Source: Curtobacterium flaccumfaciens pv. betae (GTDB lineage Bacteria; Actinomycetota; Actinomycetes; Actinomycetales; Microbacteriaceae). From it: 64,000 nucleotides of DNA. The translations under genes were made by a program, and so were the position numbers. The stretch is taken from assembly GCF_026241855.1 (NCBI RefSeq), contig NZ_JAPJDC010000001.1, forward strand, positions 3,162,001 to 3,226,000. The letters are read 5' to 3'. The notes beneath the pieces were generated by a model. It ran no database searches. It saw nothing but the letters and a program-made list of their open reading frames with translations, and was not told the DNA's origin. Shown here piece after piece: positions 1-64,000 of the stretch (position 1 is its first letter; each line of letters opens with the position of its first letter).

Positions 1-1898
1 ATCTTCTCGGCACCGATCTCGTACGCGTCCTGGTAGTAGTCCAGGTTGTCGTTCGTCATGAACGGCGCCGGGTAGTAGACGCGGCCGAGCTTGCCTTCCT
101 TGCGGATCTCGATCTTCGACGCGATCGGGTGGATCGACGACGTCGAGTGGTTGATGTACGAGATCGAACCGGTCGGCGGGACGGCCTGCAGGTTCTGGTT
201 GTAGATGCCGTGCTCCTGGACGGACGCCTTCAGCGCCTTCCAGTCGTCCTGCGTCGGGATCGTGATGTTCGCGTTGTCGAAGAGCGAGGCAACACGAGCG
301 GTCGCGGGGGTCCACGTCTGGTCGGTGTACTTGTCGAAGAACTCACCCGACGCGTACTTCGAGTCGCGGAAGCCGTCGAAGGTCTCGCCGGTCTCGATCG
401 CGATCTTGTTCGACGCACGAAGGGCGTGGAACAGCACCGTGTAGAAGTAGATGTTCGTGAAGTCGATGCCCTCTTCAGAGCCGTAGTAGACGCGCTCACG
501 AGCGAGGTAGCCGTGCAGGTTCATCTGGCCGAGGCCGATGGCGTGCGACTTGTCGTTGCCGTCCTCGACGGAACGCACTGAGGTGATGTGCGACATCTGC
601 GAGACCGAGGTCAGGCCGCGGATGGCGGTCTCGATGGTCTTGCCGAAGTCGGGCGAGTCCATCGTCAGCGCGATGTTCAGCGAGCCGAGGTTGCAGGAGA
701 TGTCCTTGCCGATCTCCTTGTAGGACAGGTCCTCGTTGAAGGTCGTCGGGGTGTTGACCTGCAGGATCTCCGAGCACAGGTTGGACATGTTGATCCGACC
801 CTTGATCGGGTTGGCCTTGTTCACCGTGTCCTCGAACACGATGTACGGGTAGCCCGACTCGAACTGGATCTCGGCGATGGTCGTGAAGAAGTCACGCGCC
901 TTGATCTTCGTCTTCTTGATGCGCGAGTCGTCGACCATCGCGCGGTAGTTCTCGGAGATCGGGACGTCGCCGAAGGGGACGCCGTAGACCTTCTCGACGT
1001 CGTACGGCGAGAACAGGTACATGTCCTCGTTGTTCTTCGCGAGCTCGAACGTGATGTCCGGCACGACGACGCCGAGGGACAGCGTCTTGATGCGGATCTT
1101 CTCGTCGGCGTTCTCGCGCTTGGTGTCGAGGAACTTCATGATGTCCGGGTGGTGGGCGCTGAGGTAGACCGCGCCGGCACCCTGACGCGCACCGAGCTGG
1201 TTCGCGTAGGAGAAGGAGTCTTCCAGCAGCTTCATCACGGGGATGATGCCCGAGGACTGGTTCTCGATCTGCTTGATCGGGGCGCCGGCCTCGCGGATGT
1301 TGGAGAGGAGCAGGGCCACGCCGCCGCCGCGCTTCGAGAGCTGCAGCGAGGAGTTGATGCCGCGCGAGATCGACTCCATGTTGTCCTCGATGCGGAGCAG
1401 GAAGCAGGAGACGAGCTCGCCGCGCTGTGCCTTCGCCGTGTTGAGGAACGTGGGGGTCGCGGGCTGGAAGCGGCCGGCGACGATCTCTTCGACCAGGTCG
1501 ATGGCGAGCTGCTCGTTGCCCTGGGCCAGGCCGAGGGCGGTCATGACGACGCGGTCCTCGAAGCGCTCCAGGTAACGCTTGCCGTCGAACGTCTTGAGTG
1601 TGTAGCTCGTGTAGTACTTGAACGCGCCGAGGAACGTCTGGAACCGGAACTTCTTCGAGTACGCCAGGTCGTTGAGTCGCTGGATGAAGTCCAGCGAGTA
1701 CATGTCGATCGTGGCTTTTTCGTAGTACTCGTTCTCGACCAGGTAGTCGAGCCGCTCCTTCAGGTTGTGGAAGAAGACGGTGTTCTGGTTGACGTGCTGC
1801 AGGAAGAACTGCTTGGCGGCCTCACGATCCTTGTCGAACTGGATGTTCCCGTCCGCGTCGTAGAGGTTGAGCATCGCGTTGAGGGAGTGGTAGTCCAT
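1..1898 (-). CDS. nrdE: Ribonucleoside-diphosphate reductase class Ib, alpha subunit (partial, 3' end outside window)
   Basis: Catalytic subunit that reduces ribonucleoside diphosphates to deoxy forms, working with the radical-bearing NrdF and with NrdH as electron donor. About 632 residues are in the window, of roughly 720 usual for the family. Visible motifs include [21 protein letters not shown], a first redox Cys in [14 protein letters not shown] near residue 166, the radical-site Cys in NLCSEILQ near residue 374, and the [15 protein letters not shown] phosphate loop. The C-terminal Cys pair lies beyond the left edge, as nrdF presumably does. The start chosen is ATG at 1896-1898, giving [17 protein letters not shown]. 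An in-frame TTG at 1944-1946 would add 16 residues. Either start lies at or inside the end of nrdI, so the two genes are translationally close. Identity is very secure from family similarity. Confidence 0.97.
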
Positions 1899-1915
1899 CC
1901 CCGTCTGCGGCGACG

Positions 1916-2332
1916 TCAGATCGACGTCTGCAACTGCTGCGTCCAAAATGCATCCAATCCTGAGTTGACCGCCGACACGTCGTCAGGGGTCCCGAAGAGT
2001 TCAAACCTGTACAGAAGGGGGACGTTGCACTTCTGCGCGATGACGTCCCCTGCGAGGCCGTACGCCTCGCCGAAGTTCGTGTTGCCACCCACCACCACGC
2101 CGCGGATGAGCGAGCGGTTGTGGGCGTCGTTGAGGAACTTGATGACCTGCTTGGGGACTGCACCCTCGCCGTTGCCGCCACCGTAGGTGGGCAGGACCAG
2201 GACGTAGGGCTCGTCGACGTGCAGGAACGGTTCGCTCGGGTAGAGCGGGATCCGGTCCGCGTCGCGGCCGAGCTTCTCGACGAAGCGCGCGGTGTACCCG
2301 GACACGCTCGAGAAGTAGACCAATCGGCTCAT
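1916..2332 (-). CDS. nrdI: NrdI flavodoxin-like protein for class Ib ribonucleotide reductase
   Basis: A 138-residue flavodoxin-like FMN protein. In the class Ib system NrdI supplies the oxidant that builds the manganese-tyrosyl radical cofactor on NrdF. The N-terminal strand and phosphate-binding loop are visible ([17 protein letters not shown]), as are the glycine-rich loop [11 protein letters not shown] near residue 50 and the [18 protein letters not shown] segment. The ATG at 2330-2332 is preceded by the Shine-Dalgarno sequence GAGGAG about 6 bases upstream. The gene sits between nrdH (110 bp upstream) and nrdE (18 bp or less downstream), the usual nrdHIE order. Length and motifs fit the family well. 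Confidence 0.96.
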
Positions 2333-2442
2333 GGTGCGCTCCTCTGGAGAAGGTGCGGAACAGGCGGACCGGGGGTGTCCTGCGGGCGATCGCCGGGCCT
2401 CCTGAACGGGACCGGGGTGACCGTCCGCAGGACGGGAGACGA

Positions 2443-2676
2443 CTACGCCAGTTCGGCGCTGAGGGTCGCGATCTTGTCGGGGCGGAAGCCCGACCAGTGG
2501 TCGTCGTCCGTGACGACGACGGGGGCCTGCATGTAGCCGAGGCTCTTGACGTGCTCGAGCGCTGCTTCGTCCGTGGAGACGTCGTGCACTTCGTACTCGA
2601 TGCCCTTGTTGTCGAGGGCCCGGTACGTCGCGGTGCACTGGACGCAGGACGGCTTGGTGTAGACGGTGACGGCCAT
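2443..2676 (-). CDS. nrdH: NrdH glutaredoxin-like redoxin
   Basis: A 77-residue thioredoxin-fold protein that is the electron donor to NrdE. The redox pair CVQC is at residues 11-14 and the family signature WSGFRPDKI is near residue 61. It is the first gene of the nrdHIE operon, with a GGGGAG ribosome binding site just before the ATG. The promoter region upstream carries NrdR-like operators, so repression by NrdR-ATP/dATP is likely. Size and motifs match the actinobacterial family. Confidence 0.97.
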
Positions 2677-2772
2677 GTTCTCCCCTGGTTCCTACTGGTT
2701 TCTGCTGTGCTGTGGAGGTGGTGCTGATGTCTGTCCGCAGTCGTGTCCGGGAGGGGCCGCTGCGATGCCTCC

Positions 2773-2788
2773 ACACTACATCTAGTGG
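2773..2788. promoter_or_regulatory. NrdR box 1 (putative)
   Basis: The 16-mer ACACTACATCTAGTGG matches the published NrdR consensus acaCwAtATaTwGtgt at 13 of 16 positions. On the minus strand it contains TAGTGT, a possible -10 element for nrdH, so binding would block the promoter. Confidence 0.7.
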
Positions 2789-2804
2789 CTAGCCGCAGCA
2801 CCGA

Positions 2805-2820
2805 CCACAAGAGGAAGTGT
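2805..2820. promoter_or_regulatory. NrdR box 2 (putative, weaker)
   Basis: CCACAAGAGGAAGTGT matches the NrdR consensus at 11 of 16 positions. Its start is 32 bp from that of box 1, about three helical turns, which is the spacing usually seen for paired NrdR sites. The spacing is the main support for this weaker half of the pair. Confidence 0.55.
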
Positions 2821-2833
2821 TACAGCCATGTAG

Positions 2834-2954
2834 TTCTCCACAACGTCCTCCACAGTCTGTGGATTCCCGGGAGGCCCGAGTTTCCGCCAGTCTGCGGCCG
2901 ACCACCGACACTTCCCCACACCCGTGGACAGTCCCGATCCACAAGTGTGGAATC
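2834..2954. promoter_or_regulatory. Cluster of DnaA-box-like motifs
   Basis: Seven 9-mers with a CCACA or CCACG core lie on both strands in 121 bp: TTCTCCACA (2834), TCCTCCACA (2846), GAATCCACA on minus (2858-2866), TTCCCCACA (2912), CTGTCCACG on minus (2923-2931), CGATCCACA (2935) and GATTCCACA on minus (2946-2954). The canonical DnaA box is TTATCCACA, or TTGTCCACA in high-GC actinobacteria. None is a perfect match. Positions 2849-2863 also form a 15-bp palindrome, TCCACAG-T-CTGTGGA. The cluster fills the space between nrdH and the divergent transporter. Confidence 0.45.
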
Positions 2955-3019
2955 AGCGCATCGGCGTGTCGCGAACCGCCCCTCCCCAGGACGGGGGACA
3001 GCCCCGTCCGGCCGGTCCG

Positions 3020-3031
3020 TACACTCGTCTC
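3020..3031 (+). promoter_or_regulatory. -10 element of a leaderless promoter for the MFS gene
   Basis: TACACT at 3020-3025 is followed by six bases and then GTG at 3032. This places the transcription start at or next to the start codon and supports the GTG as the true start. Confidence 0.6.
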
Positions 3032-4237
3032 GTGAGTACGTACGGGCCCCTCCTGAAGACCCCTGGCGTGGGTCGTGTCATCGCCGCACAGCTCACCGCG
3101 CGGTTCCCGTTCGGCATGCTGTCGCTGGCCTACCTGCTGCACGTCGAGCACGTGTTCGGCTCCTACGGCGCGGCCGGTCTGGTGCTGGCGACGACGAGCA
3201 TCGGGCAGGCGCTGGCCGGTCCTCTGACGAGCCGGTGGATGGGCAGCTGGGGCATGCGCCCCGTCCTCATCCTGACGAGCATCGTCGCGCTGATCAGCAT
3301 GGTGGTCATCGCGTTCGTGGTCATGCCGCTCTGGGGCTACGTGGTGGTCGGGTTCCTCGGCGGCCTGGCGGTCCCGCCCGTGCAGCCGGCGGTGCGCACC
3401 ATCTACCCGAAGATGGTGACGTCGGCGCAGCTCACACCCCTCTTCTCACTCGACGCCAGCGCGCAGGAGCTCATCTGGGTCGCCGGCCCGGTCATCACCA
3501 CCTTCGTCGCCACCCAGGTCGGCACGGTCGAGGCGATCGTCGTCGCGATGGTCTTCCTGGTCGTCGGCGGCGCTTGGTTCATCGCCTCCCCCGAGCTCGG
3601 TCGAGTCCGCATCCCCCGCTCCAAGCGCGCCTTCGGTGTCGTGCTGAAGCGCCCCGCGGTCGTCGTCGCCACCCTGACCGGTCTGCTCCTCATCGGGGCC
3701 TGCGCCGCGGTCGAGGCGAGCGTCACGAGCGTCTTCGGCGAGGGCAGCCCGAACGCCGGAATCGTCCTCGCGGTGTTCGCGGTCGGCTCGCTCGCCGGCG
3801 GCCTGGCGTTCGGCCACCGCCCGATCTCCCGCAACACCCTGTGGACGCGCATGGCCGTCGTCTTCGTCGGCCTCACCCTTGCCCTCGGCGGCACGGGCTT
3901 CTGGTGGCTCTGCCTCGCCCTGGTCATCGCGGGTGTGGGCATCGCGCCGGCCCTCGCGGTGATGTTCGGTTCGGTCTCCGCCACCGTCAAGTTCTCCGAC
4001 ACGGCCGAGGCCTACGGCTGGATGGGCACCGGCCAGCTGATCGGTGCCGCCGGCGGTTCGGCGATCGCCGGCTTCCTGATCGACGGCAGCGGCCCCGTCG
4101 GCGGCTTCACCGTCGGCGCCGTGATGGCCGGCCTGGGCGTGCTGCTCCCCCTGGCGATGCGCAGCTGGCTGCCCGACCTGCGCGGCCGTGACGCCAGCCC
4201 CCTCCCCGACACCGAGCCGGTGCACCTGCCGACTTGA
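3032..4237 (+). CDS. MFS transporter, substrate unknown
   Basis: An integral membrane protein of 401 residues with about 12 hydrophobic segments in two six-helix halves separated by a basic loop (RVRIPRSKRAF), typical of the major facilitator superfamily. The sequence GPLTSRWMGSWGMRPVL after the second helix resembles motif A. No neighbour names a substrate. The GTG start at 3032 follows a leaderless-type -10 hexamer; an upstream in-frame ATG at 2924 would add a Pro/Arg-rich segment unlikely to be translated. The gene diverges from nrdH. Confidence 0.85.
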   Translation: MSTYGPLLKTPGVGRVIAAQLTARFPFGMLSLAYLLHVEHVFGSYGAAGLVLATTSIGQALAGPLTSRWMGSWGMRPVLILTSIVALISMVVIAFVVMPLWGYVVVGFLGGLAVPPVQPAVRTIYPKMVTSAQLTPLFSLDASAQELIWVAGPVITTFVATQVGTVEAIVVAMVFLVVGGAWFIASPELGRVRIPRSKRAFGVVLKRPAVVVATLTGLLLIGACAAVEASVTSVFGEGSPNAGIVLAVFAVGSLAGGLAFGHRPISRNTLWTRMAVVFVGLTLALGGTGFWWLCLALVIAGVGIAPALAVMFGSVSATVKFSDTAEAYGWMGTGQLIGAAGGSAIAGFLIDGSGPVGGFTVGAVMAGLGVLLPLAMRSWLPDLRGRDASPLPDTEPVHLPT

Positions 4238-4248
4238 GCGTGCGGTTT

Positions 4249-4310
4249 CGGGCGTACCTGGTCGAAACGGGCGTACCTGGTCGGGAGTTCTGACCAGGTA
4301 CGCCCGTTTC
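4249..4310. repeat. Direct repeat plus long inverted repeat after the MFS gene
   Basis: A 16-base unit CGGGCGTACCTGGTCG occurs at 4249-4264 and 4268-4283. The second copy, extended to 4264-4282, pairs perfectly with 4292-4310 (19 bp, 9-base loop). It lies 27 bp after the transporter stop and could act as a terminator, but there is no T run. Confidence 0.6.
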
Positions 4311-4425
4311 CACTTGCCATCGCGGCCGATGTGGGAAGGAACGTGCGCCCGGCGTACGGGTCGCGTTCTCCACAGATGGCCTGGAGGCCCGGCACGCGCC
4401 CGCCAGGCACCGGCAGGATAGGTGC

Positions 4426-5244
4426 ATGGTCACCTCAGTCCCCCTGCGCGACGGCCGCGCGATCCCCGCGATCGGCTTCGGCGTCTACAAGGTCGACGAT
4501 GCCGAAGCGGAGACGGCGGTCGGTCTCGCGCTCGACGCCGGCTACCGGCACGTCGACACCGCCGAGATGTACGGCAACGAGACCGGCGTCGGCAAGGCGA
4601 TCCGGGCCTCCGGGCTCGATCGTGACGACGTCTTCGTGACGACCAAGGTGTGGAACGACCACCAGGGGCGCGACGCGACCCTGCGGGCGTTCGACGGCAG
4701 CCTCGAGCGGCTTGGGCTCGACGCCGTCGACCTCTACCTGATCCACTGGCCGGCCGCCGCGAACGACCGCTACGTCGAGACCTGGCGGGCGCTGGTGGAA
4801 CTGCGCGAGTCGGGGCAGGCGCGGAGCATCGGTGTCTCGAACTTCCAGGTGCCGCACCTGCAGCGACTCATCGACGAGACCGGCGAGGTACCGGCGCTGA
4901 ACCAGGTCGAACGGCACCCGTGGCTGCCGCAGCGCGAACTCATCGCGTTCCATGAGCAGCACGACATCGTGACCGGGGCGTGGTCGCCGCTCGGTCGCGG
5001 GCGCCTGATCGACGAGCCGGTGCTGACGAGCATCGCGGTCGCGCACAGCGTGAGCGTGGCGCAGGTACTGGTGCGGTGGAACGTGCAGCAGAACGTGGTG
5101 GTGCTGCCGAAGTCGGTCACGCCGTCGCGGATCCGGTCGAACCTCGACGTCGACGGCTTCGAGCTCACCGCCGACGAGCTCGCAGCGATCGCGACGCTCG
5201 AGTCCGGGCAGCGGACGGGCTCCCACCCGGACTCGGCGTCGTAG
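4426..5244 (+). CDS. Aldo/keto reductase, 2,5-diketo-D-gluconate reductase type
   Basis: A cytoplasmic NADPH-dependent (beta/alpha)8-barrel carbonyl reductase of 272 residues. The catalytic tetrad is visible as Asp44 and Tyr49 in HVDTAEMYGNE, Lys74 in VTTKVW and His107 in YLIHWP. The cofactor-binding segment is LPKSVTPSRIRSN near the C terminus. Sequence style fits the AKR5 group, whose members reduce diketogluconate, methylglyoxal and other aldehydes, so the physiological substrate cannot be stated. The ATG at 4426 lies six bases after CAGGAT, a weak leaderless -10 candidate. It converges with the small acidic gene at 5250, only 5 bp apart. Confidence 0.9.
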   Translation: MVTSVPLRDGRAIPAIGFGVYKVDDAEAETAVGLALDAGYRHVDTAEMYGNETGVGKAIRASGLDRDDVFVTTKVWNDHQGRDATLRAFDGSLERLGLDAVDLYLIHWPAAANDRYVETWRALVELRESGQARSIGVSNFQVPHLQRLIDETGEVPALNQVERHPWLPQRELIAFHEQHDIVTGAWSPLGRGRLIDEPVLTSIAVAHSVSVAQVLVRWNVQQNVVVLPKSVTPSRIRSNLDVDGFELTADELAAIATLESGQRTGSHPDSAS

Positions 5245-5249
5245 CCGAG

Positions 5250-5588
5250 CTAGCCCCGGCGGTCCTCCTCGGACTGCCACGGCAGGTGCAGGTCACCCGG
5301 TTCGGGCTCCACGTCGCCGGCGTCGTCCGCGCCGCCCGTCCCGGGGGCCGCGATGACCTTGGACGGGTCGATGCCGTCCTCACGCAGGTCGGCGTCATCG
5401 CGCTGCTTCGTCTGGGATGCGTCCATCTCACGCTCGCTCGACGGGCTGTACGACGTGTCCGCCGCCCGCTGCTCGCGGCCACTGACCCCGTCGACGTCGT
5501 CGCTGTGCGCGGCGTCGCGGAGCGCGTCGTTCCGTGCTCGGTCGTCCGACGGCTCGGGGCCGGGGGCGTTCGGGATGCTGTCGCTCAT
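5250..5588 (-). CDS. Small acidic hydrophilic protein of unknown function
   Basis: A 112-residue protein with no hydrophobic segment and no recognised domain. It is rich in Asp, Glu, Arg, Ser and Pro and is probably disordered. It has one segment that may be more ordered, DGIDPSKVIAAPGTGG. The ATG at 5586-5588 is preceded by the strong ribosome binding site GGAGGAAACACC, which supports translation. I do not recognise the family; related short proteins occur in Microbacteriaceae but no function can be assigned. Confidence 0.75.
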   Translation of the reverse strand: MSDSIPNAPGPEPSDDRARNDALRDAAHSDDVDGVSGREQRAADTSYSPSSEREMDASQTKQRDDADLREDGIDPSKVIAAPGTGGADDAGDVEPEPGDLHLPWQSEEDRRG

Positions 5589-5706
5589 GGTGTTTCCTCC
5601 TGCAGCGGACGGTAGTCCCCGGCCCCGTGTAACGAGTCTGGCTCGGTCCGCTCCCCGCACTCCGTGACGCCCCTCGCCCCCGCTACGCTGCCGACGAGGG
5701 GGAACG

Positions 5707-6531
5707 ATGGGACGAACACGGACCGCGACGACCGCGGTGATCGGCTCCGCACTGGTGGGGCTGCTGCTCGCCGGGTGCACGGCGTTCGGCGGCGACGACG
5801 CCATCCCGACGCCGACGCGACAGGCGGCCGAACGCACGACTGAACCCACGCCGGACCCGACGCCGGCGGCCGATCCGGTCAAGGTGGAGCAGGCGCTGCC
5901 CACCGGCACCGTGGCGGCGGAGACCGACGTCGTCTCGCCGAGCGGTGACACGAGCATCCACGTCCGCGTCGTGGCGAACGACCGCGGCACCTTCGACGCC
6001 CAGCTCTCCGGGTACCGGACGACCAATCCGCAGCCGATGCGGCTGGAGTTCCGGCACCGGCCCGCGAAGCCGCTCGACGGTGCGGACGGCGCGGTACGCG
6101 AAACGGCCGAGTGGGCCGCCGCGGTTGCTCCTCCGACCTCGTTCACGATGGGTCAGGCGGGTCCACGCCCCGACTACCTGCGCAGTGTCGTCCTCGTGCC
6201 CGCGACGGTGGCCGACGAGGACTCGTCGGCGCGCCCGTGGGCCGGATCGGTGCTCGCCGCCGCTGACCTCACGTGGAGGATCCCGAACCCCTACCCCGAC
6301 CTCCGGGTCACCGTCGGCAAGGACCGACCGGGCGCCTACGGCATCGTCACCGACGTCGACGGCCGACCGGCGAACTACCTGGTCGCGCACGGCGACGAGC
6401 TCTCGACCGTCGCGGAGCGGTTCGGCGTCACGCCGGCGCAGGTGCAGTGGATGAACCCCTACACGGAGCAGCGCGACGACGACTGGCTACTCGAGGGCAG
6501 CACGCTCAACATCGACCCCGCTCGGCGTTGA
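5707..6531 (+). CDS. LysM-domain lipoprotein
   Basis: A 274-residue exported lipoprotein. The N terminus has basic residues, a hydrophobic stretch and the lipobox LLAGC, with the lipidated Cys at residue 24. A Thr/Pro-rich linker follows (residues 32-52), then a beta-rich region without an identified domain. The C terminus has a LysM peptidoglycan-binding module at about 222-270 (NYLVAHGDELSTVAERFGV, QVQWMNP, LLEGSTLNI). It is expected on the outer face of the membrane, touching peptidoglycan. A GAGGGGGAA ribosome binding site precedes the ATG. Confidence 0.85.
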   Translation: MGRTRTATTAVIGSALVGLLLAGCTAFGGDDAIPTPTRQAAERTTEPTPDPTPAADPVKVEQALPTGTVAAETDVVSPSGDTSIHVRVVANDRGTFDAQLSGYRTTNPQPMRLEFRHRPAKPLDGADGAVRETAEWAAAVAPPTSFTMGQAGPRPDYLRSVVLVPATVADEDSSARPWAGSVLAAADLTWRIPNPYPDLRVTVGKDRPGAYGIVTDVDGRPANYLVAHGDELSTVAERFGVTPAQVQWMNPYTEQRDDDWLLEGSTLNIDPARR

Positions 6532-6594
6532 GCCGAGGGGCCGGGCCGGTCCGTTACGGTTGACCAGCACTCGGCACCACCAGGAGGTCCCATC

Positions 6595-7116
6595 GTGACG
6601 ATCGTCGCCGCCGCAGACGGCTCAGCCCTCGGCAACCCCGGCCCCGCTGGCTGGGCCTGGTACGTCGACGACGACCGGTGGGCAGCCGGCGGCTGGCCCC
6701 GCGCGACGAACAACATCGGCGAGCTCACCGCCGTGCTGCAGTTGCTCCGTGCCACGAAGGACACCGGCGAGCCGCTGCACATCCTGTGCGACAGCCAGTA
6801 CGCCATCAAGGCCTGCACCGAGTGGCTCGCCGGCTGGAAGCGCAAGGGCTGGCGGAAGGCCGACGGCAAGCCGGTCCTCAACGTCGAGATCATCAAGGAA
6901 CTCGACGCGGAACTGCAGGGCCGCAAGGTCACGTTCGAGTGGGTCCGCGGCCACGTCGGTCACGAGATGAACGAGGCCGCCGACGTTCGTGCCCGCGGTG
7001 CCGCCACCGCGTTCCAGAACGGCACCGACGTGCCGCACGGTCCCGGCTGGCCCGGCGCTGAGGTCGCCGAGCCGTCCGCGCTGCCCGACGCGACCCCGCC
7101 CGCGACCCTCTTCTGA
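6595..7116 (+). CDS. rnhA: Ribonuclease HI
   Basis: Degrades the RNA strand of RNA-DNA hybrids with metal ions. The 173-residue protein shows the DEDD active site: Asp8 (ADGSALGNPGPAG), Glu43 (NNIGELTAVL), Asp66 (CDSQYAI) and Asp130 (NEAADVRARGA), with GHVGHEMNE holding the conserved His near residue 123. A basic handle region is present (WKRKGWRKADGKP). About 25 extra Pro/Ala-rich residues follow the domain and look disordered. The GTG start at 6595 has a GGAGG site 7 bases upstream. Confidence 0.93.
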   Translation: MTIVAAADGSALGNPGPAGWAWYVDDDRWAAGGWPRATNNIGELTAVLQLLRATKDTGEPLHILCDSQYAIKACTEWLAGWKRKGWRKADGKPVLNVEIIKELDAELQGRKVTFEWVRGHVGHEMNEAADVRARGAATAFQNGTDVPHGPGWPGAEVAEPSALPDATPPATLF

Positions 7117-7330
7117 CGGCGGAGCGGCACGCAGCGACTTCGGCGGAAGCGGAACCGCCCGACGAACCTCCACTCGAACCGGAAGCAGATCTGATGCCCG
7201 ACAGCACCGTCCCCTGCAATGCCAAGGTACAACGGGCTCAGTCGCATGCCGTCGAGCGAATCATCGCTCGCGCATCGGCTCTGTGGGCAGACGAACCAAA
7301 GCCGACTGACGGGACGACCGAGCTGGGCGG

Positions 7331-7582
7331 TCAGTAGGTCCCGTCGCGCCGGTCCTGGCGGGTGATCTGCTCCCCCGACGCCGGGTCGACGCCCGAGCGC
7401 GTGGTGGTCGTCGTGCGGCGACCACCGAAGGCCACGGCGAGGCTGATGATGAGCAGCACGACACCGGCTGCCATCAGGATGTAGCCGATCAGGCGAAGGT
7501 CGATACCGGCGAGCTGGATGTTCAGCGCGAAGGCGACGATCGCGCCGATGACGATCAGGGCGATGCTGGATCCGATGCGCAT
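7331..7582 (-). CDS. Small two-helix membrane protein, DUF6458-like
   Basis: An 83-residue protein with two hydrophobic helices (about residues 4-24 and 30-52) and a hydrophilic Thr/Arg-rich cytoplasmic tail. The pattern MRIGSSIALIVIGAIVAFAL ... IGYILMAAGVVLL is that of the actinobacterial DUF6458 family, for which I know no function. The ATG at 7580-7582 follows GAGAGGAC. It converges with rnhA; the 214 bp between them hold no gene or clear hairpin that I can see. Confidence 0.75.
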   Translation of the reverse strand: MRIGSSIALIVIGAIVAFALNIQLAGIDLRLIGYILMAAGVVLLIISLAVAFGGRRTTTTTRSGVDPASGEQITRQDRRDGTY

Positions 7583-7646
7583 GACGCAGTCCTCTCGGGT
7601 GGGGGTGGTGCCGGAGACGGTACACGTCCGACAACCCCAGCGCCGA

Positions 7647-10217
7647 TCAGTCGACGTCCACCTCGGCCCACCCGTCGAACCGTCCGATCTCGGTGACCCG
7701 CACGACGGCCTCGCCGACCTCGTCCGAGGCGTCCAGATCGATCGTCGCCGAGAACCCGAAGTCCTTGTCGCCCTCGGGGTCGGCGAAGATCTGCCGCGCC
7801 TTCCAGACCCGGGGTGATGCGGTGGCACCGCTCTCGTCGAGCACCAGGTACTGCATCGAACGTGCGTCGGCATCGGTGCCGATGCTGTCGTGCTCCTCGT
7901 AGTACTCCTCGAGCACGTTGTCCCACGCCGACCGGTCGAAGCCGACGGTCGCGTCGAGTTCCCCGAGCCCGTCGATGTCGTCGGCCGCGGCGAGCAGCAC
8001 CCGCTGGAACAGGGCGTTGCGCACGAGCACCCGGAACGCCCGGGGGTTGCCGGTGAGTCGTGCGGGCTGCGGCGGCGCGATCTCCTCGTGCTCCTCGGAG
8101 GCCAGCAGGACGTCGCCGTTGCGCAGCGCCTCCCACTCGTCGACGAGCGAGGAGTCGGTCTGCCGCACGACCTCGCCCAGCCACTCGATCAGGTCGTCGA
8201 GCTCCTGGGTCCGCTGTTCCTCGGCGATGGTCTGCCGCATGGTCCGGTACGCGTCGGACAGGTAGCGGAGCACGAGCCCCTCGGAGCGGGTGAGCTGGTA
8301 GAAGCGCACGAAGTCGCCGAAGGTCATCGCGCGTTCGTACATGTCACGGACGACGGCCTTCGGGGACAGCTGGAAGTCGAGCACCCAGGGCTGTTCGGCG
8401 GCGTACGCCTCGTAGGCGGCGGTCAGCAGCTCGTCGAGCGGCTTCGGCCAGGTGATCTCCTCGAGCAGTTCCATCCGCTCCTCGTACTCGATCCCCTCCT
8501 GCTTCATCCGGGCGACGGCCTCGCCACGCTCCTTGAACTGCTGCTGCGACAGGATCGCCCGCGGGTCGTCGAGCGTGGCCTCGACGACCGAGACCATGTC
8601 CAACGCATAGGTGGGAGAAGAAGGGTCGAGCAACTCGAACGCGGCGAGCGCGAACGGTGACAGCGGCTGGTTGAGCGCGAAGTTCGGCGCGATGTCGACG
8701 GTCAGGCGGTAGGCGCCGTCGACCTTCTCGATCACCCGCGCGTTGATGAGGGTCCGGGCGATGACGAGTGCCCGCCGGGCCATCGCGAGCTGCCGCGAGC
8801 GCGGTTCGTGGTTGTCGTAGACCAGCGACCGGACGTCCGCGAAGGCGTCCCCGCCACGGGCGACGACGGACAGCACCATCGCGTGCGTGATCCGCATGCG
8901 CGAGACCATCGGCTCCGGCTCGGCCGCGATCAGCCGCTCGAACGACGCCTGACCCCAGGACACGAAGCCCTCGGGCGCCTTCTTCCGCTTGATCTTGTTC
9001 TTCTTCTTCGGGTCGTCGCCGGCCTTGGCGACGGCGCGGGCGTTCTCGATGTCGTGCTCGGGTGCCTCGGCGACGACGTCACCCTCGGTGTCGTAGCCGG
9101 CACGTCCGGCGCGGCCGGCGATCTGGTGGAACTCCCGCGCGGACAGCTGGCGCATCTTCGTGCCGTCGAACTTCGTCAGCCCGGTGAACAGCACGGACCG
9201 GATCGGCACGTTGATCCCGACGCCCAGGGTGTCGGTGCCGCAGATGACGGGCAGCAGGCCGCGCTGGGCGAGCTGCTCGACGAGTCGTCGGTACTTCGGC
9301 AGCATGCCGGCGTGGTGCACGCCGATGCCGGCCCGGATCAGGCGCGACAGGGTCTGTCCGAACCCGGCGCTGAAGCGGAAGCCGGCGATGGCGTCGGCGA
9401 TCTGGTCGCGGCGTTCGCGCGAGGCGACCTTCGCCGACATCAGCGACTGGGCCCGTTCGAGTGCGGCGGCCTGGGCGAAGTGCACGATGTAGATCGGCGC
9501 CTTGCCCTCCTCGAGGAGCCGTTCCACCGTCTCCTGCACGGGCGTCATCACGTACTGGTACTCGAGCGGCACGGGTCGCGAGACACCGGTCACGCGGGCG
9601 GTGGGCCGACCGGTCCGGCGGGACAGGTCGTCGGCGATGGTGGTGACGTCGCCGAGGGTCGCGGACATGAGCAGGAACTGCGCCCGCTCGAGCACGAGCA
9701 GCGGCACCTGCCACGCCCAGCCCCGGTCGGGGTCGCCGTAGAAGTGGAACTCGTCCATCACGACGACGTCCACGTCGGCGTCCGGCCCCTGCCGCAGGGC
9801 GAGGTTCGCCAGGATCTCGGCGGTGCAGCAGACGATCGGGGCGTCGGCGTTGACGCTCGAGTCACCGGTGACCATGCCGACGTTCTGCGCACCGAACAGC
9901 TCGACGAGCTGGAAGAACTTCTCGGACACCAGCGCCTTGATCGGTGCCGTGTAGTAGCTCCGCTTGCCCTCGGCGAGCGCGGCGAAGTGCGCGCCGGCCG
10001 CGACGAGCGACTTGCCGGTGCCGGTCGGCGTGCTCAGCACGACGTTCGCGCCGGACACGAGCTCGATGACCGCTTCGTCCTGCGCCGGGTACAGCGGTCG
10101 GCCGCCCTCGGCGGCCCAGGCCGCGAAGGCCTCGTAGACCTCGTCGGGGTCGACGACGCCGTCCACCGCCGCCGGGATCGCGGCGACGAGCGGGGGCACG
10201 GTGGTGGCGTCGGTCAT
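7647..10217 (-). CDS. Ski2-like DEAD/DEAH-box RNA helicase with DUF3516-type C terminus
   Basis: An 856-residue superfamily 2 helicase. Motif I is STPTGTGKS at residues 62-70, motif II is the DExH form MDEFHF at 154-159, motif III is SATLGD near 185 and motif VI is QIAGRAGRAGY near 393. A lysine-rich insert (KKKNKIKRKKAPEG) follows the second RecA domain. The long C-terminal half matches the DUF3516 type found in actinobacterial Ski2/Mtr4-like helicases and has several acidic segments. A role in RNA turnover or ribosome assembly is inferred. The ATG at 10215-10217 has GGAGG upstream. The gene diverges from a monooxygenase gene. Confidence 0.9.
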   Translation of the reverse strand: MTDATTVPPLVAAIPAAVDGVVDPDEVYEAFAAWAAEGGRPLYPAQDEAVIELVSGANVVLSTPTGTGKSLVAAGAHFAALAEGKRSYYTAPIKALVSEKFFQLVELFGAQNVGMVTGDSSVNADAPIVCCTAEILANLALRQGPDADVDVVVMDEFHFYGDPDRGWAWQVPLLVLERAQFLLMSATLGDVTTIADDLSRRTGRPTARVTGVSRPVPLEYQYVMTPVQETVERLLEEGKAPIYIVHFAQAAALERAQSLMSAKVASRERRDQIADAIAGFRFSAGFGQTLSRLIRAGIGVHHAGMLPKYRRLVEQLAQRGLLPVICGTDTLGVGINVPIRSVLFTGLTKFDGTKMRQLSAREFHQIAGRAGRAGYDTEGDVVAEAPEHDIENARAVAKAGDDPKKKNKIKRKKAPEGFVSWGQASFERLIAAEPEPMVSRMRITHAMVLSVVARGGDAFADVRSLVYDNHEPRSRQLAMARRALVIARTLINARVIEKVDGAYRLTVDIAPNFALNQPLSPFALAAFELLDPSSPTYALDMVSVVEATLDDPRAILSQQQFKERGEAVARMKQEGIEYEERMELLEEITWPKPLDELLTAAYEAYAAEQPWVLDFQLSPKAVVRDMYERAMTFGDFVRFYQLTRSEGLVLRYLSDAYRTMRQTIAEEQRTQELDDLIEWLGEVVRQTDSSLVDEWEALRNGDVLLASEEHEEIAPPQPARLTGNPRAFRVLVRNALFQRVLLAAADDIDGLGELDATVGFDRSAWDNVLEEYYEEHDSIGTDADARSMQYLVLDESGATASPRVWKARQIFADPEGDKDFGFSATIDLDASDEVGEAVVRVTEIGRFDGWAEVDVD

Positions 10218-10250
10218 GTGCCCATCCTCCCAGGTGCGCATGTGCCGGAA

Positions 10251-10284
10251 GGGAGGCCCGTGGCGGAGCCGCCACGGGCCTCCC
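10251..10284. repeat. GGGAGGC-family palindrome
   Basis: GGGAGGCCCGTGGCGG at 10251-10266 is complementary to 10269-10284. It lies between divergent start codons, so it cannot be a terminator for either neighbour. The same stem recurs at 56546-56583. Confidence 0.75.
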
Positions 10285-10327
10285 GTCCGTCCCGTCGCCG
10301 ACTCAGGCGCATTTTGATACGTGCGCA

Positions 10328-10339
10328 TAGACTCGCGAC
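10328..10339 (+). promoter_or_regulatory. -10 element of a leaderless promoter
   Basis: TAGACT at 10328-10333, six bases, then ATG at 10340. Same geometry as at 3020 and 14489. Confidence 0.6.
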
Positions 10340-11353
10340 ATGCGCGAACTCGGCTTCCTCTCCTTCGTCCCGAACCACGGCGGCACCGACGGCGCCGCCG
10401 GCGCCCTGGAGGACGGCCTGCGCCTGTTCGAGACCGCCGAGTCGCTCGGCTACGGGACGGGCTGGGTGCGCGGACGGCACTTCGAGCCGTACCTGACGAG
10501 CCCGATGACCTTCTTCGCGGCCGCCGCCCAACGCACCAGCACCATCGCGTTCGGCACCGCCGTGCTCGGCATGCGCTACGAGGACCCGGTACGCCTGGCC
10601 GAGGACGCCAGCACGGTCGACCTGCTCAGCGGTGGCCGGGTGCAACTCGGCATCAGCACGGGCATCGCCGGGTACGGCCCGATCCTCGACCCGGTGTTCG
10701 GCACGGTCGACCGCAGCTTCCGCGACGAGGCCGAAACCCGCGCCGCACGGCTGCTCGAGGTGCTGCAGGGTGAGCCCCTGGGCAGTGCTGGCAAGGGCTA
10801 CGAGAGCATCCCCGCCGGGGCCGACCTGACCCTGCAGCCGCTCAGCCCGGGCCTGCGCGACCGAGTGTGGTGGGGCGGCGGCAGCATGGGCACGGCGGTC
10901 CGCACGGCCGAGAAGGGCCTCCTGCTGCACTGCTCGACCCTGAACACCGAGGACACCGGTGCCCCGTTCGCCCAGGCGCAGGCCGACCAGATCGTCGCCT
11001 ACCGCGAGCGGTTCGCCGAGCTGCACCCGCAGCGCGAGTCCAAGGTCGCCGTGGGCCGGATCGTGGTGCCGCTCCTCGACGACCACGACCGCGCCGTGCA
11101 CGAGGAGTTCCTGACCGGGTACGCCTCCGGGATGGACGACGAGGGCCGGCCGCTCTCGGGTACCCCGCCGTTCCGGTTCAGCAAGGTCGTGTCCGGCGAA
11201 CCGGCGGCCATCGTCGACGCCCTGCTCGCCGACCCGGCGGTCACCGCCACCGACGAACTGGTCATCACCCTGCCGGCGAACGGCGACCGTGCGGCACACG
11301 AGCGGATCCTGCGCATCGTGGCCGAGGAGATCGCCCCGGCACTGCGGGCCTGA
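10340..11353 (+). CDS. LLM-class (bacterial luciferase-like) flavin monooxygenase
   Basis: A 337-residue TIM-barrel protein of the luciferase-like monooxygenase superfamily, using reduced FMN or F420. Family marks are the N-terminal strand MRELGFLSFVPN, the segment TSTIAFGTAVLGMRYEDPVRLAEDASTVDLLSGGRVQLGIS-like order at residues 65-110, and the C-terminal helix pattern. The substrate is unknown. It resembles the protein at 20354 in several short blocks, including TEDTGxPFxQxQAxQI, so the two are paralogs. The ATG follows a leaderless -10 hexamer. Confidence 0.85.
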   Translation: MRELGFLSFVPNHGGTDGAAGALEDGLRLFETAESLGYGTGWVRGRHFEPYLTSPMTFFAAAAQRTSTIAFGTAVLGMRYEDPVRLAEDASTVDLLSGGRVQLGISTGIAGYGPILDPVFGTVDRSFRDEAETRAARLLEVLQGEPLGSAGKGYESIPAGADLTLQPLSPGLRDRVWWGGGSMGTAVRTAEKGLLLHCSTLNTEDTGAPFAQAQADQIVAYRERFAELHPQRESKVAVGRIVVPLLDDHDRAVHEEFLTGYASGMDDEGRPLSGTPPFRFSKVVSGEPAAIVDALLADPAVTATDELVITLPANGDRAAHERILRIVAEEIAPALRA

Positions 11354-11843
11354 GGGCCGGCGCCGCTGGCCCGACCGCCGGCGGCTCCGCCGCCGCACCG
11401 CCACCGAGAGTCAAGGGCATCCGGCGGGGCTCTGATCGAGTTGGTGAGGCCCGAGAGCCCGGCCGGATGACCATCTCGTCCCTGATCCGCACGAGATGGT
11501 GCACCCATCGTTCCACCTACCGAGCGGTTTGTCACACCGTTCCGCGCACCTGGGACGTAAGAAGTTGACCAAGTGTCACTCGTTTTTCCGAACCGGGACG
11601 AAGTGCGGCAACCGGTTCACCGGTGCGCATCGGGGCCGGAACGACGAATGCGTCCCCGCGCGGACGCGGGGACGCATTCTGGGACGCACCGGGGAGGCCA
11701 GGGCAACAACGGCCGGATCAGGAGACCGAGTCGCTCACCCAGCGACCCCGTAGTCGGTGCGTGCGCGGACGGTAACCAGCCGACTCGCGCACATAGATGT
11801 TACTGAATGGAGTTGGGAGCTGCGCGGAAACCGGACGACTTCG
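11354..11843. other. 490-bp intergenic region between convergent genes
   Basis: No convincing gene is present. It holds a 14-bp stem (AATGCGTCCCCGCG at 11647-11660 with 11665-11678, loop of four) that could end transcription from both sides, and a second inverted repeat ACCATCTCGT (11470-11479 and 11491-11500). Base composition is slightly less GC-rich than in the genes. Confidence 0.6.
11647..11678. terminator. Strong hairpin, possible bidirectional terminator
   Basis: Perfect 14-bp stem with a CGGA loop between the convergent monooxygenase and beta-glucosidase genes. No T tract follows on either strand, so termination is inferred from position and stability only. Confidence 0.5.
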
Positions 11844-14324
11844 TCACTCCAGTTCGAGGGACGCGGTTCCGGCGTCGTCGGAGACCGAGGCGCCGACGTG
11901 CAACGTGAAGGTCCCCGACTCGTACTGCCACGAGCCGTCCCAGTGGGCGAAGGCCCGCGCCGGGACCTCGATCGAGACCTCCGTCGAGGCGCCCGCAGCG
12001 AGCCGGACCGGGGCGAACCCGACCAGCCAGCGCACCGGGCGGTCCACCGCCGACTCCGCACGGGACGCGTAGACCTGCACGACGTGCTTGCCGGCGCGGT
12101 CACCCGTGTTCGCGACGGTCGCCGTGACGATGACGGCGTCGCCCTCGCGGACGGTCGGGGTCGCGGAGACGCCCTCGATCGACCACGTGGTGTAGCCGAG
12201 GCCGTGGCCGAACGGGTACGCCGGCTCCGTGCCGGCGCGGAGCCAGGCCCGGTAACCGACGTGGACACCCTCGTCGTAGGCGACCTTCCCGTCCACCGGG
12301 GTGACGTCGAGCACCGGGACGTCGGCCATCGCGACGGGCCACGTGGTGGGCAGGCGGCCTCCGGGCTCCTGCGCCCCCGTCAGCACGTCGGCCAGGGCGT
12401 TGCCGTACTCCTGCCCGCCGAACCAGGTCAGCAGCACCGCGGCGACGTCGTTCCGCCAGGGCATCTCGACCGGCGACCCGGCGTTCACGACGACGACCGT
12501 GTTCGGGTTCGCCGCGGCGACCGCGCGCACCAGGTCGTCCTGGCGGCCGGGCAGTGCCAGCGAGGAGCGGTCGTAGCCCTCGGACTCGACCTTGGAGTTC
12601 GTGCCGACCACGACGACGGCGACGTCCGCACCACGGGCGGCGTCCACCGCGGCCTCGATGAGCACGGCGGGGTCGTCGTCCGACGGCTCGGTGCCGAACT
12701 GGTACGCCAGCACCCCGCCGAGCGTCTCGTCCTGCACGATGTCGTACTCGATGCGGATCGCGACCTGCTGGCCGGTGGTCACCGACACCGGCACCGACCG
12801 CGCCGGCGGGTTGAGGAACGCGGCACCGAGCTGGTCTCCCTCGAACGGCACGTCCTCGTCGAGCAGCAGTTCGCCGTCGATCCACATGCGTGACCGCCCG
12901 GCCGCGCCGATGCCGAACCGCACGGTCCCGGTCGACTCGGCCGTGTAGGTGGTGGTGATGTCGAGCCGGTCGGCTTCGCGGGTCGGGGCGTCGCCGCCGA
13001 ACCAGAACAGTGCCGTCGCGCGGCGGTCCTCGACGAACAGCTCCTCGCCGTCCTTGACGAAGGCAACCCGGGCTCCGGGCTCCCCGGTGCCGGGGTTCGT
13101 GATGGTGGACAGCGGGAACTCCGCGATGCCCTCCTGCACGACGGCGCCGATCGCGTAGTCCACGCTCGCGCCGGGGAAGACCGAACGGATGCCGTCCAGC
13201 GGTGACACGACCTGCGACGGCACGACCGTGGCCGAGCCACCGCCCTGTGTGCGGGCCTGGTCGGCGTTGTGGCCGATCACGGCGATGCGTGACACGGCGG
13301 GGGCGTCGAGCGGCAGGACACCGGTGTTGCGGACCAGGACCGTGCCCTCGGCCTCCGCCTCGCGCACGAACGCGATGCCGTCCTCGACGTGCACGGGCGA
13401 CGCGGCGACGGGCTCGAAGCCCTCGAGCGCGCCGACGCGGGCAGCCAGGGTCAGGATCCGGCGGACCTTGCGGTCGATCGCCGCCATCGGCACCTCGCCG
13501 GACTGCACGGCGGCGAGCAGCGGGCCCTCGCTCCACCACGGGTTCGGCCCGGGCATCGCGACGTCCTGCGACGCCTTCGCCGAGTCCACCGAACGCACCC
13601 CGGTCCAGTCGGACACGACGATGCCGTCGAAGCCCCACTCCGAGTTGAGCGGGGTCTCGAGCAGGTCGTTCTCCGACGCCGTCACGCCGTTGATCGCGTT
13701 GTACGACGACATGAGCGCCCAGGCGTGCGCCTCGGTCACGGCCTTCTCGAACGCCAGCAGGTACAGCTCGCGCAGGGCACGGTCCGACACCTCGGTCGAC
13801 GCGGTGAAGCGGTCGGTCTCGTAGTCGTTCGCGATGTAGTGCTTCGGGGTCGCGGCGACACCGTTCTCCTGCACGCCGTCGACGTACGACGCGGCCAGGT
13901 CACCCGTGAGCACCGGGTCCTCGCTGAACGCCTCGAAGTGCCGGCCACCGAGCGGGGACCGGTGCAGGTTGATGGTCGGGCCGAGCACGACGTCGACGCC
14001 CTTCCGGCGGGCCTCCACCGCGGCGGCGGCGCCGTAGCGCTTCGCGATCGCGCGGTCCCACGAGGCACTCAGCGCGGTCGCCGACGGCAGGTTCAGGGAC
14101 GGGTCGCGCTCGTCCCACACCTCGCCGCGCACGCCCGACGGGCCGTCCGACATCAGGATCCGGCGCAGCCCGATCTTCTCGATGGGCCAGGTGGTCCAGA
14201 AGTCACGTCCGGTGAGCAGCTGCACCTTCTCGTCGGTGGTCAGCTGGCCGAGGAGCACATCGATGCGCTCGGTCAGCGGCGTCGACGGACTGGAGGCGGT
14301 GCTCGCGTCGTTCACGGTGGTCAC
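11844..14324 (-). CDS. Glycoside hydrolase family 3 beta-glucosidase with PA14-like insert
   Basis: An 826-residue enzyme that cleaves terminal beta-glycosides. The GH3 barrel covers about residues 15-300: KVQLLTGRDFWTT, GPSGVRGE, the KHYIANDYETDR segment, and the nucleophile Asp near 239 in GFDGIVVSDWTG. The second alpha/beta domain follows, with a PA14-like insert at about 390-530 (TALFWFGGD, RSRMWIDGELLLDED) and a fibronectin III-like C-terminal domain. There is no signal peptide, so it acts on imported sugars. The GTG at 14324 has AGAGGA upstream; a second GTG lies three codons on. It diverges from a TetR regulator that probably controls it. Confidence 0.92.
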   Translation of the reverse strand: MTTVNDASTASSPSTPLTERIDVLLGQLTTDEKVQLLTGRDFWTTWPIEKIGLRRILMSDGPSGVRGEVWDERDPSLNLPSATALSASWDRAIAKRYGAAAAVEARRKGVDVVLGPTINLHRSPLGGRHFEAFSEDPVLTGDLAASYVDGVQENGVAATPKHYIANDYETDRFTASTEVSDRALRELYLLAFEKAVTEAHAWALMSSYNAINGVTASENDLLETPLNSEWGFDGIVVSDWTGVRSVDSAKASQDVAMPGPNPWWSEGPLLAAVQSGEVPMAAIDRKVRRILTLAARVGALEGFEPVAASPVHVEDGIAFVREAEAEGTVLVRNTGVLPLDAPAVSRIAVIGHNADQARTQGGGSATVVPSQVVSPLDGIRSVFPGASVDYAIGAVVQEGIAEFPLSTITNPGTGEPGARVAFVKDGEELFVEDRRATALFWFGGDAPTREADRLDITTTYTAESTGTVRFGIGAAGRSRMWIDGELLLDEDVPFEGDQLGAAFLNPPARSVPVSVTTGQQVAIRIEYDIVQDETLGGVLAYQFGTEPSDDDPAVLIEAAVDAARGADVAVVVVGTNSKVESEGYDRSSLALPGRQDDLVRAVAAANPNTVVVVNAGSPVEMPWRNDVAAVLLTWFGGQEYGNALADVLTGAQEPGGRLPTTWPVAMADVPVLDVTPVDGKVAYDEGVHVGYRAWLRAGTEPAYPFGHGLGYTTWSIEGVSATPTVREGDAVIVTATVANTGDRAGKHVVQVYASRAESAVDRPVRWLVGFAPVRLAAGASTEVSIEVPARAFAHWDGSWQYESGTFTLHVGASVSDDAGTASLELE

Positions 14325-14446
14325 GGTGGTCGGTCCTCTCGTTCAGGGCCGCGGGGCGCCGCCTGGACGGCCGGGGCCTCGTCGCCCACATCCACCATCC
14401 ACCGGGTTCGCCGCCCGCGCTGGCAGCTCCTGCACCGTACCACCGA

Positions 14447-14467
14447 AAACCAACCGTTGCTTGGTTT
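14447..14467. promoter_or_regulatory. Putative TetR operator
   Basis: Inverted repeat AAACCAA-N7-TTGGTTT (21 bp) in the shared promoter region of the GH3 gene and the divergent TetR gene, 22 bp upstream of the tetR -10 hexamer. Its size fits a TetR dimer site. It also stands out as AT-rich in a GC-rich region. Confidence 0.6.
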
Positions 14468-14488
14468 CTCCGGGTCTCCTGCGGGCGG

Positions 14489-14500
14489 TACAGTCTGGCC
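14489..14500 (+). promoter_or_regulatory. -10 element of a leaderless promoter for tetR
   Basis: TACAGT at 14489-14494, six bases, then ATG at 14501. Confidence 0.6.
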
Positions 14501-15091
14501 ATGGCACGACGGGGTTCGTACGCAAAGGGCATCGCGAAGCGCGAGGAGATCCTCACGGTCGCGCTGGACCTCGTGGCGTCGCAGGGCTTCCGGCGGACGA
14601 GCATCAAGGACATCGCCGACGCCGTGGAGCTGACCCAGGCCGGCCTGCTGCACTACTTCGACTCGAAGGACGAGCTCTGGGTCGAGATCCTCCGCCGCCG
14701 CGACGAGCTCGACCTCGCGCACGACTGGCAGGCCGCGGACCCGGCAGCACTGCTCGCCGCGATCGTGCGGCACAACGCCGAGGTCCCGGGCCTGGTGCAG
14801 ATGTTCGTCAACCTGTCCGCCGCGGCCGCCACCGACGCCGAGCACCCGGCGCACGAGTACTTCCGCGAGCGCTACGACCGCAGCCGCCGCGACCTGTCCG
14901 CTGACTTCCGGGCCATGCAGCAGGACGGCCGGCTGCGCACCGACATCGACCCCGACGAACTGACCAGCGTCCTGCTCGCGGTGTCCGACGGCATGCAGAT
15001 CCAGTGGCTCTTCGACCCCACCCGTGACATGGCCGAGCACGTCGAACTCGTCGCCCGCCTCGCGATCGCCCAGGTCACTCCCACTGCCTGA
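14501..15091 (+). CDS. TetR-family transcriptional regulator
   Basis: A 196-residue regulator. The N-terminal helix-turn-helix is at about residues 14-58 (REEILTVALDLVASQGF, TSIKDIADAVELTQAGLLHYFDSKDEL); the rest is an all-helical ligand and dimer domain. It is divergent from the GH3 beta-glucosidase with a palindrome between them, so it likely represses that gene and itself in response to a sugar or glycoside. The ligand is not evident from the sequence. Confidence 0.9.
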   Translation: MARRGSYAKGIAKREEILTVALDLVASQGFRRTSIKDIADAVELTQAGLLHYFDSKDELWVEILRRRDELDLAHDWQAADPAALLAAIVRHNAEVPGLVQMFVNLSAAAATDAEHPAHEYFRERYDRSRRDLSADFRAMQQDGRLRTDIDPDELTSVLLAVSDGMQIQWLFDPTRDMAEHVELVARLAIAQVTPTA

Positions 15092-15204
15092 CCACCACCC
15101 CCGACGCTCCGGGGTACGGACAGGGCCTGGTCGCGTCAGGTGTGGCGGGGCAGGATGGTCGGTGCCCGCCAGGGTGTGTTCCGACGACGATGTGGAGTGA
15201 CGCG

Positions 15205-16068
15205 ATGACGCGTGTAGTGGTGACCGGTGGCAGCGGCAAGCTCGGACGAGCGGTGGTGCGCGACCTCGATGCGCACGGGTACGACGTGGTCCTGCTCGAC
15301 CGTGTCCCCTCGCCCGACAAGCCCGAGCGAGTCCCGTTCGTGCGGATCGACCTGACCGACCACGGCCAGGTCCTGAACGCCCTGCTCGGCATCGACGACC
15401 GGTACGACCACGTCGACGCCGTCGTGCACCTCGCGGCGGTGCCGGCCCCGGGGCAGGTCCCCGACGTGGCCCTCATCACGAACAACGTGACCTCGTCGAT
15501 CAACGTCTTCCACGCCGCACGTGCCGCGAAGATCAAGAACGTCGTGTGGGCGTCGAGCGAGACCCTGCTCGGCATCCCGATGGGCGAGCACCACCCGCCC
15601 TACCTGCCGGTCGACGAGGAGTTCGCGGTCCGCCCGCAGTCGTCGTACTCCCTCGGCAAGGCGGTCGAGGAGGAGATGGCCCGCCACTTCACCCGCTGGG
15701 ACCCGGAACTGAAGATGATCGGCCTGCGCTTCTCGAACGTGATGGACGAGACCGACTACCCGGCGTTCCCGTGGGACGCCAGCCCCGAGGCGAAGACGTT
15801 CAACCTGTGGTCGTACATCGACTCCCGCGACGGGGCCCAGGCTGTCCGCCGGGCACTCGAGGCCGACCTCACCGGGTTCGAGGCGTTCGTCATCGCGAGC
15901 CCCGACACGGTGATGGACACCCCGACGATCGAGCTCGTCGAACGCTTCGTGCCGGACATCGAGCGCCGTGCGGACATCGACGGCGTCAGCTCGCTGCTGT
16001 CCTCGGAGAAGGCCCGCGAACTCCTCGGCTACACGCCCGAGCACAGCTGGCGCGACCACCGCGCCTGA
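15205..16068 (+). CDS. NAD(P)-dependent epimerase/dehydratase family protein (extended SDR)
   Basis: A 287-residue Rossmann-fold protein. The dinucleotide loop TGGSGKLG is at residues 7-14, the acidic segment DLTD follows, and the catalytic Tyr148-x3-Lys152 pair is present in SSYSLGK. The substrate is probably a nucleotide sugar or related carbonyl compound, but this is not shown. The ATG at 15205 was chosen over an upstream start at 15142 because GGAG lies close before it and the first strand MTRVVVTGG is the natural N terminus. It is convergent with the methyltransferase at 16072 (3 bp apart). Confidence 0.87.
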   Translation: MTRVVVTGGSGKLGRAVVRDLDAHGYDVVLLDRVPSPDKPERVPFVRIDLTDHGQVLNALLGIDDRYDHVDAVVHLAAVPAPGQVPDVALITNNVTSSINVFHAARAAKIKNVVWASSETLLGIPMGEHHPPYLPVDEEFAVRPQSSYSLGKAVEEEMARHFTRWDPELKMIGLRFSNVMDETDYPAFPWDASPEAKTFNLWSYIDSRDGAQAVRRALEADLTGFEAFVIASPDTVMDTPTIELVERFVPDIERRADIDGVSSLLSSEKARELLGYTPEHSWRDHRA

Positions 16069-16071
16069 TCG

Positions 16072-17658
16072 TCAGGCGGCGGGGACGAGCAGCCCGTCGA
16101 GCACCAGGTCGCGCGCCGCCGGCAGCAGGTCGGCGGCGAGCGCCTGCTCGTCCACGCCGGTGATCTGCGCGAGCGCGCCGATGATCGCGGCGACGGACAG
16201 GTCGCCGTCGCACGCACCCACGAACGCCGCGAGTGCGGTGTCCGTGTCCACCCGGCGCCCGAGCCCCCCACCCTGCACCAGGGTCATCACGGTGGGGTCG
16301 TCGTTGCCCGGCCAGTAGTACCGCTCCTCGGTGACGTCACCGGCCACCGACAGGTGGGCGGCGGCGAGCGCGGCGTCGTCGTGCGCGGCGAGCCAGGCGG
16401 CCGCGTCGAGGACGCGGGCGACCGTCGCGCCGAGACCCGCGGGGTTGGAGCCGAGCGTCTCGGGGACGCGCTCGAACCGGCGGAGGCCGGACGGGCCTCC
16501 TGGCAGGGGTCGACGCACCACGACGTAGCCGAAGCCGACGCCGGTGACGCGACGGTCCGCGAAGTCGTCGAGCCAGGCGCTCATCAGGGTGTCGAACTCG
16601 GCCGTGCCGGGCTTCGTCCCGCCGTCGCGGATCCAGGTCTCGGCGTAGGACGTCGGGTCCTGCCGCTCGCGCTCGATCACCCACACGTCGAGGTCGGTGT
16701 CGGCGAACCAGGCGCGCACACGGTCCAGGCCGTCGACGCCCCAGTGGTACTCCCAGTTGCCGAGGAGCTGAGCGGTGCCACCGGGCTCCAGGTGGGCGTC
16801 GAGGCCGCGCAGCACCGTCTCGACCAGGGCGTCGCCGACCATGCCGCCGTCGCGGTACTCGTACGACGGGACGCCCTCGCGACGGGGTGTGATGACGAAG
16901 GGCGGGTTCGACACGATCCGGTCGAAGCGCTCCCCCGCGACCGGCTCGAACAGCGAGCCGAACCGGAAGTCGATGCCGTCGATGCCGTTGAGCCGGGCGT
17001 TGAACCGGGCGATGTCGAGGGCACGGCGCGAGATGTCGGTGGCGACCACCTGGTCGGCGAACCGCCGTGCGTGCATGGCCTGGATGCCGCACCCGGTGCC
17101 GAGGTCGAGCACCCGCTCGACCGGGACGGGCACCTGCAGGCCGCTCAGCGTCGTGGTGGCGCCGCCGATGCCGAGGACGTGTTCCTCGCTGATGGCGTGC
17201 CCGAGGGCGAGCTCGCCGAGGTCGGAGACGATCCACCAGCTGCCGGCGCCGAGGTCGTCGACGAAGGCGTAGGGGCGCAGGTCGACGGTGGGGTGCACGA
17301 GCGCGTCGGCACTGTCGCCTTCGCTGCGCAGTAGGCCCGCGGCGATGACGGCGTCCAGCCCGGCGGTCGGGAACGCCGCGGCGGCCTCGGCCCGCGCCAC
17401 CGGCAGGCCGAGCACGAACAGCGTCGCCAGGGTGCCGAGCGGCGTGGTCTCGCGGGCGGCGAGCGCGCGGAGCGCGGCGACCCGCGAACCGCGGTGCAGC
17501 GATGCGGCGGCCTCGGCGCCCCACAGCGAGTCGAGCCGGTCGACGGTGAAGCCGGCCTCCGTCAGGTCCGCGGCGAGCGCCGTGGTGACGGCAGGGTCCG
17601 TGACGATCGACGGCAGCGTGTGCACAGCGTCCGCGCCGGTGCCCGCGCCGGCGCTCAC
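16072..17658 (-). CDS. Class I SAM-dependent methyltransferase (HemK-like NPPF type, DUF7059-like)
   Basis: A 528-residue protein. The central Rossmann methyltransferase has motif I in VLDLGTGCGIQAMHA and the catalytic-type motif SNPPFVI near residue 250, which is typical of enzymes that methylate amide or amino groups in proteins, DNA or RNA. The N-terminal ~170 residues and C-terminal ~150 residues look like the actinobacterial DUF7059 and DUF7782 domains. The target is unknown. The GTG at 17656-17658 overlaps the stop of the upstream ArsR gene by 4 bases, so the two are translationally coupled. An ATG at 17700 inside arsR is less likely. Confidence 0.85.
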   Translation of the reverse strand: MSAGAGTGADAVHTLPSIVTDPAVTTALAADLTEAGFTVDRLDSLWGAEAAASLHRGSRVAALRALAARETTPLGTLATLFVLGLPVARAEAAAAFPTAGLDAVIAAGLLRSEGDSADALVHPTVDLRPYAFVDDLGAGSWWIVSDLGELALGHAISEEHVLGIGGATTTLSGLQVPVPVERVLDLGTGCGIQAMHARRFADQVVATDISRRALDIARFNARLNGIDGIDFRFGSLFEPVAGERFDRIVSNPPFVITPRREGVPSYEYRDGGMVGDALVETVLRGLDAHLEPGGTAQLLGNWEYHWGVDGLDRVRAWFADTDLDVWVIERERQDPTSYAETWIRDGGTKPGTAEFDTLMSAWLDDFADRRVTGVGFGYVVVRRPLPGGPSGLRRFERVPETLGSNPAGLGATVARVLDAAAWLAAHDDAALAAAHLSVAGDVTEERYYWPGNDDPTVMTLVQGGGLGRRVDTDTALAAFVGACDGDLSVAAIIGALAQITGVDEQALAADLLPAARDLVLDGLLVPAA

Positions 17659-18020
17659 GAGGCGATCCCCTCGCGCAGCAGGGCCGCTGGGACCTGCCAT
17701 TCGAGCACCAGGTCGAGGAGCCCGGGGAACCGCTGCTGCACGTCCTCGACGCGGACGCGGCTGACGCGGGTCAGGCCCTCCAGGTGCTGCTCGAGCAGGC
17801 CGGCCTCGCGCAGGACCCGGAAGTGGTGGGTCAGCGTGGACTTCGGCCGGTCGATGCCGACCCAGCCGCAGCTGCGCTCGCCCCCAGCCGCGTCGACCAG
17901 GTAGCGGTGCAGGATCGCGAGCCGGATCGGATCGCTCAGGGCGTCCATCACGACCGGGAGGTCCATCTCGGCCACGGACGGCTGCGGCAGCCGTTCAGGA
18001 GCATCGACGTGCGCGGGCAT
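17655..18020 (-). CDS. ArsR-family winged-helix regulator
   Basis: A 121-residue DNA-binding protein. The winged helix is seen in VMDALSDPIRLAILHRYL and PKSTLTHHFRVLREAGLLEQHLEG. It has only one Cys pair-like position (SCGW) and no clear metal site, so a non-metal signal is possible. It is divergent from an MFS pump and shares with it a region holding two copies of GTACGA-N6-TCGTAC, its likely operators. It is coupled to the methyltransferase downstream. The ATG at 18018-18020 follows TAGCGT by seven bases (leaderless). Confidence 0.88.
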   Translation of the reverse strand: MPAHVDAPERLPQPSVAEMDLPVVMDALSDPIRLAILHRYLVDAAGGERSCGWVGIDRPKSTLTHHFRVLREAGLLEQHLEGLTRVSRVRVEDVQQRFPGLLDLVLEWQVPAALLREGIAS

Positions 18021-18050
18021 GGACGGGACGCTACCACCGTTCGGCTTGCT

Positions 18051-18098
18051 GTACGACTTGCGTCGTACTGTTCGAGTGAGGTACGAATGCAGTCGTAC
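18051..18098. promoter_or_regulatory. Twin palindromic operators GTACGA-N6-TCGTAC
   Basis: Copy 1 is 18051-18068 and copy 2 is 18081-18098. Both have identical 6-base arms and a 6-base spacer, and they repeat with a 30-bp period (about three helical turns). They lie between divergent arsR and MFS genes, 31 bp from the arsR start. These are very likely the sites of the neighbouring ArsR protein. Confidence 0.75.
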
Positions 18099-18123
18099 TG
18101 CACGGAGATGGAAAGGGGTGCGC

Positions 18124-19380
18124 ATGCACCAGTCAGCTCGTTCGGTCGCCGGGTTCTGGATCCTGGCGGCGATGCTCCTGGTCTCGGTCGCGTCGTCGGC
18201 CGTGCCGTCGCCCATCTACCCGGTCTACGCAGCCGAGTGGCACCTCACCCCGCTCATGCTCACCGGGGTCTTCGCCATCTACGTCGCCGGCCTGCTGGCG
18301 AGTCTGCTCGTCGCGGGTCGCCTGTCCGACCACGTCGGCCGCAAGCCCGTGCTCGTCGTCGGCGGCCTGGGCGTCGCGCTGTCGCTCGGCCTGTTCGCGA
18401 TGGCGGACGGGGTCGTCGCGCTCATCGTCGACCGGATCGTGCAGGGTGTCTCGGTCGGACTGCTCATCGGGGCCCTCGGTGCGGCCCTCATCGACAACTC
18501 CCTCGAACGCCACCCCACCATGGCCGGCGTGCTGAACGGCGTCATCCCGCCGATCGCCCTGGCCACCGGCGCGATGTCGAGCGGCGCGCTGGTGCAGTGG
18601 GGTCCGGCGCCGGAGCAACTCGTCTACCTGCTGTTCGGCGCGCTCCTCGTGCTGCTGGTGCTCGCGCTGTTCGTCGTCCCCGAGCAGGTGCAGCGTCGCC
18701 CCGGCGCACTCCGCTCCCTGCGCCCGACGATCAGCGTGCCGCGGTCCTCACGTCGGCTGTTCCGCGGTGTCGCCGGCTCGCTCGTCGCCAGCTGGGCCCT
18801 CGGCGGCATGTTCCTGTCGCTCGTCCCCTCGGCGCTCGGCACGGTGTTCGGCATCACCAACCACTTCGCCGCCGGTGCGCTCATCGCCGTGGTCACCGGC
18901 GTCGGCGCCCTGACCGGCCTGGCCATCCAGCGGATGGACACCCGTCGCGCGGTCCTGCTCGGACTCGTCGCGCTCGTGCTCGGCCCGATCGTCACCGTGT
19001 CGTTCGTGTTCGCACACTCCCTGCCGGGCGTGGTCGTCGGCAGCGCGATCGCCGGTGTCGGCTTCGGCGCCGGGTTCCAGGCGCCGCTCCGGATGCTGCT
19101 CGCCACCGCCGCCCCGACCCACCGCGCCGGACTGCTCTCGACAATCTACGTCGTCAGCTACCTGGCGTTCGGGGTGCCCTCGGTCATCGGCGGGCTGCTC
19201 GAGCCCTCGGTCGGTCTGGTCCCGGTCATCGCCGGGTACGGCGGCTTCATCGTGCTCGCCGCGGTGGTCGCCCTCGTGCTGCAACTGTCGTCGAAGGACG
19301 CCGCCGAGGTCGAGGAGCACGCCGCCGAGGTCATCGAGCGCACCGCGACCGGCTCGATCCGGGTTGCCTCCGCCGACTAG
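18124..19380 (+). CDS. MFS transporter, probable drug efflux pump under ArsR control
   Basis: A 418-residue protein with about 12 transmembrane helices. Motif A is clear after helix 2 (GRLSDHVGRKPVLVVGG) and a short acidic C-terminal tail follows the last helix. The divergent ArsR and operators suggest induction by a toxic compound, which is an inference. The ATG at 18124 has GGAAAGGGG upstream. An in-frame ATG at 18019 would put the operators inside the gene and is rejected. Confidence 0.88.
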   Translation: MHQSARSVAGFWILAAMLLVSVASSAVPSPIYPVYAAEWHLTPLMLTGVFAIYVAGLLASLLVAGRLSDHVGRKPVLVVGGLGVALSLGLFAMADGVVALIVDRIVQGVSVGLLIGALGAALIDNSLERHPTMAGVLNGVIPPIALATGAMSSGALVQWGPAPEQLVYLLFGALLVLLVLALFVVPEQVQRRPGALRSLRPTISVPRSSRRLFRGVAGSLVASWALGGMFLSLVPSALGTVFGITNHFAAGALIAVVTGVGALTGLAIQRMDTRRAVLLGLVALVLGPIVTVSFVFAHSLPGVVVGSAIAGVGFGAGFQAPLRMLLATAAPTHRAGLLSTIYVVSYLAFGVPSVIGGLLEPSVGLVPVIAGYGGFIVLAAVVALVLQLSSKDAAEVEEHAAEVIERTATGSIRVASAD

Positions 19381-19390
19381 TGCCGCCGCG

Positions 19391-19840
19391 CTAGTGGCCC
19401 GGTCGCGCCGAGTTCGCACCGCGAGCGCGCGCACGCACCCCGACCGTCCGCGCCGCACCGGTGTGCGCAGCGTCGACGTCGGCCTTGCCCCGGTCTGCAG
19501 CATCCCGCAGGCGCTTCGGCCCGTGCCGCTTGGCCCAGTCCCAGAAGCGGTGCAGCTGCGCCCGGAGCCACGTGATGATCCGGTGGAAGAAGTGGAACTC
19601 GCTCGCCAGGACCGTCAGGCCGATGAACACCACGAGCCACCCCGGTCCGGGCAGCGGCACCAGGATCAGCCCGACGATGACGATCAGGCCGCCCACCAGA
19701 CCGACCAGCACCTTGTAGAGCAGGTGCACGTGCGGCCGCGCGTGGATCCAGGCGCGCAGGCGGTGGAACCACTGGAAGCGCTGGCGCGGCGTGCCGTCGG
19801 CCCGGGCGTCGCCGGGTCGGTCGTTCGGGTCGCCGTCCAT
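19391..19840 (-). CDS. PGPGW-domain membrane protein (TIGR02611-like)
   Basis: A 149-residue protein with a hydrophilic N terminus, two membrane helices (about residues 43-62 and 66-82) joined by the family signature PLPGPGWLV, and a basic C-terminal tail with Arg/Lys/His runs. This is the Pfam PGPGW type, of unknown function. The ATG at 19838-19840 lies six bases after the hexamer TACGTT (19847-19852), a leaderless promoter. It is convergent with the MFS pump. Confidence 0.85.
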   Translation of the reverse strand: MDGDPNDRPGDARADGTPRQRFQWFHRLRAWIHARPHVHLLYKVLVGLVGGLIVIVGLILVPLPGPGWLVVFIGLTVLASEFHFFHRIITWLRAQLHRFWDWAKRHGPKRLRDAADRGKADVDAAHTGAARTVGVRARARGANSARPGH

Positions 19841-19906
19841 GCCGAAAACGTAGGGCGCGCGGCTGGGAATCAGCGGCGCACGGGGTGGACGCGGGGTGCG
19901 CATGCC

Positions 19907-19939
19907 GGGAGGCGCGTGGCGGGGACAGCCCGCGCCTCC
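19907..19939. repeat. Degenerate GGGAGGC-family palindrome
   Basis: GGAGGCGCG at 19908-19916 pairs with CGCGCCTCC at 19931-19939. The element lies downstream of the DksA-like gene on the minus strand. Confidence 0.5.
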
Positions 19940-19970
19940 AGGCCGTCAGGCGGCACCGATCGCGTGCCCC

Positions 19971-20303
19971 TCACGCGTGCGCGACGCACGTCGCCGCCCA
20001 CGGGACGGCGGCCAGCCGGGCCTCCGGGATCGGCTCGCCGCCGACCGTGCAGCGACCGTAGGTGCCGTCGTCGAGTCGTACGAGCGCTGCGTCCACCTGG
20101 CGGATCCGCAGCTGGGCGCCGTCGCGGACCGCACCGAGCGAGCCGCGTTCCCAGGCCAGGGTCGCGCCCTCCGGGTCGTGCTCGTCGTCGGAGTTCGCAT
20201 CCTGCCGGGCGTCGCTGACGTCGCGCATGCTCCGCTCGACCTCGGCGAGCAGCCGGACGTTGCGGACGCGTTCGGCCTCGAGCGCGGGGCGGGGGTCATC
20301 CAT
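19971..20303 (-). CDS. DksA/TraR-like protein with degenerate zinc finger
   Basis: A 110-residue protein. The N-terminal two-thirds is helical and charged (coiled-coil-like), and the C terminus aligns with the DksA/TraR finger pattern YGxCxxCGxxIPxxRLxAxPxAxxCxxC. Here the second Cys is Gly (CTVGG) and the fourth is His (CVAH), so at most three of the four zinc ligands remain. Family members bind the RNA polymerase secondary channel; whether this one does is unknown. The ATG at 20301-20303 lies seven bases after TACCGT (20311-20316). Confidence 0.82.
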   Translation of the reverse strand: MDDPRPALEAERVRNVRLLAEVERSMRDVSDARQDANSDDEHDPEGATLAWERGSLGAVRDGAQLRIRQVDAALVRLDDGTYGRCTVGGEPIPEARLAAVPWAATCVAHA

Positions 20304-20353
20304 CCCGGACACGGTAGTCGCGGCGGAATGGCCCCGCCTCCGGATGCGTTCGC

Positions 20354-21391
20354 ATGGACATGACGAAGATCGGGTTCCTGTCGTTCGGACACTGGCGTGA
20401 CGTGCCGGGGTCGAAGGTGCGCAGCGGGCGGGAGGCCCTCGTGCAAGCGATCGACCTCGCGGTCGCAGCCGAGGAAGCCGGCGTCGACGGCGCCTACTTC
20501 CGCGTCCACCACTTCGCCCCGCAGCAGGCCGCACCGTTCCCGCTGCTCTCCGCCATCGCCGCGAAGACCAGCCGGATCGAGATCGGCACCGGCGTCATCG
20601 ACATGCGCTACGAGAACCCGCTCTACATGGCGGAAGAAGCCGCGGCCACCGACCTGATCTCCGGCGGGCGGCTGCAGCTCGGTGTCTCGCGGGGATCACC
20701 CGAGACCGCCCTCGCCGGCTACCAGCAGTTCGGCTACGTGCCCGACGCTGCTGACGAGAACGGCGGCGACATGGCCCGTGCGCACACGAACGTGTTCCGC
20801 CGCGCGATCGCTGGCGAGCCGATGGCCAACGCCAACCCGCAGATGACCGGGTCGGTCGGGTCCCTGCCGATCTCCCCACTGTCCGACTCGCTCGGCGACC
20901 GGATCTGGTGGGGCGCCGGCACCCGAGCGACCGCGGAGTGGACCGCCGAGCAGGGCATGAACCTGATGTCCTCGACCCTGCTGACGGAGGACACCGGTGT
21001 GCCGTTCGACCAGCTGCAGGCCGAGCAGATCGAGCGCTTCCGTCGGGTGTGGTCCGAGTCCGGCTGGGACCGCGAACCGCGCGTCTCGGTCTCGCGCAGC
21101 ATCATCCCGATCATCGACGACGAGTCGCGCCACTACTTCGGCGTGCGCGCGCAGGTCGAGGGGCAGGACCAGGTCGGGCACCTCGATGGCGGGCTGGCCC
21201 GGTTCGGCCGGTCCTACATCGGTGAGCCCGAACAGCTCGTCGCGGAGCTCGCGGCCGACCAGGCCGTCCGGGCTGCCGACACCGTGCTCGTCACCGTGCC
21301 GAACCAGCTCGGCGTGGACTTCAACGCCCGGCTGCTCGCCGCCGTGAAGGACGTGTTCACCGAGGTCGACGCGGAGCCCGTCCCCGCCTGA
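20354..21391 (+). CDS. LLM-class flavin-dependent monooxygenase
   Basis: A 345-residue luciferase-like TIM-barrel protein. Visible blocks are TKIGFLSFGHWRD, GAYFRVHHFAPQ, IEIGTGVIDMRYENPLYMAEEA, DLISGGRLQLGVSRG and the C-terminal VLVTVPNQLG. It probably uses reduced flavin to oxygenate a small molecule, but the substrate is unknown. It is a paralog of the protein at 10340. ATG codons at 20354 and 20360 are both possible; neither has a strong ribosome binding site. It diverges from the DksA-like gene, with about 50 bp between starts. Confidence 0.86.
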   Translation: MDMTKIGFLSFGHWRDVPGSKVRSGREALVQAIDLAVAAEEAGVDGAYFRVHHFAPQQAAPFPLLSAIAAKTSRIEIGTGVIDMRYENPLYMAEEAAATDLISGGRLQLGVSRGSPETALAGYQQFGYVPDAADENGGDMARAHTNVFRRAIAGEPMANANPQMTGSVGSLPISPLSDSLGDRIWWGAGTRATAEWTAEQGMNLMSSTLLTEDTGVPFDQLQAEQIERFRRVWSESGWDREPRVSVSRSIIPIIDDESRHYFGVRAQVEGQDQVGHLDGGLARFGRSYIGEPEQLVAELAADQAVRAADTVLVTVPNQLGVDFNARLLAAVKDVFTEVDAEPVPA

Positions 21392-21403
21392 CCCCGGATC
21401 GAT

Positions 21404-21451
21404 CTCGGTCTCGGGCTCGGGCTCGGGCTCGGGCTCAGGCTCGGGCTCAGC
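21404..21451. repeat. Hexanucleotide tandem repeat (CTCGGG)8, imperfect
   Basis: Eight contiguous hexamers: CTCGGT, four CTCGGG, CTCAGG, CTCGGG, CTCAGC. They run into the stop codon of the ASCH gene (21447-21449 on minus). Confidence 0.85.
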
Positions 21452-21905
21452 CGTTCGGCCAGAGCAGCCGGAACCGCTCGCACACGACCGGCATGTCCGG
21501 CGCGAACCCGCGCGGGTTCTCGGAGTGTGCGCGCCAGAATGCCTCGTGCACGGTCCGCCAGTGCTCGAGCGTCCGGTCCCCTTCGCCCTCGGCCCAGGCG
21601 TGGTCCGCGCCGACCTGGTCGAACGGCACCACCCGGACCACCGTCGTCTCGATGACGGCACGGGGCGAGCCAGAGCCGTCGGTCACGATGCTCAACTCGT
21701 CGGCCGCCGGCAGCGGGTCACCGGTCGCCTCGTAGTCCCAGAGCGACGACGCCGTGCCGACCTTGACCCCGTCGAGCACGAGCTGCAGGAGCGCGTCCGC
21801 CTGCTCCGGGGTCGCGCCGAACGACCACGCCTCCGGCACCGCCGTCGGAAGACTCGGACGCTCGCGGCGTCGCGCGGTCCAGAAGTCGTCGAGCGTCGAG
21901 GGCAC
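21447..21905 (-). CDS. ASCH-domain protein
   Basis: A 152-residue protein with the ASCH fold, related to PUA-like RNA-binding domains. Marks are FWTARRRERPSLP, WSFGATPEQADALLQLVLDGVKVGTASSLWDYEATGDPLP-style order in the first half, and EGEGDRTLEHWRTVHEAFW. A catalytic or RNA-binding role is possible but unproved. The GTG at 21903-21905 lies six bases after TACGGT (21912-21917), a leaderless promoter. The stop codon lies in a hexanucleotide repeat. It is convergent with the monooxygenase gene. Confidence 0.83.
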   Translation of the reverse strand: MPSTLDDFWTARRRERPSLPTAVPEAWSFGATPEQADALLQLVLDGVKVGTASSLWDYEATGDPLPAADELSIVTDGSGSPRAVIETTVVRVVPFDQVGADHAWAEGEGDRTLEHWRTVHEAFWRAHSENPRGFAPDMPVVCERFRLLWPNG

Positions 21906-22029
21906 GCCCCGACCGTAGTGCACCGGCCAGGTCCCCCCTTGTGCTGACACCCGGCTGGGGACTGGGGCGAGACCGACCGCGCTCCTAGGCTCGGGAGCGT
22001 CGATCCACCCCGCACCTCGAGGAGCAACC

Positions 22030-22476
22030 GTGACGCTGCCGGCCGCAGGCTGGTTCCCGGACCCGCAGGACGCCCGTCGTCTGCGCTGGTGGGACGGTCG
22101 CACCTGGGGCGCAGCCACGCGGGTCCCCGCGGCCGCTGCTGACCCGGTCATGCCGATCGTCGTCGCGCCGGTGGGGCCGTCGTTCTCGGTGCAGACCGCC
22201 GCGATCCGGACGGACGCGTGGGCATCGGGCACTGCCGGCGACCGTCGACTCTGCGTGTTCACGGTGCTCGCGGTGCTGCTCGCCGTGGTCTCGGTCGTCG
22301 CGAACCCCTGGGGCCTGGCGGGGCTGCTCGGCGTGGCGTGCGGCGTCGTCGGCATCGTCCGTCCCGGAGCCGTCGGTGCATGGGCGGTCCTGGCGCGGAG
22401 CGCTTCGGCGAGCGCCCTCGTCGTCGCGGTGACGACGACCGTCATCGCCGCGTCGGCCCAGTTCCACCTGTTCTGA
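22030..22476 (+). CDS. DUF2510 small membrane protein
   Basis: A 148-residue protein. The N terminus has the DUF2510 motif AGWFPDPxxxxxxRWWDGRTWG, found at the start or end of many actinobacterial membrane proteins. After a linker come three hydrophobic segments (about residues 76-92, 96-113 and 120-140). The function is unknown. GTG at 22030 has GGAG seven bases upstream. It is convergent with xerD. Confidence 0.82.
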   Translation: MTLPAAGWFPDPQDARRLRWWDGRTWGAATRVPAAAADPVMPIVVAPVGPSFSVQTAAIRTDAWASGTAGDRRLCVFTVLAVLLAVVSVVANPWGLAGLLGVACGVVGIVRPGAVGAWAVLARSASASALVVAVTTTVIAASAQFHLF

Positions 22477-22510
22477 GCAGCGGGAGCCGCCCGCCGCTGT
22501 CCGCGGCGCT

Positions 22511-22565
22511 TCGTGGGCAGAAATGGTCGGGTGCGACGGCGCGACCCGACCATTTCTGCTCACGA
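22511..22565. repeat. Long palindrome, family B copy 1 (possible bidirectional terminator)
   Basis: A 22-bp stem (22511-22532 with 22544-22565, one G-T wobble) between convergent genes. Its arms nearly match those of the hairpin at 61993-62047, with a compensated base pair. No T tract follows. Confidence 0.75.
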
Positions 22566-22621
22566 AACGCGCCCGTCGCGCACCCGCACGGCCCATGCAC
22601 CGCACGGCCCGCGCTGCCCTC

Positions 22622-23605
22622 CTACCGCCGCGCCCGCGGGTGTGCCGTCTGGTAGACGTCACGCAGCATGTCCGCCGTGACCATCGTGTAGATCTGCGTC
22701 GTGGCGACACTCGCGTGCCCGAGCAACTCCTGCACCACGCGCACATCGGCACCGCCCTCGAGCAGGTGCGTCGCGAACGAGTGCCGGAACGTGTGCGGTG
22801 ACACGTGCGCCTCAAGGTCGGCGGCAGCAGCGGCAGCCTGGATCACGAGCCAGGCGCTCTGCCGCGACAACCGCGCTCCACGGGCACCGAGGAACAGCGC
22901 GGGCGTCGACGGCCCGCGCGCCGCGAACACCGGCCGTGCGCGCACCAGGTAGGCGTCGATCGCGGCCCGGGCGAAGCTGCCGAGCGGCACGATCCGCTGC
23001 TTGTTGCCCTTGCCGGTGACCTTCACGACGGAGAGCTCGCCGTCGGCGTCCGACAGCGTCGTCACGTCGTCGACCGACAGCCCCACCGCCTCGGAGATCC
23101 GCGCACCGGTGGCGTAGAGCAGCTCGAGCAGGGCCTTGTCCCGCAGCTGGACGGGGTCGTCGGCGTCGACGGACACCGCCCCGAGCAGCCGTTCCATGTC
23201 CTCGACGGGGATCGCCTTCGGCAGCCGCATCGGGGCCTTCGGCGGCCGGACGGCGGTGCCGGGGTCGAGCGGCAGCCAGCCCTCCCCCGCGGCGAAGGCG
23301 GTGAACGAGCGCACCGAACTGAGCATCCGCGCGATCGACCGCGGTGCGAGCGGACCTTCCGGTCGGGTGGCCAGGTGTGTCACGAACCCCGAGAAGTCCG
23401 CCCGTGCCAACCGTGCCACGTCCAGCAGCGCCGAGGACCCCCCGGCCCGGTCCGCACCGTCCGACTCGACGACCGGAGCGTCCGCCAACCACGACGTGAA
23501 CACCGCGAGGTCCCGCCGGTACGCGGACAACGTGTGCTGCGAGAGTCCCCGCTCGATCGCGACGTGCCGCAGGTACGTCTCCGCGGCACGGTCGAGGGGC
23601 ATCAC
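22622..23605 (-). CDS. xerD: Site-specific tyrosine recombinase XerD
   Basis: A 327-residue recombinase that resolves chromosome dimers at dif with XerC. The catalytic set is complete: Arg169, Lys199, His271, Arg274, His297 and Tyr306 (TGARISE, TGKGNKQR, HTFRHSFATHLLEGG, LLGHASVATTQIYT). A ~25-residue insert in the N-terminal core-binding domain (about 43-62) lengthens it slightly. The GTG at 23603-23605 lies six bases after TAGCCT (23612-23617); an ATG is the very next codon. It ends the block recN-pyrG-Nudix-DUF1349-xerD but may have its own promoter. Confidence 0.94.
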   Translation of the reverse strand: MMPLDRAAETYLRHVAIERGLSQHTLSAYRRDLAVFTSWLADAPVVESDGADRAGGSSALLDVARLARADFSGFVTHLATRPEGPLAPRSIARMLSSVRSFTAFAAGEGWLPLDPGTAVRPPKAPMRLPKAIPVEDMERLLGAVSVDADDPVQLRDKALLELLYATGARISEAVGLSVDDVTTLSDADGELSVVKVTGKGNKQRIVPLGSFARAAIDAYLVRARPVFAARGPSTPALFLGARGARLSRQSAWLVIQAAAAAADLEAHVSPHTFRHSFATHLLEGGADVRVVQELLGHASVATTQIYTMVTADMLRDVYQTAHPRARR

Positions 23606-23639
23606 CTGAGCAGGCTAACCGGCGCGGGGCCACCCGCCG

Positions 23640-24239
23640 TCAGTGCAACGCCTCGTCCGGCGTGCCCACGCGGAACCCGGTGAACGTCACGGTCAGCCCG
23701 GCCCGCGTCGGCCCGGCGCACAGCAGCCCCGCGGACACGACGGCGTCCGGGTCGAGGTACGCGACCCGCACCAAGCGGGACTCGTCACCCTCGGCCCACG
23801 CCCGGATCGTCACGGCGTCACCATCGCGGCTCGCGCGGACGGTCACCACCCGGCCCGCCCACTCCGGCACGGGCGACACCGACCAGTCCGAGAACCCACG
23901 CGTCACCACGGCGCCGAGCTGCGGGGTTCCGTCCGAGAACTCCACGCCGGCCTTGATCCAGGTCTGTTCGTCGACGCGCAGGAACACCCCGGCCTGGTCG
24001 AACTGCTCGGTGTAGTCGAGCACGAACGACGCCTCGACCGAGAACGGCCCCTCGGTCGGCTGCAGCAGCGCGTGCTCGGAGTCGTGCACGAACCCGTACG
24101 AGGTGGTCCGCCAAGCGTCACTGCCCTCGACCGCGGTGACGCGGAACACGTCGCCGTCGAACTCGGCGGCCTCCGGCTCGTGCGTCCACGTCCCCGTGGC
24201 GACCAGCTCGCGCAGCCCGTCGCCCGCGGACCCGCTCAC
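23640..24239 (-). CDS. DUF1349 (lectin/glucanase-like beta-sandwich) protein
   Basis: A 199-residue protein matching the DUF1349 concanavalin-like fold: FSVEASFVLDYTEQFDQAGVFLRVDEQTWIKAGVEF-type order in the centre and WSVSPVPEWAGRVVTVRASRDGDAVTIRA after it. Members are thought to bind carbohydrate, but the activity is uncertain. There is no signal peptide. The GTG at 24237-24239 overlaps the Nudix stop (GTGA), so expression is coupled to it. Confidence 0.83.
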   Translation of the reverse strand: MSGSAGDGLRELVATGTWTHEPEAAEFDGDVFRVTAVEGSDAWRTTSYGFVHDSEHALLQPTEGPFSVEASFVLDYTEQFDQAGVFLRVDEQTWIKAGVEFSDGTPQLGAVVTRGFSDWSVSPVPEWAGRVVTVRASRDGDAVTIRAWAEGDESRLVRVAYLDPDAVVSAGLLCAGPTRAGLTVTFTGFRVGTPDEALH

Positions 24240-24811
24240 TTGCCGCGCTGTTCGATGGCCTCGACGGCGAGCGTCGCGACGACGAGGGCGGAGTTGTTGA
24301 GCCGACCGCCCAGGATCCCCTCGAGCAGCTCTGCCCGCGGGACCCAGCGGGTCACGATGTCGGCTTCTTCCGCCTCGCGCTCGAAGGCGGACTCGGTCGA
24401 CCGAACGCCGCGCGCCCGGTAGATCTGGATGAACTCGTCGCTGCCACCCGAGGACGTGTTGTAGCGGACCAGGGGCTCCCACGTGTCGGCCTCGAGGTCG
24501 GCCTCCTCGCCCAGCTCGCGCTTCGCGGCCGTCAGGTGGTCCTCGCCCTCCATGTCGAGCAGACCGGCGGGCAGCTCCCAGTCGCGCAGCCGCACCGGGT
24601 GTCGGTACTGCTGGATGACCAGGACGCGGCCCTCGTCGTCCTCGGCGTACACGGCGACGGCGCCCGTGTGGTCGATGTACTCGCGGACCATCGAGTCACC
24701 GTTGTACGCGACGGTGTCGCGGCGCACGTCCCAGACGGCGCCCTCGTACACGACGGTGGATTCGGTGACCTCGAAGGAGGCGGACTCGTCAGCGATCGGT
24801 GCGTCTGTCAC
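24236..24811 (-). CDS. Nudix hydrolase, ADP-ribose pyrophosphatase type
   Basis: A 191-residue protein. The Nudix box lies at about residues 82-105, with PAGLLDMEGED leading to the metal-binding core RELGEEADL. The WELPAG motif before it is typical of ADP-ribose or nucleotide-sugar pyrophosphatases. It lies just after pyrG, a common actinobacterial arrangement. The GTG at 24809-24811 has GGAG close upstream, and TTGGAT six bases before the start is a possible -10. Confidence 0.88.
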   Translation of the reverse strand: MTDAPIADESASFEVTESTVVYEGAVWDVRRDTVAYNGDSMVREYIDHTGAVAVYAEDDEGRVLVIQQYRHPVRLRDWELPAGLLDMEGEDHLTAAKRELGEEADLEADTWEPLVRYNTSSGGSDEFIQIYRARGVRSTESAFEREAEEADIVTRWVPRAELLEGILGGRLNNSALVVATLAVEAIEQRGK

Positions 24812-24858
24812 GTCTCCATCCAAGCACGCGCCCCTGACGCGGCGACAGACGGACGGGA

Positions 24859-24949
24859 GCGCGCCCCGCTCAGCGGCAACGCGAAGCGTTGCGCGGGGCG
24901 CGCCGACCGAGCCTGCGAGGGAGGAGTGCCAGCTGGCACCGCGCCTCCC
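24859..24949. repeat. Two hairpins between pyrG and the Nudix gene
   Basis: Hairpin 1: GCGCGCCCCGC at 24859-24869 pairs with 24893-24903, with an inner stem GCAACGC/GCGTTGC. Hairpin 2: GGGAGG (24919-24924) with CCTCCC (24944-24949) encloses the palindrome GTGCCAGCTGGCAC (24926-24939) and includes a GGGAGGCGCG motif on minus (24940-24949). Both lie downstream of pyrG and may stop or attenuate its transcript. Confidence 0.6.
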
Positions 24950-24971
24950 GTCCGATCGTGGAGACCGGCGC

Positions 24972-26687
24972 TTACGCGACCTGCTCCTCGGTCTGCGGGT
25001 CGAACAGGCTCGACGCCTCGTGGCGCTCGATCGCAGCCGCGACGAGCCCCGCGAACAGCGGGTGCGCATCGGTCGGACGCGAGCGGAGCTCCGGGTGCGC
25101 CTGCGTGGCGATGTAGAACGGGTGCACGTCGCGCGGGAGCTCGACGTACTCCACCAGCGTGCCGTCGGGCGACGTGCCCGAGAAGACGAGGCCGGCGTCC
25201 GCGATCTGCTCGCGGTACTTGTTGTTCACCTCGTAGCGGTGACGGTGCCGCTCGGAGGCCTCCGGCGCTCCGTACAGCTCCGCCGCCAGCGAGCCTTCGG
25301 TGAACGACGCCGGGTACAGGCCCAGGCGCATCGTGCCGCCCAGGTCGCCGCCGGCGATGATCTCGACCTGCTCCGCCATCGTCGCGATGACCGGGGTCGA
25401 GGTCTCCGGGTCGAACTCGGTGCTCGACGCGTCGGTCAGACCGACCTCGTGGCGGGCGTACTCGATGACCATGCACTGCAGGCCGAGGCACAGGCCGAGC
25501 GTCGGGATGCCCTGCTCACGCGCGAACTTGAGCGCGCCGAGCTTGCCCTCGATGCCGCGCACGCCGAACCCACCGGGGATGCAGATGCCGTCGACGTCGC
25601 CGAGCTGCTTCGCCGCGCCCTCGGGCGTGGTGCAGTCGTCGGACACGACCCACTTCAGCGTCACCTTGGCGTCGTGCGCGAAGCCGCCGGCACGGAGCGC
25701 CTCGGTGACGGACAGGTAGGCGTCCGGCAGGTCGATGTACTTGCCGACCAGGGCGATCGTGACGGCCTTCTTCGGCTCGTGCACGGCCTTCAGCACCGGG
25801 GTCCACGCGGTCCAGTCGACCGGACCGGCGTCGAGCTTGAGCGCATCGACGATGACCTGGTCGAGGCCCTGGTTGTTCAGCAGCGTCGGCAGGTCGTAGA
25901 TCGAGGGGACGTCCACGGCGTTCACCACGGCGTCCTCGTCGACGTCGCACATCAGCGCGATCTTGCGCTTGTTCGACTCCGACACCGGACGGTCCGACCG
26001 CAGCACGAGCGCGTCGGGCTGGATGCCGATCGAGCGGAGCGCGGCGACGGAGTGCTGCGTCGGCTTGGTCTTCTGCTCACCCGAGGCGTTCATGAACGGC
26101 ACCAGCGAGACGTGCACGAAGAACACGTTGTTGCGGCCGAGCTCGTGCCGCACCTGTCGGGCGGACTCGATGAACGGCTGCGACTCGATGTCGCCGACGG
26201 TGCCGCCGACCTCGGTGATGATGACGTCGGGCTGGGGGTCGTTCTGCGCCTGCTCGCGCATCCGGCGCTTGATCTCGTCGGTGATGTGCGGGATGACCTG
26301 CACCGTGTCGCCGAGGTACTCGCCGCGACGCTCCTTGGCGATCACCGTCGAGTACACCTGACCGGTCGTGACGTTCGCGGCCTGCGACAGGTTGATGTCG
26401 AGGAAGCGCTCGTAGTGCCCGATGTCGAGGTCCGTCTCCGCACCGTCGTCGGTCACGAAGACCTCGCCGTGCTGGAACGGGTTCATGGTGCCCGGGTCCA
26501 CGTTGAGGTACGGGTCGAGCTTCTGCATGACGACCTTGAGGCCGCGAGCCGTGAGCAGGTTGCCGAGGCTGGCCGCCGTCAGGCCCTTGCCGAGAGACGA
26601 GACGACCCCGCCGGTCACGAAGATCTGCTTCGTCACCTTCGGGGTCGAGTTCGAGGAATTGGTACCGCCGCTGAGAGTGTCCGCCAC
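24972..26687 (-). CDS. pyrG: CTP synthase
   Basis: A 571-residue enzyme that converts UTP to CTP with glutamine and ATP. The N-terminal synthase domain starts at [23 protein letters not shown]; the C-terminal glutamine amidotransferase has [12 protein letters not shown] and the nucleophile Cys near residue 400 in [10 protein letters not shown]. About 18 Ser/Thr/Asn-rich residues precede the domain. The GTG at 26685-26687 follows TACGAT by eight bases. A 38-bp tandem repeat lies just upstream. Length and motifs match the family. Confidence 0.96.
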
Positions 26688-26735
26688 GGGATTCCATCGT
26701 ACGTCAGAACTGCCGGGAGGCGCGACCTCGGTTCG

Positions 26736-26817
26736 CCGTGGGCGTTGCGCGGGTGGGTGGCCGGGTCCCCGGGCCGTGGGCGTTGCGCGGGTGGGTGGCC
26801 GGGTCCCCGGGCCGTGG
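26736..26817. repeat. 38-bp perfect tandem repeat, 2.2 copies
   Basis: Units at 26736-26773 and 26774-26811 are identical, followed by six bases of a third unit. The array is between recN and pyrG, upstream of the pyrG promoter, and is G-rich on the plus strand. A GGGAGGCGCG motif sits beside it at 26715-26724. Confidence 0.9.
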
Positions 26818-26851
26818 CCGGGTCGGCGGGTAGCACCTGCCTGTGCTGTCG

Positions 26852-28546
26852 TCAGGCCCGCTGGCCGGCCACGTCGAGCAGCTCGCGTGCGTGCTCGATG
26901 CCGCTGGCGCTGTCACCGAGTCCGGAGAGCAGCCGTGCCATCTCCTGCAACCGGTCCTCGCCCTCGAGTCGGCGCACGCTCGACGAGGTGACGGCCCCGC
27001 TGGCGTCCTTCACGACGTTGAGGTGGTTGTTCGCGAACGCCGCGACCTGGGCCAGGTGCGTGACGACGATGACCTGCGTGCGCTCGGCGAGCTTCGCCAG
27101 CCGTCGGCCGATCTCGATCGCCGCCGCCCCACCGACACCCGCGTCGACCTCGTCGAACACGAACGTCGGCACCGTGGTGCTGCCGGCCATGACGACCTCG
27201 ATCGCGAGCATCACGCGGGACAGCTCACCGCCGGACGCGCCCTTGCCGATCGGCCGGGGGTCGGTGCCGGAGTGCGGCTGGAGCAGAATCGTCACCTGGT
27301 CACGGCCGTGTCGGCGGTACTCGCCGGCGTCGGTGACCTCGACCACCAGCGTCGCACCACCCATCGCGAGGGTCTTCAGCTCAGCGGTCACACGCTTCGC
27401 CAGGTCGGCCGCAGCCTTGGTGCGCGCCGTGGTGAGCGCAGCGGCGGCGGTCTCGAGCGCCTGCTCGTCCTGCTCGACCGACTGCTGCAACGCCGCGATC
27501 CGGTCGTCGTCGCCGTCGAGCTCGAGCAGCCGGTCGCTCGCGCGCTGTCCGTAGGCGATGACGTCGTCCACCGTCTCGCCGTACTTGCGGGTGAGGCCGG
27601 CCAGCAGAGCCCGGCGTTCGTTGATGAGTTCGAGGTCGTGCCCGGCCTCGGGTTCCAGGGAACCGAGGTAGCTCGAGATGCTCGCCGAGGCCTCGGCCGC
27701 CTGGATCCCGAGTTCCGTGAGCTGCTCGAGCACCGGCTGCAGAGCACTGTCCGACGACACCACGCGCTCCACGGCACGGCGTGCGGACTCGACCAGGCCG
27801 ACGACGTCGGAGACACCGTCGAGGGACTCGCTGGACAACGCCTCGTGCGCCAGGGCCGCGGACAACCGGAGCTCCTCAAGGTTGCCCAACCGTTCGGCGC
27901 GCTCGGCCAGCTCGACGTCCTCGCCGGGCTGCGGGTCGGCGGCCTCGATCTCGTCGGAGGCCGCGCGGATCTGCTCGGCCTCGGCGACCCGGTCGTCCCG
28001 GTCGCGGACCAGGACCTCGAGTTCACCGGCGTGCTGCTGCCAGGCGTCGTACGCGGCGACGTACCGGGCGAGTGCCCTCTCGAGCGAGGCTCCCCCGAAC
28101 CCGTCGAGGGCAGCCCGCTGCGCCGTGGCCGAGGTCAGGCGGATCTGGTCCGACTGCCCGTGCACGGTGACGAGCTGGTCGGCGAGCTCACCGAGCACCG
28201 CCACGGGCGCACTGCGACCGCCCACCGTGGCACGGCTGCGCCCCTCGGCGGAGACCGTGCGGGTGAGGATGAGTTCGCCGTCCTCGACGGTGCCGCCGGC
28301 GTCCTCGACGCGTTCGGCGACGGCGTCCTGCTCCGGGACGTGCCAGCGACCTTCGACGACGGCGCTCGACGCACCGCGGCGCACCGAACCGGCATCGGCC
28401 CGCGCACCGAGCAGCAGCCCGAGCGCCGTCACGATCATGGTCTTGCCCGCACCGGTCTCCCCGGTGACGACAGTGAAGCCCGGCCCGAGTTCGAGCGTGG
28501 TCTCACCGATGACACCGAGGTCGCGGATCGCGATCTCCTCGATCAT
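26852..28546 (-). CDS. recN: DNA repair protein RecN
   Basis: A 564-residue SMC-like ATPase that helps repair double-strand breaks. The Walker A loop GETGAGKT is at residues 29-36. A central coiled coil spans roughly 150-370. The ABC signature [12 protein letters not shown] and Walker [13 protein letters not shown] lie near 440-480. The ATG at 28544-28546 has GGAGGACGACC upstream and starts 17 bp after the nadK stop, so the genes are one operon. Confidence 0.95.
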
Positions 28547-28562
28547 CGGTCGTCCTCCGTGC

Positions 28563-29486
28563 TCATCGGTCGTCCTCGTCGCTCTGGGGGCCGCGCCACC
28601 CGGCGACGGGCAGCTGGAACTTCGCGACCAGGCGGTCGGTGAACGGAGCGTCCTTGAGGCGGGCGACACGCACCGGGTCGGGCGAACGCCGGACCTCGAC
28701 ACGGGCACCCGGGGGCAGGTCGTGGGTCCGTCGGCCGTCGCACCAGAGGACACCGACGCCGCTCGTGCGCCGCAGGACCTCGATCGCGAGCGTGCAGTCC
28801 GGCCCGACGACGATCGGACGGGCGAACAGGGCGTGGGCGCTCAGCGGCACCATGAGCAGCGCGTCGACATCCGGCCACACGATGGGGCCACCACCGGAGA
28901 ACGAGTACGCCGTGGAGCCGGTCGGGGTCGACACGACCACGCCGTCGCAGCCGAAGGACGACAGCGGGCGGCCGTCGACCTCGGTCACGACCTCGAGCAT
29001 CCGCTCCCGCGAGGCCTTCTCGATCGTGGCCTCGTTCAGCGCCCAGCTCGAGTAGACGATCTGGTTGCCGACGACCACATCGACCTGCAGGGTGACGCGT
29101 TCCTCGACGTTGTACTCGCCGGACAGCGCGCGCTCGACCGTCTCGGACAGGCCGTCACGCTCGCTCTCGGCCAGGAACCCGACGTGCCCGAGGTTCACCC
29201 CGATGAGCGGAGCGCCGGTGTTGCGCACGAGTTCCGCCGCGCGGAGGATCGTGCCGTCGCCACCGAGCACGATGACGATCTCGAGCTGGTTCGGCTGGAC
29301 GTCGACGCCGAGGATGTCGACCTTGCCGACCGACGCTTCGGCACGACGGATGTCGGCGTACTCGTCGAAGGGCATGACGGGCGTGAGACCGGCTGCGTGC
29401 AGGAGGTCGCAGACCTCGACCGCAGCGTCGATCGAGTCACGGCGACCCGTGTGGGACACGAGCAGGATGTGCCGTTCGTCACTCAT
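28563..29486 (-). CDS. nadK: NAD kinase
   Basis: A 307-residue enzyme that phosphorylates NAD to NADP. The GGDGT motif is at residues 75-79 and the second substrate motif is seen in ALNEATIEK and CDGVVVSTPTGSTAYSFS. The ATG at 29484-29486 overlaps the tlyA stop by four bases (ATGA). The order tlyA-nadK-recN is conserved in actinobacteria. Confidence 0.95.
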   Translation of the reverse strand: MSDERHILLVSHTGRRDSIDAAVEVCDLLHAAGLTPVMPFDEYADIRRAEASVGKVDILGVDVQPNQLEIVIVLGGDGTILRAAELVRNTGAPLIGVNLGHVGFLAESERDGLSETVERALSGEYNVEERVTLQVDVVVGNQIVYSSWALNEATIEKASRERMLEVVTEVDGRPLSSFGCDGVVVSTPTGSTAYSFSGGGPIVWPDVDALLMVPLSAHALFARPIVVGPDCTLAIEVLRRTSGVGVLWCDGRRTHDLPPGARVEVRRSPDPVRVARLKDAPFTDRLVAKFQLPVAGWRGPQSDEDDR

Positions 29487-30295
29487 GAAGACCCTTCCGT
29501 GAGTTCGGTCGCCCGGACTCTCCATTCTGTCGGATTGCCCCCGACACCGCGCTGGAAGCGGGCCAGGTACTCGTGGTTGCCGTGCGTCCCGACGATCGGG
29601 GACGCGGCGAGCCCACTGGTGCCGAGGCCCAGGTCCCACGCCGCCCACAGCACGTTCATGAGCGCGTCGTTCCGGAGTCCGGCGTCGTGCACGATGCCCT
29701 CGCGCACACCGCCACGGCCCACTTCGAACTGGGGCTTCACCAGGAGCACGAACTCGTCCGCGGGGACGGCTTCGGCCAGCGCCGGCAGCACGAGTCGGAG
29801 CGAGATGAAGGACAGGTCCCCCACCACCAGGCTCGTCTCGACGGCGGCACCGTCGAGCGCCAGGTAGTCGGCGCGCGTGAGGTTCCGCGCGTTCGTCCCC
29901 TCGACCACGGCGACGCGTTCGTCGAGTGCGATGGTGGGGTGCAGCTGCCCGTGGCCCACGTCCAGCGCGATGACCCGGCGCGCGCCGCGCGCGAGCAGCA
30001 CCTGGGTGAACCCGCCGGTGCTCGCACCCACGTCGAGCACGACCCGGCCGGCGGGGTCCACGTCGAACGCGTCGAGTGCGCCGACGAGCTTGCGGGCCGC
30101 ACGCGAGACCCATTCGTCCGCGGCGTCGACCTCGATGTCCGCGTCGGACGCGATCGGCGTCGACGGTTTCAGGACGGCACGGCCGCCCACGAGCACCCGG
30201 CCGTCCTGGATCAGCTTGCTGGCGACGGTGCGCGACCGTGCGAGCCCGCGTGCGGCGAGGAGGGCGTCGAGGCGGACCGGGGTCGCGTCGTGCAC
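29483..30295 (-). CDS. tlyA: TlyA family rRNA 2'-O-methyltransferase / hemolysin-like protein
   Basis: A 270-residue protein. An N-terminal S4 RNA-binding domain (VRLDALLAARGLARSRTVASKLI) is followed by an FtsJ-like methyltransferase with motif I DVGASTGGFT and GDLSFISLRLVLPAL. TlyA methylates ribose in 16S and 23S rRNA, and its loss gives capreomycin resistance in mycobacteria. The GTG at 30293-30295 is chosen; another GTG at 30316 would add seven residues and overlap the upstream gene. Confidence 0.9.
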   Translation of the reverse strand: MHDATPVRLDALLAARGLARSRTVASKLIQDGRVLVGGRAVLKPSTPIASDADIEVDAADEWVSRAARKLVGALDAFDVDPAGRVVLDVGASTGGFTQVLLARGARRVIALDVGHGQLHPTIALDERVAVVEGTNARNLTRADYLALDGAAVETSLVVGDLSFISLRLVLPALAEAVPADEFVLLVKPQFEVGRGGVREGIVHDAGLRNDALMNVLWAAWDLGLGTSGLAASPIVGTHGNHEYLARFQRGVGGNPTEWRVRATELTEGSS

Positions 30296-30308
30296 GGCTC
30301 CGTCCGGC

Positions 30309-30485
30309 TCAGGCACTCGCGGAGCCGCCGCTCTCGAGCCGCGTCCGCAGCTCGTCGTGCAGGGCGGAGAAGGCGTCGGCACGGTCAACGAGCGGCAGGG
30401 CCTCGGCCTCGGCTGTGCGCGCGGCGAAGGCGTCCTGCTGCTCGGGATCGGCGGACGGCTGCTCGGGGTTCGGCACGTCCGACAC
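30309..30485 (-). CDS. Small charged protein in the tlyA operon
   Basis: A 58-residue protein with a Pro/Asp/Gln-rich start and a predicted helix (DAFSALHDELRTRLESG). It begins one base after the HAD gene stop (GTG at 30483-30485) and its stop is 13 bp before the chosen tlyA start. The position fits small helical proteins sometimes found between HAD and tlyA genes in actinobacteria. I do not recognise a function. Confidence 0.65.
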   Translation of the reverse strand: MSDVPNPEQPSADPEQQDAFAARTAEAEALPLVDRADAFSALHDELRTRLESGGSASA

Positions 30486-30486
30486 G

Positions 30487-31476
30487 CTACTCGCCGCCGT
30501 ACAGCTGCGGGTCCACGTCGAGGCCGTAGATGGCCAACCCGGACTCCCAGATGAGCGTCGAGCCGGCACGGAGCCGATCGATGTCCGTCCCGGCATCGAG
30601 CACCCGGACGACGTGCCCGCGCATCGCCACCGTCGAGGTACCGACGGTCACGTACCGGGTGCCGTCCTCGTCCTCGCGCCGCGCCGTCTCCGGGTAGGGC
30701 TGGGACAACCCCCGGAGGTCTTCGAGCACGTAGGTGGGACGCGAGCGCTGGTCGGCCGCGAGCACCTGCTTCGCCTTGTCGATGCCGGTGAGCACGAGCA
30801 CGCTCGGGATACCGGCGTCGTTCGCACCCTTGATGTCGGTGTCCAACCGGTCCCCGATGAACAGGGTGTGACCGCCGCCGAAGCGCTCGAGGGCCGTGTC
30901 GAAGATCGGCCGCTCGGGCTTGCCGGCGACCACGGGCATCCGGCCGACCGCCTGGTGCACGGCGGACACGAGTGTGCCGTTGCCGGGTGCGATGCCCCGC
31001 TCGACCGGGATCGACCAGTCCATGTTCGTGGCCACCCACGGCACGTCCGGGTCCGCCAGTGCGAACGAGGCCTCGGCCAGTTCCTTCCAACCGAGGTCCG
31101 GCGAGAAGCCCTGGATGACCGCGGCCGGGGAGTCCTCGGCACTCGAGGTGACCGTGAACCCGGCTGCCTCGACGATGCTCGACAGGCCGAGCCCGCCGGT
31201 GACCAGGACGGTCGACCTGGCCGGCACCAGGGTCGCGAGCAGCTGGACGCCGGCCTGCGACGAGGTCACGACGTCACCCTCGGACACCTCGAGCCCGTAC
31301 CGCTCGAGGTGCTCGGCGACGTCGATCGGGCGGCGCGACGCGTTGTTCGTGATGTAGCCGACCCGCGCCGTGAGCGACGCCCGGGTCAGGGCCTCGACCG
31401 CGTGCGGGATGGCGTTGCGGCCCCGGTAGACGACGCCGTCGAGGTCGGTGAGGACCACGTCGACGCCGTCGGTCAA
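30487..31476 (-). CDS. HAD-IIA superfamily phosphatase (NagD-like)
   Basis: A 329-residue sugar- or nucleotide-phosphatase-type protein. Motif I is TDLDGVVYRG near the N terminus, motif II is YITNNASR, and motif IV with the cap is KPERPIFDTAL and GDRLDTDIKGAN. The substrate is unknown. The TTG at 31474-31476 is chosen for lack of better choices; GTG at 31456-31458 would shorten the protein by six residues. It follows the repeat protein by 13 bp. Confidence 0.85.
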   Translation of the reverse strand: MTDGVDVVLTDLDGVVYRGRNAIPHAVEALTRASLTARVGYITNNASRRPIDVAEHLERYGLEVSEGDVVTSSQAGVQLLATLVPARSTVLVTGGLGLSSIVEAAGFTVTSSAEDSPAAVIQGFSPDLGWKELAEASFALADPDVPWVATNMDWSIPVERGIAPGNGTLVSAVHQAVGRMPVVAGKPERPIFDTALERFGGGHTLFIGDRLDTDIKGANDAGIPSVLVLTGIDKAKQVLAADQRSRPTYVLEDLRGLSQPYPETARREDEDGTRYVTVGTSTVAMRGHVVRVLDAGTDIDRLRAGSTLIWESGLAIYGLDVDPQLYGGE

Positions 31477-31489
31477 GGCCGCAGACTGC

Positions 31490-33517
31490 TCAGTCGGCTG
31501 CGGAGCCGTCGACGTCGCGGGGGTTGTCGTCGTCGATCTCGCCGGGCTCGTCGGCTGCGGAAGTGTCGTCGTCGAGGTCGTCGAGGGCGGGTTCGTCATC
31601 GAGGTCGTCGGCGGATTCGTCGGCGCCGTCGAGTTCGTCGGTCGCGACGTCGTCGGCTCCGAGGTCATCGGCGTCGTCGTCTCCGGCGTCTCCGTGTTCT
31701 TCGACTTCGAGCGTTTCCTCGACCACATCAACTGTCTCCCAAGCGTTGTCGTCCGCGATTTCGGCGAGGGCCGCTGCCGCGCGGTCCACACGGGCCCACC
31801 ACTCGTCGGCCTCGTCCTGTCGACCGAGCTCCTCGAGCGTGGCCGCGTAAGCACTGTAGAGCGCCGGGGACCACGTGTAGGCGGTGGACGGGTCGAGCTG
31901 TGGAATCTCCAGCTCACCGAGGGCGGCTGTGGGGTTCCCGAGGTCGAGACGAGCGCCGGACATGGCGATCGCGAGCTCGACCTGCACCGGGGTGTCGAGG
32001 GCCGAGCGCTCGACCGAGCGACCGAGCTCCAGTGCCCGCTCCGGACGGCCCAGGCCACGCTCGCAGTCCACCATCATCGGGAGCTGGTCGTTGCGACCGG
32101 AGATCCGACGGTAGGTGCGGAGCTCCCGGAGCGCGGTGGCGAAGTCGCCGAGGCGGTACGCGGTGATCGCGGCCGTCTCCCGGACGACACCGACACGACC
32201 GGCACGACGAGCAGCGCTCAGAGCGTGCTGGTTGGCCGTCTCGGGGTCGTCGTCGACGAAGAGCGCAGCGGCCACGAGGTGACGCGCAACCCAGTCGGCG
32301 TTGTCCTTGCTGAGGGTCTTCAGCTCCATCCGGGCCGCAGGGTCGAGGTCGCGCGCCTGGATCTCCTCGGGGATCTCGGGGTCGTCGTGGCGCGGACGGA
32401 TCGACTTCGTGCCGTAGGGGTCGCGGTCTTCCCAGTCGTCGCGCGCGGCCTCACCGAAACGGGCGCCGGCGTGACGGCTGCCGTCACCGAAACGACGACG
32501 GTCCTCACCGCCGTCGCGGGCCGGGCGGTCCGACGAACCGCCGCGGAACGGACGGTCGGACGAACCACCACGGGCCGGACGGTCGGACGAACCACCACGG
32601 TACGGGCGGTCGGAGGAACCACCACGGTAGGGGCGGTCGCCGTCACGAGCGGGACGATCCGAACCACCACGGTACGGGCGGTCGCCATCTCGGGCGGGAC
32701 GGTCCGAACCACCACGGTACGGGCGGTCCCCGTCACGAGCCGGGCGGTCAGAGCCACCACGGAACGGACGGTCGCCATCACGTCGCGGACGATCTGAGCC
32801 GCCCTGGAAGGGTCGGTCTCCGTCACGGCGCGGCCGGTCCAACGACCCGCCACGGTACGGGCGGTCACCATCACGAGCAGGACGGTCCGAGGAGCCGCCA
32901 CGGTACGGACGGTCGCCATCACGAGCGGGACGGTCCGACGATCCGCCACGGTACGGACGGTCGCCATCACGAGCGGGACGGTCCGACGATCCGCCACGGT
33001 ACGGACGGTCGCCATCACGAGCGGGACGGTCCGACGATCCGCCACGGTACGGACGGTCGCCATCACGGCGCGGACGGTCCGAGCCGCCCTGGAACGGGCG
33101 GTCACCGTCACGAGCCGGACGGTCTGAGCCACTACGGAACGGACGATCGCCATCGCGCCGCGGACGATCGGCACCGCGCGGACCATCGCCGCGCGGCGGC
33201 CGGCCGGAGTCACCACGGTCGCCCTGCCACGACGGACGGTCGTTCCGGTCGCCGGAACGGAACGGACGGTCGCCGTCGCGACGCGGAGCGCTGTCCCGTC
33301 GAGGCGCGCCGTCACGGAACGGACGGTCTCCACCCTGCGGACGATCGCGACGGTCGCCTTCGCGGCGCTCGAACTCGCGAGGACCGGACGACCAACGACC
33401 ATCACTCTGGCCGTCCCGACGCGGAGCGCCGTCGCGACGCGGGAACCGGTCGCCGTCCCGCCGGGGTCGATCTCCGCGGTCCCCGTCGTTCCGCCGCTGA
33501 TCGTCGTCGTTCGCCAC
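31490..33517 (-). CDS. Polyampholytic repeat protein: Arg/Asp/Gly-rich array, helical TPR-like domain, acidic tail
   Basis: A 675-residue protein with three parts. Residues 1-335 are disordered and very rich in Arg, Asp and Gly, holding about 11 units of 15-16 residues with consensus SDRPARDGDRPYRGGS and four shorter 9-residue versions. Residues about 385-590 form a helical TPR-like domain (ALSAARRAGRVGVVRETAAI, PERALELGRSVERSAL, ALYSAYAATLEELGRQDEADEW). The last ~75 residues are almost all Asp, Glu and Ala. The array resembles RGG-type RNA-binding regions. Some Microbacteriaceae homologs are, as I recall, annotated as primosomal proteins without evidence. The GTG at 33515-33517 has AGGAG upstream. 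It lies just after the rRNA operon and heads the HAD-tlyA-nadK block. Confidence 0.85.
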   Translation of the reverse strand: MANDDDQRRNDGDRGDRPRRDGDRFPRRDGAPRRDGQSDGRWSSGPREFERREGDRRDRPQGGDRPFRDGAPRRDSAPRRDGDRPFRSGDRNDRPSWQGDRGDSGRPPRGDGPRGADRPRRDGDRPFRSGSDRPARDGDRPFQGGSDRPRRDGDRPYRGGSSDRPARDGDRPYRGGSSDRPARDGDRPYRGGSSDRPARDGDRPYRGGSSDRPARDGDRPYRGGSLDRPRRDGDRPFQGGSDRPRRDGDRPFRGGSDRPARDGDRPYRGGSDRPARDGDRPYRGGSDRPARDGDRPYRGGSSDRPYRGGSSDRPARGGSSDRPFRGGSSDRPARDGGEDRRRFGDGSRHAGARFGEAARDDWEDRDPYGTKSIRPRHDDPEIPEEIQARDLDPAARMELKTLSKDNADWVARHLVAAALFVDDDPETANQHALSAARRAGRVGVVRETAAITAYRLGDFATALRELRTYRRISGRNDQLPMMVDCERGLGRPERALELGRSVERSALDTPVQVELAIAMSGARLDLGNPTAALGELEIPQLDPSTAYTWSPALYSAYAATLEELGRQDEADEWWARVDRAAAALAEIADDNAWETVDVVEETLEVEEHGDAGDDDADDLGADDVATDELDGADESADDLDDEPALDDLDDDTSAADEPGEIDDDNPRDVDGSAAD
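32514..33131 (-). repeat. Coding tandem repeat array of 45-48 bp units
   Basis: Encodes the SDRPARDGDRPYRGGS units. Units between about 32880 and 33065 are identical or nearly so over 48 bp, which indicates recent duplication or gene conversion. The array is continuous coding sequence with no spacers. Confidence 0.85.
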
Positions 33518-33654
33518 CGTTGCTCCTCATCGCGTGCCCGGTGCAGTGCCTCGGGCGTTCGTCCGCTGTGTCGTTGTGTTGGGTGCCGCGTCGGTCACCC
33601 GACGTCGGCCTCCAGTCCATCACGAACCAGAGCCGGCGTCGAGCGAACGGCGGC

Positions 33655-33730
33655 GAAAACAGAAATGGCCACCGGCCCCGACCGAGAACGAGGGTTTCCC
33701 CTGCGAATTCTCGATGGAGGGCCGATGGCC
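33655..33730 (-). terminator. Terminator of the rRNA operon
   Basis: On the minus strand, GGCCATCGGCCC (33719-33730) pairs with 33667-33679, with an inner stem CGAGAA/TTCTCG. A T-rich tail ATTTCTGTTTT follows. It lies 19 bp past the 5S gene. Confidence 0.75.
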
Positions 33731-33748
33731 ACATCTTTCATACGTTAA

Positions 33749-33867
33749 GTCCGGCGGCGTCCTACTCTCCCACAAGGTCCCCCTTGCAGTACCATCGGCG
33801 CTGAGAGGCTTAGCTTCCGGGTTCGGAATGTGACCGGGCGTTTCCCTCTCGCTATGACCACCGGAAC
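33749..33867 (-). rRNA. rrf: 5S ribosomal RNA
   Basis: About 119 bases with the conserved GGTCATAGCG start region, the CCGAACCCGGAAGCTAAG loop and the GCGCCGATGGTACTGC segment. Ends are placed from the terminal helix (CCGG and CCGG arms) and may be off by a few bases. Confidence 0.95.
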
Positions 33868-33981
33868 ACTCTCGACCAGATCATGCATTTGGTCTCAAAG
33901 CTGTCCCAGCTACCATCTCCCGTGAAGAAGACAGAGCGGTGTATTCAGTTTCGATTCCCGATCGTCTGTCGGGAACCACAA

Positions 33982-33994
33982 AGTGGACGCGAGC
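33982..33994 (-). other. Downstream arm of the 23S processing stem
   Basis: AGTGGACGCGAGC on plus; its complement is in the 16S-23S spacer at 37228-37240, so the two sides of pre-23S rRNA can pair over 13 bp as an RNase III substrate. Confidence 0.65.
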
Positions 33995-34028
33995 CCGTGC
34001 AACAAGTGCACGGAAATCAGTGTGTTAT

Positions 34029-39098
<5,070 letters not shown>

Positions 39099-39541
39099 AA
39101 AAATACAGACCCAACACCCGAAGGCATCAGACCGAGTTGATTCTGACTGTTGACTGTCTACTGACAATCTTCAATCCAAAAGGAATTGCTTCATGACCCA
39201 GTCAGCAAGCCGACCAGGCACGAGGTCAATCAATAAATTGGCATTGACAATGTGCACGCTGTTGAGTTCTCAAGGACCAGACGCACTTGCTCCTCGGCTC
39301 GAGTTCGAGCTTCAGCCACAAGGCTTGTGTTCTTGGCTTGCCACCGGTGGTTCGTCGGACCCGGAGGTCCAGTGGCTCATCCCGAGGGGAGAGAACCGGT
39401 GGGCTTGTCATCCTAGGCGTCGAAGCGATTCGGCGCAAGGCCCGATCTGAACTTCAGTGGAGGATGGTCCCGCTTGAGGGCCGACGTGCTCTGGGCTTTC
39501 GCTCCAGCCGCTCCGCCGCACCTTTGGGGTGACGAGTAAGA

Positions 39542-39571
39542 ACTATACGCAGCCCTGAGCGAGTGCGCCAA
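39542..39571 (-). promoter_or_regulatory. rRNA operon promoter
   Basis: On the minus strand -35 TTGGCG (39566-39571) and -10 TATAGT (39542-39547) are separated by 18 bases. Start would be near 39535, giving a leader of about 440 bases before 16S. Confidence 0.7.
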
Positions 39572-39625
39572 GCCAGCTCCCATCCCGGGCGTGTCGCGTT
39601 GTGCAACACACGTCGCCCGGACGCA

Positions 39626-39660
39626 GCGATGCCCGGTTCCACAGGGGAACCGGGCATCGC
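39626..39660 (-). terminator. Hairpin terminator after tyrS
   Basis: Perfect 15-bp stem GCGATGCCCGGTTCC (39626-39640) with 39646-39660 and a 5-base loop, 20 bp past the tyrS stop. There is no T run, so the form is the GC-stem type common in actinobacteria. Confidence 0.65.
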
Positions 39661-39680
39661 AGGGGGTCGAGCAACCGGGG

Positions 39681-40994
39681 TCAGGCGAGGGTCACGCCGG
39701 CGAGGGTCTTCTTGCCACGACGCAGTACGAGCACTCCCCCGGGCAGGGCGAGGTCGGACAGCGGGGCGGCTGGGTCTTCGGCCCTGACGTTGTTCACGTA
39801 GACGCCGCCTTGGTCGATCGCACGGCGGGCCTCGCCGAGGGACTTCACGAGTCCGGTCTCCACGAGTGCGCGTGCGACGTCCGCTCCGGAGTCGAGCGTG
39901 ACCGTGCCCGGCAGCGCGGCGATCGCCGACCGCAGGGTCTCCGGGTCCAGCGCACCGAGCTCGCCGTTGCCGAACAGCGCGGCCGCGGCATCGATCGCCG
40001 CCTGGGTCGCCGCCACCCCGTGCACGATCGAGGTGACCTCGAACGCCAGGGTCCGCTGGGCTTCTCGTCGGAAGGGTTCGTCGGCGACGGCCTGCTCGAG
40101 TCGTTCGATCTCGGCACGCGTCAGGAACGTGAACTGCCGCAGTCGGGCGATGACGTCGGCGTCCGCCGTGTTGAGCCAGAACTGGTACAGCGCGTAGGGC
40201 GAGGTCATCTCGGCATCGAGCCAGATCGCGTTACCCTCGCTCTTGCCGAACTTCGTGCCGTCGGAGTTCGTGATGAGCGGGGTCCCGAGGGCGTGCACCG
40301 TGGCACCTTCGGCACGACGGATGAGCTCGGTCCCGGAGGTCAGGTTGCCCCACTGGTCCGAGCCACCGGTCTGCAGCGTGCACCCGTACTGGCGCCAGAG
40401 CTCGCGGTAGTCGAGCCCCTGCAGGATCTGGTAGCTGAACTCGGTGTAGCTGATCCCCGCATCGGAGTTCAACCGCGCGGCCACCGCGTCCTTCTTGAGC
40501 ATCGAGTTGACGCGGAAGTACTTGCCGACGTCACGCAGGAAGTCGATCGCGGACAACGGTGCGGTCCAGTCGAGGTTGTTCACCAGCCGGACGCCGTTGG
40601 CGCCGTCCGGACTGAGGAACCGGGACACCTGTGCCTGCAACCGGGACACCCACTCCGCCACGGTCTCCGGCGTGTTCAGCGTGCGTTCGGCCGTGGGACG
40701 GGGATCGCCGATGAGACCGGTCGACCCACCCACCAACGCGAGCGGCTTGTGCCCGGCGAGCTGCAGCCGGCGCATGGTCAGGAGCTGCAGCAGGTTGCCG
40801 CAGTGCAGCGACGGCGCCGTCGGGTCGAAGCCGCAGTAGTACGTGATCGGCTCACCGTCGAGGGCCTCTTGCAGCGCGGTCTCGTCGGTCGAGACCTGCA
40901 CCAGACCGCGCCACTGCAGTTCGTCCCACACCGAGTCGAAGGCGGGGTCGTTCTGCTGGCGCGTCAGGACGTCTTGAGCGGTATCACTGGACAC
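39681..40994 (-). CDS. tyrS: Tyrosyl-tRNA synthetase
   Basis: Charges tRNA-Tyr. The 437-residue class I enzyme has the HIGH equivalent HCGN at residues 64-67, the KMSKS equivalent KFGKS near 245, and YCGFDPTAPSLH for tyrosine binding. A C-terminal S4 RNA-binding domain (ARALVETGLVKSLGEARRAIDQGGVYVNN) is complete. The GTG at 40992-40994 lies exactly six bases after TACGAT (41001-41006), a leaderless promoter, so it is transcribed apart from the arginine cluster. Confidence 0.97.
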   Translation of the reverse strand: MSSDTAQDVLTRQQNDPAFDSVWDELQWRGLVQVSTDETALQEALDGEPITYYCGFDPTAPSLHCGNLLQLLTMRRLQLAGHKPLALVGGSTGLIGDPRPTAERTLNTPETVAEWVSRLQAQVSRFLSPDGANGVRLVNNLDWTAPLSAIDFLRDVGKYFRVNSMLKKDAVAARLNSDAGISYTEFSYQILQGLDYRELWRQYGCTLQTGGSDQWGNLTSGTELIRRAEGATVHALGTPLITNSDGTKFGKSEGNAIWLDAEMTSPYALYQFWLNTADADVIARLRQFTFLTRAEIERLEQAVADEPFRREAQRTLAFEVTSIVHGVAATQAAIDAAAALFGNGELGALDPETLRSAIAALPGTVTLDSGADVARALVETGLVKSLGEARRAIDQGGVYVNNVRAEDPAAPLSDLALPGGVLVLRRGKKTLAGVTLA

Positions 40995-41057
40995 TCCGCC
41001 ATCGTAGCGGCGACGGACGTCCGGCAGGCGCGGCAGCCGGGAGGCCCGGGGCCGGGT

Positions 41058-44424
<3,367 letters not shown>

Positions 44425-44442
44425 TGGTGATCGGTCCGTCGG

Positions 44443-45366
44443 CTAGTCGTTGGCGAGCAGCCAGGCCAACAGCGCCTTCTGGGCGTGCAGACGGTTCTCC
44501 GCCTCGTCCCAGATGATGCTGCGCGGGCCGTCGATGACGTCGGCGGTCACTTCGAACCCACGGTCGGCCGGCAGGCAGTGCATGAAGACGGCGTCGTCGG
44601 CGGCGTGCGCCATGAGCGCGTCGTCGACGCGGTACCCCGCGAAGGTGTCGAGACGCGACTGCTTCTCGGACTCCTTGCCCATCGACACCCAGGTGTCGGT
44701 GACGACCACGTCGGCACCCGCGACCGCGGCCACCGGGTCGGTCACCACGAGGACGGAGCCACCCGTCACGGCGGCGCGTTCCTCGGCGTCGGTGACGACC
44801 TGCGCCGACGGGGAGAACTCGGCGGGGGCGGCGACGCGGACGTGCATGCCCGCCGTCGCCCCGGCGAGCAGGTACGACTGCGCCATGTTGCTCGCGCCGT
44901 CGCCGATGAACGCCACGGTCTGCCCGGCGAGGGCGCCGCGGTGCTCACGGATGGTGAGCAGGTCGGCGAGGAGCTGGCAGGGGTGGAAGTCGTCGGACAG
45001 CGCGTTGACGACGGGGACCGTCGTGCCGGCGGCCATCTCCTCGAGCCCGGCCTGGCCGTAGGTGCGCCACACGATCGCCGACACCATGCGCTCGAGCACA
45101 CGGGCGGTGTCCGACGGGGTCTCCTTGCCGCCGAGCTGGCTGTTCGCCGTCGAGATGATCAGCGGGCTGCCGCCGAGGTCGGAGATGCCGACGTGGAAGG
45201 ACACCCGGGTACGGGTCGACGACTTGTCGAAGATCACCGCGACGCTCTGCGGACCGGCCAGCGGCTTCTCCGCCCAGCGGTCGGCCTTCATGCGGTCGGC
45301 GATGTCGAGGATCGCGGACTGCTCGGCCTGGCTCAGGTCGTCGTCGCGGAGGAAGTGGCGGGTCAT
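44443..45366 (-). CDS. argF: Ornithine carbamoyltransferase
   Basis: Makes citrulline from ornithine and carbamoyl phosphate. The 307-residue protein shows the carbamoyl-phosphate motif STRTR (50-54), the FHPCQLLADLLT segment and the ornithine loop MHCLPADRG near 261. The ATG at 45364-45366 overlaps the argD stop by four bases. Confidence 0.96.
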   Translation of the reverse strand: MTRHFLRDDDLSQAEQSAILDIADRMKADRWAEKPLAGPQSVAVIFDKSSTRTRVSFHVGISDLGGSPLIISTANSQLGGKETPSDTARVLERMVSAIVWRTYGQAGLEEMAAGTTVPVVNALSDDFHPCQLLADLLTIREHRGALAGQTVAFIGDGASNMAQSYLLAGATAGMHVRVAAPAEFSPSAQVVTDAEERAAVTGGSVLVVTDPVAAVAGADVVVTDTWVSMGKESEKQSRLDTFAGYRVDDALMAHAADDAVFMHCLPADRGFEVTADVIDGPRSIIWDEAENRLHAQKALLAWLLAND

Positions 45367-46586
45367 GCTGTGGGCTCCTGCGCTGCGGCGACGGCCGCGA
45401 GGCTCTGGGCGAGGATCGACAGGAACTCGTCGATCTCGGCGTCGGACACGATGAGCGGCGGCGCGATGCGCAGGCTCGACTCGTTGGGGGCGTTGATGAT
45501 GAGGCCACGCTCGAGGGCGGCTGCGTTCACGGCCGGACCGATCGGACCGGTCAGACCGACGCCGATGAGCAGGCCGGTGCCACGGACCTCTTCCACCAGC
45601 GGGGAGCCGATGGCGCTGATGCCGTCCCGGATCCGCTCACCCTTGACCACTGCGCCGGCGACGAGGTCGGCGCGCTCGATCTCCTGGAGCACCGCGTTGG
45701 CGACTCGGGTGCCGAGCGGGTTGCCGCCGAAGGTCGAACCGTGCTGCCCGGCCGAGAACAGGTCGGAGGCCCAGCCGAACGTGACGAGGGCGCCGATGGG
45801 GAAGCCACCGGCGATGCCCTTGGCGACGGTGATGGCGTCCGGCGTCACACCGTGGCCCTGGAACGCGAACCAGTTGCCGGTCCGGCCGACACCCGTCTGG
45901 ATCTCGTCGAGGATCAGCAGTGCGCCGTGCTCCGCGGTCAGTCGGCGTGCCGCCAGCAGGAAGCCCTCCGGCAGGTCGACCACGCCGGCCTCGCCCTTGA
46001 TGGGTTCGAGGATCAGGGCGGCGACGGATTCGTCGATCGACGCTTCGAGCGCCTCGATCGAGGTGTCGATGTGCTCGACACCCGGGATCATCGGCAGGAA
46101 GTCCTGCTGCAGCGCGGGCTTGCCGGTGAGCGCGAGGGCGCCCATCGTGCGGCCGTGGAAGCCCTGCTTGAGCGCGAGGATCCGGGTCTTGGTGCCGTCC
46201 GCACCCTTGTTGAGGCGGGCCAGCTTGAACGCGGCCTCGTTGGCCTCGGCGCCGGAGTTGCCGAAGTACACGCGGCCCGCGTCGCCCGCGCCGGTGATGC
46301 GCTTGAGGCGCTCGGCGAGTTCGAGCTGCGGCGGGGTGGCGAAGTAGTTCGACACGTGCACGAGCTTCGCGGCCTGGTCGGCGATCGCCTCCACCAGGGC
46401 GGGGTGCGCGTGGCCGAGCGAGTTCACCGCGATGCCGGCGAGGAAGTCGAGGTACTCGTTGCCCTCGACGTCCCAGACGCGGCAGCCCTGGCCGCGCTCG
46501 AGCATGATCTTCGGCGGGGTCAGGGATCGCATGAGCGACGCCCCGAACCGGTCGTTCCAGGTCTCGGTCTGCGTCTCGGTGCTCAC
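45363..46586 (-). CDS. argD: Acetylornithine aminotransferase
   Basis: A PLP enzyme of 407 residues that makes N-acetylornithine. Blocks include [46 protein letters not shown] and the PLP lysine near 255 in [13 protein letters not shown]. The GTG at 46584-46586 overlaps the argB stop (GTGA). Confidence 0.96.
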
Positions 46587-47635
46587 TGCTGGTGTCCCTT
46601 CTCGTTCGTACCCGCCACGTGCTGGCCGGTACTGCTGTCGATCGACGGCGACGCCACGCGACGGCCGATCTCGGCGTGGGTCATCTGGTTCTCGGTTCGT
46701 CGGCTCGGATCCGGGATCACCTCGGTACCCGCACCCCGCAGGGTGAAGACCTCGAGCAGGATCGAGTGCGGGATCCGGCCGTCGATGATCGTCGCACCGC
46801 CGACCCCGCCGACCACGGCGTCGAGGCACGCGGTCATCTTGGGGATCATCCCCGACTCGAGGCTCGGCAGGAGCTCGCGGAGCTCGTCGACCGCGATGAG
46901 GTCGACGATCGAGTCACGGTCGGGCCAGTTGCGGTACAGGCCGGGGACGTCGGTGAGCATCATGAGCTTCGAGGCCCGGAGCGCGATCGCCAGGGCACCC
47001 GCCGCAGCGTCCGCGTTCACGTTGAGTGCCTGGTCGGGGTGCGCGTCGTCGATCGCGATGCTCGAGACGACCGGGATCCGGCCGGCCTCGATCGCGGCGA
47101 GCACACCGGACGGGTCGACGTGGGTGATGTCCCCGACATGGCCGAGGTCGTACTCCTGCCCGTCGACCACGACGCCCTTCTTCTCGCCGGTGAACAGCGA
47201 TCCGCCGTCGCCGAACACGCCGACGGCCAGGCCCTCGCCGTGTTCGTTCATCAAGTCGACGATCTCGCGGTTGACCTCGCCGGCCAGGACGTCGCGGACG
47301 ACCGTGATCGCCTCGGTCGTCGTGACGCGGTAGCCGCCGCGGAACTCGGACTCGATGCCCTGTTCCTTGAGGGCGGCGGAGATCTGCGGCCCCCCACCGT
47401 GCACGACAACCGGGTGCAGGCCGGCGTAGCGTAGGTAGACCATGTCCTCGGCGAAGGCGCGCTTCAGGTCCTCGTTCACCATGGCGTTGCCGCCGAACTT
47501 GACCACGACGACCTTGCCCGAGAAGCGCTTGAGCCATGGCAGCGACTCGATGAGCGTCGCCGCCTTGACCGCGGCGAACTCGTGTTCTTCTTCCTTCGTG
47601 AGGGGCGTGCCGGCCCCGTTCGTGTCGGCCGCCAT
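46583..47635 (-). CDS. argB: Acetylglutamate kinase
   Basis: Phosphorylates N-acetylglutamate, the usual arginine feedback point. The core has [10 protein letters not shown], the [10 protein letters not shown] loop and [11 protein letters not shown]. At 350 residues it is longer than the ~290-300 usual length, mainly due to a C-terminal extension of about 36 residues (from [12 protein letters not shown]) and a short N-terminal one. The ATG at 47633-47635 shares one base with the argJ stop. Confidence 0.95.
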
Positions 47636-48834
47636 CAGCTGGAGTACGCGCTGTTCTCGTGCACGTAGTCGTGCGTGAGGTCGTTGGTCAGGATCGTGGC
47701 CGAGTGCGTGCCGACACCGAGGTCGATGCGCACGTGGGTGTCACGCGGGGTCAGGTCGACGGAGTCGCTCCGCTCGTCGGGTGCGCCCGCGTGGCAGACC
47801 CGGACGCCGTTCATGCTGACGTCCACCGCGTACGGGTCGAACTCGGCGTCGGTGGTGCCGATCGCTGCGAGCACCCGGCCCCAGTTCGGGTCGTTGCCGA
47901 AGACCGCAGCCTTGAACAGGTTGTTCCGGGCGACGCTCCGACCGACGGTCACGGCGTCGTCCTCGGTCGCGGCGTGCACGACCTCGATCGCGATGTCGTG
48001 GCTCGCGCCCTCGGCGTCCTGCTGCAGCTGGCGGGCCAGGTCGGCACAGACCGCGGTCAGGGCCTCCTGGAAGTCACCGACCTCGGGCGTCACGCCGCTC
48101 GCACCCGACGACAGCAGGACGACGGTGTCGTTCGTGGACATGCAGCCGTCGGAGTCGACCCGGTCGAACGTGATGCGGGTGGCGGCGCGGAGCGCCTGGT
48201 CGAGCTGGTCCGGGGTCTGCACGGCGTCCGTCGTGATGACGACGAGCATCGTCGCGAGGCCCGGGGCGAGCATCCCCGCACCCTTGGCCATGCCGCCGAC
48301 GGTCCAGCCGTCCTCGGTCACGACGGACTGCTTGGCCTTCGTGTCCGTCGTCATGATCGCGGTGGCCGCATCCGGACCGCCGTCGTCGCTGAGTGCAGCA
48401 CTCGCCAGGTCGACGCCACGGAGCACGTTGTCGCGGAAGGTCTGGTCGCCCACACCGATGAGCCCGGTGGAGCAGACGACGACGTCGCCGGCCCCGATCC
48501 CGAGGGCGTCGCCCACGGCTTCGGCCGTCAGGTGCGTGGTCTGGAAGCCGAACGGGCCGGTGAAGCAGTTCGCGCCGCCGGAGTTCAGGACGACGGCACG
48601 CGCGACGCCGTCACCGACGACCTGGCGGGACCAGATGACGGGGTGCGCCTGGGCCCGGTTGCTGGTGAAGACGGCGGCCACGGCCGCGTCGGGGCCATCG
48701 TTGACGACGAGGGCCACGTCCGGCTTGCCGCTCGTCTTGAGACCGGCGGTGACGCCGGCGGCGCGGAAGCCCGCTGCCGCGGTGACGCCCTGGAGGCCCG
48801 GCTCGGTCTGGGTGGTCGTGCCTGCGTCGGTCAC
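47635..48834 (-). CDS. argJ: Bifunctional ornithine acetyltransferase / N-acetylglutamate synthase
   Basis: Transfers acetyl from acetylornithine to glutamate, closing the acetyl cycle; it can also start the pathway. The 399-residue proenzyme has the self-cleavage site in [14 protein letters not shown] (Ala-Thr), the [11 protein letters not shown] start and the CSTGLIG segment. The GTG at 48832-48834 overlaps the argC stop (GTGA). With no argA seen here, ArgJ may be the synthase. Confidence 0.96.
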
Positions 48835-49928
48835 GGTGCGACTCCGTCCACGCTGAGGCCCGTGGTCTCGGGGAGACCGAGGGCGATGTTCGCCGACTGG
48901 ACGGCGGCGCCCGCCGTGCCCTTGGCGAGGTTGTCGAGCGCGGTCACCGCGACGACACGGCCGGCGGCCTCGTCGACGGCGATGCCGACGAGCGCGGTGT
49001 TCGCACCGATCGTGTCCGCGACCCGGGGGAACTCGCCCTCGGGCAGCAGGTGGACGAACGGCTCGTCGGCGTACGCCTGTTCCCAGGCGAGTCGGACGTC
49101 GCGTGCGCTGACGCCGGGCGAGAGCTTCGCGGTGGTGGTCGCGAGGATCCCCCGCGACATCGGGACCAGGACCGGCGTGAACGAGATCGTCACGTCGGAG
49201 GCCCCCGCGACCTGCAGGTTCTGCTGGATCTCGGGGACGTGCCGGTGCGAGCCGCCGACGGCGTACGCGCTGGCGGACCCCATGATCTCGGAGGCCAGGT
49301 AGGTGGTGCTGAGCTTCTTGCCGGCACCGCTCGGGCCGACGCTGAGCACCGCGACGAGGTCGTCGGACTCGACGAGGCCGGCCTGGATGCCCGGCTGGAT
49401 GCCGAGCGTCACCGCGGTGACGTTGCAGCCGGGCACCGCGATGCGCTTCGTGCCGACCAGGGCGGAACGCTGCTTGCCCTGCGAGGCGATGTCGTCGACC
49501 TCGCGCCATTCATCGGCCGAGCCCGGAGTGGGCGCCGCGAGCAGCAGCTCGGGCAGCCCGTAGGTCCACGCGCCGAAGTAGTCACCGCCGTAGAACCGCT
49601 CCCACGCCGCCGGGTCCGTCAGACGGTGGTCCGCGCCGCAGTCGATGACGAGCGTGTCGTCGCCGAGTTCCGCGGTGATCGCTCCGGACTGCCCGTGCGG
49701 CAGTGCCAGGAACACCACGTCGTGCCCGCGCAGCGTCTCGGCCGTCGTCTCCGCCAGGGTCAGGTGCGACAGTGAACGGAGGTGCGGCTGCGTCGCGATC
49801 AGGGGCTGTCCGGCGTTCGAGAACGCCGTCACCGTCCTGACCTCGAACTCGGGGTGGGCGGAGAGCACGCGCAGGAGCTCACCACCCGCGTAGCCGGAGG
49901 CTCCCGCCACGGCGACGGATACGGACAT
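48831..49928 (-). CDS. argC: N-acetyl-gamma-glutamyl-phosphate reductase
   Basis: Reduces acetylglutamyl phosphate with NADPH. The 365-residue protein has the Rossmann loop [11 protein letters not shown] and the catalytic Cys near residue 168 in VPGCNVTA. It is first in the argCJBDFGH cluster, with AAGGTGG upstream of the ATG at 49926-49928. It starts 78 bp past pheT. I see no ARG box in that gap. Confidence 0.95.
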
Positions 49929-50005
49929 GGGATTCCACCTTTGGTCGGACTGGTCGTCGAGAGAGTCGGAGGCGGCGACCCCGGGCGGTGCTGATCCCGT
50001 GTGGG

Positions 50006-52498
50006 TCAGTCGCGCAGGGTCGCCCCGAATCGCTCGCCGGCACGTCGGACAGCGCCGTCACGGGCCTCGGTGGCCTCGGCAGCGGTCAGCGTGCGGTCCG
50101 TGGCACGGAAGCGCAGGGCGAACGTCAGGGACTTCTGTCCCTCGTCCACGCCGGAGCCCCGGTAGTCATCCACGAGCCGAGCATACTCCAACAGGTCTCC
50201 GGCGCCAGAGCGCACCGCATCCAGCACGTCACCGGCCGGCACGTCGGCGTCGACGACGAGCGAGAGGTCCTGCGTGGCTGCCGGGTAGGAGACGATCGGC
50301 GCGACCGCGACGAGTTCCGGGGCCGCGGCGACCAGTGCGTCGAGGTCGAGCTCGACGACCGCCACCACGCGGGGCAGGACGGCGGCCTCGGCCAGTTCGG
50401 GCAGGAGCTCTCCGGCGACGCCCACGACCGTGCCGTCGACGAGCAGCGACGCGGCGCGGCCCGGGTGCAGGGACGGGTGGGTCGTCTGCGCGACGGTGAG
50501 TTCGACACCGACGGCCCAGGCGACCTGGCGGGCCGCATCGATCGCGTCGGCGATGCCGAACGGTTCCGCCGTGGTGCCCGGCTGCTTGACGACCCGGTGG
50601 CCGGTGAGCAGTGCGGCGACGTGGAAGGGCTGGGCGGGCAGCGAGGCGTCCAGCGCCTCGAGCGTCGCACGGTCGGGCCGGGCGGCGCCCGCCGGGACCT
50701 CGTCGGTGCCGAGCGTCACGCCCGTCACCGGCAGGAACACCCGGGACGTCTCGTAGAGCGCGACGTCGACGAGCCCGCGCGACACGTTGCGACGGGCGGC
50801 GTCGACCAGGGCCGGCACGCCGCTGCGGCGCAGGAGGTTCTGCTCGCTGTCCAGGGCGTTGGCGAGCACGACGCTCGGTCCGCCCTGCGGGTCGATCCCC
50901 GGGTAGGCGTCCTGCGTGGCAGCGGACACGAACGGCGCCGTGACGACCTCGGTCAGGCCCGCCGCGGCCAGCGCCGAGGCAACCCGACGACGAGCCTGCT
51001 GGTGCCGGGTCAGGCTCCGACCGGGCGGAGCGACCGGCAGCACGCTCGGGATCCGGTCGTAGCCGACGATGCGCGCGACCTCTTCGACGAGGGTGGTGTC
51101 GTCGGTCAGGTCGGGACGCCAGGTGGGCGGGGTGACCGTGAGCTGCTCACCGTCGGCCTCGACCGTGGCGCCGATCGCGCGGAGTGTGTCGATGACCTCG
51201 GCGTCGGTGTACTCGACGCCGACGAGCTCGGCCGGACGCGAGAGCCGCATCGCCACGGTCGCCCGCGGCTCGGTGTCGACGAGCGTGGACCCGAGGGTGT
51301 CAGCGGTGCCGCCGGCGAGCTCGACGAGGAGCTCGACGGCACGGTTCGCCGCGGCCTCGGCCACCTGCGGGTCGACACCACGCTCGAAGCGACGGGATGC
51401 CTCGCTGGGGAGCTTGTGGCGACGAGCGGTGCGGGCAATGGAGACCTGGTCGAACCCGGCGGCCTCGATCAGCACGTCGGTCGTGCTCGCCGAGATCTCG
51501 GTGCGGGCTCCGCCCATGACGCCGGCGAGGCCGACGGGACCGTGGTCGTCGGTGATGACGAGGTCTTCGGGGTCGAGCTTCCGGACGGTGCTGTCGAGGG
51601 TCTCGAGCGTCTCGCCAGCGGCCGCCCGGCGCACGCCGAGGCCGCCCGCGACGGTCTGCAGGTCGTAGCCGTGGAGCGGCTGGCCGAGCTCGAACATGAC
51701 GTAGTTCGTGACGTCGACGGGCAGGGAGATGGAGCGCACCCCGGCCAGCGACAGGCGCGACACCATCCAGGACGGTGTCTTCGCGGCCGGGTCGATCCCG
51801 CGCACGACACGCGTGACGAACGTCGATGCTCCGGCCCGACCCCGGATCGGGGCCTGGTCGTCGATCGTGACCCGGAAGCCCTCGGCCGTCCGCGGCGCGA
51901 CGCGGTCGACGGGGTCGTGGAAGCTCGCTCCGGTGGCGTGCGCGTACTCGCGGGCGACCCCGCGCATGCTGAGCACGTAGCCGCGGTCCGGCGTGACGTT
52001 GATCTCGACCGCGGCGTCGTCGAGGCCGAGGAGCGCGATGGCGTCGGCACCGACGGTGGGGTCCATGCCGAGGTCGGCGAAGCGCAGGATGCCGTCGTGC
52101 TCGTCGCCCAGCCCGAGCTCGCGGGCCGAGGCGATCATGCCGTCGGACACGTGCCCGTAGGTCTTGCGGGCTGCGATCGGGAACGGCCCGGGCAGGACTG
52201 CGCCGGGCAGCGTGACGACGACGAGGTCGCCGACGTCGAAGTTGTGCGCGCCGCAGACGATGCCGCGGGGCTCGGCTTCGCCGACGTCCACCTGGCACCA
52301 GTTGATGGTCTTGCCGTTCTTCTGCGGCTCGGGGACGCGCTCGAGGACCCGACCGACCACGATGGGTCCGGTCAGGTCGAAGGTGTGGACGTCCTCTTCC
52401 TCGAAGCCGACCGACACGAGCGCCGCGTGGACGTGCTCGAGGGTGACGTCCTCGGGGAGGTCGACGGACTCACCGAGCCAACGGAGTGGGACGCGCAT
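50006..52498 (-). CDS. pheT: Phenylalanyl-tRNA synthetase beta subunit
   Basis: The large subunit (830 residues) of the alpha2-beta2 enzyme. It has the N-terminal EMAP/tRNA-binding domain ([15 protein letters not shown]), the B3/B4 editing domain near 220-400 and the C-terminal anticodon-binding fold ([20 protein letters not shown]). The ATG shares one base with the pheS stop (TGATG). Complete and typical. Confidence 0.96.
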
Positions 52499-53538
52499 CA
52501 GACCACCGTTCCGAACTGCTGCGAGAAGCGGATGTCGCCCTCGAGGAAGTCACGCATGTCGTTCAGGCCGTTGCGGAACTGCAGTGTCCGCTCGATGCCC
52601 ATGCCGAACGCGAAGCCCTGGTACTCGTCCGGGTCGATGCCGGCGGCACGCAGGACGTTGGGGTTCACCATGCCGCAGCCACCCCACTCGACCCACCGCG
52701 CGCCACCCTTGGCGTTCGGCTGCCAGACGTCCATCTCGGCGCTGGGCTCGGTGAACGGGAAGTAGTTCGGGCGGAGCCGGATCTGCGCCTCGGCGCCGAA
52801 CATCTGCCGGGCGAAGTGCTCGAGCGTGCCGCGCAGGTGCGCCATCGTCAGACCCTTGTCGATCGCGATGCCCTCGACCTGGGTGAAGACCGGCAGGTGC
52901 GTGGCGTCGAGCTCGTCGGCGCGGTAGACGCGACCCGGGGCGATGACGTACAGCGGGAGGTCACGCGACAGCAGCGACCGCACCTGCACCGGTGAGGTGT
53001 GGGTGCGCATGACCAGGTGCCGGTCGACGGGCTCGACGAAGATCGTGTCCGCCATGGCCCGGGCCGGGTGGTCCTGGTCGAAGTTCAGCGCGTCGAAGTT
53101 GAACCACTCGTGCTCGAGTTCGGGGCCTTCTGCCACTTCCCACCCCATGCCCACGAAGATGTCGGCGACGGCTTCGTTCAGCAGCGAGAGCGGGTGGCGG
53201 GAGCCGGTGGCGCGGTGGACCGGCAACGCGGTGACGTCGACGCGCTCGGCTTCGAGCCGTGCGCGCTCCTCGGCCACCGCGAGGACGGATTCCTGCTCGG
53301 CGATCGCCGCGTTCACCCGCCCACGGGCCTGCCCGACGAGCTTGCCCGCCGCGGCCTTCTGCTCCGGCGGCACACTGCGCATCGATGCGTTCATCCGCGC
53401 CAACGGTGACTGCTCACCGGTGTGCTCGGCCCTGGCCTGCTTCAGTTCTGCGACCGTCGTCGTGGCACGGACGGCGGCGAGGGCCGCGTCCACCGCGTCG
53501 GCGACGGCCGATTCGCTGATCTCGAGAGGTTCTGACAC
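52498..53538 (-). CDS. pheS: Phenylalanyl-tRNA synthetase alpha subunit
   Basis: The catalytic class II subunit (346 residues). An N-terminal coiled coil (about 1-85) leads to the core with MRTHTSPVQ, GRVYRADELDATH, FTQVEGIAID and the motif 3 block FGMGIERTLQFRNG. The GTG at 53536-53538 lies eight bases after TAGGCT (53547-53552), suggesting a leaderless pheST transcript. Confidence 0.96.
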   Translation of the reverse strand: MSEPLEISESAVADAVDAALAAVRATTTVAELKQARAEHTGEQSPLARMNASMRSVPPEQKAAAGKLVGQARGRVNAAIAEQESVLAVAEERARLEAERVDVTALPVHRATGSRHPLSLLNEAVADIFVGMGWEVAEGPELEHEWFNFDALNFDQDHPARAMADTIFVEPVDRHLVMRTHTSPVQVRSLLSRDLPLYVIAPGRVYRADELDATHLPVFTQVEGIAIDKGLTMAHLRGTLEHFARQMFGAEAQIRLRPNYFPFTEPSAEMDVWQPNAKGGARWVEWGGCGMVNPNVLRAAGIDPDEYQGFAFGMGIERTLQFRNGLNDMRDFLEGDIRFSQQFGTVV

Positions 53539-53633
53539 GAGACCCAAGCCTACCGGCCGTCGGGATACCACCCACCTGCACCGAGCGGACGGTGGATGGC
53601 CGACGCCGACGACCGGCCTGGGGAGGGACGAGG

Positions 53634-54485
53634 TCAGCTCCGGAGCGCGAAGGCCGACTCGTACAGGCACACCGACGCGGCCGTGGCGAGGTTCATCGAC
53701 TCCGCCTGCCCGTAGATCGGCACCTTGACGGCCCGGTCGACGAGCGCCAGGTCGTCGGCGGTGAGTCCGCGGGCCTCGTTGCCGAAGACCCACGCGGTCG
53801 GTCCGTCGAGCATCCCCTCGGCTCGGACCACCGGCAGGTCGTCGCCGGAGACGTCCGCCGCGAGCACCGTGTAGCCCAGGGCCTTCGCCCGCTCGATCGT
53901 GTCCGCCAGGGTCACGCCGACGGACACCGGGACGTGGAACAGGGACCCGGTCGTCGACCGGACGACCTTCGGGTTGTACGGGTCGACCGAGCGTCCGGTC
54001 AGCACCACCGCGTCGGCGCCGGCCGCGTCGGCGGCCCGGATGATCGTGCCGGCGTTCCCCGGATCCCGCACCTCTTCGAGGATGGCGACCAGTCCGGGCA
54101 ACGCGGCCTGATCGTCGGACGCATCACGGGCCTCCCGGTCGGCGGCGGCCGCAGCGCGGTCCGGGAAGACGTCCTTCACCGACGTCGGGAACTGCTGGCA
54201 CACCGCCACCACGCCCTGCGGGGTGACCGTGTCGGCCATCGCGTCGAGCACCTGCTCGGTCACGAACCAGGTGTCCACCGGCGCGTCGTCGAGCCCGTAG
54301 CGGGTAGCGGCGGTCGGCGTCACGTAGAGCTCGCGCAGGAGCTCCGGGGCGTACTCCAGCGCTTCGCGGACCGCTTGGGGCCCTTCCAGCAGGAACAGGC
54401 CGGTCTCGGCCCGGACGTCCTTCTTGGCCAGGGCCGCAACGGCCTTCACGCGTCCGGCACGGGGGTTCTCGAGGAGATCGCTCAC
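53634..54485 (-). CDS. TrmH/SpoU-family RNA 2'-O-methyltransferase
   Basis: A 283-residue SPOUT enzyme. An N-terminal substrate-binding domain (FLLEGPQAVREAL) precedes the knotted fold with EVRDPGNAGTIIRAADAAGA, VFGNEARGL and the SAM-binding PIYGQAESMNLATAAS. It likely modifies rRNA or tRNA; the exact site is unknown. The GTG at 54483-54485 lies six bases after TAGACT (54492-54497), and an rplT terminator separates it from the ribosomal genes, so it has its own promoter. Confidence 0.9.
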   Translation of the reverse strand: MSDLLENPRAGRVKAVAALAKKDVRAETGLFLLEGPQAVREALEYAPELLRELYVTPTAATRYGLDDAPVDTWFVTEQVLDAMADTVTPQGVVAVCQQFPTSVKDVFPDRAAAAADREARDASDDQAALPGLVAILEEVRDPGNAGTIIRAADAAGADAVVLTGRSVDPYNPKVVRSTTGSLFHVPVSVGVTLADTIERAKALGYTVLAADVSGDDLPVVRAEGMLDGPTAWVFGNEARGLTADDLALVDRAVKVPIYGQAESMNLATAASVCLYESAFALRS

Positions 54486-54491
54486 GACCCA

Positions 54492-54497
54492 AGTCTA
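54492..54497 (-). promoter_or_regulatory. -10 element of a leaderless promoter for the TrmH-like gene
   Basis: TAGACT on minus, six bases before GTG, and only 8 bp past the rplT terminator stem. Confidence 0.6.
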
Positions 54498-54504
54498 GGA
54501 ACGA

Positions 54505-54534
54505 CGAAACCCCCGCCGTGCGGCGGGGGTTTCG
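54505..54534 (-). terminator. Rho-independent terminator of infC-rpmI-rplT
   Basis: A 13-bp stem CGAAACCCCCGCC/GGCGGGGGTTTCG with a 4-base loop, 17 bp past the rplT stop. On the minus strand it ends in GGGGGTTTCGTCG. Confidence 0.85.
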
Positions 54535-54550
54535 CGAGCAGAAGAACTGA

Positions 54551-54934
54551 CTACGCAGCCTTCGGGGCCGAGGTGTCGGCCGGGAGGGCCTTCTTCGCGG
54601 TCTCGACGAGCGCGGTGAAGGTCTCGGGGTTGTTCACCGCAAGGTCGGCGAGGATGCGACGGTCGACCTCGACGCCGGCCAGGTTGAGACCCTGGATGAG
54701 GCGGTTGTAGGTCAGGCCGTTCGCACGGGACGCAGCGTTGATGCGCTGGATCCAGAGGCGACGGAACTCGCCCTTCTTCGCGTGACGGTCGCGGTACGCG
54801 TAGACGAGGGAGTGGGTGACCTGCTCCTTGGCCTTGCGGTACAGGCGCGAACGCTGGCCGCGGTAGCCCTCGGCGCGTTCGAGGATGACGCGGCGCTTCT
54901 TGGCGGCGTTGACCGCTCTCTTTACTCGTGCCAT
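54551..54934 (-). CDS. rplT: 50S ribosomal protein L20
   Basis: A 127-residue basic protein that binds 23S rRNA early in 50S assembly. It shows [19 protein letters not shown] and the [23 protein letters not shown] core. It lies 28 bp after rpmI in the standard infC-rpmI-rplT order. In other bacteria L20 represses this operon; I do not see a clear mimic site here. Confidence 0.97.
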
Positions 54935-54962
54935 TGCACTATTCCTTTACGATCTGCGGGGC

Positions 54963-55157
54963 TCAGTGGCCGAGGAGCTTCTTGACGTTCTTCGCGTCAC
55001 CCTTGGAGAGGACCTGGTCCTCGTTCAGGCGGGCCTTGCGCTTGGAGCTCTTGACCTCGAGGTTGTGACGCATACCGGCCTGCTGCTTCATGATCTTGCC
55101 GGTACCGGTGACCTTGAAGCGCTTCTTCGACCCGGAGTGGGTCTTCTGCTTGGGCAT
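54963..55157 (-). CDS. rpmI: 50S ribosomal protein L35
   Basis: A 64-residue basic protein of the large subunit. It has [20 protein letters not shown] and the [15 protein letters not shown] segment. It lies between infC and rplT, with AAAGG (GGAAAGG) upstream of the ATG. Confidence 0.97.
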
Positions 55158-55216
55158 GGTGGTGCCTTTCCGTGGGATGGATGGGGGCCGCGTCGTTGCG
55201 GGGTCGGTCCGGGGAC

Positions 55217-55876
<660 letters not shown>

Positions 55877-56174
55877 GCGGAGCTCCTTCAATCAGGTGGT
55901 GGCCGTCCGGGGCGTTTGCCCTGGACGACAGCACGAGAGAGGAGATCTGACGCACGGGATGTCGACCCGTTCGGCAGCCGCCCTGCATCGGATCCGTGGG
56001 ATCCGACCGACGAGCACAACACGTGCACTCGCGGAGCGGTGGTGACCCGGTAGCCTGGTGGAACGCGGCCGCGGGTGGGAGAGACTCCTCTTTCGTGACA
56101 CCGTCCGGGTGTTGTCGAGGAACTGACGGCACACGGACAGCATCTGCCGCGAGCAAGTCTAGCAGAGGAGCACC
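55877..56174. other. Divergent intergenic region of infC and the DUF1844 gene
   Basis: A 298-bp region with no gene. It must hold the infC leader on minus, and a TAGACT on minus at 56157-56162 could be its -10, giving a leader of about 275 bases. I see no clear L20-type or attenuator structure. Confidence 0.45.
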
Positions 56175-56525
56175 GTGAGCGACACCCCGATCGACGACAC
56201 CGGCATCGACGCCGCCAGGGACATCGCGGAGGTGCCGGCGGTCGAACTCATCAACACCGTTGCGGTGCACCTGCTCAGTGCCGCGGCCGTGAAGGTCGGC
56301 CTGGCCGACGACCCGCAGGAACAGACCGACCTGGACGAGGCACGGAAGCTCATCACCGCGCTGGCCGGCCTGGTCACCGCCGCCGCGACCGAGATCGGCG
56401 ACCACCACGCCCGTCCGCTCCGCGACGGGCTGCGGTCCCTGCAGCTCGCCTTCCGCGAGGCGTCGGCGATCCCGGACCCGATCGGTGCCGGACCGGGCGA
56501 GAAGTACACGGGTCCCGTCAACTAG
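56175..56525 (+). CDS. DUF1844 family protein
   Basis: A 116-residue helical protein with the DUF1844 pattern: EVPAVELINTVAVHLLSAAAVKVGL and DLDEARKLITALAGLVTAAATEIGDHH. The family is common next to infC in actinobacteria; its function is unknown. GTG at 56175 has GGAG seven bases upstream. Confidence 0.88.
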   Translation: MSDTPIDDTGIDAARDIAEVPAVELINTVAVHLLSAAAVKVGLADDPQEQTDLDEARKLITALAGLVTAAATEIGDHHARPLRDGLRSLQLAFREASAIPDPIGAGPGEKYTGPVN

Positions 56526-56545
56526 ACGACGTCACCCGGTGACGG

Positions 56546-56583
56546 ACGGGAGGCCCGTGGCGGTGTCGCCACGGGCCTCCCGT
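56546..56583. repeat. GGGAGGC-family palindrome between convergent genes
   Basis: A 17-bp perfect stem (56546-56562 with 56567-56583, loop GTGT) whose core GGGAGGCCCGTGGCG equals the hairpin at 10251. Here it could act as a bidirectional terminator. Confidence 0.8.
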
Positions 56584-56601
56584 GGCGTCCGTGGGTCGCG
56601 C

Positions 56602-57915
56602 TCAGGACCCGCTGTCGCCGACCAGGCGCGCGACGGCCGCGAGCGGGATCCCGACCCAGTCGGGTCGGTTGCGTGTCTCGTAGACGACCTCGTAGACCGC
56701 CTTGTCGAGCTCGAAGGCGTCGAGCAGCGCGCTGTGGACGGCGAGGTCCGCGCCGGTCCCCCGCTGGTAGCCCTCGAGGAAGCGGGCTCGCGCCTCGGCG
56801 GCCCACGAGGCGGCGTCGACCGGTTCGGCATCGTGTGCCAGCGCGCCCGCGACGTAGTCGAAGGAGCGCAGCATCCCCGCGACGTCGCGCAGGGTGACGT
56901 CCGGCAGCGAGCGTTCGTCGAGGGGGCGGAGCGGCTCGCCCTCGAAGTCCAGGAACACCCAGCCGCGGGGGTCCGGTGCCGACAGGACCTGTCCGAGGTG
57001 CAGGTCACCGTGGATGCGCTGCAGATCCGGCCACGTCGCGTCAGCGGCACGGGCGTAGACCGCGCGGATGGCGTCGACGTGGCCGGCGACGGCCGGGGCC
57101 TCGCGGGCGGCGGTGTCGAGTCGGGCGTGCATCGTCGCGACGGCGGCGTCCCGTCGGGGCGCGTCGGCCGGTTCCGTCGGCAGCGCTCCGGCGAGGGTGC
57201 TGTGCACGTCTGCGAGCGCGGTGCCGAGCTGCTCGGCGCGGTCACCGAACGGGGTGCCGGCCTGCGCCTCCTGCAGCGCGACGCGCCAGGCGTCGTCGAG
57301 CCCGGGCAGGAACTCCTGGGCGAAGGCGAGGTGCCCCGTCGCCGTGCCGTCCGGGCGTCCGACGTCGGGCCAGTCGGCGCGGAGGGCGCCGTAGACCCGC
57401 GGCACCCGCGTGCTGCCCGCTGCCGTGAGGGCGAGCTGCGTGGTCACGTCGGGGTTGTCGCCGTGGTGCAGCACGCGGAAGACCTTGATGATGACGCGGT
57501 CGCCCGACTCGGTGTCGCAGATGACCGACGTGTTGGACTGCTCACCCGTCAGGACGCGGGCGGCGGTGACCCGGCCGATCGGGCTGAGGCTGTCCGGTGC
57601 CCCGTCGATGCGTGCGGCGAGCGCCGAGACCCACGCGAGGTCGGTGGTGGCGTCGACGATCACGCCGTCGGGGTCGCTGGTGATCGGCGACTGGTAGAGG
57701 ACGGGGACCGCGGGGGCCTCGTCGAGCACCAGCCGGGTCCCATCGTCGGTGGAGATCGTCCGGAGGCGTGGCACGGACCCCTTCGAGGCGTACCAGCGGC
57801 GGTCGGCGATCCAGGACTCGAGGTCGCGGTCGCTCGGCGTGCTGGTGGGGCCCGTGGTGTCGGGTGCGCTGGTGTCTGCGCGGGTGTCGGGGGCGCTGGG
57901 TGCTCCGTCGCTCAT
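56602..57915 (-). CDS. Maltokinase-like phosphotransferase
   Basis: A 437-residue kinase with the aminoglycoside-phosphotransferase fold and the N-terminal cap typical of maltokinase (WIADRRWYASKG). Catalytic motifs are IHGDLHLGQVL and VFLDFEGEPLRPL. Maltokinase makes maltose 1-phosphate for the GlgE alpha-glucan pathway. No treS or glgE lies in the window, so that role is inferred. The ATG at 57913-57915 lies seven bases after TAGGTT (57923-57928). Confidence 0.85.
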   Translation of the reverse strand: MSDGAPSAPDTRADTSAPDTTGPTSTPSDRDLESWIADRRWYASKGSVPRLRTISTDDGTRLVLDEAPAVPVLYQSPITSDPDGVIVDATTDLAWVSALAARIDGAPDSLSPIGRVTAARVLTGEQSNTSVICDTESGDRVIIKVFRVLHHGDNPDVTTQLALTAAGSTRVPRVYGALRADWPDVGRPDGTATGHLAFAQEFLPGLDDAWRVALQEAQAGTPFGDRAEQLGTALADVHSTLAGALPTEPADAPRRDAAVATMHARLDTAAREAPAVAGHVDAIRAVYARAADATWPDLQRIHGDLHLGQVLSAPDPRGWVFLDFEGEPLRPLDERSLPDVTLRDVAGMLRSFDYVAGALAHDAEPVDAASWAAEARARFLEGYQRGTGADLAVHSALLDAFELDKAVYEVVYETRNRPDWVGIPLAAVARLVGDSGS

Positions 57916-58043
57916 GCAGCGGAACCTACGCGCCGGGGCCTGGCGAGGTGCCGAGTCCCCCACAGGACACCCCAGGCAGGACTCCGTCCACAGAACCCCG
58001 CTGCCCCCGGTCTGACACGGGCGCGTCGGACGACACTTGCGGC

Positions 58044-59516
58044 ATGCCCCGATCCGCTGCCGCTCCTGCCTCCGCCGCTGACGCTGCACCTGCGCTCCCC
58101 GACCCCCGCCGGACCTGGCGGATCCTCGACGACCGCAGGCTCCCCGCACTCGAGCCGTTCGCCGCCGACGTGCGCCGTCACGAAGCGGTGACGGTGCGCG
58201 AGACGGTGTGGGACTCCGACGACAGGGTGCTCGCCGCCGAGGGTGTCGTGCTCACACGCTTGCCGGACGGCGACTGGACGATCGACCGGGGCGGGCACGG
58301 GACCGACCCGGAACCGCTCGGGGGCGTGTCCGACGATCCCCCGCGAGACGCCGTCGAGGTGTTCCTGCGTGGTCGTCCCCTGCGGACGGTCCTGGTCCGT
58401 GACACCACCACGACGCTCGTGACCCTGCGCGGCGGGGACGGCCGGGTGCGGGCCGAGGTCGCCGACGTGCGCGTGGACGACGGCGACCCGGACACCACCG
58501 TGCTGCGGTCGTCGCGGTGGTGGGCCCTGACGGACGACGGACGCGACGGCGGCACGGCTCGAGCGGCCGAACGAGCGCTGCACGACGCGGCGACCGATCC
58601 CGTGGACGTCGCGTCGGTTCCGCTCCCCCGCGGCCCCGAGCCCGCCCCGGAGCAACGACGCGGCCGAGCGAAGCGCCCCCGGCCGGACACCGCCGCCGGG
58701 TTCGTCCTGCGAGTGCTCGATGCCCTGCGGCGTGACCTCGTCGCGGTGGATCCCCGGGTACGGGCCGACGAGCCCGAGGCCGTGCACGACCTGCGGAAGG
58801 TGCTGCGCCGCCTGCGGAGTGTGCTCGCGGCGTTCCGCGGCGCGCTCGACCGCCGGGCGACCGAGGAGCTCCGTGCCGCCCTGGCCCAGACCGGTCGGGT
58901 CGCCGGGACCGCTCGCGACGCCGAGGTGCTGCACGCCGGCTTGTCCCGGTCGGCGGCACGAGCCCCCGACGGGTACGTGGACGCCGGGACCCTGGACCGC
59001 ATCGGTTCGGCGACCGCGGAACGTCGCAGCGTCACCGCTGCTGAGCTCCGGCGAGCGCTGCGCTCCGACGCCTGGTTCCGGACGCTCGACGCCCTCGACG
59101 ACCTGCTGCTGCGGGCACCGGCCGGCCCGCACGCGGACGACGACGCAGCCGCGTTCGTCACCAGGCGCATCCGGCACGAGCGAGCACGCGTCGGTCGGCT
59201 GCTGGGCGATCCCAGCGACGACCTCGACACCCTGCACGAGGTCCGGAAGGCCGCGCGCCGGTTGCGCTACGCGCTGCAGGCGGCCGGGGACCTGCCCGAC
59301 GTCGGCAAGCGTCGGCTCGGACGGCTGCGACGGGTGCAGGAGACCCTGGGCGAGACGCTCGACGCCGCGCACGCAGCCGATGCGTACCGAGGGCTGGCCG
59401 CTGTGGCAACGCAGCACGGCGAGGACACGTTCGGGTACGGCGTCCTGGCGACGACCGAGCTGGCGGCCAGCGCGCAGGGCCTGCACCGATCGCGGAAGCT
59501 GCTCGCCCGCCTCTGA
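58044..59516 (+). CDS. CHAD-domain protein with degenerate CYTH-like N terminus
   Basis: A 490-residue protein. The C-terminal half (about 225-485) is an all-helical CHAD domain, a polyphosphate-binding fold with paired basic helices (EAVHDLRKVLRRLRSVL and LHEVRKAARRLRYALQ). The N-terminal half has a CYTH-like strand order (RETVWDSDDRVLAAEGVVLTRLPDGDW) but I do not see the ExExK metal motif. It is likely a polyphosphate-related protein. ATG at 58044 follows GACACT by six bases. Confidence 0.82.
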   Translation: MPRSAAAPASAADAAPALPDPRRTWRILDDRRLPALEPFAADVRRHEAVTVRETVWDSDDRVLAAEGVVLTRLPDGDWTIDRGGHGTDPEPLGGVSDDPPRDAVEVFLRGRPLRTVLVRDTTTTLVTLRGGDGRVRAEVADVRVDDGDPDTTVLRSSRWWALTDDGRDGGTARAAERALHDAATDPVDVASVPLPRGPEPAPEQRRGRAKRPRPDTAAGFVLRVLDALRRDLVAVDPRVRADEPEAVHDLRKVLRRLRSVLAAFRGALDRRATEELRAALAQTGRVAGTARDAEVLHAGLSRSAARAPDGYVDAGTLDRIGSATAERRSVTAAELRRALRSDAWFRTLDALDDLLLRAPAGPHADDDAAAFVTRRIRHERARVGRLLGDPSDDLDTLHEVRKAARRLRYALQAAGDLPDVGKRRLGRLRRVQETLGETLDAAHAADAYRGLAAVATQHGEDTFGYGVLATTELAASAQGLHRSRKLLARL

Positions 59517-59535
59517 CCGGTGCGAGAATCGGGCC

Positions 59536-59991
59536 GTGCCGCACTACTTCGAGGACCTCGCCGCCGGACAGACCTTCACCACACCGGGGCGCACCATCAC
59601 CGAGGCGGACGTGGTGTCGTTCGCCTCGTGGACGAACGACAACAACCAGGTGCACACGGACGTCGAGTTCGCCGGGAAGACCCGGTACGGGCAGCGGATC
59701 GTGCACGGGCTGCTCGGCACCTCGCTGTGCCTCGGGCTCATCGCGCGCACGGGCGTGTTCGAGGGGTCCGCGGTGGCACTGCTCGGGATCGACCAGTGGC
59801 GCTTCACCGAGCCCGTGTTCATCGGGGACACCGTGACCTGCACCGTCGAGGTCCTGGGCACCCGGCTGACGAGTTCGGGCACGACCGGGATCGTCGAGCG
59901 GGCGGTGGCGCTGCGGAACCAGCACGGCATGGTCGTCCAGCAGGGACGGATGGACGTCATGGTGCTCACCCGCGACGCCGCGATCGACTGA
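59536..59991 (+). CDS. MaoC-like hotdog-fold dehydratase
   Basis: A 151-residue protein with the MaoC/R-hydratase pattern: PHYFEDLAAGQTFTTPGRTITEADVVSFASWTND-type start, the hydratase His/Asp region (QVHTDVEFAGKTRYGQRIVHG) and GDTVTCTVEVLGTR. It may hydrate enoyl-CoA or a related thioester, but no fatty-acid genes are near. GTG at 59536 lies six bases after GAGAAT. Confidence 0.87.
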   Translation: MPHYFEDLAAGQTFTTPGRTITEADVVSFASWTNDNNQVHTDVEFAGKTRYGQRIVHGLLGTSLCLGLIARTGVFEGSAVALLGIDQWRFTEPVFIGDTVTCTVEVLGTRLTSSGTTGIVERAVALRNQHGMVVQQGRMDVMVLTRDAAID

Positions 59992-60049
59992 GCGACCGCT
60001 CGACGAGAGCCCCGCCGAACCTGTTCCGCGCAATCCCGGCTCCCTGTTC

Positions 60050-60070
60050 ACAACGAACTCTTTACAACGA
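60050..60070 (+). promoter_or_regulatory. Direct repeat ACAACGA x2 upstream of the GH2 gene
   Basis: ACAACGA at 60050-60056 and 60064-60070 (14-bp period) in an AT-richer stretch 26-46 bp before the ATG. Possible regulator or RNA polymerase site; no palindrome is clear. Confidence 0.35.
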
Positions 60071-60095
60071 TGTACCGGCACGGGAGCATGGACGC

Positions 60096-61976
60096 ATGAG
60101 CACGCTCGACGGCACCGTGGCCGCACCTGACTCCGCTTCCGCCCCCGGCCTCCCCCTCGCTTCGCGGCAGGACGGCACGTACCCCCGGCCGCAGATGCTC
60201 CGCACCGCGTGGGCCGACCTCGACGGCACGTGGTCGTTCCGGAACGACGGCGACGACCCCGCCTGGCACACGGGCTTCGCCGACGCACGGGACATCGTCG
60301 TCCCGTTCCCGCCCGAGTCCCCGGCCTCGGGCATCGACGAGCCCGGCTTCCACCCCGTGGTCTGGTACTCCCGTGCGATCACCCGCTCCGAGCTCGACGC
60401 CGCCGGGTTCGGCGACGGCGCCCCTCGACTCGTCCTGCACTTCGGCGCCGTCGACCACCGTGCCCGCGTCTGGATCGACGGGCAGTTCATCGGCGGACAC
60501 GAGGGCGGCCACACCCCGTTCTCCTTCGACGTCACCGAGGCGCTGGCCGCCGACCCCGACGCCGTGCACACCCTGGTGGTCCGCGCCGAGGACGACCCGC
60601 ACGACCTGACCCAGCCGCGCGGCAAGCAGGACTGGCACGAGGACCCCCACGCGATCTGGTACCGCCGGACCACCGGGATCTGGCAGACGGTCTGGCTCGA
60701 GGCCGTGCCGACCGCCTCGATCGCGTCCCTGCGCTGGACGAACGTCGACCACGCGACCATGCGCCTGACGGTCCGGCTCGACGGTCACCGCACCGGCGGG
60801 GAGCGCCTGCGCGTCGAGGCCCGCTGGGACGACCGCGACGAGCACCTCGCCACGATCGAGACCACCGTCGGCGAGACCGGCGACGAGTTCGACGTGGTCG
60901 TGCCGATCGCGCGGCAGACGAACGGGCAGGCCGAGGACGAGCTGCACTGGACGCCGGACACGCCCCGGCTGATCGACGCCACGGTCACGCTGCTGCCGAG
61001 CGCCGGCAACGCCACGACTGCGAGCACGGGCGCGCTCGACGCCGTCTCCAGCTACTTCGGGATCCGGACGGTCGGGGTCGACGGCGGCGCGTTCCTGCTC
61101 AACGGTCGACGCCACGAGGTCCGCAGCGTCCTGAACCAGGGCTACTGGCCCGAGTCGCACATCGCCGCCCCGTCCCGCCAGGCGCTCCGCCGCGAGGTCG
61201 AACTCATCAAGGAGCTCGGCTTCAACGCGGCCCGCAACCACCAGAAGATCGAGGACCCGCGGTTCCTGTACTGGGCCGACCGACTCGGACTCATGGTGTG
61301 GGGTGAGGCTCCCGGCGCCTACGCGTTCTCCCCCCGCGCCGTGCAGCGTCTGATGCGTGAGTGGATGGACGCCGTCGAGCGTGACGCCTCGCACCCGTCG
61401 ATCGTCACGTGGGTGCCCGCCAACGAGAGCTGGGGCGTGCAGCACATCGCCACCGACCCGGCCCAGCAGGCCTACGCCCGGGCCCTCGCCGACGTCACGC
61501 GGGCATTGGACCCGACGCGTCCGGTGATCTCGAACGACGGGTGGGAGCACACGAACTCCGACATCGTCACGATCCACGACTACGAGGGCGACGGCCCCCG
61601 GCTCGCGGCCACCTACGCAGACGAGACCGCACGGGCTCGACTCCTCGGTGGCATCGGTCCGGCGGATCGCCGCATCCTGGTCGGCGGCGCCGAGGACCTC
61701 GGCCAGCCGGTCATGCTCACCGAGTTCGGCGGCGTGAACTACCAGCCGGGCGTCCAGCGCGAGGACGGCTGGGGCTACACGTCGGCTAGCGACGGCGACG
61801 ACTGGGTCGCCCGCTTCACCGCGCTGTACGACGCGATCCGTGCGAGCTCGTTCCTCGCCGGGTCCTGCTACACGCAGCTCACCGACACCATGCAGGAGAC
61901 CAACGGCTTGCTCAACGCCGACCGGTCGCCGAAGGTGCCGATCGAGCAGATCCGTCGCGCGGTCACGGGGCGCTAG
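60096..61976 (+). CDS. Glycoside hydrolase family 2 protein (beta-galactosidase/beta-glucuronidase type)
   Basis: A 626-residue intracellular glycosidase. The sugar-binding domain (WADLDGTWSFRNDG, HFGAVDHRARVWIDGQFIGGHEGGHTPFSFD) and an immunoglobulin-like domain precede the TIM barrel. The acid/base Glu is near 444 in WVPANESWG and the nucleophile Glu near 543 in MLTEFGG. There is no signal peptide. Substrate could be a beta-galactoside, mannoside or glucuronide. The ATG at 60096 is chosen; it has GGGAG about 10 bases upstream. Confidence 0.9.
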   Translation: MSTLDGTVAAPDSASAPGLPLASRQDGTYPRPQMLRTAWADLDGTWSFRNDGDDPAWHTGFADARDIVVPFPPESPASGIDEPGFHPVVWYSRAITRSELDAAGFGDGAPRLVLHFGAVDHRARVWIDGQFIGGHEGGHTPFSFDVTEALAADPDAVHTLVVRAEDDPHDLTQPRGKQDWHEDPHAIWYRRTTGIWQTVWLEAVPTASIASLRWTNVDHATMRLTVRLDGHRTGGERLRVEARWDDRDEHLATIETTVGETGDEFDVVVPIARQTNGQAEDELHWTPDTPRLIDATVTLLPSAGNATTASTGALDAVSSYFGIRTVGVDGGAFLLNGRRHEVRSVLNQGYWPESHIAAPSRQALRREVELIKELGFNAARNHQKIEDPRFLYWADRLGLMVWGEAPGAYAFSPRAVQRLMREWMDAVERDASHPSIVTWVPANESWGVQHIATDPAQQAYARALADVTRALDPTRPVISNDGWEHTNSDIVTIHDYEGDGPRLAATYADETARARLLGGIGPADRRILVGGAEDLGQPVMLTEFGGVNYQPGVQREDGWGYTSASDGDDWVARFTALYDAIRASSFLAGSCYTQLTDTMQETNGLLNADRSPKVPIEQIRRAVTGR

Positions 61977-61992
61977 CCGGGAGGCCCGCACT

Positions 61993-62047
61993 TCGTGAGC
62001 AGTAATGGTCGGGTCCGGCAGACGGACCCGACCATTACTGCTCACGA
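61993..62047. repeat. Long palindrome, family B copy 2
   Basis: A perfect 25-bp stem (61993-62017 with 62023-62047, loop GCAGA), 17 bp past the GH2 stop and upstream of the next promoter. A GGGAGGCCCG motif sits just before it (61979-61988). Confidence 0.85.
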
Positions 62048-62126
62048 TGCACGCAGGGCACGTCGCGGCGGACGCGGGACGGCCCGCGATGCGGGGCGCG
62101 GCCCGCGGTCTGGGAGGATCGGGCGG

Positions 62127-63347
62127 GTGACGAGCGTGGCGGAAGCGAGCCGGGCCTCCAGGCGGGGGTTCCGCGGCCTGCTGACCGGACGGCGCAGCGC
62201 CTGGACCGCACCGCTGCTGATCTGGGCGGGCTCGCGGGTGGTCAGCACCGTGCTGCTGGCGACCGTGTACCTGGTGGCGACCGCGAACGGCTGGCCGTTC
62301 GCCTCGTACCGGCACGATCCCTCGTTCTTCACGTTCTCGGGCTCGTGGGATGCCTCGTTCTACCGGATCATCGCCGAGCACGGGTACCCGGCGACGCTGC
62401 CGACCGATGACTCCGGGCACGTCCTGCCGAACGCGTGGGCGTTCCTGCCGGTGTTCCCCGCGGTGGTGCGGGTCGTGATGACGCTGACCGGAGCGTCGTT
62501 CTGGGTCGCCGGGGTCGTGGTGGCGTCGATCGCCGGAGCGGGCGCCTGCGTGCTGCTGTACCGGCTGGTGCTCGCCGTCGGGTGTTCGCACCGGGCCCGC
62601 TGGGCGACCGCACTGTTCGCGTTCGCGCCGACGGGGTTCCTGCTGCAGGTCGCCTACGCGGAGAGCCTGCTGCTCGTGCTGCTGTTCGGCTCCCTGCTCG
62701 CCCTGGTCCGGCGACGGTACTGGCTGATCGCCCCGCTCGGTGTCGTGGCGGCGTTCACGAAGCCCGGGGTCCTCGCGCTGGCGCTGGCACTGGCCGTGCA
62801 CCTGGTCCTGCGGTGGGTGGCGTGGCGCCGGCAGCAGGACGCGTTCCCGTGGCGCGACCGGATCGCGATCGTGGTGACCGGCCTGGTCGTCGCGGCTGCG
62901 GGACTGGCGTGGCCCGTCATCGCGACGGCCGTGACCGGGCGACCGAACGCGTACCTGGACACCGAGCTGTCGTGGTGGGTGGGGTTCGTCGGTCGCCAGC
63001 ACTTCGCGCCGCTGACGCCGTGGTTCACGATGGCGTCGACGTGGCTCGGGCCGCTCGGCATCGGACTCGTCGTGGTGGTGCTCGCCGGCGCGGTGTGGTT
63101 CTTCTCGCGCAGGAGCACCCGGGCCCTGGGCACCGACGTGCTCGCGTTCACGGCGTCCTACGGGCTGTACCTGGTGGCGGTGTTCCTGCCGCAGCAGTCG
63201 TTGCCGCGGTTGCTCATGCCGATGGCGCCGTTGCTCGGGTCGGACGTGTTCGTGGGGACGCGGCGGCGAGCGGTGACGTGGCTGGTCGTCGGGGTGTGCC
63301 TGCAGCCGGTCGCGATCGTGCTGCTCTGGTTCCTCGGGTACCCGTGA
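62127..63347 (+). CDS. PIG-V-like multi-pass membrane glycosyltransferase
   Basis: A 406-residue protein with about 9-10 membrane helices. The region YRHDPSFFTFSGSWDASFYRIIAEHGYP resembles the acidic first loop of PIG-V/GPI mannosyltransferase-like GT-C enzymes, which use lipid-linked sugars outside the membrane. PNAWAFLPVFPAVVRVV and a late QQSLPRLLMPMAPLL also fit that group. The sugar acceptor is unknown. GTG at 62127 lies seven bases after GAGGAT. It is preceded by a palindrome that separates it from the GH2 gene. Confidence 0.82.
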   Translation: MTSVAEASRASRRGFRGLLTGRRSAWTAPLLIWAGSRVVSTVLLATVYLVATANGWPFASYRHDPSFFTFSGSWDASFYRIIAEHGYPATLPTDDSGHVLPNAWAFLPVFPAVVRVVMTLTGASFWVAGVVVASIAGAGACVLLYRLVLAVGCSHRARWATALFAFAPTGFLLQVAYAESLLLVLLFGSLLALVRRRYWLIAPLGVVAAFTKPGVLALALALAVHLVLRWVAWRRQQDAFPWRDRIAIVVTGLVVAAAGLAWPVIATAVTGRPNAYLDTELSWWVGFVGRQHFAPLTPWFTMASTWLGPLGIGLVVVVLAGAVWFFSRRSTRALGTDVLAFTASYGLYLVAVFLPQQSLPRLLMPMAPLLGSDVFVGTRRRAVTWLVVGVCLQPVAIVLLWFLGYP

Positions 63348-63368
63348 GCGGTGCTGGTCGTCGGCTCT

Positions 63369-63438
63369 GCAAGACACCGGTGTTCGCCGGTTGAACACGC
63401 GCAGACCGCGGTGCGACGTGCGAACACCGGTGTCTTGC
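63369..63438. terminator. Inverted repeat between convergent genes
   Basis: A 19-bp perfect stem (63369-63387 with 63420-63438) with a 32-base loop, at the end of the membrane glycosyltransferase and just past the convergent amidase gene. Each arm contains the palindrome CACCGGTG. Confidence 0.6.
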
Positions 63439-63452
63439 GGGCCTGGTGAGCG

Positions 63453-64000
63453 CTACGCGTCGAACGTGTGGAACCAGGCCGATCCGCCGGGGTGCTGCAC
63501 CGTGATCATCTCGTCGAGGTCGCGGTAGGGGCCGTCCTGGTTGTGGCTCGCCGACTTGATGCGGATGGTGCCGTCGGGCTCGGTGAAGACCTCGGACACG
63601 ATGGTGGTGTGGTCGGGTGAGCCGTTGGCGTTCCAGTCGAAGAACACGATGTCGCCGACCTTGACCTTGTCGCGCTCGTCCGAGGAACGCCGGGTGAGCC
63701 CGAACTCGCCCGCGTTGTCCGCGAGCCAGGGGTCCATCGTCGGGCAGTAGGTCCACGTCGCGCTGTGCTCGGCACCGGCGGCCCGGTTGTACCAGTCGGA
63801 CCGCTGCTCCCACCCACGGGCGATGAGGGTCTGGCTGACGTAGTTCGCGCAGTCGCCGCCGATGGGGTTCATCGTGCCGTACTCGGCGAGGTTGTAGTCC
63901 TTCCAGTACCGCATCGCGTAGGCGAGCTGCCGGTCGACGTCGGTCAGTGCGGCGTAGGCGAGGGTGGTCGAGGCGACCGCGCTGCCCGCAGCGGGCGTCG
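63453..64000 (-). CDS. Amidase_6-domain protein (partial, 5' end outside window)
   Basis: The C-terminal ~182 residues of a protein with the putative Amidase domain (Pfam PF12671): MRYWKDYNLAEYG, the Cys-containing GGDCANYVSQTLIARGW, VGDIVFFDWNANGSPDHTTIV and ASHNQDG. The DCANYVSQ Cys, DHTTIV His and an Asn are a likely catalytic set. An Ala/Ser/Thr-rich stretch precedes it, so it may be exported and cell-wall linked. The reading frame runs to the right edge. Confidence 0.85.
   Translation of the reverse strand, partial: TPAAGSAVASTTLAYAALTDVDRQLAYAMRYWKDYNLAEYGTMNPIGGDCANYVSQTLIARGWEQRSDWYNRAAGAEHSATWTYCPTMDPWLADNAGEFGLTRRSSDERDKVKVGDIVFFDWNANGSPDHTTIVSEVFTEPDGTIRIKSASHNQDGPYRDLDEMITVQHPGGSAWFHTFDA

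Follow-up and report, generated by a model that had tools for sequence, protein, structure and literature searches.

A TPR-core protein with a disordered Arg-rich arm, encoded behind the rRNA operon of Curtobacterium, belongs to an uncharacterised actinobacterial family that may assist ribosome assembly

The gene behind the rRNA operon

What does a protein with a long Arg/Asp/Gly repeat array do when its gene directly follows an rRNA (rrn) operon? The question is raised by a window of 64,000 nt from Curtobacterium flaccumfaciens pv. betae (NZ_JAPJDC010000001.1, 3,162,001-3,226,000), and all coordinates given here are positions in this window. The open reading frame runs on the minus strand from a GTG start at 33517 to a TGA stop at 31490. 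A first-pass annotation of the sequence had described a 675-residue protein joining an Arg/Asp/Gly array, a helical TPR-like domain and an acidic tail, and the exact reading frame, the composition and the structure models all agree with that description. It had also placed the gene directly after an rRNA operon and in the same direction, as is indeed the case, with 16S, 23S and 5S genes directly upstream on the same strand. Its placement directly before tlyA was mistaken, because a HAD-IIA phosphatase gene, which starts 13 nt past the TPR gene's stop, intervenes. The order in the window is tyrS, rrn, TPR gene, HAD, TlyA, NAD kinase, RecN and CTP synthase, and the TlyA-family gene scores 191.1 bits against TIGR00478 (cut-off 185.8). 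The gap between recN and pyrG holds a perfect 38-bp tandem repeat of 2.2 copies (26735-26817). The features are as follows.

39681..40994, minus strand: tyrS, upstream of the rRNA operon
37578..39099, minus strand: 16S rRNA
34024..37151, minus strand: 23S rRNA
33749..33865, minus strand: 5S rRNA
33665..33732, minus strand: hairpin resembling a terminator, with a T-rich tract after it, in the gap from 5S to the TPR gene (fold; hairpins in relatives)
33523..33528, minus strand: Shine-Dalgarno GAGGAG, 5 nt ahead of GTG 33517 (sequence)
31490..33517, minus strand: CDS of 675 aa with disordered arm, TPR core and acidic tail (ORF and same-frame homologues)
32423..33517, minus strand: Arg/Asp/Gly polyampholyte arm, residues 1-365, predicted disordered (composition; pLDDT <50)
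32618..33169, minus strand: 12 units DRP[A/R]RDGDRP[Y/F][R/Q][G/S]G, residues 117-300, 45-48 bp period (repeat scan; pN/pS 0.13)
32510..32617, minus strand: short SDRPxRGGS-type units, residues ~301-336 (repeat scan, composition)
31748..32380, minus strand: TPR core, residues 380-590 (profile, structure models, weak Pfam TPR matches)
31493..31720, minus strand: acidic tail, residues 600-675 (composition, pLDDT)
30487..31476, minus strand: HAD-IIA phosphatase gene immediately downstream, its TTG start inferred
29483..30295, minus strand: TlyA-family rRNA (cytidine-2'-O)-methyltransferase, start approximate (TIGR00478)

The repeat array

Residues 1-365 consist of 26.6% Arg, 18.9% Asp and 18.1% Gly and carry a net charge per residue of +0.06, and the 12 RGG and 17 RG motifs of the protein are clustered. 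The 48-bp array reaches a score of 552 in TRF. It had earlier been counted as about 11 units plus four short ones; the array itself is real, and our count comes to 12 units followed by short units up to about residue 336. Between the 12 units, pS is 0.52 and pN is 0.068 in the called frame, a ratio of 0.13. Read in the two remaining sense frames the units give ratios of 4.5 and 1.6, and the three antisense frames yield 5.2, 1.9 and 0.24. Because the units differ mostly by synonymous changes in the called frame, we read the array as coding sequence under selection. An out-of-frame artefact of a GC-rich repeat, in which long reading frames occur in other frames as well, was excluded on the evidence of pN/pS, of the start with its Shine-Dalgarno sequence and of homologues in the called frame.

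The copy number of the array is variable. The window has 13 DGDRP motifs; four strains with core identities of 98.8-99.6% have 8, 9, 9 and 13. To judge from the codon pattern, then, selection acts on the amino-acid sequence of the array though its unit number varies. We infer that, in this species, a shorter basic arm has been lengthened locally into the array, and that changes in copy number are tolerated.

The TPR core and the acidic tail

Structure prediction, which had been proposed as a check of the disorder at both ends, gave the expected picture. Residues 1-376 and 591-675 of the full-length model have pLDDT below 50 except for five residues, so that confidence is limited to the core; the core predicted alone is entirely helical with a pLDDT of 87.5. 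Its helices form tandem antiparallel pairs and it resembles TPR solenoids in general. The tail (residues 600-675) contains 49% Asp plus Glu and has a net charge per residue of -0.47.

Sequence models recognise this core weakly. None of the Pfam or NCBIfam models scored above its own cut-off for the Curtobacterium protein (Pfam TPR_2 gave 16.7 bits on the core against a cut-off of 27), the best E value across 24 cores was 2.1e-4 for Pfam TPR_12, and no PDB chain matched the sequence of the Curtobacterium protein at E 0.001 or better. Precomputed Pfam TPR domains, e.g., PF12688 and PF13424, are present on some mycobacterial relatives, and membership in the TPR superfamily rests on the fold together with these domains. 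Among 64 cores from the class, 55 columns hold one residue in at least 85% of sequences, and R441, R446, E447, R471, D484 and R487 are 100% conserved. These class-invariant charged residues suggest a fixed binding site, a putative assignment by conservation; its ligand cannot be read from the TPR fold.

Distribution and orthology of the family

The nearest relatives of the Curtobacterium protein are found in Curtobacterium, and its core is widespread. A profile built from 24 Microbacteriaceae cores (76 invariant columns) matched 95 of 99 genomes in the order, 139 of 148 in the class and 45 of 119 in a phylum sample, these samples overlapping; outside the class, 35 of the 109 genomes of the phylum sample have the core. 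An orphan gene or a Curtobacterium novelty is ruled out by the 139 class genomes with a core. The nine class genomes in which the profile found no match include two single-contig genomes of 1.2 Mb that are 99-100% complete (G199 and G224), and the gene is therefore dispensable there. The family code of these two also contains genomes with a match. One core, from a metagenome-assembled genome titled 'Acidobacteria bacterium' (L053), falls inside Microbacteriaceae, and the bin is probably mislabelled.

The family extends to Mycobacterium. The profile match in one genome (G164, E 2.0e-60) is 100% identical to Mycobacterium lacus P0208 of 276 aa (locus L139), and at this locus HAD, tlyA and nadK matches stand behind the TPR gene. 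The order TPR - HAD - tlyA - nadK - recN is thus recovered, with L139 covering the part from TPR to nadK. In M. tuberculosis the corresponding phosphatase is presumably Rv1692, which we take to be a HAD phosphatase. The operon of this organism is given as lprJ, Rv1691, Rv1692, Rv1693, tlyA, ppnK and recN in PMC3072309. Rv1691 and its counterpart MSMEG_3754 share the TPR annotation and the place ahead of Rv1692, Rv1693, tlyA, ppnK and recN, and from this shared gene order and the M. lacus member they are likely the mycobacterial orthologue. The M. lacus member differs from the Curtobacterium protein in its short Arg/Gly-rich arm, of 79 residues with the automatic start or about 51 if the public start is right, and in its 15-residue tail.

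MSMEG_3754 (Rv1691) is described as a TPR protein in Table 1 of PMC7092591. There it belongs to the high-confidence hits of a pull-down with antibody against RNA polymerase, in a study that detected 275 proteins together with the crosslinked beta subunit; the FLAG-tagged MSMEG_3754 is reported to have recovered no DNA. It is also listed in a ClpC1 interactome (PMC10433963). The published passages found to name Rv1691 or MSMEG_3754 give it neither a function nor RNA binding. Some members bear the public names 'primosomal protein' and '23S rRNA pseudouridine2605 synthase', neither of which suits the core; our guess is that the latter may come from similar low-complexity arms. The Curtobacterium gene is a member of an unnamed, uncharacterised actinobacterial family already present in databases.

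Linkage to the rRNA operon

A 5S gene lies at most 350 nt upstream of the TPR gene in 36 of 36 readable Curtobacterium loci (48 in all) and 30 of 30 in other Microbacteriaceae (33 in all). Among the readable rows of the class it does so in 29 of 35 (40 in all), and in other classes in 6 of 15 (18 in all), the other nine of these 15 being without a 5S within that distance. The 40 class rows stand for 38 family codes (L151, L160 and L161 belong to one genus, and L151 and L160 to one genome), six further codes with class matches were left out (f23, f25, f27, f29, f37 and f41), and 18 of the 35 other-class matches were fetched. Among the class exceptions, L139 (M. lacus) and L124 contain no rrn in the DNA that was read, and L127, L145, L147 and L159 have it 2-4 kb away. 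On the other side of the gene, all 80 Microbacteriaceae rows have a HAD match beginning no more than 150 bp downstream, as do 15 of the 40 class rows (15 of the 35 with a HAD match). Outside Microbacteriaceae the rrn link therefore looks tighter than the HAD link.

In two species of one genus the rRNA operon and the TPR gene are duplicated as one block (G119: L151, L160; G182: L161, L182). The copies are 99.98% identical over 6392 bp in one species, the second species showing 99.0% over 6311 bp, and the duplicated blocks end within 30 bp of the TPR gene's stop. Both genomes have two rrn copies each, and both copies stand beside TPR gene copies. In a third species of this genus (G191) the gene is matched once against two copies of rrn, the second of which sits at the end of a contig, and the genome of the window has three rrn copies and one TPR gene. 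In another family, one genome (G128, an assembly of 110 contigs) carries two gene copies that are more diverged (L143, L183), each with a 5S close upstream. Mycobacterial rrnB has been placed downstream of tyrS, according to PMC10218544, and this placement fits the neighbourhood in the window. A limited search of openly licensed literature found no printed account of the rrn linkage of this family.

Transcription between the 5S gene and the TPR gene

A hairpin separates the 5S gene from the TPR gene. In the window it was folded as a 104-nt stretch (-54 kcal/mol, z -6.2), and in relatives the 90 nt past the 5S fold at z -2 or lower in 97 of 101 loci. A stricter scan, which additionally required five T among the ten bases that follow, calls a terminator in 64 of 95 loci; a consensus scan covering 31300-34100 gave a single terminator-like site against 1.0 expected from shuffles, and both results lessen the force of the hairpin as evidence of termination. 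No promoter-like site emerged from the consensus scan of this interval. Simple co-transcription with the rRNA was considered and, with a terminator-like hairpin predicted between the 5S and the gene, is unlikely. The gap from the 5S to the picked start is at most 100 nt in 34 of 101 loci, three of these being Curtobacterium rows whose start is probably mispicked; so short a gap could hardly hold a promoter of its own, so that read-through, or a promoter overlapping the hairpin, may apply. The relatives' starts were set by an automatic Shine-Dalgarno rule and make such gaps, as well as the arm lengths below, approximate; in L125 and L133 the start chosen first lay inside the 5S or ahead of it. 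By eye, -10-like hexamers can be seen past the hairpin in L146, L178, L048 and L056 among others, and that of L178 is so near the start codon that the leader would be very short or absent.

Conservation of the arm and the tail

A survey of Microbacteriaceae homologues for repeat number and position, as had been proposed, had a split outcome: the position behind rrn is kept, whereas the repeats are not, since RGG motifs number 0-22 per protein among 80 rows, none occurs in several orthologues, and the repeated words vary from genus to genus. Arm length is equally fluid. On a tree of 77 cores (two of the 18 other-class rows were left off, their cores being short), an arm of at least 150 residues needs at least 15 changes, a rough figure because 34 of the 73 inner branches are poorly supported. 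Orthologues with arms below 100 residues exist, including a mycobacterial one, and they approach the case that the first-pass annotation had itself named as counting against its reading, namely homologues without the array. Seven of the 40 class rows combine an arm of at most 100 residues with a tail under 30.

What persists is charge. With arm and tail borders taken from the BLAST or profile match, the arm is net positive in 58 of 58 Microbacteriaceae rows, 39 of 40 class rows and 16 of 18 other-class rows, and the tail is net negative in 58 of 58, 40 of 40 and 10 of 18, respectively; 22 of the 80 Microbacteriaceae rows were dropped from these counts as 5'-open or containing masked bases. Clearly acidic tails (net below -0.1) number only four of 18 outside the class. 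Arginine is chosen over lysine, at Arg:Lys 4162:195 in the arm versus 1417:209 in the core of Microbacteriaceae rows. Aromatic residues recur together with Arg in many arrays, and five class arms of at least 100 residues lack aromatics (L141, L151, L159, L160 and L161), as does the arm of L078. Composition, then, is kept and sequence is not. The interpretation of the first-pass annotation is partly supported, resting now on the conserved TPR core and the link to rrn instead of on the RGG array.

Possible function and alternatives

The likeliest reading, which we hold tentatively, is that the TPR protein is an adaptor associated with rRNA or ribosome assembly, its mechanism being inferred. It rests on the conserved charge of the arm and its use of Arg, on the acidic tail, and on the place of the gene behind rrn and among translation-system neighbours, which include the rRNA methyltransferase TlyA and tyrosyl-tRNA ligase. 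The selection on the repeat units, the invariant core residues, the wide distribution of the core, the duplication of rrn and gene as one block and the reported pull-down of MSMEG_3754 with RNA polymerase (PMC7092591) point the same way. In such a scheme the TPR core would hold one specific partner, the Arg-rich arm would make weak multivalent contacts with rRNA, and the acidic tail would shield the arm or hold basic clients, e.g., ribosomal proteins. The earlier suggestion of an RNA- or ribosome-associated scaffold thus keeps its direction, through the rrn linkage, the net-positive Arg arm and the acidic tail, and loses the RGG array as its defining part. Several observations pull against the adaptor: the rrn neighbourhood may be passive synteny, the terminator-like hairpin stands between the 5S and the gene, loci without a nearby rrn occur in the class and in other classes, one genome (G191) has one gene match for two rrn, clearly acidic tails are few outside the class, nine class genomes have no match, and FLAG-MSMEG_3754 recovered no DNA (PMC7092591).

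Known systems offer partial likenesses. RGG/RG-motif proteins are a class of RNA-binding proteins; they share an Arg-Gly-aromatic low-complexity arm with the Curtobacterium protein, whose arm differs in also containing 19% Asp and whose RGG motifs are missing from several orthologues. The sNASP histone chaperone (7v6q, 7v1m) also counts among the closest known systems. Acl4 combines a TPR fold with acidic residues, and we know of no Arg-rich arm in it. In fungi it serves ribosomal protein L4 as a dedicated chaperone (PMC5296656). The likeness to Acl4, one of architecture, would lie in a TPR core and the proposed holding of a basic ribosomal protein; the differences are that Acl4 is eukaryotic and that no solved structure matches the Curtobacterium protein in sequence at E 0.001 or better.

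A less likely reading is that the gene is a passive neighbour, i.e., a cytosolic TPR adaptor of an unrelated pathway held in place by old gene order, with arms lengthened by slippage in GC-rich genomes. Repeat copy number that varies between strains with nearly identical cores, the many changes of arm length on the tree and a terminator-like hairpin between 5S and gene all speak for it, and no published experiment that we found links the protein directly to RNA. Against it stand a pN/pS of 0.13 between units, a charge sign and a preference for Arg over Lys that hold across differing arrays, the co-duplication of rrn and gene in two species and class rows in which the 5S is adjacent far more often than HAD.

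A bolder form of the preferred adaptor reading, which we consider quite improbable as a whole, makes the gene a protein partner of rrn. An assembly-factor gene behind the terminator of one rrn copy could then be inherited or duplicated with the rrn unit; the Arg-rich arm would bind nascent rRNA, the TPR core and acidic tail would deliver basic ribosomal proteins, and the protein would be a bacterial counterpart of nucleolar assembly chaperones whose arm length is tuned by repeat turnover across lineages.

Slightly more doubtful still is a factor on the transcription side, one that rides RNA polymerase, perhaps at rrn operons, with its arm touching nascent rRNA. It draws on the place of the mycobacterial orthologue on the high-confidence RNA polymerase beta list; however, annotations for the ribosome and for RNA binding are over-represented in the pull-down set as a whole, and the FLAG-tagged protein brought down no DNA (PMC7092591). 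Least probable of all is a condensate scaffold built by head-to-tail contact of basic arm and acidic tail, for although class rows carry opposite net charges on two disordered ends and aromatics with Arg recur in many arrays, class members with both a short arm and a short tail, long arms without aromatics and the scarcity of clearly acidic tails outside the class all argue against it.

Significance

The family is a good candidate for a missing actinobacterial factor of ribosome assembly or rRNA handling, kept behind rrn in most of the class families sampled and in part of the phylum, in a group that includes antibiotic producers and the tubercle bacillus. Its differing arms form a natural series in which one may ask what selection preserves in a disordered arm, be it charge, the preference for Arg over Lys, aromatic residues or length, and what it leaves free.
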